This document shows, piece after piece, positions 1 to 26,386 of a stretch of 26,386 nucleotides of DNA; within the stretch, counting starts at the first letter, position 1; the number at the start of each line of letters is the position of its first letter. The translations under genes and the position numbers were made by a program. This DNA comes from a virus: positions 1-26,386 of the IMG/VR virus record IMGVR_UViG_3300028045_000082. One strand, written 5' to 3'. The notes under the pieces were generated by a model. The model made no database searches. It was not told the origin of the DNA and worked only from the letters and a program-made list of their open reading frames with translations.

Positions 1-58
1 CTCAAGAGATCATATTGTATTACCTGAAGTATTTATTGAAAATATTGACTATAAATAA
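1..58 (+). CDS. 3' end of an upstream gene, product unknown
   Basis: The left edge cuts an open frame that ends at a TAA at 56-58. Only about 18 residues remain, ending VFIENIDYK. This is too short to recognise. It reads in the same direction as the genes that follow and is followed by a palindrome and a terminator-like hairpin, which fits the end of a transcription unit. Confidence 0.55.
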   Translation, partial: SRDHIVLPEVFIENIDYK

Positions 59-59
59 C

Positions 60-73
60 TACGGTATACCGTA
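60..73. promoter_or_regulatory. 14-base perfect palindrome, possible operator
   Basis: TACGGTATACCGTA equals its own reverse complement. It lies one base after the stop codon of the upstream gene and about 150 bases before the next gene. A perfect palindrome of this size is a typical target for a dimeric regulator, but no second copy was noticed in the window and no regulator can be tied to it. Confidence 0.3.
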
Positions 74-131
74 CACTAACAATACCAGTATTATATACAC
101 ATTAAGAATTTAGGTTGGTGAGTGATGACAA

Positions 132-174
132 ATGAAATTAGGGTTGGATTAATTCCAACTCTTCTTTCATTTTA
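132..174 (+). terminator. Intrinsic terminator-like hairpin
   Basis: An inner stem AGGGTTGGA (140-148) pairs with TCCAACTCT (154-162), with one G-U pair and a five-base loop. An outer stem ATGAAA (132-137) pairs with TTTCAT (165-170) across a two-by-two internal loop. A T-rich stretch follows. It sits between the end of the left-edge gene and the gene at 223, so it probably ends the upstream transcript. The T-run is short, which lowers certainty. Confidence 0.5.
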
Positions 175-222
175 TATACTCTATATCTAGAATTATTTTA
201 TTAATCATTTAAAACTTATATT

Positions 223-738
223 ATGTTATCACTAGAACAACAAAAAACCTTAAAAACACAAGCAAACGTTTCAATTCTTGAAAAAAGAGAGGAAAGGTAT
301 ATGTACTACGGTATATATGAACAATACTGCATAAATAAATCTAAAATGCAAGGCTTAGAGTATTCAAAATTGAATCCAGCACAGCATTTTATGTTTAAAA
401 GAATATTGCACGGATTAAAAATGTATAAGAAAGAGGAAATATCTTCTATGCATAGACAAAAACGTGCAAGAATTATCAAAGTTTGGAAAAAGGGTCAAAA
501 TATCATAAATGAATGGAAACAACAAATTGCTAATAAAAGATGTAATACATTTTTTGAAGTTACATTTGGAACAAAGAGTTCTTTTGTAAGAGATATATTA
601 GCTATTCCTCATACTGAGATTTTACCTGATTATATAAACAAAACCAGTTTAAAAGATATGGGAATTAATTATGAAGATGTAATTCTTAGATTTATGGCTG
701 TTGGTTTATTACCAAAAAACTTTCTTGATATAAAATGA
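223..738 (+). CDS. Hypothetical phage protein, 171 aa
   Basis: I do not recognise this protein. It is basic in its first 110 residues, rich in Lys and Arg, with long predicted helices, no Cys cluster, no membrane segment and no signal peptide. The ATG at 223 is preceded by an A/T-rich leader and no purine-rich ribosome binding site, as expected for a Bacteroidetes host. It is the first gene after the terminator-like hairpin at 132-174 and its end overlaps the ATG of the HNH-like gene by four bases (ATGA), so the two are probably translationally coupled. A nucleic-acid role is possible from charge and neighbour, but this is only inference. Confidence 0.7.
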   Translation: MLSLEQQKTLKTQANVSILEKREERYMYYGIYEQYCINKSKMQGLEYSKLNPAQHFMFKRILHGLKMYKKEEISSMHRQKRARIIKVWKKGQNIINEWKQQIANKRCNTFFEVTFGTKSSFVRDILAIPHTEILPDYINKTSLKDMGINYEDVILRFMAVGLLPKNFLDIK

Positions 739-1001
739 AGAAACAATCAAATAAAATGGCACGTTTGAATAATGAATATAGTAAGCTACGTAAAGAATGG
801 CTTCCTAATTATCCAATGTGTCAAGCAAAGATTAATAAATGTACATTAAAGTCTACAGATGTACATCATAAAAAAGGCCGGGGAAAGTATCTTTTAGATA
901 CAAATACCTGGCTTTCAGTATGTAGAAATTGTCATACTTGGATAGAACTTAATCCTGAAGATTCTAAAGAATTAGGGTTCAGTATATCTAGAATAAATTA
1001 A
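735..1001 (+). CDS. HNH-like zinc-finger nuclease domain protein, 88 aa
   Basis: A small protein with the layout of an HNH/McrA-like fold: a first Cys pair around residues 28-35 (PMCQAKINKC), a DVHHKKGRG segment around 42-50, and a second Cys pair in CRNCHTWIELNP around 63-74. The two Cys pairs should bind a structural zinc. The HHKKGRG segment matches the first catalytic His of the beta-beta-alpha-metal motif. The last His/Asn of a textbook HNH motif is represented by the H in CRNCHTW, so it may be a minimal nuclease or a DNA-binding relative. It overlaps the preceding gene by four bases. In many phages a small HNH protein lies next to terminase genes, but none is visible here. Confidence 0.65.
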   Translation: MKKQSNKMARLNNEYSKLRKEWLPNYPMCQAKINKCTLKSTDVHHKKGRGKYLLDTNTWLSVCRNCHTWIELNPEDSKELGFSISRIN

Positions 1002-1003
1002 CT

Positions 1004-1240
1004 ATGAAAAATTTAATAACAATAGGATCAATAATAGGAGTAGGTACTACATTAAGTCTTATAATATTTGGATCAATGGCTTTTATAATAGGACCTAATT
1101 CTAGACCTAATTCTAGACCTAATCATAGACATAACGCAGATTATACTATAGAATTAACTAAAAAAGGTACCGTTATTATTAATAATGATACTATAAAGTT
1201 AAATCAACTAGAAGAGTATATAGTTAATGACAACATTTAA
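1004..1240 (+). CDS. Small membrane protein with PNSR repeats, 78 aa
   Basis: One strongly hydrophobic segment covers about residues 4-30 (LITIGSIIGVGTTLSLIIFG), probably a membrane anchor or uncleaved signal. It is followed by a short low-complexity stretch PNSRPNSRPNHRHN coded by a 12-base tandem repeat, and then a polar tail with many Asn and Ile. There is no lipobox Cys. The gene starts three bases after the HNH-like gene and lies just upstream of the L,D-transpeptidase lipoprotein, so it may belong with envelope-directed genes. Function unknown. Confidence 0.65.
   Translation: MKNLITIGSIIGVGTTLSLIIFGSMAFIIGPNSRPNSRPNHRHNADYTIELTKKGTVIINNDTIKLNQLEEYIVNDNI
1093..1128 (+). repeat. 12-base tandem repeat, three copies
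   Basis: ACCTAATTCTAG occurs exactly at 1093-1104 and 1105-1116 and with two changes at 1117-1128. It stays in frame and codes for the PNSR units of the membrane protein. In-frame repeats like this expand and contract easily by slippage. Confidence 0.8.
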
Positions 1241-1251
1241 AAATATTAATT

Positions 1252-1869
1252 ATGAAAAATTTAATAAAAATTTTAAGTATTACAATATTTGTAATAATAA
1301 GCGTGTCCTGTAATTCATTAGGAGATAAAATATTAAAAGCAATCATTCCAGAAAGAAATGATATAGCTGAAGAAGCAGAGTTTTATTGTAAGGCTGATGG
1401 TTTTAATGAAGACTTCTGTATTTTAATAGATATGAGCATACACTCAGGTAAAAAGAGATTTTTTGTTTATAATTTTAAAACTATGGAAATTGAAAAAAGT
1501 TATTTAGTTAGCCATGGTTGTGGAGATAGTTTGTGGAGTGGAGATCTTACAAAAACTAATCCTACATTTAGCAATATAAATAATAGTCATAGTTCATCAT
1601 TAGGAAAATATAGAATTGGTGAACGTGGTTGGAGCAGTTATGGTGTTAATATTAATTATAGAATCCACGGCTTAGAAAGTACAAATTCTAATGCTGCTGC
1701 AAGAGATATTGTATTTCATTCTTGGGACCCTGTATCAGATGAAGAAGTATATCCTAAAGGAACGCCTGAAGGTTGGGGATGTCCAGCAGTTTCAAATAAT
1801 GCATTTTTAGAAATAGATTTATTATTAAAACGTTCTAAAAAACCAGTATTAATGTGGATATATAAATAA
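1252..1869 (+). CDS. L,D-transpeptidase-like lipoprotein (YkuD_2 type), 205 aa
   Basis: The N-terminus is a lipoprotein signal: Lys near the start, a hydrophobic core, and a lipobox ending in Cys20 (IISVSC). The rest matches murein L,D-transpeptidase catalytic domain proteins (YkuD_2 family): GKYRIGERGW around 118-127, HGLESTN around 139-145, RDIVFHSW around 151-158, and the nucleophile signature GWGCPAVS at 174-181 with Cys177. Such enzymes form or exchange L,D cross-links in peptidoglycan, or attach proteins to it. In Gram-negative cells the product would face the periplasm from the inner face of the outer membrane. In a phage it could remodel the wall, exclude other phages or help lysis; I cannot tell which. 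His156 and Cys177 are present, so it looks active. Confidence 0.82.
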   Translation: MKNLIKILSITIFVIISVSCNSLGDKILKAIIPERNDIAEEAEFYCKADGFNEDFCILIDMSIHSGKKRFFVYNFKTMEIEKSYLVSHGCGDSLWSGDLTKTNPTFSNINNSHSSSLGKYRIGERGWSSYGVNINYRIHGLESTNSNAAARDIVFHSWDPVSDEEVYPKGTPEGWGCPAVSNNAFLEIDLLLKRSKKPVLMWIYK

Positions 1870-1883
1870 AAAAATAAAATGTT

Positions 1884-2051
1884 ATGAAGCACAATCAAGT
1901 AGAAAGAAGAAGTGGAGCATTAGAAAGACTAGAGGCTCAATTAGAAAAGGGAGAAAAAAGAGGTAAAGGTGAGGGATTACCTGTACCTTTATCTGATAAA
2001 GATAAAAAGAGAATTTCTAAAGAAATAACCATTCTTAAAGAAAAGTTATAA
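1884..2051 (+). CDS. Small charged helical protein, 55 aa
   Basis: The frame runs from ATG 1884 to TAA 2049-2051 and reads MKHNQVERRSGALERLEAQL and onward to a Lys-rich end. It is highly charged and very likely all helical, with a short GLPVPL turn in the middle and a second helix beginning LSDKDKKRI. It fills most of the gap between the L,D-transpeptidase and a small lipoprotein gene. I do not recognise a domain. A short helical phage protein of this kind may bind another protein or nucleic acid, but nothing in the sequence decides this. Confidence 0.6.
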   Translation: MKHNQVERRSGALERLEAQLEKGEKRGKGEGLPVPLSDKDKKRISKEITILKEKL

Positions 2052-2130
2052 TTAATTTACTGAAAACATGACAACACACCTATACGGAGTGGACACAATA
2101 TGCTAGTAGGTAAATTATTAAATAAATAAT

Positions 2131-2265
2131 ATGAAAGAAATGAAACAATTTGAAATAAAAATTATTTTTTCAGTAATAATAATAGTAATTTTAATGCAAT
2201 TATCATCTTGCAAAGTTCAAGATACAATGATGGTTCCAGCAGGAACATATATTGAATATGAATAA
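2131..2265 (+). CDS. Tiny lipoprotein, 44 aa
   Basis: The frame from ATG 2131 codes for a short charged start, a hydrophobic core (residues 11-24, IIFSVIIIVILMQL) and a lipobox LSSC with the Cys near residue 27, followed by only 17 mature residues that end GTYIEYE. Its stop overlaps the ATG of the helicase gene at 2258. Size and layout fit an outer-membrane lipoprotein or a small spanin-like or exclusion peptide, but no lysis gene lies nearby. It is the second of three small lipoproteins in the window. Confidence 0.6.
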   Translation: MKEMKQFEIKIIFSVIIIVILMQLSSCKVQDTMMVPAGTYIEYE

Positions 2266-3367
2266 TAGAGAAAAAATACAAAAAGAAGCATTGGAATTAA
2301 CCTTAAGTCACAAACGTTGTGGCTTAGGTATTTCAATGGGTGTTGGAAAAACTAGAATAGCAATTCAACATCTTATAAAGAATTATCATGATGAAATCAA
2401 CGTTTTAGTTGTTATACCTAAGAAATCTGTAATGCAATCCTGGATGGATGAATTAGATAAAGTAGATTTTATGAATGAAGATGATTTAGAAAATCATATT
2501 ACATTTGTTACATACTTATCTATTAATAAATGTGATCCTGAATTATATGATATTATTTATTTAGATGAATGTCATAGTCTATTAAATTCACATAAAGGTT
2601 TTTTAGATGCTTTTGATGGTAAAATTCTTGGTTTAACAGGAACTCCTCCTACAAATAAAGGTTCTGAAAAATATGATATGGTAACTAAATATTGTCCAAT
2701 TATATATAAATTTTCAGTAGATGATGCAACAGATAGTAAAATCTTAAATGATTATAAGATAATTATTCATAAACTACAGTTGTCTAAAATTCTAAATTAT
2801 AAGAAGACTACTAAAGATGGTAGATCTTGGAATACATCAGAATTGAAAGATTATGAATATTTAACATCTCGTTATGAACAAGCATCTACAAATAAATCTT
2901 TACAATTTGCAGCAATAATGAGAATGAGAGGTCTTATGGATTATACAACTAAAGAAGACTATCTAAAAGGAATATTAGTTAATGTAAAAGATAAGTGTAT
3001 TATATTTGCTAATACTCAAAAACAAGCAGATAAAGTTTGTTCTCATAGCTATCATTCCGGTAACTCAAAATCTGATGAAAACTTAGAATTATTTAGTGAT
3101 GGAAGAATTGATAAATTATCTTGTGTATTACAGCTCAGTGAGGGTATATCTATTCCTAATTTGCGTCAAGGTATTATTATGCATGCTTATGGTAATGAAA
3201 GGAAGACGGCCCAAAGAATAGGAAGACTATTAAGACTATCTCCTGATCAAAAAGCTATATGCCATATTCTATGCTATGAAGATACAATGGATGAAAAATG
3301 GATTAATAATGCATTAAAAACATTTGATCAAAATAAGATAGAATATTTTAACCCTTTAAATACTTAA
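2258..3367 (+). CDS. SF2 DNA helicase (DEAD/DEAH-box, UvsW/Res type), 369 aa
   Basis: A superfamily 2 helicase with its core motifs in order: Walker A SMGVGKT at residues 26-32, motif II DECH at 103-106, motif III TGTP at 127-130, and motif VI AQRIGRLLRL near residue 319. Motif IV-V regions (FANTQKQAD, LSEGISIPNL) lie between. It should couple ATP hydrolysis to DNA or RNA remodelling, for instance branch migration or R-loop removal as T4 UvsW does. At 369 residues it is a compact helicase with no obvious extra domain. I chose ATG 2258 rather than a TTG six bases upstream, because the ATG overlaps the stop of the preceding lipoprotein gene in the usual coupled fashion. Confidence 0.9.
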   Translation: MNNREKIQKEALELTLSHKRCGLGISMGVGKTRIAIQHLIKNYHDEINVLVVIPKKSVMQSWMDELDKVDFMNEDDLENHITFVTYLSINKCDPELYDIIYLDECHSLLNSHKGFLDAFDGKILGLTGTPPTNKGSEKYDMVTKYCPIIYKFSVDDATDSKILNDYKIIIHKLQLSKILNYKKTTKDGRSWNTSELKDYEYLTSRYEQASTNKSLQFAAIMRMRGLMDYTTKEDYLKGILVNVKDKCIIFANTQKQADKVCSHSYHSGNSKSDENLELFSDGRIDKLSCVLQLSEGISIPNLRQGIIMHAYGNERKTAQRIGRLLRLSPDQKAICHILCYEDTMDEKWINNALKTFDQNKIEYFNPLNT

Positions 3368-3370
3368 ATT

Positions 3371-3643
3371 ATGGAAAAAGCAAATCCAGAAGTAAACATT
3401 GATGAAATATTAAAAGAAATAGATAAAGTAAGTATCATTTTATATAATGATGATGTAAATACATTTCAATTTGTATCACATTGTTTGGTTAAATACTGTG
3501 GACACTCAATGATTCAGGCTGAACAATGCGCTCATATAGTACACAATAATGGCAAGTGTCAAGTAAAACATGGTAGTTATGAAGATTTAGAAGCTATATA
3601 TTATGCATTATCTAATGCAGAATTAACAGTGCAAATAGAATAA
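3371..3643 (+). CDS. clpS: ClpS-like adaptor for the Clp protease, 90 aa
   Basis: The whole protein aligns with ClpS, the N-end-rule adaptor that hands substrates with destabilising N-terminal residues to ClpA or ClpC for proteolysis. Visible hallmarks are ILYNDDVNTFQFV (residues 23-35) with the N-degron-binding Asn26-Asp27-Asp28, the helix QAEQCAHIVHNNGKC (49-63) with His58 that contacts the substrate amino group, and the GSYEDLE segment near 68-74. Length equals that of bacterial ClpS. The pattern is close to Bacteroidetes ClpS, suggesting capture from a host. A phage copy could redirect host proteolysis or protect phage proteins. It lies directly behind the helicase with a three-base gap and before unknown genes, not next to a clp protease gene. 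Confidence 0.9.
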   Translation: MEKANPEVNIDEILKEIDKVSIILYNDDVNTFQFVSHCLVKYCGHSMIQAEQCAHIVHNNGKCQVKHGSYEDLEAIYYALSNAELTVQIE

Positions 3644-3646
3644 ATT

Positions 3647-4141
3647 ATGATAGTTGATAAACAATTAATTTCTAAAATATTATTTAAAGATGTTTTTAAT
3701 GATAAAGCTTCTAATACAGAGTTATTAAAAAATATCATTATATCTAACTTAAGTGATTCAGCTACAGAGTTTATATTACACGCTGTAGCTAATCCAGATT
3801 TTGAAATATTAAATAAAAATGATTATTTTAAAGTAAAATCAGATATAGATGGTGTTGTTAGAGTGCATAATCAAACATTAGATATTTTATCAGATATGGG
3901 ACTCTATGAAGATGGTTATGTCTATGGTCAAGTTTTAGATTCTGATGATTATAGTTCAGAATTTATTACTTATCATCACAGTATGAAGGTTCAATTATTT
4001 TTATGTGATTCTTTAAAAAAAGTTGATAAAGTAAAAATGGAATGTATTATGAGTACAATAAGAACATGGGAATTAATAAAAATTAATAAACTAGATATTA
4101 AATATTTTAATTATGGCGCAAATAAGCCCTCAACTTCTTGA
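3647..4141 (+). CDS. Hypothetical protein, 164 aa
   Basis: I do not recognise this protein. It is a soluble, mixed alpha/beta sequence with an acidic middle (DSDDYSSEF around 103-111) and no Cys cluster or membrane segment. It follows clpS with a three-base gap and its end overlaps the next start at 4113 by 29 bases, so it is part of the same transcript. No catalytic motif is visible. Confidence 0.65.
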   Translation: MIVDKQLISKILFKDVFNDKASNTELLKNIIISNLSDSATEFILHAVANPDFEILNKNDYFKVKSDIDGVVRVHNQTLDILSDMGLYEDGYVYGQVLDSDDYSSEFITYHHSMKVQLFLCDSLKKVDKVKMECIMSTIRTWELIKINKLDIKYFNYGANKPSTS

Positions 4142-4325
4142 AGATAACTGGGAAACATATACAGGATTTAAAAATTTTTTAGGAGATAAAAAAGAATTAT
4201 CTTTTGGAGATGAAATGAATCAAAAATATGCATTTAAAGATGATAAATTATTAGAATTGAATGATCGTGATGCATATGAATATATAAAGAAAACCCATAC
4301 TATAGATATAAAGGATATACCATAA
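4113..4325 (+). CDS. Hypothetical acidic protein, 70 aa
   Basis: Starts at an ATG inside the end of the preceding gene (29-base overlap) and ends one base before the winged-helix gene at 4327. The product is acidic and hydrophilic with a Tyr-rich middle. No domain is recognised. The in-frame start MAQISPQLLEDNWETYTGFK looks natural and no better internal start exists before residue 36. Confidence 0.6.
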   Translation: MAQISPQLLEDNWETYTGFKNFLGDKKELSFGDEMNQKYAFKDDKLLELNDRDAYEYIKKTHTIDIKDIP

Positions 4326-4326
4326 A

Positions 4327-4566
4327 ATGAAAAGATTTGGTATAGTTAATTATGATGTAATAAGTGATCCTGAATTATCAATACAAGCAAAAGGATTATA
4401 TGCATTGTTAACATGTTATGCAAATCAATCCAGAATGTGTTATCCTTCAATTTCAACATTGGCAGATGTTTCAAATAAGAGCACAACTCAAATATCTGTC
4501 TATATAAAAGAATTAAAAGATAAAAAATACATAAAAAGAATAAATAGAAACTTTAAATTAATTTGA
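4327..4566 (+). CDS. Short winged helix-turn-helix protein (HTH_36-like), 79 aa
   Basis: The pattern YDVISDPELSIQAKGLYALL followed by CYPSISTLADVSNKSTTQIS is the standard first helix and recognition region of HTH_36-type winged-helix domains, which occur at the N-terminus of plasmid and phage replication initiators and in small regulators. The domain fills the whole protein, which stops shortly after the wing (KRINRNFKLI). It could be a small DNA-binding regulator, or what is left of a longer replication protein. About 100 bases of very AT-rich non-coding DNA follow its stop, unusual spacing for this window. Confidence 0.7.
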   Translation: MKRFGIVNYDVISDPELSIQAKGLYALLTCYANQSRMCYPSISTLADVSNKSTTQISVYIKELKDKKYIKRINRNFKLI

Positions 4567-4669
4567 GTTAGCTATATTATTATAATTTATTTTTACTTTT
4601 TATTCATAAACAAGAATATATTATTATTATTTGAGTATTTAATTGTTAAATTTGATTAGTTTTTTAACT

Positions 4670-4942
4670 ATGATTATACAATTACCAAACGGTCGCATCA
4701 TTGAATGTAGTCTAGAAGCATATCTAGAGCTATCAGACAATGATATAAGAGATTTAAATGGCTTGAGCACTCAATATACAAAAGAGAGTACAAATCCTTT
4801 CTACGGTCAATTTTCAAAAGATGATTCAAAAGCAAAATATACAGCTATTGAAGATATGGATGAAGAATATGAACCACGTCTAGATGAAATAGATGACGTA
4901 GATAAGAGGTTAGACTCTGATTTTATTCCAGATGATATTTAG
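4670..4942 (+). CDS. Hypothetical acidic protein, 90 aa
   Basis: Begins MIIQLPNGRIIECSLEAYLE, a short beta-rich opening, and then becomes very acidic (EDMDEEYEPRLDEIDDVDKR). I took ATG 4670; an upstream in-frame TTG at 4643 would add nine residues that look like leader sequence. The opening motif followed by an acidic tail suggests a small protein-protein adaptor, but I do not recognise a family. A TAAATTTG box that fits the flavobacterial -7 consensus lies at 4647-4654, with no well-placed upstream TTG. Confidence 0.6.
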   Translation: MIIQLPNGRIIECSLEAYLELSDNDIRDLNGLSTQYTKESTNPFYGQFSKDDSKAKYTAIEDMDEEYEPRLDEIDDVDKRLDSDFIPDDI

Positions 4943-4977
4943 GTATCAAATTAATTAAACTTTTAAAATTATTAAAA

Positions 4978-5559
4978 ATGAAAAATCAAGTAACAATAGT
5001 TGCTGATGATAACGGTAATGTTATAAATCAGTCAAAAAAGAATGCAGAATGGGGTTATATAAAATTAACTCAAGGTGGATTAGTATTAGGTCAAAAATTT
5101 ATAAATGCAAAAAAAAAACATGCCATTTTAAGTGGTTTATTAACTGATTTAAAAGAATTAGAATTAGAAGATTTAAAAACTTTGCCAGGTAATATTGTAA
5201 TTAAAGAATCAACAGAACCTTTTAATACAGAAAATCCAGATAGTGATCTTAAAATAGCAGGATCAACAGGAATTATTTGTTGTACAGCAGATGGAGAACC
5301 TATCTATAGAACTACATTTTATGATGCAACTGGAGAAATAGCAGATGAACTTAAACCTCATTCTAACGGAGATGCAATTCGTGAAGCAAATAAAAGTGGT
5401 GCATCAAAAATTGCTGATTCAGCATTTAATCTTGAAAAAAAGTCAAAAAAAGTAGAAACTCAAGAAATTGAAGTTGAATCTACATCTGAAGATGTAATTG
5501 AAGATTCAATGGAAGAAGTTGAAATTGAAGATTCAAAAGAAGATTCATTTGAATTATAG
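4978..5559 (+). CDS. Hypothetical protein with acidic tail, 193 aa
   Basis: The first 140 residues form a soluble mixed domain with a beta-rich start (QVTIVADDNGNVINQS) and a segment GEPIYRTTFYDATGEIADEL around 111-130. The last 40 residues are almost wholly Glu, Asp, Ser and Lys in an EVESTSEDVIEDSMEEVEIED style. The domain plus acidic tail plan resembles ssDNA-binding or DNA-mimic proteins, but I see no OB-fold signature and do not claim one. An uninterrupted run of ten A at 5109-5118 codes for KKK in frame and could allow slippage. The gene is followed by a clear hairpin terminator. Confidence 0.65.
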   Translation: MKNQVTIVADDNGNVINQSKKNAEWGYIKLTQGGLVLGQKFINAKKKHAILSGLLTDLKELELEDLKTLPGNIVIKESTEPFNTENPDSDLKIAGSTGIICCTADGEPIYRTTFYDATGEIADELKPHSNGDAIREANKSGASKIADSAFNLEKKSKKVETQEIEVESTSEDVIEDSMEEVEIEDSKEDSFEL

Positions 5560-5574
5560 AATATAAAATAAGTA

Positions 5575-5614
5575 ACATCCCTTCGTAAAATTATAACGGA
5601 GGGATGTCTATTTT
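5575..5614 (+). terminator. Intrinsic terminator after the 4978-5559 gene
   Basis: ACATCCCTTCG (5575-5585) pairs with CGGAGGGATGT (5597-5607), with one G-U pair and an 11-base loop, followed by CTATTTTA. It lies 15 bases after the stop at 5559 and before the next gene at 5626, so it separates the first gene block from the accessory block. Confidence 0.65.
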
Positions 5615-5625
5615 AAATAAACATT

Positions 5626-5874
5626 ATGAAGAAGGTAATTTGCATAAATGATAAAAACCAACCAAAAGGAGCTGAAGTAATTAAAGATACAGAATACACC
5701 GTGCTAGATGAATTTATGAATGGAGCTGGTCAAAATGTATATTTAATTAAAGGAGTAAATAATAAAGGAACTACAAAAATAGGATTCCCTTGGTATGGTT
5801 ATGATGCTGCTAGATTTGCAAAAGTAATTAAAGAAAAAGTCAAAAAAGTTGAATATAACTATGAGTTGAATTAA
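5626..5874 (+). CDS. Hypothetical small beta-rich protein, 82 aa
   Basis: Short protein that opens MKKVICINDKNQPKGAEVIK and has an alternating pattern typical of an SH3-like small beta barrel, ending with GFPWYGYDAARFAKV and a Lys-rich tail. Small phage proteins with this opening are common in Bacteroidetes phages as far as I know, without known function. First gene after the terminator at 5575. Confidence 0.65.
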   Translation: MKKVICINDKNQPKGAEVIKDTEYTVLDEFMNGAGQNVYLIKGVNNKGTTKIGFPWYGYDAARFAKVIKEKVKKVEYNYELN

Positions 5875-5879
5875 AGCAT

Positions 5880-6107
5880 ATGAAAAATCAAGCAAAAAAG
5901 ATAGTTAAGATAATAAATGAAACATCTAATGACTATGATGCCGTTGATGAAATTACTGAATTTTTAAAAAAATCAGAAATAGAAACAATAAAGCAAGTTA
6001 TAGTAATGTTAAATAAAGAAATAAAAGTTTTAAGAATCATATGTTATTTAACATTATCTTTAACTACAATATTAATATTAATACTAGGATATTATGACCA
6101 AAACTAA
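5880..6107 (+). CDS. Small tail-anchored membrane protein, 75 aa
   Basis: The N-terminal 50 residues are charged and helical. A single strong hydrophobic segment near the C-terminus (RIICYLTLSLTTILILILGY, about 52-71) should anchor it in the membrane with the bulk in the cytoplasm. Its end overlaps the SET-domain gene start at 6094 by 14 bases. No recognised domain. Confidence 0.6.
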   Translation: MKNQAKKIVKIINETSNDYDAVDEITEFLKKSEIETIKQVIVMLNKEIKVLRIICYLTLSLTTILILILGYYDQN

Positions 6108-6420
6108 TTATAAACCTTTACCAGAGTACTTAACCATAAAACAATCTTCCATTGAAGGTTTGGGTTTATTTGCTACTGTAGATATTCCTAAAGATAAATG
6201 GATAGGATATACTCACTTGCATATATCAGGTAATAAAACACAAGATGATTGGGTAAGACTTCCATTAGGAGGCTTTTATAATCATAGTGATATACCTAAT
6301 TGTTATTCTCTTAATAAGGGTTGGTATAAAGAACTGTACTCTAAAGAAGATATCAAGGCAGGTGAAGAGCTTACTTGTAAGTATGATTTATATAACGTAA
6401 ACCAAAACAAAGATGAGTGA
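6094..6420 (+). CDS. SET-domain methyltransferase-like protein, 108 aa
   Basis: A compact SET domain, the fold of protein-lysine methyltransferases that use S-adenosylmethionine. Visible pieces: SSIEGLGLFATVDIPKDKWIG (residues 18-38), the NHSDIPNC signature (63-70) that helps bind the cofactor and forms the pseudoknot, and the final KEDIKAGEELTCKYD (84-98) with the conserved Tyr97. This is near the minimum size, without pre- or post-SET parts, as in the short bacterial and viral forms. Its substrate may be a host or phage protein. The last residues NQNKDE come from the boundary repeat at 6399-6416, not from the domain. Confidence 0.85.
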   Translation: MTKTNYKPLPEYLTIKQSSIEGLGLFATVDIPKDKWIGYTHLHISGNKTQDDWVRLPLGGFYNHSDIPNCYSLNKGWYKELYSKEDIKAGEELTCKYDLYNVNQNKDE

Positions 6421-6580
6421 GAAGATGACATACGAGGAATGGTATAATAAAAATGAAGAAGAAATTTGGATTGAATTAGCTGAAATAGGAGCTGATAGAG
6501 AAATGGACTTTGACTCTGAATTAGAGTTTGAAGTTAGGTATCAAGAATACGTTAAGAGGTATGAACACTTAAAAAATTAA
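6413..6580 (+). CDS. Small acidic protein, 55 aa
   Basis: Starts at the ATG inside the boundary repeat and overlaps the SET gene by eight bases. It reads MSEKMTYEEWYNKNEEEIWI and continues as a very acidic, Tyr-rich helical protein ending EYVKRYEHLKN. The start is well supported because the same ATGAGTGA follows other repeat copies (7059, 7612). It ends with TAA and not with an NQNKDE tail; no boundary repeat precedes the next gene. Unknown function. Confidence 0.65.
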   Translation: MSEKMTYEEWYNKNEEEIWIELAEIGADREMDFDSELEFEVRYQEYVKRYEHLKN

Positions 6581-6585
6581 AAGTT

Positions 6586-6786
6586 ATGAAAAATAAAGTT
6601 AAAAGAGGTCGTCCAGTTGGTTCAAGTAAGAAAAATGCAGATTTTATGAATCTACCTTATGGTGGGATTCCAAGTGATAAATTGATTCCAAAATTAGTAC
6701 AAATGGATGATAATGAAGAAATTGAGATAACTAAAAAGTTAGAAGATATTATTGAAAGAAGACTAAACCAAAACAAAGATGATTAA
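6586..6786 (+). CDS. AT-hook-like small protein, 66 aa
   Basis: The N-terminus MKNKVKRGRPVGSSKKN holds an AT-hook core (RGRP between basic residues), a motif that binds the minor groove of AT-rich DNA, fitting for an AT-rich phage. The remainder is acidic and helical and ends with the boundary-repeat tail NQNKDD. With a single hook, affinity would be modest; it may be a small nucleoid-type or regulatory protein. Overlaps the following start at 6779 by eight bases. Confidence 0.65.
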   Translation: MKNKVKRGRPVGSSKKNADFMNLPYGGIPSDKLIPKLVQMDDNEEIEITKKLEDIIERRLNQNKDD

Positions 6787-7066
6787 CAAATGGCTTAAAA
6801 AGTTAGAGTTAACTGATTGGACTATTGAATTAGAAGCAATAGAACATGAACAAGTTCTTTGTGATGAAGGGTGTCCTCCAGATGATTGTTACTTTATAGG
6901 TATATCTTATGATTCTGATAATAAAAGTGGAGTAATATATCATGACAGAAATCTTATAGAAGAGGATATAGTTCATGAGTTATTGCATGTTAAGTATTCT
7001 GATTGGTCAGAAGATCAGGTTAATGAAGAAACAGAAAATTTACTAAATCAAAATGAAGATGAGTGA
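6779..7066 (+). CDS. Small zincin-like putative metallopeptidase, 95 aa
   Basis: Contains IVHELLHVKYSDW at residues 64-76: an HExxH motif (His66, Glu67, His70) preceded by hydrophobic residues as in zincins, with a possible third ligand in the acidic helix that follows (EETENLL, Glu83/84). The first half (LTDWTIELEAI, IGISYDSDNKSGVIYHDR) gives a small beta sheet, as in SprT/ImmA-like minimal metallopeptidases. Probably a compact cytoplasmic zinc peptidase; substrate unknown. The C-terminal NQNEDE derives from the boundary repeat. Confidence 0.7.
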   Translation: MINKWLKKLELTDWTIELEAIEHEQVLCDEGCPPDDCYFIGISYDSDNKSGVIYHDRNLIEEDIVHELLHVKYSDWSEDQVNEETENLLNQNEDE

Positions 7067-7256
7067 TTTTAAAATAGGAGACTATGTATATCTAAAGACA
7101 GACATTGACCAATACAAAAGAATAGTTACAGGCTACACCGTAAGAGATAATAGTGAAAAGGTTGTTTATTTATTAAGTCTTGGTACAGAAGAAACTTCTC
7201 ATTATAAGTGTGAGATAAGTACAGAAGTAGATGTAGTACTTAAAACTACTAATTAA
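7059..7256 (+). CDS. Small beta-rich protein, 65 aa
   Basis: MSDFKIGDYVYLKTDIDQYK and the following VTGYTVRDNSEKVVYLLSLG look like a small KOW/SH3-type barrel (GDYVYLKTD with GYTVR), a common layout for small phage proteins. I chose ATG 7059, at the end of the boundary repeat, rather than the ATG six bases upstream at 7053, because other repeat copies use this position and it is followed by the same AGTGA. Function unknown. Confidence 0.65.
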   Translation: MSDFKIGDYVYLKTDIDQYKRIVTGYTVRDNSEKVVYLLSLGTEETSHYKCEISTEVDVVLKTTN

Positions 7257-7267
7257 AACTAAAAAAT

Positions 7268-7459
7268 ATGCCAGATATAAGTATGTGCAAAAATGAGAAA
7301 TGCAAGTTCAAGGAAGACTGCTATAGATTCACAGCAAAACCTAGTGAGTTTATGCAAGCTTATGGAGATTTTAATTGCAAGGATAAGGATGGGATAGACA
7401 CCTTCTTTTGGAAGAACGGTAAGCCAAGTGTTAACCCTAAAAACAAAGAAGATGAATAA
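7268..7459 (+). CDS. Small Cys-rich protein, 63 aa
   Basis: Four Cys at about residues 7, 12, 18 and 37 (MCKNEKCKFKEDCYRF, DFNCKD) suggest a small metal-binding or zinc-ribbon-like fold. The Tyr/Phe-rich middle (CYRFTAKPSEFMQAYGDF) is conserved-looking but I have no named family. The tail NPKNKEDE is the diverged form of the boundary-repeat tail. No boundary repeat precedes its start, which is led by AATTAAAACTAAAAAATATG. Confidence 0.65.
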   Translation: MPDISMCKNEKCKFKEDCYRFTAKPSEFMQAYGDFNCKDKDGIDTFFWKNGKPSVNPKNKEDE

Positions 7460-7619
7460 CCCATTTAGAAAAGATGAATTAGAACAAATGTTAGAGTTCA
7501 TTAAAGAGAATCCCCAAGTATTGAATCCAATAGGTGCAGGAGGTAAGATTACATCAAGTCCATTAGTGCAATACATATTAGAAAGATTGCATGGATTAAA
7601 CCAAAACAAAGATGAGTGA
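7452..7619 (+). CDS. Small helical protein, 55 aa
   Basis: Reads MNNPFRKDELEQMLEFIKEN and on to LERLHGLNQNKDE. I use ATG 7452, inside the diverged repeat copy at 7433-7455. A GTG at 7428 would extend it by eight residues, but these are just the repeat and preceding gene read in another frame. A Gly-rich turn (PIGAGGKITSSP) separates two helices. The tail NQNKDE again comes from the next repeat copy. Confidence 0.6.
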   Translation: MNNPFRKDELEQMLEFIKENPQVLNPIGAGGKITSSPLVQYILERLHGLNQNKDE

Positions 7620-7809
7620 AAAATTATATACTATAATAACAAATTTATTTTATACAGGGTTAACTATAGGGTTATTGATGTTAATTTGGTTTGGATGTCG
7701 TGAGATTATTTATGACCTTATTCCAAATAATTATCTTAGATCAACTTGTACTTTTCTATTATTTATATTAATAACTAATAAATGGTATCCCTGGATAAAA
7801 AATAAGTAA
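7612..7809 (+). CDS. Small membrane protein, two segments, 65 aa
   Basis: After MSEKLYTIITNLF come two hydrophobic stretches, about residues 13-27 (YTGLTIGLLMLIWFG) and 43-55 (RSTCTFLLFILIT), with a polar loop between, then a basic tail KWYPWIKNK. A hairpin-like two-segment membrane protein of this size could be a holin, but there is no endolysin beside it and many phage accessory membrane proteins look the same. Start lies in the repeat copy at 7598-7615. Confidence 0.65.
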   Translation: MSEKLYTIITNLFYTGLTIGLLMLIWFGCREIIYDLIPNNYLRSTCTFLLFILITNKWYPWIKNK

Positions 7810-7837
7810 GGAGCTGTCTTTACAAAACCATATAAAA

Positions 7838-7855
7838 GTAAACAGATTTGTTTAC
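7838..7855. repeat. Perfect inverted repeat, 7-base arms
   Basis: GTAAACA (7838-7844) and TGTTTAC (7849-7855) around a GATT loop. It is 29 bases after the stop of the membrane protein gene and is followed by AAAATC rather than T, so it is not a normal + strand terminator. It may be a protein site or part of the folded non-coding region. Confidence 0.5.
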
Positions 7856-7935
7856 AAAATCAATAGCTACTCCAGTAACAAAAGATACTAAGTAGTTGTA
7901 GAAATTGCTACTATAGTGCTTTATACTACACTTTT

Positions 7936-7972
7936 AGGGGTAAAAAGCATTTTAAAGGGGTAAAAAGCATTT
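7936..7972 (+). repeat. 17-base direct repeat, two copies
   Basis: AGGGGTAAAAAGCATTT occurs exactly at 7936-7952 and 7956-7972, a 20-base period (about two helical turns), placed 22 bases before the boundary repeat at 7994. Equal spacing on one face of the helix fits a pair of sites for a protein. The GGGG is notable in such AT-rich DNA. Confidence 0.75.
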
Positions 7973-8007
7973 AGTAGTGCAATTGAAAAAACTAAACCAA
8001 AACAAAG

Positions 8008-8118
8008 ATGGACATAAATGAACTAAGGCTTGAGGTACTTGAACAAATACTCAACATACTAGATGAATCAATATTAGAAGAAATTATAAAAATAATTGAG
8101 GAGCATGAAGATAAGTAA
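8008..8118 (+). CDS. Very short acidic helical peptide, 36 aa
   Basis: Starts in the boundary repeat at 7994-8011 and reads MDINELRLEVLEQILNILDE followed by SILEEIIKIIEEHEDK. The regular Leu/Ile spacing indicates an amphipathic helix or helical hairpin. The end overlaps the next start (8105) by 14 bases. Too short for family recognition; support comes from the repeat, the overlap and the coherent amphipathic pattern. Confidence 0.5.
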   Translation: MDINELRLEVLEQILNILDESILEEIIKIIEEHEDK

Positions 8119-8257
8119 GCACAGTATAGTAGGACAGTTTCATGTGTTACCTTACATTAAGATAACGTATGACAGAACTCTTAACGGAGAGTATGAATTT
8201 ATAGTTGGGTGGATGAGTGTAGGAATATCATTATCATATAAAGCAAAACAAGGATGA
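8105..8257 (+). CDS. Small beta-rich protein, 50 aa
   Basis: Reads MKISKHSIVGQFHVLPYIKI and continues TYDRTLNGEYEFIVGWMSVG to an end in KAKQG. The frame overlaps the preceding peptide gene by 14 bases and ends within the diverged repeat copy at 8240-8257, here read as KAKQG and not NQNKD, because the copy differs in base and frame. No family recognised. Confidence 0.5.
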   Translation: MKISKHSIVGQFHVLPYIKITYDRTLNGEYEFIVGWMSVGISLSYKAKQG

Positions 8258-8280
8258 ATGTGTTAAACCTATAAAGCAAA

Positions 8281-8302
8281 AAAAATGACTGAACAAGAAT
8301 TA
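8281..8302 (+). repeat. 22-base duplication of a gene start
   Basis: The 22 bases here recur exactly at 8696-8717. They cover five A and the first codons ATGACTGAACAAGAATTA, so the thioesterase and the following unrelated protein both begin MTEQEL. It shows that the boundary repeat together with some coding sequence has been copied from one gene to the other. Confidence 0.85.
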
Positions 8303-8707
8303 GAAGAATTTCAATTAATATCCACACACCCGATCAAGAAATCAGACTTAGGGTTTCATGGAAAACTTTTTGGTGGTAAACTATTAGCGTGGTTAGATGC
8401 AGCAGGAGCAGCATTCGCAGCTCAAGTATGTGATACCCCAAGAATGGTTACAATAAAGATAGATGAATGTTTGTTTAAAAAAGCATCCAAAGAAGGTCAA
8501 CTACTAAAAATCTATGGTAAAGTATACGAGTTTGGAACTACATCTGTAACTCTATTATTAGAGTGTAGAGCACATAGCGTATATACAGGAAAACAAACAT
8601 CAGTATTAACAACTAACATAAAGTTTGTTAGAGTAGATGGTGATGGCGATGCTATACCTATATCAGAAAGAGTTAAAAATAAATTAAACCAAAACAAAAA
8701 TGACTGA
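8285..8707 (+). CDS. Hotdog-fold acyl-CoA thioesterase-like protein, 140 aa
   Basis: Matches YciA/BACH-type acyl-CoA thioesterases of the 4HBT hotdog superfamily. The signature GKLFGGKLLAWLDAAGAAFA spans residues 26-45, with Asp38 where these enzymes keep a catalytic Asp. It is followed by VTIKIDECLFKKASKEGQLL (55-74), YEFGTTSVTLLLE (81-93) and the final KFVRVDGDGDAIPI (113-126). It would hydrolyse acyl-CoA in the cytoplasm, changing the fatty-acid pool for membranes. The Asn usually found just before the GxLFGG signature appears to be replaced in DLGFHGKLFGG, so activity should not be taken for granted. Length fits the family; the last residues LNQNKND come from the boundary repeat. Confidence 0.88.
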   Translation: MTEQELEEFQLISTHPIKKSDLGFHGKLFGGKLLAWLDAAGAAFAAQVCDTPRMVTIKIDECLFKKASKEGQLLKIYGKVYEFGTTSVTLLLECRAHSVYTGKQTSVLTTNIKFVRVDGDGDAIPISERVKNKLNQNKND

Positions 8708-8954
8708 ACAAGAATTAATATCACTAGGCTTTGAAAAGCATATAGAAGAAGATGAAGAAAGCCCATACTATTATTATACATTGAATATAGTAGAAGGCTT
8801 GTATGGCATCACAGATGCTGATGATGAAATTAAGAATGATGAGTGGTCTATAGAATTATCCTTTGACTGTAACCCAAGAATAAAGTTCAGGGATGTTAAG
8901 TCACTGACTGAGCTAATTAATTTATTAAACCAAAACAAAGAAGATGAAAGATAA
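8700..8954 (+). CDS. Hypothetical protein, 84 aa
   Basis: Begins MTEQELISLGFEKHIEEDEE, then YYYYTLNIVEGLYGIT and a beta-rich second half (EWSIELSFDCNPRIKFRDV). Small LGFEK...YYYTL proteins recur in phages of Bacteroidetes without known function, to my knowledge. Its first six residues are identical to those of the thioesterase through a copied start. The tail LLNQNKEDER is the boundary repeat with an extra AGA codon. Overlaps the next gene by 11 bases. Confidence 0.65.
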   Translation: MTEQELISLGFEKHIEEDEESPYYYYTLNIVEGLYGITDADDEIKNDEWSIELSFDCNPRIKFRDVKSLTELINLLNQNKEDER

Positions 8955-9201
8955 AAGAAAAGAAATAAAAGTAGATCATCCAGAGTTTGGACATGTGATA
9001 TTTCACGGAGCAACTGCTAGACAAATGGAAGTATTAGAAAATCTTAAAAATACATGTGCCATAGCAGATGATATAATAGCTCAGAACAAGATGTTGGCAG
9101 ATATGATTATAAATAAAGATAAAGAAATAGAAAAGTGGAAGGAAGAGTTAAAAAAATTAAAAAAATCAGGAGAAAATCCTTATATTGATTATCTAACCTG
9201 A
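8944..9201 (+). CDS. Hypothetical coiled-coil-like protein, 85 aa
   Basis: The N-terminal third (VDHPEFGHVIFHGATARQ) is beta-like; the rest is one long charged helix with heptad-like spacing (IINKDKEIEKWKEELKKLKK), likely a short coiled coil. The start lies in the last boundary repeat copy (8927-8947). It is the last gene of the repeat-bordered array and lacks the NQNKDE tail, as no repeat follows it. Confidence 0.6.
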   Translation: MKDKRKEIKVDHPEFGHVIFHGATARQMEVLENLKNTCAIADDIIAQNKMLADMIINKDKEIEKWKEELKKLKKSGENPYIDYLT

Positions 9202-9206
9202 TTAGT

Positions 9207-9311
9207 GTGAAAAAGAATGACAACATAGATGAGCTCATAAATAGATATATGAGAATAAAAAGAAAAAAATTTTTAAAAAAGTTTAAAATAAAAGTATTAA
9301 TTAAAAAATGA
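9207..9311 (+). CDS. Possible very small basic peptide, 34 aa (GTG start)
   Basis: An open frame from GTG 9207 to a TGA at 9309-9311 that overlaps the ATG of the next gene (ATGA). It codes for a basic peptide with RYMRIKRKKFLKKFKIKV near its end. Support is only the frame, the overlap and the lack of another gene in this 106-base gap. The A-rich composition could produce such a Lys-rich frame by chance, so treat as tentative. Confidence 0.3.
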   Translation: MKKNDNIDELINRYMRIKRKKFLKKFKIKVLIKK

Positions 9312-9898
9312 AATATTTAAAGAAATTATTAAAAATATTATACATTACAGTTGGATTAATTACTATTATTTCTTTAATAATAATTATCCCACATTATATT
9401 TCAATAAATTCTCATAGTTCTTCAACAGAAGCAGAATTTTATTTATCAGATAACGGAAGACATATTGACATTATACTATATGAAGAAGGACGTTATAAAG
9501 CATATGGTTGGGGATCAAAAATCTTTTTTACAGAGGTTGAGACTTGGGATGATTTAACATGCGGAATTGCATTCAAAGCTTTATTTACAGAACCGGAAAG
9601 TTTAATGCGTGTAATAGATTCTTATAGAATAAATACAAATTGGGTAAAAGTTAATTGCTCTAAAAAACAATATTTAATTGTAAAAGAAGAAATCAATAAT
9701 TCATTTTTTAATGATAAAGAATTTAATTCTAACCCTATATTAAAATATAACAATACTAAATTTTATAAAGCTAAAGGATCTTATAATGCATTAAATACTT
9801 GTAATACATGGGTAAATAATATTCTTGATAAAGCTGAATTAAAATGTGTTTTATACACCTTAACAAGTGGAGCAATAATAGATTTATATGAAGGATAA
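9308..9898 (+). CDS. DUF2459 (TIGR02117-like) membrane-anchored protein, 196 aa
   Basis: An N-terminal membrane segment (about residues 8-32) anchors a domain that matches the DUF2459 family: GRHIDIILY at 50-58 with His52, YGWGSKIFFTEVETWDDLT at 66-84, AFKALFTEP near 88-95, KAKGSYNALNTCNTWVNN around 154-171 with Cys165, and a final LTSGAIIDLY. The conserved His and Cys hint at a cysteine hydrolase-like site facing the periplasm, but the family's activity is not known to me. The overlap with the next gene is 11 bases. An envelope role is inferred, as for the L,D-transpeptidase at 1252. Confidence 0.8.
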   Translation: MKYLKKLLKILYITVGLITIISLIIIIPHYISINSHSSSTEAEFYLSDNGRHIDIILYEEGRYKAYGWGSKIFFTEVETWDDLTCGIAFKALFTEPESLMRVIDSYRINTNWVKVNCSKKQYLIVKEEINNSFFNDKEFNSNPILKYNNTKFYKAKGSYNALNTCNTWVNNILDKAELKCVLYTLTSGAIIDLYEG

Positions 9899-10271
9899 CA
9901 TTTTTATAAAGCTCTCCGTCAAAGATGGAAAGCTTAGTTTTCCAATGAAAGCTCAAGAAACTAAATTAAATACATTTCTTAAAAATTTACCAAATGATGC
10001 AAAATTAGAAATGTTTATAGGAGTTACTACAGATAAAGGTAGTAATCCACAATTAGCAAGAATTCATGCTATGATTAGACAATTAGCAAATGATATTGGA
10101 TATACATTTGAAGAAATTAAATTACAAGTAAAAAGAACAGCGGGATTATGCTTTACAAGAAATAATACAGAATATTGCAAATCTTTTGCAGATTGTGATA
10201 AAGATGATTTAAATCTAGCTATACAAGCTTGTATTGAAATAGGTGATTTTAGTGGAGTCCAATTAAGATGA
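9888..10271 (+). CDS. Hypothetical protein, possibly NinB/Orf-like, 127 aa
   Basis: The middle DKGSNPQLARIHAMIRQLAN and the later KSFADCDKDDLNLAIQACIE, with an end GDFSGVQLR, are reminiscent of NinB/Orf-type recombination proteins, in which a Q..k..a...d.a region is followed by a KSf...s..el...I segment. The likeness is loose. It begins inside the DUF2459 gene end and its last nine bases overlap, tail to tail, the only minus-strand gene. A role in DNA recombination would suit the replication genes downstream. Confidence 0.6.
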   Translation: MKDNIFIKLSVKDGKLSFPMKAQETKLNTFLKNLPNDAKLEMFIGVTTDKGSNPQLARIHAMIRQLANDIGYTFEEIKLQVKRTAGLCFTRNNTEYCKSFADCDKDDLNLAIQACIEIGDFSGVQLR

Positions 10272-10700
10272 TTGTTGTTCTTTGATGGATTCTTCTATTC
10301 TTTCATTTATTTCATTTATTTTATCAGCATCTTGCTTAAATGTAGCAGTCATTAATTCATCAACTAAATCTTGATCAAGTGTAGCTTCATTTTTGGTATT
10401 AAATCCCATTTGATAAGCTCTTGCTTTAAGCATTTGTTGTAATGAAAATATTGTAAATAAATGCATTTCAATTTCAGACCAAGGATCTGCTTCTAAATCC
10501 GCTTCACCTAATACGTATTTTTCAAATTTAGCAAATATAAGTGGAGATTCTCCGGGATTATCCAATCTCATAATATGATACATCATTAATTGCTCCAATG
10601 CAAAAATATAAGAAGATCCAATACTTAATTCAGTAAGCATTTTAGTATAGTCTATAGTATCGTGTAATGCAACTCTTTCTTTTTTTTCTTTATCAGCCAT
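10263..10700 (-). CDS. Lone minus-strand acidic helical protein, 145 aa
   Basis: The only convincing gene on the minus strand. I set the start at the ATG at 10700 (MADKEKKERVALHDTIDYTK); a longer frame to 10880 would run across the start of the uracil-DNA glycosylase gene and looks like junk (hydrophobic, low complexity). The protein is acidic and all helical, with FSLQQMLKARAYQMGFNTKN in the middle and ending EESIKEQQSS. No family recognised. The + strand has no open frame here, so it is not a shadow. It is convergent with the gene before and divergent from the one after, with only 25 bases between start codons. Confidence 0.75.
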   Translation of the reverse strand: MADKEKKERVALHDTIDYTKMLTELSIGSSYIFALEQLMMYHIMRLDNPGESPLIFAKFEKYVLGEADLEADPWSEIEMHLFTIFSLQQMLKARAYQMGFNTKNEATLDQDLVDELMTATFKQDADKINEINERIEESIKEQQSS

Positions 10701-10718
10701 AATAATTATTTTAATAGT

Positions 10719-10726
10719 CAAATTTA
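10719..10726 (-). promoter_or_regulatory. Candidate flavobacterial -7 box for the minus-strand gene
   Basis: On the minus strand the sequence reads TAAATTTG, an exact match to the TAnnTTTG -7 box described for Flavobacterium promoters, 18 bases before the ATG at 10700. A TTG lies upstream at a spacing of 24 bases, slightly more than usual. By itself an eight-base match in AT-rich DNA is weak evidence. Confidence 0.3.
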
Positions 10727-11424
10727 TGAATAAAAATGAGATAAACATACCAAATATAAAAAAAATGTTGTGTGATGGGTTAAAAACATCAGGTTGGATG
10801 TTTTTATTAGAACCAATTATAAATAGTGATAGATTTGATGAAGTTATATATTTTCTTAAAACAGAAGTAAAAAATAACAAAAGATTTACACCTAAAATAA
10901 AAGATATATTTAAAGCATTTGAAGAATGTCCTTATAATAAATTAAAAACAATATTTATAAGTCAAGATCCTTATCCAGAATTAGGAGTAGCTGATGGCAT
11001 TGCCTTTAGTTGTTCTAAGACAAAAACAATACAACCTCCATTACGCTATATATTTAAAGAATTAAATGGAAGTCAATGGGATAGTCTTAATCCAGATCTT
11101 AAAAGATGGTCTAATCAAGGAGTTTTATTGCTTAATACTGCGCTTACTGTTCAAATAGGTAAAATAGGAAGTCATCATGATTTATGGAAGCCTATAATTA
11201 AATTAATATTAAGTGAGATAAATGATGATCTTGATGGAATACCTGTAGTATTGTTTGGTGTTAAAGCTGAAGAATGGCATTTAAGACTCCATAATCAAAA
11301 AATATTTAAAATACCACATCCTGCATCTGCTGCATATAATGGTGGAAAATGGGATTGTGATAATATATTTTATAAAATAAATGTGATATTACAAGAGCAA
11401 AACAGAAGTCCTATTCTTTGGTAA
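10726..11424 (+). CDS. ung: Uracil-DNA glycosylase, family 1, 232 aa
   Basis: Family 1 uracil-DNA glycosylase, which cuts uracil from DNA at the N-glycosidic bond. Motif SQDPYPELGVADGIAFS (79-95) corresponds to GQDPYHGPGQAHGLAFS, with the catalytic Asp81 and the uracil-stacking Tyr83 kept, but the usual His after Tyr is Pro84. Further family pieces are LLLNTALTVQIGKIGSHHDL, VVLFGVKAEEW and the leucine-loop region IPHPASAAYNGG, where HPS is HPAS. Length is normal for a bacterial Ung. It starts 25 bases from the divergent minus-strand gene and precedes the replication genes, fitting repair of dU during phage replication. Confidence 0.9.
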   Translation: MNKNEINIPNIKKMLCDGLKTSGWMFLLEPIINSDRFDEVIYFLKTEVKNNKRFTPKIKDIFKAFEECPYNKLKTIFISQDPYPELGVADGIAFSCSKTKTIQPPLRYIFKELNGSQWDSLNPDLKRWSNQGVLLLNTALTVQIGKIGSHHDLWKPIIKLILSEINDDLDGIPVVLFGVKAEEWHLRLHNQKIFKIPHPASAAYNGGKWDCDNIFYKINVILQEQNRSPILW

Positions 11425-11448
11425 AGAATGTTATAATTTGTATATTTA
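11418..11448 (+). promoter_or_regulatory. Candidate Bacteroidetes-type promoter
   Basis: TTG (11418-11420), 20-base spacer, TATATTTA (11441-11448), against the flavobacterial consensus TTG-N17-23-TAnnTTTG. It would start transcription just before the DnaA-like gene at 11464, giving a very short leader, and would begin the replication operon. One mismatch in the -7 box. Confidence 0.3.
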
Positions 11449-11463
11449 CAAACTTAAATCAAT

Positions 11464-11952
11464 ATGATTAAACTAAAAGAAAGTCAAAAAATAAAATTAA
11501 CTTCTCAAGAACAAGTTGAATTAGAAATTTCTAATTTTAGAAGTAAAATGTTCAATATACACAATGTTAAATTATATGTAGTTTCTGTACCGGTTAATCC
11601 AAATCAAAATAGAATTATATCATTAAAAGAATTATGGGCTTTATTAATTGAAGTTGTAGCAGAAAATGATCCTGAATATCTAGAATATACTTTTTTACAA
11701 AAAAAAACTAGAAAGAGAACATGGATAACTTATATGCATGCATTTTCTCATATAGCTAATAAAGAATTAAACTTTGGGCCCACGCTTATTGGTGAATTTT
11801 TACACAAAAATCATGCTACTGCTATAAATTCAATTAATAGATCAGAAGCTTATATTTGGAGTAATGATGAAACTTTTATGACTGGATATAACTTATTACT
11901 TAATAAATTAAAAGATTATGTGGGAACTATTCCAAAAAATACAGAAATATAA
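11464..11952 (+). CDS. DnaA domain IV-like DNA-binding protein, 162 aa
   Basis: Residues about 83-145 resemble the C-terminal DNA-binding domain of DnaA: a basic start (KTRKRTWITYMHAFSHIANK), then ELNFGPTLIGEFLHKNHATA and INSINRSEAYI, in which NHATAINSI corresponds to the DnaA signature DHTTVLHAI. The AAA+ ATPase domain III of real DnaA is absent, so it is not a full initiator. It could bind DnaA-box-like sequences to mark the phage origin or divert host DnaA. The next two genes, a winged-helix protein and a DnaB-type helicase, strengthen an initiation role. The ATG is 39 bases after ung. Confidence 0.75.
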   Translation: MIKLKESQKIKLTSQEQVELEISNFRSKMFNIHNVKLYVVSVPVNPNQNRIISLKELWALLIEVVAENDPEYLEYTFLQKKTRKRTWITYMHAFSHIANKELNFGPTLIGEFLHKNHATAINSINRSEAYIWSNDETFMTGYNLLLNKLKDYVGTIPKNTEI

Positions 11953-12499
11953 AATAACACCAGATCAATGCTTAATATTATTTGCATTTAATGAAGATAT
12001 CACGCCTTTAAATTGTGGAGCTGCTGATTTATCAGCTTTATTTGAAGAAGGATATATACATGAAGATAAATCTATAACTCCAGAAGGTAAAAAAATTATT
12101 GTTACACTTGATAATTACTTCCTTATAAATAAGAAAAAGACCAATGCTCAATTATTGGGTAAAAGTGGTAAATTAAATATTAGTCAATACAGGGAAATAT
12201 TTCCTGCAATTAAATTACCATCTGGGGTCCCAGCTAGAAACAATGTAAAAATACTAACTGAAAATTTTAGATGGTTTTTTGCAGAATATGATTATACCTG
12301 GGAAGATGTTATAAAAGCAGCTAAAATGTATGTAAATGAATATAGAGATAAAGAGTATATGTATATGCAGAATAGTCAATATTTCATTTCTAAACAAGAT
12401 AAGCATAAAGTAAAGACATCAAAACTTGCAGATTACTGTGATATGATTAAAGATGGAGTTACTACAGAAGAAGATTATTTTAAAGAAAAAATAGTATGA
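11918..12499 (+). CDS. Winged-helix replication-associated protein, 193 aa
   Basis: The first 75 residues look like a winged helix (TPDQCLILFAF, ADLSALFEEGYIHEDKSITP, EGKKIIV). The second half has NVKILTENFRWFFAEYDYTW and ends KTSKLADYCDMIKDGV, a layout I associate with small phage proteins next to replicative helicases. It overlaps the DnaA-like gene by 35 bases and the helicase gene by four. Position between an origin-binder candidate and a DnaB-type helicase suggests a helicase loader or primosome adaptor; this is inference from context. Confidence 0.65.
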   Translation: MWELFQKIQKYKITPDQCLILFAFNEDITPLNCGAADLSALFEEGYIHEDKSITPEGKKIIVTLDNYFLINKKKTNAQLLGKSGKLNISQYREIFPAIKLPSGVPARNNVKILTENFRWFFAEYDYTWEDVIKAAKMYVNEYRDKEYMYMQNSQYFISKQDKHKVKTSKLADYCDMIKDGVTTEEDYFKEKIV

Positions 12500-13449
12500 G
12501 TGATAAACAAGCCTGGAATGGTCAATACAGTGCTTTTAATGAAGCATTGCAATATATGATGAAAAGACAGACTGGAGAAGAAAAGTCTATATATACACCT
12601 TGGCCAAAGTTTAATGATGCTACTACAGATGGATTAGAGTGGAATACTCTTACTGTAATTGGCGGAAGACCTGGCTCAGGTAAAACTTTAATTAAAGATC
12701 AGATTATAAGAGAATCATTTGATTTAAATCCCAATGATGATTTTAGAGTTTTAGAATTTCAATTTGAAATGGTTGGAAGAACTTCAGCAATTAGAGAATT
12801 TAGTTCTTTAACAGGAAAAACTTATAAAGAACTTTGTAGTGCAGGTAGTGTAGTATCAAGCGATACTATCAACAATTGCCATCAATATGCAAAAGAAAGA
12901 GTGAAGCATCCGGTTGATATAATTAGTACTCCTATGACAGTTAATCAAATGAGAGATCAATTAGATATGTATATGAACTTTCATAAAGGTAAAAAGACTA
13001 TGGTAACGTTAGATCATACAATACTTGTAAAGAGAGCTCCATATCAAAATAATAGATTAGACATGCTATTTGAGTTAGGTGAGTTTTTTACTCAAGCTAA
13101 AAGAGATTACCCTTGTTTATTTATTGCATTATCTCAGCTTAATAGGAATATTGATAATCCTGATAGAGCTGTAGATGGTAAATATGGTAACTACGTTCTT
13201 GAATCAGATATATTTGGTTCAGATGCAATGTTACAACATGCTGATACATTAATTGGTATAAACAGACCTGCAAAACAAAAAATTAGATTTTATGGGCCTG
13301 ATAGATATATAATAAAAGATGATAGAACTCTTGTATTACACTTTCTTAAAGCAAGAAATGGAGATGCAAGAATGAGTTTTTTTAGAGGTGAATTTGAAAA
13401 AATGCAAATAGCTGAAATGAAAACACCAGACCAACAAGATAGAAGATGA
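12496..13449 (+). CDS. dnaB: Replicative DnaB-type DNA helicase, 317 aa
   Basis: RecA-type core of a DnaB-family hexameric 5'-3' helicase. Walker A GGRPGSGKT at 56-64; then LEFQFEMVGRTSAIREFSSL, where DnaB has FSLEM and its helix; Walker B MVTLDHTILV; LFIALSQLNRNID equivalent to the DnaB LSQLNR sensor motif; and GSDAMLQHADTLIGINRP before a KARNGD motif like KqRNGp. It is only the C-terminal domain: the primase-binding N-terminal domain of cellular DnaB is missing, with about 50 residues before the core. It would unwind the phage fork together with the primase-like protein at 15702. Confidence 0.9.
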   Translation: MSDKQAWNGQYSAFNEALQYMMKRQTGEEKSIYTPWPKFNDATTDGLEWNTLTVIGGRPGSGKTLIKDQIIRESFDLNPNDDFRVLEFQFEMVGRTSAIREFSSLTGKTYKELCSAGSVVSSDTINNCHQYAKERVKHPVDIISTPMTVNQMRDQLDMYMNFHKGKKTMVTLDHTILVKRAPYQNNRLDMLFELGEFFTQAKRDYPCLFIALSQLNRNIDNPDRAVDGKYGNYVLESDIFGSDAMLQHADTLIGINRPAKQKIRFYGPDRYIIKDDRTLVLHFLKARNGDARMSFFRGEFEKMQIAEMKTPDQQDRR

Positions 13450-13973
13450 TAAGTACTAAAAATAAAAAAAATATAACAAATGCAAATATGACACCAACTG
13501 AAAGAAAAGAAAAAGTTGCAAAATTAAGAAAAGAGCATGAAGAGTATTTTCAAACTATTGATGAAACTGATGCTTTATATATACCAAAAATGGCATATAG
13601 ACCATCGGGCAAAGATGATTTGCATATATCCTTTTTTCCTAGTGAACTAGAAAAAGGCGGTGAAATATATACAGAATTTGTAAGCATAGCATATGACTCT
13701 GAAGATCCAAAAAGAACTTTATACCTATATAAGTATAATCCTCATTGGAAAGAAGAATATGAGCTTGTAACTAGTAACTCAGGATTTGAAAGACATCTTA
13801 TTCCAGTAAATGAATTAAGGATAATAAATGATGTTACATCAAGAGGTAAGGTAGCCTCTATTTTAAAAATAGATGATTTGCCAAATCCGGATGATATTAT
13901 TGAAGGTAACCAAGAATGGTTAAAAAGAATAGCAATAGCATTAGAATCAATAGCAAAATCAATAAATAAATAA
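13446..13973 (+). CDS. Hypothetical protein in replication operon, 175 aa
   Basis: A charged helical N-terminus (ERKEKVAKLRKEHEEYFQTI) is followed by a beta-rich region (YIPKMAYRPSGKDDLHISFF, FVSIAYDSEDPKRTLYLYKY) and a helical C-terminus. It overlaps the helicase gene by four bases and precedes the Sak4-like gene by two. No family recognised. It is most likely a replication accessory protein by context alone. Confidence 0.6.
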   Translation: MISTKNKKNITNANMTPTERKEKVAKLRKEHEEYFQTIDETDALYIPKMAYRPSGKDDLHISFFPSELEKGGEIYTEFVSIAYDSEDPKRTLYLYKYNPHWKEEYELVTSNSGFERHLIPVNELRIINDVTSRGKVASILKIDDLPNPDDIIEGNQEWLKRIAIALESIAKSINK

Positions 13974-13975
13974 AT

Positions 13976-14659
13976 ATGGCGCAAAGCACATTAGTAATAG
14001 CAGAGTCAGGCTCTGGTAAATCTACATCAGGTAGAACTTTAGATTCAAAAGAAACTTTTTGGATTAATATAGCAAACAAACCTTTACCATTTAAGGGTTG
14101 GAGAAAAGATTATACGTTAATTAGCAAAGATAATCCTAAAGGTAATATGACAAATGCGTCATCAGCTGCTGGAATTATAAAAGCTATTCAACATGTTAAT
14201 GATAAAATGCCTCATATAACTAATTTAGTTGTAGATGATTGGCAATATATGTCCGCTTTTGAGTATTTTGATAAAGCAAATGAAAAAGGATATGATAAAT
14301 TTACCTCAATAGCTTCTAACCTAGCCCAGGTAGCAAAAATGCCAAAAGACTTGAGAGATGATTTATATATATTTTTTCTAACTCATTCAGAAGAATCAAC
14401 TGATATGAATGGTCGTAGAAGAGTAAAAGCAAAAACTGTTGGTAAAATGATAGATAATGCTTTAACTTTGGAAGGATTATTCTCCATTGTGTTATTTGGT
14501 AAAGTTATTAAAGATGATGATGGTGTATTACAATATGGATTTGAAACACAAACTGACGGGAACAACACTTGTAAATCTCCTATGGGTATGTTTGAAGAAT
14601 CCTTTATAGAAAATGATTTACAATATGTAAAAGATTGTATAATCAAATATGAACAATAA
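13976..14659 (+). CDS. Sak4-like RecA-type ATPase, 227 aa
   Basis: A P-loop protein that begins almost at its Walker A, ESGSGKST at 10-17 (Lys15), with FWINIANKPLPFKGW (28-42) and Walker B NLVVDDWQ at 83-90, then FFLTHSEES near 133-141 and a region RVKAKTVGKMIDNALTLEGL. This order matches the Sak4/AAA_24 group of phage ATP-binding proteins, short RecA/RadA relatives that assist single-strand annealing. The next gene looks like an SSB, the usual partner. Such a pair would drive phage recombination and could also promote exchange at short repeats. Confidence 0.78.
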   Translation: MAQSTLVIAESGSGKSTSGRTLDSKETFWINIANKPLPFKGWRKDYTLISKDNPKGNMTNASSAAGIIKAIQHVNDKMPHITNLVVDDWQYMSAFEYFDKANEKGYDKFTSIASNLAQVAKMPKDLRDDLYIFFLTHSEESTDMNGRRRVKAKTVGKMIDNALTLEGLFSIVLFGKVIKDDDGVLQYGFETQTDGNNTCKSPMGMFEESFIENDLQYVKDCIIKYEQ

Positions 14660-14690
14660 ATAAATAATTAATTAATCAAAAAAAGAAAGT

Positions 14691-15359
14691 ATGCTAAATA
14701 CAAAAGACATGAGTGCCGGATCAGGCAAAACAAGACCTGTAATTACTGTAGGTAATCAAAAAGTTAAAATTAATAAAATTACTTTTGATCAAACACCATA
14801 TGATAAAGATTCATATAATGTTGTATTACATGTAGAAAGTGAGCCAGTAACTGGTGAATTTGATGGATTTTTAGTAGACTCTACAGATCAAAATGGACCT
14901 AGATATAAAGGCCAAGTTGGAAGAGTAAGATTAAGTCCATTTGCATATAAAGATGCAACATTACCTAGTGGTAGAGAAATCACAAGAGATCAAGAAGTAT
15001 TAAAAGGTATGATTTTTTTATCTGAAGTTTTAGGTAAAAGAGATGATCTTGATAATATTGAAGCAGATACTATTGAAGAATTCATGGTTTCTGCTAATAG
15101 TCTATTATCTGGAGATACATATATCAATGCTTGTATTGGAGGTAGAGAATGGGAAAATAAAGAAGGGTATATTAACTTTGATTTATTCTTACCAAGAAAC
15201 TCTAAAGATGGTGTAGCCCTGGAATCATTAGATAATGATAATAGTAGATTATATACATTTTCTAAATCAGATCACGTTCGTGAGTTAAAAGGTAAAGCTG
15301 CTACTGCAGGAACTTTTGAGCCTGTTAAAGCGGCTAAAGGAGATGATTTTGATCTTTAA
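14691..15359 (+). CDS. SSB-like protein with acidic tip, 222 aa
   Basis: I infer a single-stranded DNA-binding protein from three points: a beta-rich body (VITVGNQKVKINKITFD, YNVVLHVESEPVTGEFDGFL), a flexible Ala/Lys-rich linker near the end, and an acidic tip GDDFDL ending in a hydrophobic residue, the signature by which SSBs contact partners. It directly follows the Sak4-like gene. No obvious OB-fold motif can be proven by eye. The segment GREWENKEGYINFDLFLPRN fits a viral or phage SSB/DUF669-type pattern. Confidence 0.65.
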   Translation: MLNTKDMSAGSGKTRPVITVGNQKVKINKITFDQTPYDKDSYNVVLHVESEPVTGEFDGFLVDSTDQNGPRYKGQVGRVRLSPFAYKDATLPSGREITRDQEVLKGMIFLSEVLGKRDDLDNIEADTIEEFMVSANSLLSGDTYINACIGGREWENKEGYINFDLFLPRNSKDGVALESLDNDNSRLYTFSKSDHVRELKGKAATAGTFEPVKAAKGDDFDL

Positions 15360-15436
15360 TATTTAAAATTAAGACATCTTTTTTAGGTTATGGTCTATAA
15401 CTATCAATCTTTTTATTAATATTTAAAAATCAACAC

Positions 15437-15643
15437 ATGAAAAAGTTATTTTTTAGTTTATTTGCACTTTGTGCACTTTATTCTTGTAATGATTCAGATA
15501 CACATGAAGCTACATCTGATGCTGCACCAGCAGTAGAAGAAATTGCAGAAGTTGTAGTTGAAGAAGCTGTTATTGAAGTTGTAATTGAAGAATCAGCTGA
15601 TGCTGTTTCTCCAGACGCTGAAGTAGTTGCAGAAAAAGAGTAA
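15437..15643 (+). CDS. Small acidic lipoprotein, 68 aa
   Basis: A lipoprotein signal (MKKLFFSLFALCALYSC, lipobox LYSC with Cys17) is followed by a mature part of about 50 residues made almost only of Glu, Val, Ala and Asp (VEEIAEVVVEEAVIEVVIEE). The mature part is low complexity and likely disordered or helical. It sits between the SSB-like gene and a strong terminator. An outer-membrane exposed phage lipoprotein could block adsorption or DNA entry of rivals, as known for some phage lipoproteins; here it is only a guess. Confidence 0.7.
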   Translation: MKKLFFSLFALCALYSCNDSDTHEATSDAAPAVEEIAEVVVEEAVIEVVIEESADAVSPDAEVVAEKE

Positions 15644-15649
15644 AAATCT

Positions 15650-15690
15650 AAAAGGGATAGACATATAAAATTGTCTATTCCTTTTTTTTT
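15650..15690 (+). terminator. Strong intrinsic terminator
   Basis: GGGATAGACA (15654-15663) pairs with TGTCTATTCC (15672-15681), one G-U pair, with an A/T extension at the base (AAAA against TTTT), an eight-base loop TATAAAAT and nine T at 15682-15690. Begins seven bases after the lipoprotein stop. It ends the 10726-15643 unit. Confidence 0.9.
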
Positions 15691-15701
15691 AAATTTATAA
15701 T

Positions 15702-16676
15702 ATGATAAATACTAAAAACTTAGTTGTAAGAGAATCAGATATTCCAAGTTATTGGGTTTTTCAGTATTATCTCAATATAGAGGAATCTCTCACTGGTCAA
15801 GATTTAAAAATAACATCTCCGTGGAATCCAATTGAAAAAACTCCTAGTATGTGCATATATGTAGATACGCAAAAGCAATGTTATATGTTTAAAGATTTTT
15901 CAACTGGTACTGGAGGAAATAAAATTAATTTAATTCAAAAGTTATTTAATTTAAATTATTCAGATTCTATAGAAAAAATGATCAAAGACTATAATGTCTT
16001 TATAAAGAGTAACACAATAGATGTATCTTTTAAAGTGGCTGCTAAATGGGAAATTGAATTAATAAAAACAAGAGACTGGAATCAAATAGATGTAAAATAT
16101 TGGCTTCAATATAGAATAGGTAAAACTATGCTTGAAAAATATAATGTAGCTCCTATTGAATATTACAATATGATTAAACAGGATGATGATAAATTAAATA
16201 AAATAAAAATTCAATCATCTTCAATGTATGGGTATTATAATAAGTCTGGTGAATTATATAAAATTTACCAACCGTTTAATAAAAAACATAAGTTTCATAA
16301 AGTAGCATCTCATATTCAAGGTATAGATCAATTACAATATAATAAACCTTATTTAATAATAACATCATCTTTAAAAGATATAATGTGTTTAGATGAATTT
16401 GGATATAATGTAGAGTTAATTGCTCCAGACAGTGAAAATACAATGATAAAACCTCATATAATTGAAAATTTGAAAAATAAATATAAAAAAGTAATAACAC
16501 TTTTTGATAATGATACAGCAGGAAAAAATGCTATAGATAAATATAAAGAATTATATAATCTAGATGGCACAACAATTAGCTTAAGCAAAGATCCTTCAGA
16601 TGCTGTTAAAAATTATGGATGGGAAAAAGTCCATGATGAATTAAAATCTCTTCTTAAGAAGACTATACACAAATAA
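15702..16676 (+). CDS. DNA primase-like TOPRIM protein, 324 aa
   Basis: DnaG-like layout. An N-terminal region SPWNPIEKTPSMCIYVDTQK followed by YMFKDFSTGTGGNKINLIQK (residues 39-80) aligns with the CHC2 zinc domain of DnaG (CPFH..KTPSF..., CFGCGxGGDaidf) but the zinc-binding Cys and His are replaced. The TOPRIM domain covers about 215-300: YLIITSSLKDIMCLDEFG where DnaG has the VEGxxD motif, VITLFDNDTAGKNAIDKY (264-281) with the DxD pair Asp269/Asp271, and KDPSDAVKNYG. The Glu of the first TOPRIM motif is Ser or Thr here. It should make primers for the helicase at 12496, but the two losses leave activity open. First gene after a strong terminator. Confidence 0.82.
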   Translation: MINTKNLVVRESDIPSYWVFQYYLNIEESLTGQDLKITSPWNPIEKTPSMCIYVDTQKQCYMFKDFSTGTGGNKINLIQKLFNLNYSDSIEKMIKDYNVFIKSNTIDVSFKVAAKWEIELIKTRDWNQIDVKYWLQYRIGKTMLEKYNVAPIEYYNMIKQDDDKLNKIKIQSSSMYGYYNKSGELYKIYQPFNKKHKFHKVASHIQGIDQLQYNKPYLIITSSLKDIMCLDEFGYNVELIAPDSENTMIKPHIIENLKNKYKKVITLFDNDTAGKNAIDKYKELYNLDGTTISLSKDPSDAVKNYGWEKVHDELKSLLKKTIHK

Positions 16677-16677
16677 T

Positions 16678-17058
16678 ATGGCAAAAGAAAAAAAATGGTT
16701 TATACCAGGGAATGTTCCGTCTAGTAAAAATGGAAGACGTTGGACAGGCAAGTACTTTATAGCAAGTAAATCTACTATGAAATATAGAAAAGATACTAAA
16801 TCTTTTTTTGAAAAATATGCTCCAGAATTTAAAGAAGAATTAAAAAAGCATACACTACCTGTTAAAGTCTCTTTTACTTTCATTAGAGGCAGCAAACATA
16901 AGTTTGATTATATTAATCCAGCTCAAACAACCCAAGATGATATGGTCACATATAATTGGATTGAAGATGATAATATGGAAAATATAATACCTGTATTTGA
17001 ACCTTACTTATATGATAAAGTAAATCCCGGTGTAGAAATTAAAATTATTAAATCTTGA
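16678..17058 (+). CDS. RusA-like Holliday junction resolvase, 126 aa
   Basis: RusA family endodeoxyribonuclease, a homodimer that cuts four-way junctions with Mg2+. Visible: PGNVPSSKNGRRW (10-22), the basic segment ASKSTMKYRKDTK (29-41), FIRGSKHKFDYINPAQTTQD (68-87) with Asp77, DDM at 87-89, WIEDDN at 94-99, and the last strand NPGVEIKII. The three acidic positions, Asp77, Asp87/88 and Asp97/98, match the RusA active-site Asp. Normal length. One base behind the primase; its stop codon is shared with the TTG start of the next gene. Confidence 0.88.
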   Translation: MAKEKKWFIPGNVPSSKNGRRWTGKYFIASKSTMKYRKDTKSFFEKYAPEFKEELKKHTLPVKVSFTFIRGSKHKFDYINPAQTTQDDMVTYNWIEDDNMENIIPVFEPYLYDKVNPGVEIKIIKS

Positions 17059-17432
17059 CAAGTGAAGTAAAAAATGAATTAGATATTGATCTTAAAACAT
17101 TTAAGAGATTACTAAAAATGATTGAATCAACTATTGAAGATAGAGATTTAGCATACGTGACTATAAAAAATATGAATATGACGGACATATATCATATGTT
17201 ATTTTTAAAACTTTTATTTTTTACTGAAAGAGTATCTTATAGTGCATACTTTGATTTACCATATAATACTGAAACTTGGGAAAGTTTAACAACACATAAT
17301 ATAGTTAGAAATATAAGTAAAGATAAAAGTGCTTATAAAAATAATTACAAATTAATTTATAAAAAATTAATATATAATCCGAGCTTTCATCCTAATATAG
17401 ATGACATAAACAAAAACAATAAAAAATGGTAG
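17055..17432 (+). CDS. Hypothetical helical protein, 125 aa (TTG start)
   Basis: The frame opens at TTG 17055, overlapping the RusA stop (TTGA), and codes for MTSEVKNELDIDLKTFKRLL then a helical protein with many Lys, Tyr and Asn. The first in-frame ATG is at 17118 (residue 22). I keep the TTG because the reading frame before the ATG looks coding and the stop-start overlap is typical here. Its stop overlaps the ATG of the zincin-VWA gene by seven bases. Family not recognised. Confidence 0.6.
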   Translation: MTSEVKNELDIDLKTFKRLLKMIESTIEDRDLAYVTIKNMNMTDIYHMLFLKLLFFTERVSYSAYFDLPYNTETWESLTTHNIVRNISKDKSAYKNNYKLIYKKLIYNPSFHPNIDDINKNNKKW

Positions 17433-18580
17433 CAGACTTAGTTTCAAAAACAAGTAAAAACTTAATATTTGAAGAGCCCTTTTACGGGCTTTTTTTAGTT
17501 GGATTAAATAAATCCTTCACAGATAAAATTCCTACAGCTGGTGTCAGCAAGAATGGAATAGGCGTACAATTAACAGTAAATCCTGATTTTTTTAATTCTT
17601 TAAGTGAAAGACATAGAGTTGGTTTATTAAAACATGAATTACTTCATATAAGTTTTGGGCATTTAATTATGCGAGATATGTACAGTGATCATAAACTATT
17701 TAATATAGCAGCTGATTTAGAAATTAATCAATACATAGATAGTTCAGATCTTCCAGAAGGCGGATTAACATTTGATTCTTTTCCTGAAATAAACTTTCCT
17801 TGTAGAGCTGGAACTAAAGTATATTATAAAATGTTAGAAGAGGCCCGTCAAGATGGTTCTTGTCCAGCTTTAGATTCACTTTTAGATGAAATGGATGGTA
17901 ATTCTCCATATTGTCATCCTACTTGGGATGATTTTGAGGATATCCCTGAAGCTGAAAAAAAGTTAATTCAAAAACAGATTGATCATCAAGTCAAAGAAAA
18001 TGCTGACACAACAGAAAAAAGATGTGGTAGCATACCTGGAGAGTTAGCAGATCTTATTCAAAGACTAAGACATGTTGAACCTGCAAAATTTGATTGGAAA
18101 GGATATTTACGCAGATTTGTTGGAAACTCTTCTATTGTTTTTACAAAGAAGATCAGACGGAAGTATAACAAAAGATATTCAGGTAGCCCTGGTCTTAAAA
18201 TTAAATTTAAAAATCACATATGTGTTGGTGTAGATACATCAGGTTCTGTAAGTCAAAATGAATTAAAAGAATTTTTTAGTGAATTGACTCACATGCATAA
18301 AACTGGACATAAAATTACAATTGTTCAATGTGATACAAAAATAAACTCAGTTAAGGATTTTAATCCTAAACAAGATTGGGAAATACATGGTAGAGGTGGG
18401 ACAATATTCCAACCTGTTATAGACCATTATAATGAGTTTGGAAGATATACAGCTCTCATCTATTTTACAGATGGAGAAGCAGGAACTCCAGACAAATGTC
18501 CAAATAATACTTTATGGGTGCATAGTTCTGCATGCAGTATAAATGATGAATTACCAGGACAAAAAATACAATTAAACTAA
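17426..18580 (+). CDS. Zincin-like and VWA domain protein (DUF2201 type), 384 aa
   Basis: Two domains. The N-terminal half has EPFYGLFLVGLNKSF (17-31), IPTAGVSKNGIGV (35-47) and a metallopeptidase motif HELLHISFGH (70-79, His70/Glu71/His74, with His79). The C-terminal half is a von Willebrand A domain with MIDAS residues DTSGS (270-274), Thr326 in GRGGT and FTDGEAG (347-353). This layout is that of the DUF2201 family, usually next to a MoxR ATPase, as here. It may act as a substrate-binding or protease partner in a chaperone-like complex. A terminator-like hairpin lies inside the first 70 bases of the gene, at 17472-17496. Confidence 0.85.
   Translation: MVADLVSKTSKNLIFEEPFYGLFLVGLNKSFTDKIPTAGVSKNGIGVQLTVNPDFFNSLSERHRVGLLKHELLHISFGHLIMRDMYSDHKLFNIAADLEINQYIDSSDLPEGGLTFDSFPEINFPCRAGTKVYYKMLEEARQDGSCPALDSLLDEMDGNSPYCHPTWDDFEDIPEAEKKLIQKQIDHQVKENADTTEKRCGSIPGELADLIQRLRHVEPAKFDWKGYLRRFVGNSSIVFTKKIRRKYNKRYSGSPGLKIKFKNHICVGVDTSGSVSQNELKEFFSELTHMHKTGHKITIVQCDTKINSVKDFNPKQDWEIHGRGGTIFQPVIDHYNEFGRYTALIYFTDGEAGTPDKCPNNTLWVHSSACSINDELPGQKIQLN
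17472..17496 (+). terminator. Terminator-like hairpin inside a coding region
   Basis: AAGAGCCC (17472-17479) pairs with GGGCTTTT (17486-17493), one G-U pair, loop TTTTAC, followed by a run of seven T ending at 17496. By shape it is a normal intrinsic terminator, but it lies 47 bases into the zincin-VWA gene and codes for EEPFYGLFL. It may act as a translation-sensitive attenuator. The protein stretch is plausible for the family, which argues that the gene truly begins upstream of it. Confidence 0.6.
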
Positions 18581-18604
18581 AAACAAATTAATAAAAAAAC
18601 AATT

Positions 18605-19873
18605 ATGGCACAAGTAAATTTAAACATTGACGACCTAAAAGGATTTATGGGTCACATTATTAATAACAATAGATTTTTACAAAAAGAAGGAAAGCTTCCT
18701 GTCTCAATAGAAGTATTGGGTGAATCTGGAATTGGAAAAACATCTACAGTTAAAGAAATAGCTGAAGAACATGATTTAGATTTTGTAAAATTAAATTTAG
18801 CTCAAATTGAAGAGCTTGGTGATTTAGTTGGATTTCCAACAAGACAATTTCAAATGTATAAAGAGCAAGTTGTAAAAGTTGGTAAATCTGATGATATACA
18901 ATATTCATCTCAAGCAGCTGCTTCTGAAGATTTAACAAAAATGTCACAAAATACTGTTACAAAAAAAGTTGGCCAATGGGTTAATGAACTTGCTGTAGCT
19001 GACTATTTAAAAAATGGTTATAAGATGACAGGTAAGAATAGAATGTCTTATTGTGCACCAGAATGGATTGCTGATAAAAAAGCCGGTGGTATTTTATTAT
19101 TAGATGATTGGAACCGTGCAGATGTTAGATTTATTCAAGCATGTATGGAGTTAGTTGACAGACAAACATATATTTCATGGTCTCTTCCTAAAGATTGGCA
19201 TATTGTATTAACAGCAAATCCAGATACTGGAGATTATATGGTTAATTCAGTTGATTCAGCACAAAAAACAAGATACATAACAGCTAATCTTCAATTTGAT
19301 GTAGATGTATGGGCTCGTTGGGCAGAAGAAGCTGGGATAGATTCAAGATGTATTAACTTTTTATTATTACATCCTGAGCTTGTAACACAAGAAACAAATG
19401 CAAGAGCAATTACTACATTCTTTAATTCAATATCAAGTTTTGAAAATTTTGAAGATAATTTACCATACATTCAAATGATTGGTGAAGGATCTGTAGGTGA
19501 TGAATTTGCATCAATGTTTACAGTTTTTATTAATAATAAGTTAGATAAACTTGTTACTCCAAAAGATCTATTAACTCATGATAATGAGTCTTATATTCTT
19601 GGTGAGTTAACAGGATGTGTAGGTAAAGATGATAATTATCGTGCAGACATTGCGTCAACATTAGCTACAAGATTAGCTAATTATTCAGTTGTTTATTCTA
19701 AAGAAAATACAATTACACAAAAGATCACTGATAGATTAGAAGCTCTTTGTACAAAAGATTATTTTACTAATGATCTTAAGTACTTAGTTGTAAGAACTAT
19801 TTTCAACGGAAACAAGCAAAAATTTAATAAATTGATGATGAAACCAGAAATTATCAAGATGACAATAAAATAA
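18605..19873 (+). CDS. MoxR/CobS-type AAA+ ATPase, 422 aa
   Basis: AAA+ ATPase of the MoxR type. Walker A GESGIGKT at 39-46; IEELGDLVGFPTRQF (68-82) where MoxR proteins have a substrate loop; Walker B GGILLLDDWNRAD (161-173), with Asp where many AAA+ have Glu; sensor 1 Asn205 in VLTANPDTGDY; and the arginine region VDSAQKTRYIT. The lid and a helical C-terminal domain follow. Phage copies are often named CobS in annotations. Next to the VWA gene it forms the known MoxR-VWA pair, which remodels or activates proteins using ATP. It starts 24 bases after the VWA gene. Confidence 0.88.
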   Translation: MAQVNLNIDDLKGFMGHIINNNRFLQKEGKLPVSIEVLGESGIGKTSTVKEIAEEHDLDFVKLNLAQIEELGDLVGFPTRQFQMYKEQVVKVGKSDDIQYSSQAAASEDLTKMSQNTVTKKVGQWVNELAVADYLKNGYKMTGKNRMSYCAPEWIADKKAGGILLLDDWNRADVRFIQACMELVDRQTYISWSLPKDWHIVLTANPDTGDYMVNSVDSAQKTRYITANLQFDVDVWARWAEEAGIDSRCINFLLLHPELVTQETNARAITTFFNSISSFENFEDNLPYIQMIGEGSVGDEFASMFTVFINNKLDKLVTPKDLLTHDNESYILGELTGCVGKDDNYRADIASTLATRLANYSVVYSKENTITQKITDRLEALCTKDYFTNDLKYLVVRTIFNGNKQKFNKLMMKPEIIKMTIK

Positions 19874-19874
19874 T

Positions 19875-20897
19875 ATGGCAAATAAATCAGTATATCAAGA
19901 ATACAATTTAGATGCACTTATTCACTTTGGATTGGAGGATGAGCCTATGTTTGGGCTCATCACTTCAAATCAAGTTGATGACGTGCTTATAACCCAAGAT
20001 GTAACTACATATAATAAAATAAAAGATATTTTAGCAGGATCTACATTAACTTCTACTAATTTTCAATCTTATAAAAGAGCATTTATTCTACCTAAATGCC
20101 CCATATCTCAAGACAGAATTAAAGCTGCTTGTAAAGAACATAAAATAACCATTACCAATGATTATGAAGCGGCTGATTTTATAATTACACATGATGACTT
20201 TTATGAACTATTTCAACACGGTGAAAAAATTAAAATTCAAACTGTGATGTATACTTTATGGAATTATGAAGCTATGGATTCAAGTAATGGTAGAATTAAT
20301 ATAGTTGAAACCCATGATAAATCTGTAATATATGATGAAAAATGGACTGAACATACAAACTCTTATCATTGCAATGTAACTGATTCATTAATGGATGAAT
20401 GTGGTATTCCAGGTCTTGCTATAAATTTAGCATATTTAATAGAAGCTGGTCAATTGCAAACTTTAGATTCAGAAACATTATTGCATTCTTCAGCAAATCT
20501 AATTGATCTTACTGAAGAATTGGTTAATGATTTAGAACATTGGTTAGATTCATCAGATAATGATAACATAAGTCTTGCTGGTAAAATTTTACCAACAATA
20601 AATTATACAAAACATCCTCATTTAGTATGGCATTTAGCTCAAAAAATAGGAGGTAGAATGTATAGTTTTAAAAGAGATAAAGATGTTCAATATTGGATGG
20701 ACGCTGCAGATATAAATAGTCTTTATCGTACAGAAGCTCAAGAAATGGTTTTAAAGCTTGAAGAAGAAAAAAAACTTGATTCAGCATCATTTAGGTTTCT
20801 TGAAAAAATAATACGTCAAGAAATCTCCATACATAATAGAGAGTTATATACATTTAAAGTAAGTGTAAAAAAAGAATATCAAAAATATTTAAAATGA
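19875..20897 (+). CDS. Unknown protein A of the MoxR-VWA module, 340 aa
   Basis: Follows the AAA+ gene by one base and overlaps the next by four. N-terminal part (1-120) is mixed, with FILPKCPISQDRIKAACKEH at 70-89 and DYEAADFIITHDDFYELF around 96-113. The rest is mostly helical, with LTEELVNDLEHWLDSSDNDN at 212-231. Two segments match equivalent segments of the next protein, so the two appear to be diverged paralogues. No catalytic motif is seen. By position it may be an adaptor or substrate of the AAA+/VWA pair. A strong hairpin lies in its DNA at 19938-19961. Confidence 0.7.
   Translation: MANKSVYQEYNLDALIHFGLEDEPMFGLITSNQVDDVLITQDVTTYNKIKDILAGSTLTSTNFQSYKRAFILPKCPISQDRIKAACKEHKITITNDYEAADFIITHDDFYELFQHGEKIKIQTVMYTLWNYEAMDSSNGRINIVETHDKSVIYDEKWTEHTNSYHCNVTDSLMDECGIPGLAINLAYLIEAGQLQTLDSETLLHSSANLIDLTEELVNDLEHWLDSSDNDNISLAGKILPTINYTKHPHLVWHLAQKIGGRMYSFKRDKDVQYWMDAADINSLYRTEAQEMVLKLEEEKKLDSASFRFLEKIIRQEISIHNRELYTFKVSVKKEYQKYLK
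19938..19961 (+). repeat. Perfect 8-base inverted repeat inside a gene
   Basis: GATGAGCC (19938-19945) pairs with GGCTCATC (19954-19961) around an eight-base loop, GC-rich for this genome, without a T-run. It lies 64 bases into the gene at 19875 and codes for DEPMFGLI, oddly similar in place and motif to the hairpin region EEPFYGLF of the zincin-VWA gene. Confidence 0.7.
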
Positions 20898-22129
20898 ATG
20901 AACTAAAAAAAGTATATGTAATATCAATAACTATAAATAAAGAAACTACAGCTGATTTAGGTACTGGAGATTCTATTCTTTTATTAGATAGTTTGTCATA
21001 TAGTACAGAATGGTTGAGAAATAACTGGCATGTAAAAAGTGAAGTTAATTATGATTTACAAGGTGTAGAGTGTTTATATGTAAATCCAGCTTCAGGAAAT
21101 CATAAGGAGGATCTTTCTGTTATATCTGATAAAGCATTAAATATAACAGGTGCAGATATCCAAGATAAATTATTATACAGGTATCCAGATTTAACTTTAC
21201 CAAGATCAAAAGTAGATTTATTAAAAGATAAGTATAATGTTAAAATTATAAGAGATAGAACAAAAGCTGATTATAAGATTATATCTAAAAAATATATAAA
21301 TAATATGTTTCATGGTGGATGGCAATCTGTATATACTAAAAAAGCAATCAATCATTATGTTACTGATCTTAATGAGCATTTAGATTCACAAGCTAAAGCT
21401 TCATTAGAAAATTTTTTAAATAAAATTTCAGAAGATTCTTATTTTCATATATCTATTAATTATAATTGGAGTGATAATTTTGATACATTAAAGAGGGTAA
21501 CTAAAGTGAGTAATATAAGTGATATAGATGTTATTAGTCGTCCTTTATATTTAACAGATGCTGTTGCATTTAAAAGTATGAGTGACAGCAATAATTTAGT
21601 TATGGATTCTCATATTTCAAAAATATGCTCTGAGGATTCTGTAGTATTAACAGAAGATCAATATAAATCTTTAAACTCTATGTTTAAATCTAAAGATATA
21701 GATAATATGGCTGTAGGCTTAGAAATGTTAGCAAACTGTAATATAGAAAAGTCTTTAGATAAAGCTGCATTATTATATTTTAAACATGCTTATTATTTAA
21801 GAAATGCTAAGAATTGGAATACTGTAAATGTTAAAACATTAAGATCTAGATTAGAGAAAGCAGGTACAAAAGATGATTATAATAGAGGAATGTATCCATA
21901 TGAAAGACTGTTTAGATATTTAAAAGAAAATGATGCAATAACAGAATTTGCATATAAAGCAACAATTGTTGATATTTCTGAAACAGTATTTGCAGATATA
22001 GGATTAACTAAAAGTGATATTTTTAAATTAGATATATCAGATATCAAACTTTCAAAAGAATTTGCTGTAAAAGAAGTTGATCCTAATCAACTAAGCTTTG
22101 GAGAACTTTTGGCTGATGTACAACTTTAA
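20894..22129 (+). CDS. Unknown protein B of the MoxR-VWA module, 411 aa
   Basis: The last gene of the module, overlapping protein A by four bases. It has a mixed N-terminal part with LTLPRSKVDLLKDKYNVKII at 100-119 and KADYKIISKKYINNMFHGGW around 124-143, then a helical C-terminal half containing LTEDQYKSLNSMFKSKDIDN at 252-271. The parallels with protein A support a common origin. It ends with SFGELLADVQL. No known domain is recognised. Possibly a second adaptor or structural subunit. Confidence 0.7.
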   Translation: MNELKKVYVISITINKETTADLGTGDSILLLDSLSYSTEWLRNNWHVKSEVNYDLQGVECLYVNPASGNHKEDLSVISDKALNITGADIQDKLLYRYPDLTLPRSKVDLLKDKYNVKIIRDRTKADYKIISKKYINNMFHGGWQSVYTKKAINHYVTDLNEHLDSQAKASLENFLNKISEDSYFHISINYNWSDNFDTLKRVTKVSNISDIDVISRPLYLTDAVAFKSMSDSNNLVMDSHISKICSEDSVVLTEDQYKSLNSMFKSKDIDNMAVGLEMLANCNIEKSLDKAALLYFKHAYYLRNAKNWNTVNVKTLRSRLEKAGTKDDYNRGMYPYERLFRYLKENDAITEFAYKATIVDISETVFADIGLTKSDIFKLDISDIKLSKEFAVKEVDPNQLSFGELLADVQL

Positions 22130-22186
22130 GGGTAGCCATAATTGATTGTTATTGGATGTGTGCAGAAATGTACACATCCACCCTTA
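22127..22186 (+). promoter_or_regulatory. Nested stem structure after the MoxR-VWA module
   Basis: An inner stem GGATGTGT (22154-22161) with ACACATCC (22172-22179), and an outer stem TAAGGGT (22127-22133) with ACCCTTA (22180-22186) stacked directly on its 3' side, leaving a 20-base bulge on the 5' side. The outer stem starts in the stop codon of protein B. No clear T-run follows, so it may be a 3' end stabiliser, a site for processing, or a regulatory leader for the ligase gene. Confidence 0.55.
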
Positions 22187-22187
22187 T

Positions 22188-22198
22188 GTTACCGTAAC
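22188..22198. repeat. Short inverted repeat GTTACCGTAAC
   Basis: An 11-base near-palindrome with five-base arms around a central C, one base after the nested stem and about 30 bases before the ligase start. Could be an operator half-site pair; could also be chance. Confidence 0.35.
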
Positions 22199-22227
22199 AA
22201 ATAGGATAAACATTAAATATCAATAAT

Positions 22228-23352
22228 ATGACAGTACACTTAAAATCAAAAATTATTAAAAATGCAATTATGAATGATCAAATAAAATCATTTTCAAAAA
22301 AAATCTATAAAAAAGATAGTAAAGGAAAAGTGCGTGTATTACACGTTTATAATAAAGGTGCTGATGTAATTCAAAATTCTGGAGTACACGGTAGTGAAAA
22401 TATGATTAATCATGTTCATACTTGTGAAGGAAAAAATACTGGTAAATCTAATGAAACAACGCCTGAACAGCAAGCTATATTAGAAGCAACATCTAAAATT
22501 AAAAATAAAATGACTCAGGGTTATTTTAAAACAATTGAAGAAGCTGAAAATAATGTAGTAATTCTACCTATGTTGGCTAAAGATTATAAAAAAGAATCTC
22601 ATAAAATTAAGTTTCCATGCGTTATTCAACCAAAATTAGATGGAATGAGGGCTTTATACAATAAAAAGTCAGGATTTATATCAAGAAAAGGAAAATCTAT
22701 AGATACAATGAAACACATTGAAGATGCTCTTCCAAATGTTTCACAGGAACTAAATGATAATTATTTAGATGGTGAATTGTATGTACACGGTGAGTCATTT
22801 CAAGAAAACATGAGGCTTATTAAAAAAGACCGTGGTGAAGAGACTGAAAAAGTAAAGTTTTGCGTGTATGACATTGTGTTAGATATTCCTTTTATAGAAA
22901 GATTTAAAATCCTTAAAAGTTTAGCCAGTTATGTAGATGCTATTGAATTAGTCAAAACATATGTTGTAGCTGATGAAGAAGCCTTAAAACGTTTACATGG
23001 TGAATTTATATCTCAAGGATATGAAGGAACAATTGTAAGACACAGTGATGCTGGATATGCTATTAATAAAAGAGATAGTCAATTATTAAAATATAAAGAT
23101 TTTATAGATATTTCTTGTAATGTAATAGATGTACTACCTTCAGATAAGAATCCAGAACAAGGTGTAGTGCACTGTGAAAATGATAAAGGTACATTTGGTT
23201 GTGGAATGAAGTTTTCTCATGCTGAACGTGAGGAGATATTAATTAATAAAGCTGATTACATTGGTAAAACTGCAGAGATAAGATTCTTTGAATATAGTGA
23301 AGATGGTATACCAAGATTTCCAGTGTGCCACGGATTTAGATTAGATAAATAA
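22228..23352 (+). CDS. ATP-dependent DNA ligase, 374 aa
   Basis: The nucleotidyltransferase core shows motif I QPKLDGMR (134-141) with Lys136 that takes AMP, ISRKGKSID (motif III-like), YLDGELYVHG (motif III/IIIa), CVYDIVLD, a motif IV segment YEGTIVRH, and motif V QLLKYKDF. An OB-fold part follows. The N-terminal 120 residues carry a WGR-like opening (KGKVRVLHVYNKGADVIQNS) and GKNTGKSNETTPEQQAILEA, seen before the ligase domain of several phage ligases. It seals nicks in the phage replication pathway. The ATG at 22228 follows an about 100-base structured gap. Confidence 0.9.
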   Translation: MTVHLKSKIIKNAIMNDQIKSFSKKIYKKDSKGKVRVLHVYNKGADVIQNSGVHGSENMINHVHTCEGKNTGKSNETTPEQQAILEATSKIKNKMTQGYFKTIEEAENNVVILPMLAKDYKKESHKIKFPCVIQPKLDGMRALYNKKSGFISRKGKSIDTMKHIEDALPNVSQELNDNYLDGELYVHGESFQENMRLIKKDRGEETEKVKFCVYDIVLDIPFIERFKILKSLASYVDAIELVKTYVVADEEALKRLHGEFISQGYEGTIVRHSDAGYAINKRDSQLLKYKDFIDISCNVIDVLPSDKNPEQGVVHCENDKGTFGCGMKFSHAEREEILINKADYIGKTAEIRFFEYSEDGIPRFPVCHGFRLDK

Positions 23353-23354
23353 TT

Positions 23355-24350
23355 ATGATAAACTTAAAAAAAGAAGAAGAATTCTATGCTAAAGATTTTA
23401 ATTTTAGCTATTCTTCTATTAACAAATTAAAATTTTCACCCTCTTTATTCTATAAAGATTATATATTACAAGATCGTGAGATTCAAACTGAAAAGCATCT
23501 TATTGAAGGCAAGCTTGTGCATTGTCTTTTATTTGAACCTGAAAATCTTAAAGACAAGTTTAATGTTGTGCCTGGGAAGAATCCTAGTGATAATATTAGA
23601 AAAGTAATGAAAGATATGGTGCTTTATACAGATGAAAAGGATTTAGATAACATTGATGATCATATAATTCTTGATTCATTAAAACATATGGATCTATATC
23701 AATCTCTTAAAACAGATGAATCTAGAATAGCTAAAATAAGAGTTGTAGATTTTAAACCTTATTGGGAATTTCTAAATAATAAAGTCATTGATGTTGTTGA
23801 TAATGATACCCTAGAACGATGTAAACGTCAAGTAGAGTGTTTAGAATCCAATAAAGATGTAATGCATTTATTTAGAAGTGATCCAAAAAGTGATTTTGAA
23901 TTAGATAATGTTACTACATATGCAGAAAAATATCTGCAATGTGATTTACAAAATTATAAATTTGGCTTACACGGATACATAGATTACTTTAAAGTAAATG
24001 ATGAGACCGGTCAAGTTATTATTTGTGATTTAAAAACTACTGGTAAAACTATATCTGATTTTACAGAAACTATTGAGTTTTATAATTATTGGCTGCAAGC
24101 CGCTATTTATTATAAATTAGTATATGAATATATTAAATTGAATAAAACTTCAAAAAGTTATGAATATTTGTTTAAATTTGTAGTCATAGATAAATATAAT
24201 CAAGTATATGTATTTGATGTTTCTGAATCTACCATGCATAGCTGGGGACAAGGGTTGAAAGCAACTTTAGATGAAGTAAATGTACATTATACTAGAAAAG
24301 ATTATAGTTTACCTTATAAGTTTTTAAAACCTAATAAATTTATACTATAA
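23355..24350 (+). CDS. PD-(D/E)XK nuclease domain protein (DUF3799-like), 331 aa
   Basis: RecB-like nuclease fold. The opening FSYSSINKLKFSPSLFYKDY (17-36) is the typical ...S.S.l......sP..y start. HCLLFEP comes next, then the active-site block FGLHGYIDYF (around 202-211) with its Asp, VIICDLKTTGK (about 221-231) giving the D-x-K part, and YWLQAAIYYKLV with the conserved Gln-Tyr motif. It is likely a 5'-3' exonuclease supplying single strands for the Sak4-like protein, or a processing nuclease. It lies between ligase and polymerase genes. Confidence 0.85.
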   Translation: MINLKKEEEFYAKDFNFSYSSINKLKFSPSLFYKDYILQDREIQTEKHLIEGKLVHCLLFEPENLKDKFNVVPGKNPSDNIRKVMKDMVLYTDEKDLDNIDDHIILDSLKHMDLYQSLKTDESRIAKIRVVDFKPYWEFLNNKVIDVVDNDTLERCKRQVECLESNKDVMHLFRSDPKSDFELDNVTTYAEKYLQCDLQNYKFGLHGYIDYFKVNDETGQVIICDLKTTGKTISDFTETIEFYNYWLQAAIYYKLVYEYIKLNKTSKSYEYLFKFVVIDKYNQVYVFDVSESTMHSWGQGLKATLDEVNVHYTRKDYSLPYKFLKPNKFIL

Positions 24351-24351
24351 T

Positions 24352-24939
24352 ATGATAAGTGCTTATACACATTATTTTCAAAAATCAAAAATTTTTTTAT
24401 ATCCTCTTTTAGGCATTAGCAAAGGTAAAGAGTATGTCCCAATAGAAACATACATCTGTTGGGATAAGCTTTATACTGCTGAAGATTGCAAATATATATG
24501 CATCTACAATGCAAAAAAAGATAAAAAATATAAATTATTTGAAGATAATGTGTTAAAGCATCTTGATAACTATGAATTATCATTTAGCTTAAGTGAAGAT
24601 AGACATGTTTATGTTTTTGATTATTCAGAACATAAGCATGATTATGAAATGTTTATTAATGGGTATTATTCAAAATTTTCTATAAACTGCAAAAATAAAA
24701 TATTAAATTATTTTGGTAAAGTGGGTAAAATTAGCAGCTATATTAAAAGTTATTTAAACCCTGAAGAATACCATGAAGTATACGCTGAAGCACTTTTAGT
24801 GCATGTAGACTTAATAAGAGAAGTTTATGAAATATGCAGCATTCCTGATATAGAAAAAGAAACTTTATTTGAAAAAATACCAGATGAAGTATTGGAACTT
24901 GAAAATAAATTAATACATTTGGAAAAAACAAATCAATAA
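24352..24939 (+). CDS. Hypothetical protein, 195 aa
   Basis: Begins MISAYTHYFQKSKIFLYPLL and has many aromatic residues, an HKHDYEMFINGYYSKFS segment around 88-104, and a C-terminal helical part rich in Glu and Lys (EVLELENKLIHLEKTNQ). No Cys pair or nucleotide motif. I know similar small proteins only as unknown phage genes near polymerases. It starts one base after the nuclease gene. Confidence 0.65.
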   Translation: MISAYTHYFQKSKIFLYPLLGISKGKEYVPIETYICWDKLYTAEDCKYICIYNAKKDKKYKLFEDNVLKHLDNYELSFSLSEDRHVYVFDYSEHKHDYEMFINGYYSKFSINCKNKILNYFGKVGKISSYIKSYLNPEEYHEVYAEALLVHVDLIREVYEICSIPDIEKETLFEKIPDEVLELENKLIHLEKTNQ

Positions 24940-24941
24940 GT

Positions 24942-25361
24942 ATGAAAAACCAAATAGGTCAAAACATGATGTTAATTTCATCAGTTTTTAGAAATGTTAA
25001 GTCATTTAGTTTAATGCCAGTCAATGATGACTGCCCATATGTTGAAGCAATGTTTGATCCTAGTTCAGGAATTATTGCTGTTATAACAAAAATTAGAAAA
25101 CAATCTTTCCATATGATGCCAAGATTGGATGAGAGTGGTCAACCTCAAAGGCTTAAAGTTCCTAACAAAGAAACTGGTAAAGTTCATAAAGAACAAAGAA
25201 TGACTGTAGAAACTTTTTCTGAAGTTTATATTGTAGAAAAAGAAGAAATTAAGAATTTCATTAATTTATTTGCAATTAATGCTGAATCATTTGATTATGA
25301 TCAATTTCTTAACATTGAAGAGAAAGAAACTAAAAAATCTCCTCTTATATTACCAACTTAG
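24942..25361 (+). CDS. Hypothetical protein upstream of polymerase, 139 aa
   Basis: Soluble, beta-rich first half (SLMPVNDDCPYVEAMFDPSS, GIIAVITKIRKQSFHMMPRL), then a charged linker (KVPNKETGKVHKEQRMTVET) and a helical end. No family recognised. Its unit is closed by a strong terminator 24 bases later, and the DNA polymerase gene follows. Confidence 0.65.
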   Translation: MKNQIGQNMMLISSVFRNVKSFSLMPVNDDCPYVEAMFDPSSGIIAVITKIRKQSFHMMPRLDESGQPQRLKVPNKETGKVHKEQRMTVETFSEVYIVEKEEIKNFINLFAINAESFDYDQFLNIEEKETKKSPLILPT

Positions 25362-25384
25362 AATTTAATCTAAACTTACAAAAG

Positions 25385-25410
25385 AAGGCTGTTTATTCAG
25401 CCTTTTTTTT
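25385..25410 (+). terminator. Intrinsic terminator before the polymerase gene
   Basis: AAGGCTG (25385-25391) pairs with CAGCCTT (25398-25404), six-base loop TTTATT, followed by T through 25411 (nine T in all). Perfect stem. It separates the ligase-nuclease unit from the polymerase. Confidence 0.9.
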
Positions 25411-25428
25411 TGTCTTAAAATTAAAAAT

Positions 25429-26386
25429 ATGAATCATTATGTAATGGATTATGAAACTTTGCGTAATTGTTTTGTGGCTGTGTTTGAACATTATAAAACT
25501 TCTGAAAGGAAGATTTTTGTCATACATGATCTACAAAATGATCTTAAAGATTTCGTTGAGTTCTTAGAACACAATAAAGAAAACAAAGAGTGGCATATAT
25601 CCTATAATGGTTTAGCCTTTGATGCCCAAGTCACTCACCATATAATGAATAATGCTCAATTATGGGAGAACATGTCTGGATGTGCAATAGGTGAAGCTAT
25701 TTATGCATTTGCTCAAGAAACAATAGCTAGACAAAATAGAAGAGAGTTTGGAGTTTATGCACCATGGCATATGACAATAGGTCAAATTGATTTATTTAAA
25801 ATGCATCATTGGGATAATCCGGCTAAAAGATCTAGCCTTAAATGGATTCAATATAGCATGGATTGGGAAAATATGCAAGAAATGCCTATTGACCATACTA
25901 CACCAATTGAAACCCAAGAAGAGTTAGATATGATTATTGGTTATTGCATTAATGATGTAACTTCTACTAAAGAGATTTATAATAGATCTCAATCACAAAT
26001 TAAATTACGTAAAGAGTTGACCTCTGAGTATAATATTAATTTATTTAGTGCTTCTGAACCAAAAATTGCTAAAGAGTTGTTTGCATATTTTTTAAGTAGA
26101 AAATTAAATGTAGGTGAACGTGAAATAAAACAAAGGAAAACATATAGATCTATAATTAAAGTTGAAGATTTAATACTTCCTTATATAAAGTTCACATCTC
26201 CTGTATTTCAACAGGCTTTAATAAGATTTAATTCTTTGGAGCTTGATGCAATGAGTCTTAAAGGTCAATTTAAATATAAGTTGGAACATAAAGGTGTTCA
26301 TACAACTTTTGCTTTAGGTGGCATCCACGGTGCTAGAAAGAGTGGTGTATATAAATCAGATGAGGATCATATTATAATGTCTTCAG
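25429..26386 (+). CDS. DNA polymerase, N-terminal part with exonuclease domain (cut)
   Basis: The frame from ATG 25429 stays open to the right edge (319 residues seen). The 3'-5' exonuclease domain has Exo I MDYETLRN with Asp7 and Glu9, Exo II HISYNGLAFDAQ (56-67) with Asn60 and Asp65, and Exo III YCINDVTSTKEIY with the Tyr-x3-Asp pattern. FALGGIHGARKSGVY near residue 300 corresponds to the GG motif that links the exonuclease and polymerase domains in family B (phi29-like) enzymes. The polymerase palm lies beyond the window. It should be the replicative polymerase of the phage. Confidence 0.85.
   Translation, partial: MNHYVMDYETLRNCFVAVFEHYKTSERKIFVIHDLQNDLKDFVEFLEHNKENKEWHISYNGLAFDAQVTHHIMNNAQLWENMSGCAIGEAIYAFAQETIARQNRREFGVYAPWHMTIGQIDLFKMHHWDNPAKRSSLKWIQYSMDWENMQEMPIDHTTPIETQEELDMIIGYCINDVTSTKEIYNRSQSQIKLRKELTSEYNINLFSASEPKIAKELFAYFLSRKLNVGEREIKQRKTYRSIIKVEDLILPYIKFTSPVFQQALIRFNSLELDAMSLKGQFKYKLEHKGVHTTFALGGIHGARKSGVYKSDEDHIIMSS

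Follow-up and report, generated by a model that had tools for sequence, protein, structure and literature searches.

The sequence analysed here, called the window throughout, spans 26,386 bases and makes up the whole of one IMG/VR virus record, from a phage of Bacteroidota bacteria. It carries a gene for a relative of ClpS, the host adaptor from which the Clp protease receives substrates that begin with particular residues. Viral and genome collections were scanned with profiles and revealed at least 238 viral stretches encoding a ClpS relative; the comparisons below use 64 distinct sequences from phages and 80 from Bacteroidota chromosomes. "Host" in these comparisons means the sampled Bacteroidota genomes. 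The features of the locus are as follows.

223..738, + strand: conserved protein without assigned function, in the same block as clpS (present in 32 of 64 clpS loci)
735..1001, + strand: small HNH-type protein of the same conserved block (PHROG HNH endonuclease, 8e-8; present in 33 of 64 clpS loci)
2252..3367, + strand: SF2/SNF2-like helicase directly upstream of clpS (Pfam ResIII and Helicase_C; PHROG 16 DNA helicase, 7e-38)
3365..3373, + strand: TAAATTATG at the helicase-clpS junction (sequence repeat)
3371..3643, + strand: clpS, a Bacteroidota-type ClpS adaptor (Pfam PF02617, AlphaFold2, Foldseek)
3371..3427, + strand: N-terminal extension, residues 1-19 (start set by an upstream in-frame stop; pLDDT 60-74)
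3446..3454, + strand: N26-D27-D28, the alpha-amino binding loop (N and the first D in 100% of the 64 phage and 80 chromosomal ClpS)
3464..3466, + strand: F32, aligned with the gatekeeper Met40 of E. coli
3530..3532, + strand: A54, aligned with the pocket residue Met62 of E. coli
3542..3544, + strand: H58, aligned with His66 of E. coli (100% in the phage and chromosomal sets)
3578..3616, + strand: helix alpha-3, residues 70-82, counterpart of the ClpA-docking helix of E. coli (DSSP on the model)
3641..3649, + strand: TAAATTATG where clpS meets the downstream gene (sequence repeat)
3647..4141, + strand: gene downstream of clpS, 164 aa (open reading frame)

The clpS open reading frame runs from an ATG at 3371 to a TAA ending at 3643 and encodes 90 amino acids, and its start is fixed at 3371 because an in-frame stop lies two codons upstream. 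An earlier note on this DNA had claimed a phage-encoded ClpS at 3371-3643, and the gene proved to be real: Pfam, AlphaFold and Foldseek agreed, and selection has acted to preserve it. The protein matched Pfam ClpS (PF02617) with an E value of 8.9e-16 and 57.9 bits against a cut-off of 23, as well as PHROG 27368 ('ATP-dependent protease') at 4e-6, and the closest sequences with a solved structure were all ClpS. The AlphaFold2 model (pLDDT 88.9) gave 38 Foldseek matches in the PDB at E ≤ 0.001, nearly all of them named ClpS and including the proteins of M. smegmatis, plants, E. coli and Caulobacter (probability 1.00, best rmsd 0.8-1.4 Å). The NCBIfam equivalog models for ClpS yielded 44.3 bits at best, which is below their curated cut-off of 117. 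The chromosomal Bacteroidota ClpS of locus L056 also stayed under the cut-off (best 32.4), implying that these models miss the Bacteroidota subfamily. The dN/dS ratio was between 0.03 and 0.27 in 27 of 28 close clpS pairs, the exception (0.61) having few changes; judged by these ratios, the phage clpS is under purifying selection.

The description of clpS as sitting alone did not survive comparison with other phages. Only 3 bases separate the end of the helicase gene from the ATG of clpS, and this linkage recurs: a helicase homologue was the next gene upstream of clpS in 35 of the 64 distinct phage loci, and in 47 of them clpS followed this SF2 helicase at a distance of at most three genes. 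On the other side of clpS, the gene at 3647..4141 had no family above the cut-off (Pfam, PHROG) and no homologue shared with other clpS loci. The 9-base repeat TAAATTATG that flanks clpS occurs just twice in the window, which is no higher than expected by chance. A YkuD_2 L,D-transpeptidase-like protein with a lipoprotein-like signal is encoded at 1252-1869 (Pfam 1.3e-31) and recurs in six clpS loci.

Elsewhere in the window we observed a 20-nt element, NTAAACCAAAACAAAGATGA, in seven copies between 6397 and 8944, mostly at successive junctions of small genes, where it overlaps both the 3' end of a gene, translated as NQNKDE, and the following gene's ATG; none of 100 shuffles reached this. An exact 18-mer of the element was present in at least 119 viral stretches, with up to 13 copies per locus. 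Its ATG opened a reading frame of at least 40 aa in 126 of 147 copies, and the upstream reading frame ended at the 18-mer in 113 of 147. The element may act in translation start or coupling and be widespread. The window also encodes a small SET-domain protein, unusual for a phage (6094-6420, Pfam SET 1.5e-12), a 4HBT-family thioesterase (8285-8707, Pfam 4e-12) and, at 17426-19873, a metallopeptidase/VWA protein (DUF2201) followed by an AAA ATPase (PHROG 1297), possibly a chaperone-like pair.

The residues which hold the alpha-amino group of an N-degron are those given in the earlier note, NDD at 26-28 and His58: N26, D27 and D28 align with N34, D35 and D36 of E. coli ClpS and H58 with its H66, and N26, D27 and H58 are invariant in phage and chromosomal ClpS alike. 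The claim of an intact pocket stands for these alpha-amino-binding residues, but the side-chain pocket, which is hydrophobic, has F32 and A54 in place of the two E. coli methionines. Phe was found at the Met40 position in all sampled chromosomal Bacteroidota ClpS and in 87% of the phage sequences, and Ala at the Met62 position in 93% and 100%, respectively. By its sequence, the window ClpS is thus of Bacteroidota type, with a pocket that is host-like and not E. coli-like. Moreover, the pocket positions differed least between phage and host (JS 0.036 vs 0.145 for random sets, p about 1e-4).

The most diverged parts of the protein between phage and host were alpha-3 (JS 0.216) and beta-3 (JS 0.207). 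Chromosomal Bacteroidota ClpS have P-I/M-C in alpha-3 and L-S-A-E-I-E in beta-3, and the phage proteins mostly lack both. In E. coli, alpha-3 carries the ClpA-binding residues Glu82 and Lys84 (PMC12493166). An ungapped alignment matched the docking residues Glu79 and Glu82 of E. coli with E71 and E74 of the window protein and placed Ile76 at the position of Lys84. The missing lysine is a trait of the subfamily, because chromosomal Bacteroidota ClpS mostly lack it as well.

The N-terminal extension of the window ClpS has 25 residues ahead of the conserved Asn, fewer than the 33 of E. coli and close to the median of 28.5 among chromosomal ClpS, and unlike that of E. coli it has no Pro-Pro junction. 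In a sister clade, likewise linked to the helicase, only 11-12 residues precede the Asn. The start codons of some ClpS homologues are uncertain, and in several members of the clade upstream stops bound the short extension (L015, L121 and L160, at most 12-14). These proteins may bind N-degrons without delivering them, as we infer from the extension. A C-terminal tail, YESxMH, conserved in the short-extension clade was considered as a new ClpS feature and rejected: in L015, L117, L121, L147 and their relatives the last 20-29 or so bases of clpS also belong, in another frame, to the gene that follows (MKVICID...), and since the tail coincides with the start of that gene, it is no evidence of ClpS function.

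When a tree was built from 72 core columns, the label "phage" required 5 changes compared with 47 in shuffles, although the alignment is short and the inner branches are weak. In this phylogeny with host ClpS, of the kind suggested by the earlier note, the phage copies cluster apart from the host copies, and a single origin of phage ClpS is possible.

Homologues of the window helicase are present in the Crassvirales phages phi14:2, DAC15 and cr126_1, among them Steigviridae; a profile search found no clpS beside the helicase in Fpv3, phi14:2, DAC15 or cr126_1. The window itself has no structural genes. The terminase of phi14:2 matches 9 of 20 clpS-bearing records (about 25% identity), which makes a crAss-like affinity of the window likely. 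The helicase-linked clpS phages are about 100-125 kb where near complete, and a separate phage group, including megaphages of 635-642 kb, has the same ClpS type in another gene context. MT835505 was set aside as a relative: its ClpS is of another type and forms the last part of a very long open frame, and the record is unverified.

Among 74 evaluable close helicase relatives, which were chosen for likeness to the window helicase and whose share does not describe all phages, clpS was present in 5 and absent in 69. In 50 clpS-less loci the next gene was the zinc-ribbon gene that clpS-bearing relatives have after clpS, and the same slot is found without clpS in L174 and with it in L006. In the clpS-less L174 a terminator-like hairpin followed by a T run lies just after the helicase, at about 4090-4115. 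In the helicase tree the presence of clpS was strongly clustered, with at least 5 changes, 3 of them forced by supported branches. Because one set of loci was collected through clpS and the other through the helicase, these changes may be gains or losses. IMG/VR records can be fragments. Since most close relatives lack it, clpS is not essential to this phage type, and the pattern suggests an old accessory gene in many mid-size crAss-like phages.

No Clp_N unfoldase and no L/F-transferase (Leu_Phe_trans) were detected in 20 phage records, and ClpP was found in 2 of the 20, neither in the helicase-linked group; a phage-encoded N-degron pathway was therefore rejected. One ClpS phage (G005, the 181-kb record of L017) carries a pair of ClpP-like genes whose matched regions are each interrupted by a single in-frame stop; these could be gene breaks or recoded stops. 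ClpC-size Clp_N proteins occur in all 14 sampled Bacteroidota genomes and L/F-transferase in 9 of the 14, indicating that the N-degron pathway is present in such hosts. Thus, if the phage ClpS acts on Clp at all, it must act on the host machine. Binding to host ClpA or ClpC, as the earlier note predicted, is made plausible by this distribution, but the support is partial, with Ile76 at the position of Lys84 in the ungapped alignment and alpha-3 as the most diverged part.

We consider it somewhat more probable than any contrary view (about 0.55) that the window ClpS is a working Bacteroidota-type adaptor which adds to or redirects host N-degron proteolysis, with binding, docking, delivery, timing and substrate being the inferred parts. 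The phage ClpS would be made during infection beside the helicase of the replication block, would use its conserved pocket to bind proteins whose first residue is bulky and hydrophobic, and would dock on the N-domain of host ClpC with the alpha-3 face. It would then feed N-degron proteins to host ClpCP, adding to or replacing host ClpS, and the host protease would be turned towards N-degron substrates and away from others. A switch of this kind is known from E. coli, where ClpS shifts ClpAP from ssrA-type to N-degron substrates (PMC9663308). The adaptor reading rests on the fold, the pocket residues, purifying selection, the recurring slot, and the absence of Clp_N from the phages and its presence in hosts. 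The near-chromosomal length of the window extension would also favour it, as would the distribution of L/F-transferase and the example of Leptospira ClpS1, which binds ClpA without a Lys84 equivalent. Against it, at the sequence level, count the divergence of alpha-3 and beta-3 from the host proteins and an extension that is shorter than in E. coli and lacks Pro-Pro; the many close relatives that manage without clpS would weigh the same way.

In another possible role the protein is a decoy or inhibitor that engages both host ClpC and N-degrons but is poor at delivery, so that host ClpS and other ClpC substrates are blocked and phage proteins are shielded from degradation. Delivery in E. coli depends on the ClpA pore loops pulling on the ClpS extension, and blocked entry inhibits it (PMC9663308), which makes the 11-12 residues of the sister clade suggestive; moreover, the ClpS of E. 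coli is itself an inhibitor of the degradation of ssrA-tagged substrates (PMC9663308). However, the window ClpS retains its 25 residues, and a protein that only blocked could do without strict conservation of its N-degron pocket, whereas no part is better conserved than this pocket. We regard a decoy function as rather unlikely for the window protein. With similar reserve we offer, as a tentative idea, a functional split in this lineage of Bacteroidota-phage ClpS, in which long-extension forms such as that of the window deliver to host ClpCP, and the short-extension clade, having the pocket without the delivery arm, acts as an anti-Clp or anti-N-degron blocker.

It is less probable still that ClpS is an adaptor dedicated to phage targets and not to a host protein, helping to turn over at least one replication protein of the phage, for instance a partner of the neighbouring helicase. 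The recurring position behind the helicase in a replication-type block across diverged phages would fit, but the helicase is common without clpS (69 of 74), no phage protein with an N-degron was identified, and co-regulation alone could explain the gene order. Finally, the identity of up to 62% over the core to Flavobacteriales ClpS might point to a captured host gene without function or to bacterial DNA misbinned as virus. We give this hardly any credence: phage genes lie on both sides, the same slot is occupied in many phages, dN/dS is low and the phage copies cluster apart, and misbinned host DNA is ruled out by synteny, selection and clustering.

These results suggest that the takeover of the N-degron adaptor extends beyond jumbo phages, with a Bacteroidota-type ClpS in many mid-size crAss-like phages. 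The phage protein is a testable system for whether phages steer regulated proteolysis of the host, and the short-extension clade provides natural variants in which N-degron binding may be uncoupled from delivery. The literature search, which was not exhaustive, found no paper on ClpS in Bacteroidota phages. The novelty is nevertheless modest, because a jumbo-phage ClpS with a proposed hijack of ClpAP has already been published (PMC7824862, AMM43882.1) and gp708 of Atu_ph07 is annotated as ClpS (PMC6102473); the window ClpS extends this known theme.

The jumbo-phage proteins (PMC7824862; Atu_ph07 gp708; PA5oct group) share with the window ClpS that they are phage-encoded and that the same Clp hijack is proposed for them, but they have E. 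coli-type sequences, which match 22 phage records, and come mostly from jumbo phages of Proteobacteria. In addition, Atu_ph07 has its own ClpA, ClpB and ClpX, whereas the helicase-linked crAss-like phages have no Clp_N protein. Chromosomal Bacteroidota ClpS (Flavobacteriales and relatives, 80 loci) resemble the window protein in their length of about 90 aa, the Phe gatekeeper and Ala at the Met62 position, and have the motifs LYNDDVN(T/S)F, QAEQCA and VHxxGKC in common with the phage copies, from which they differ in their usually longer N-terminal extensions. E. coli ClpS has the same fold and alpha-amino-binding residues but differs in Met40, Met62, Lys84, a longer alpha-3 and a 25-residue extension with Pro24-Pro25. 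Leptospira ClpS1, which is chromosomal and has been tested in vitro, is similar in its non-Met gatekeeper (Tyr36), its pocket Ala and the aliphatic residue at the Lys84 position (PMC12493166), and without a Lys84 equivalent it still binds ClpA at 0.44 µM (PMC12493166).
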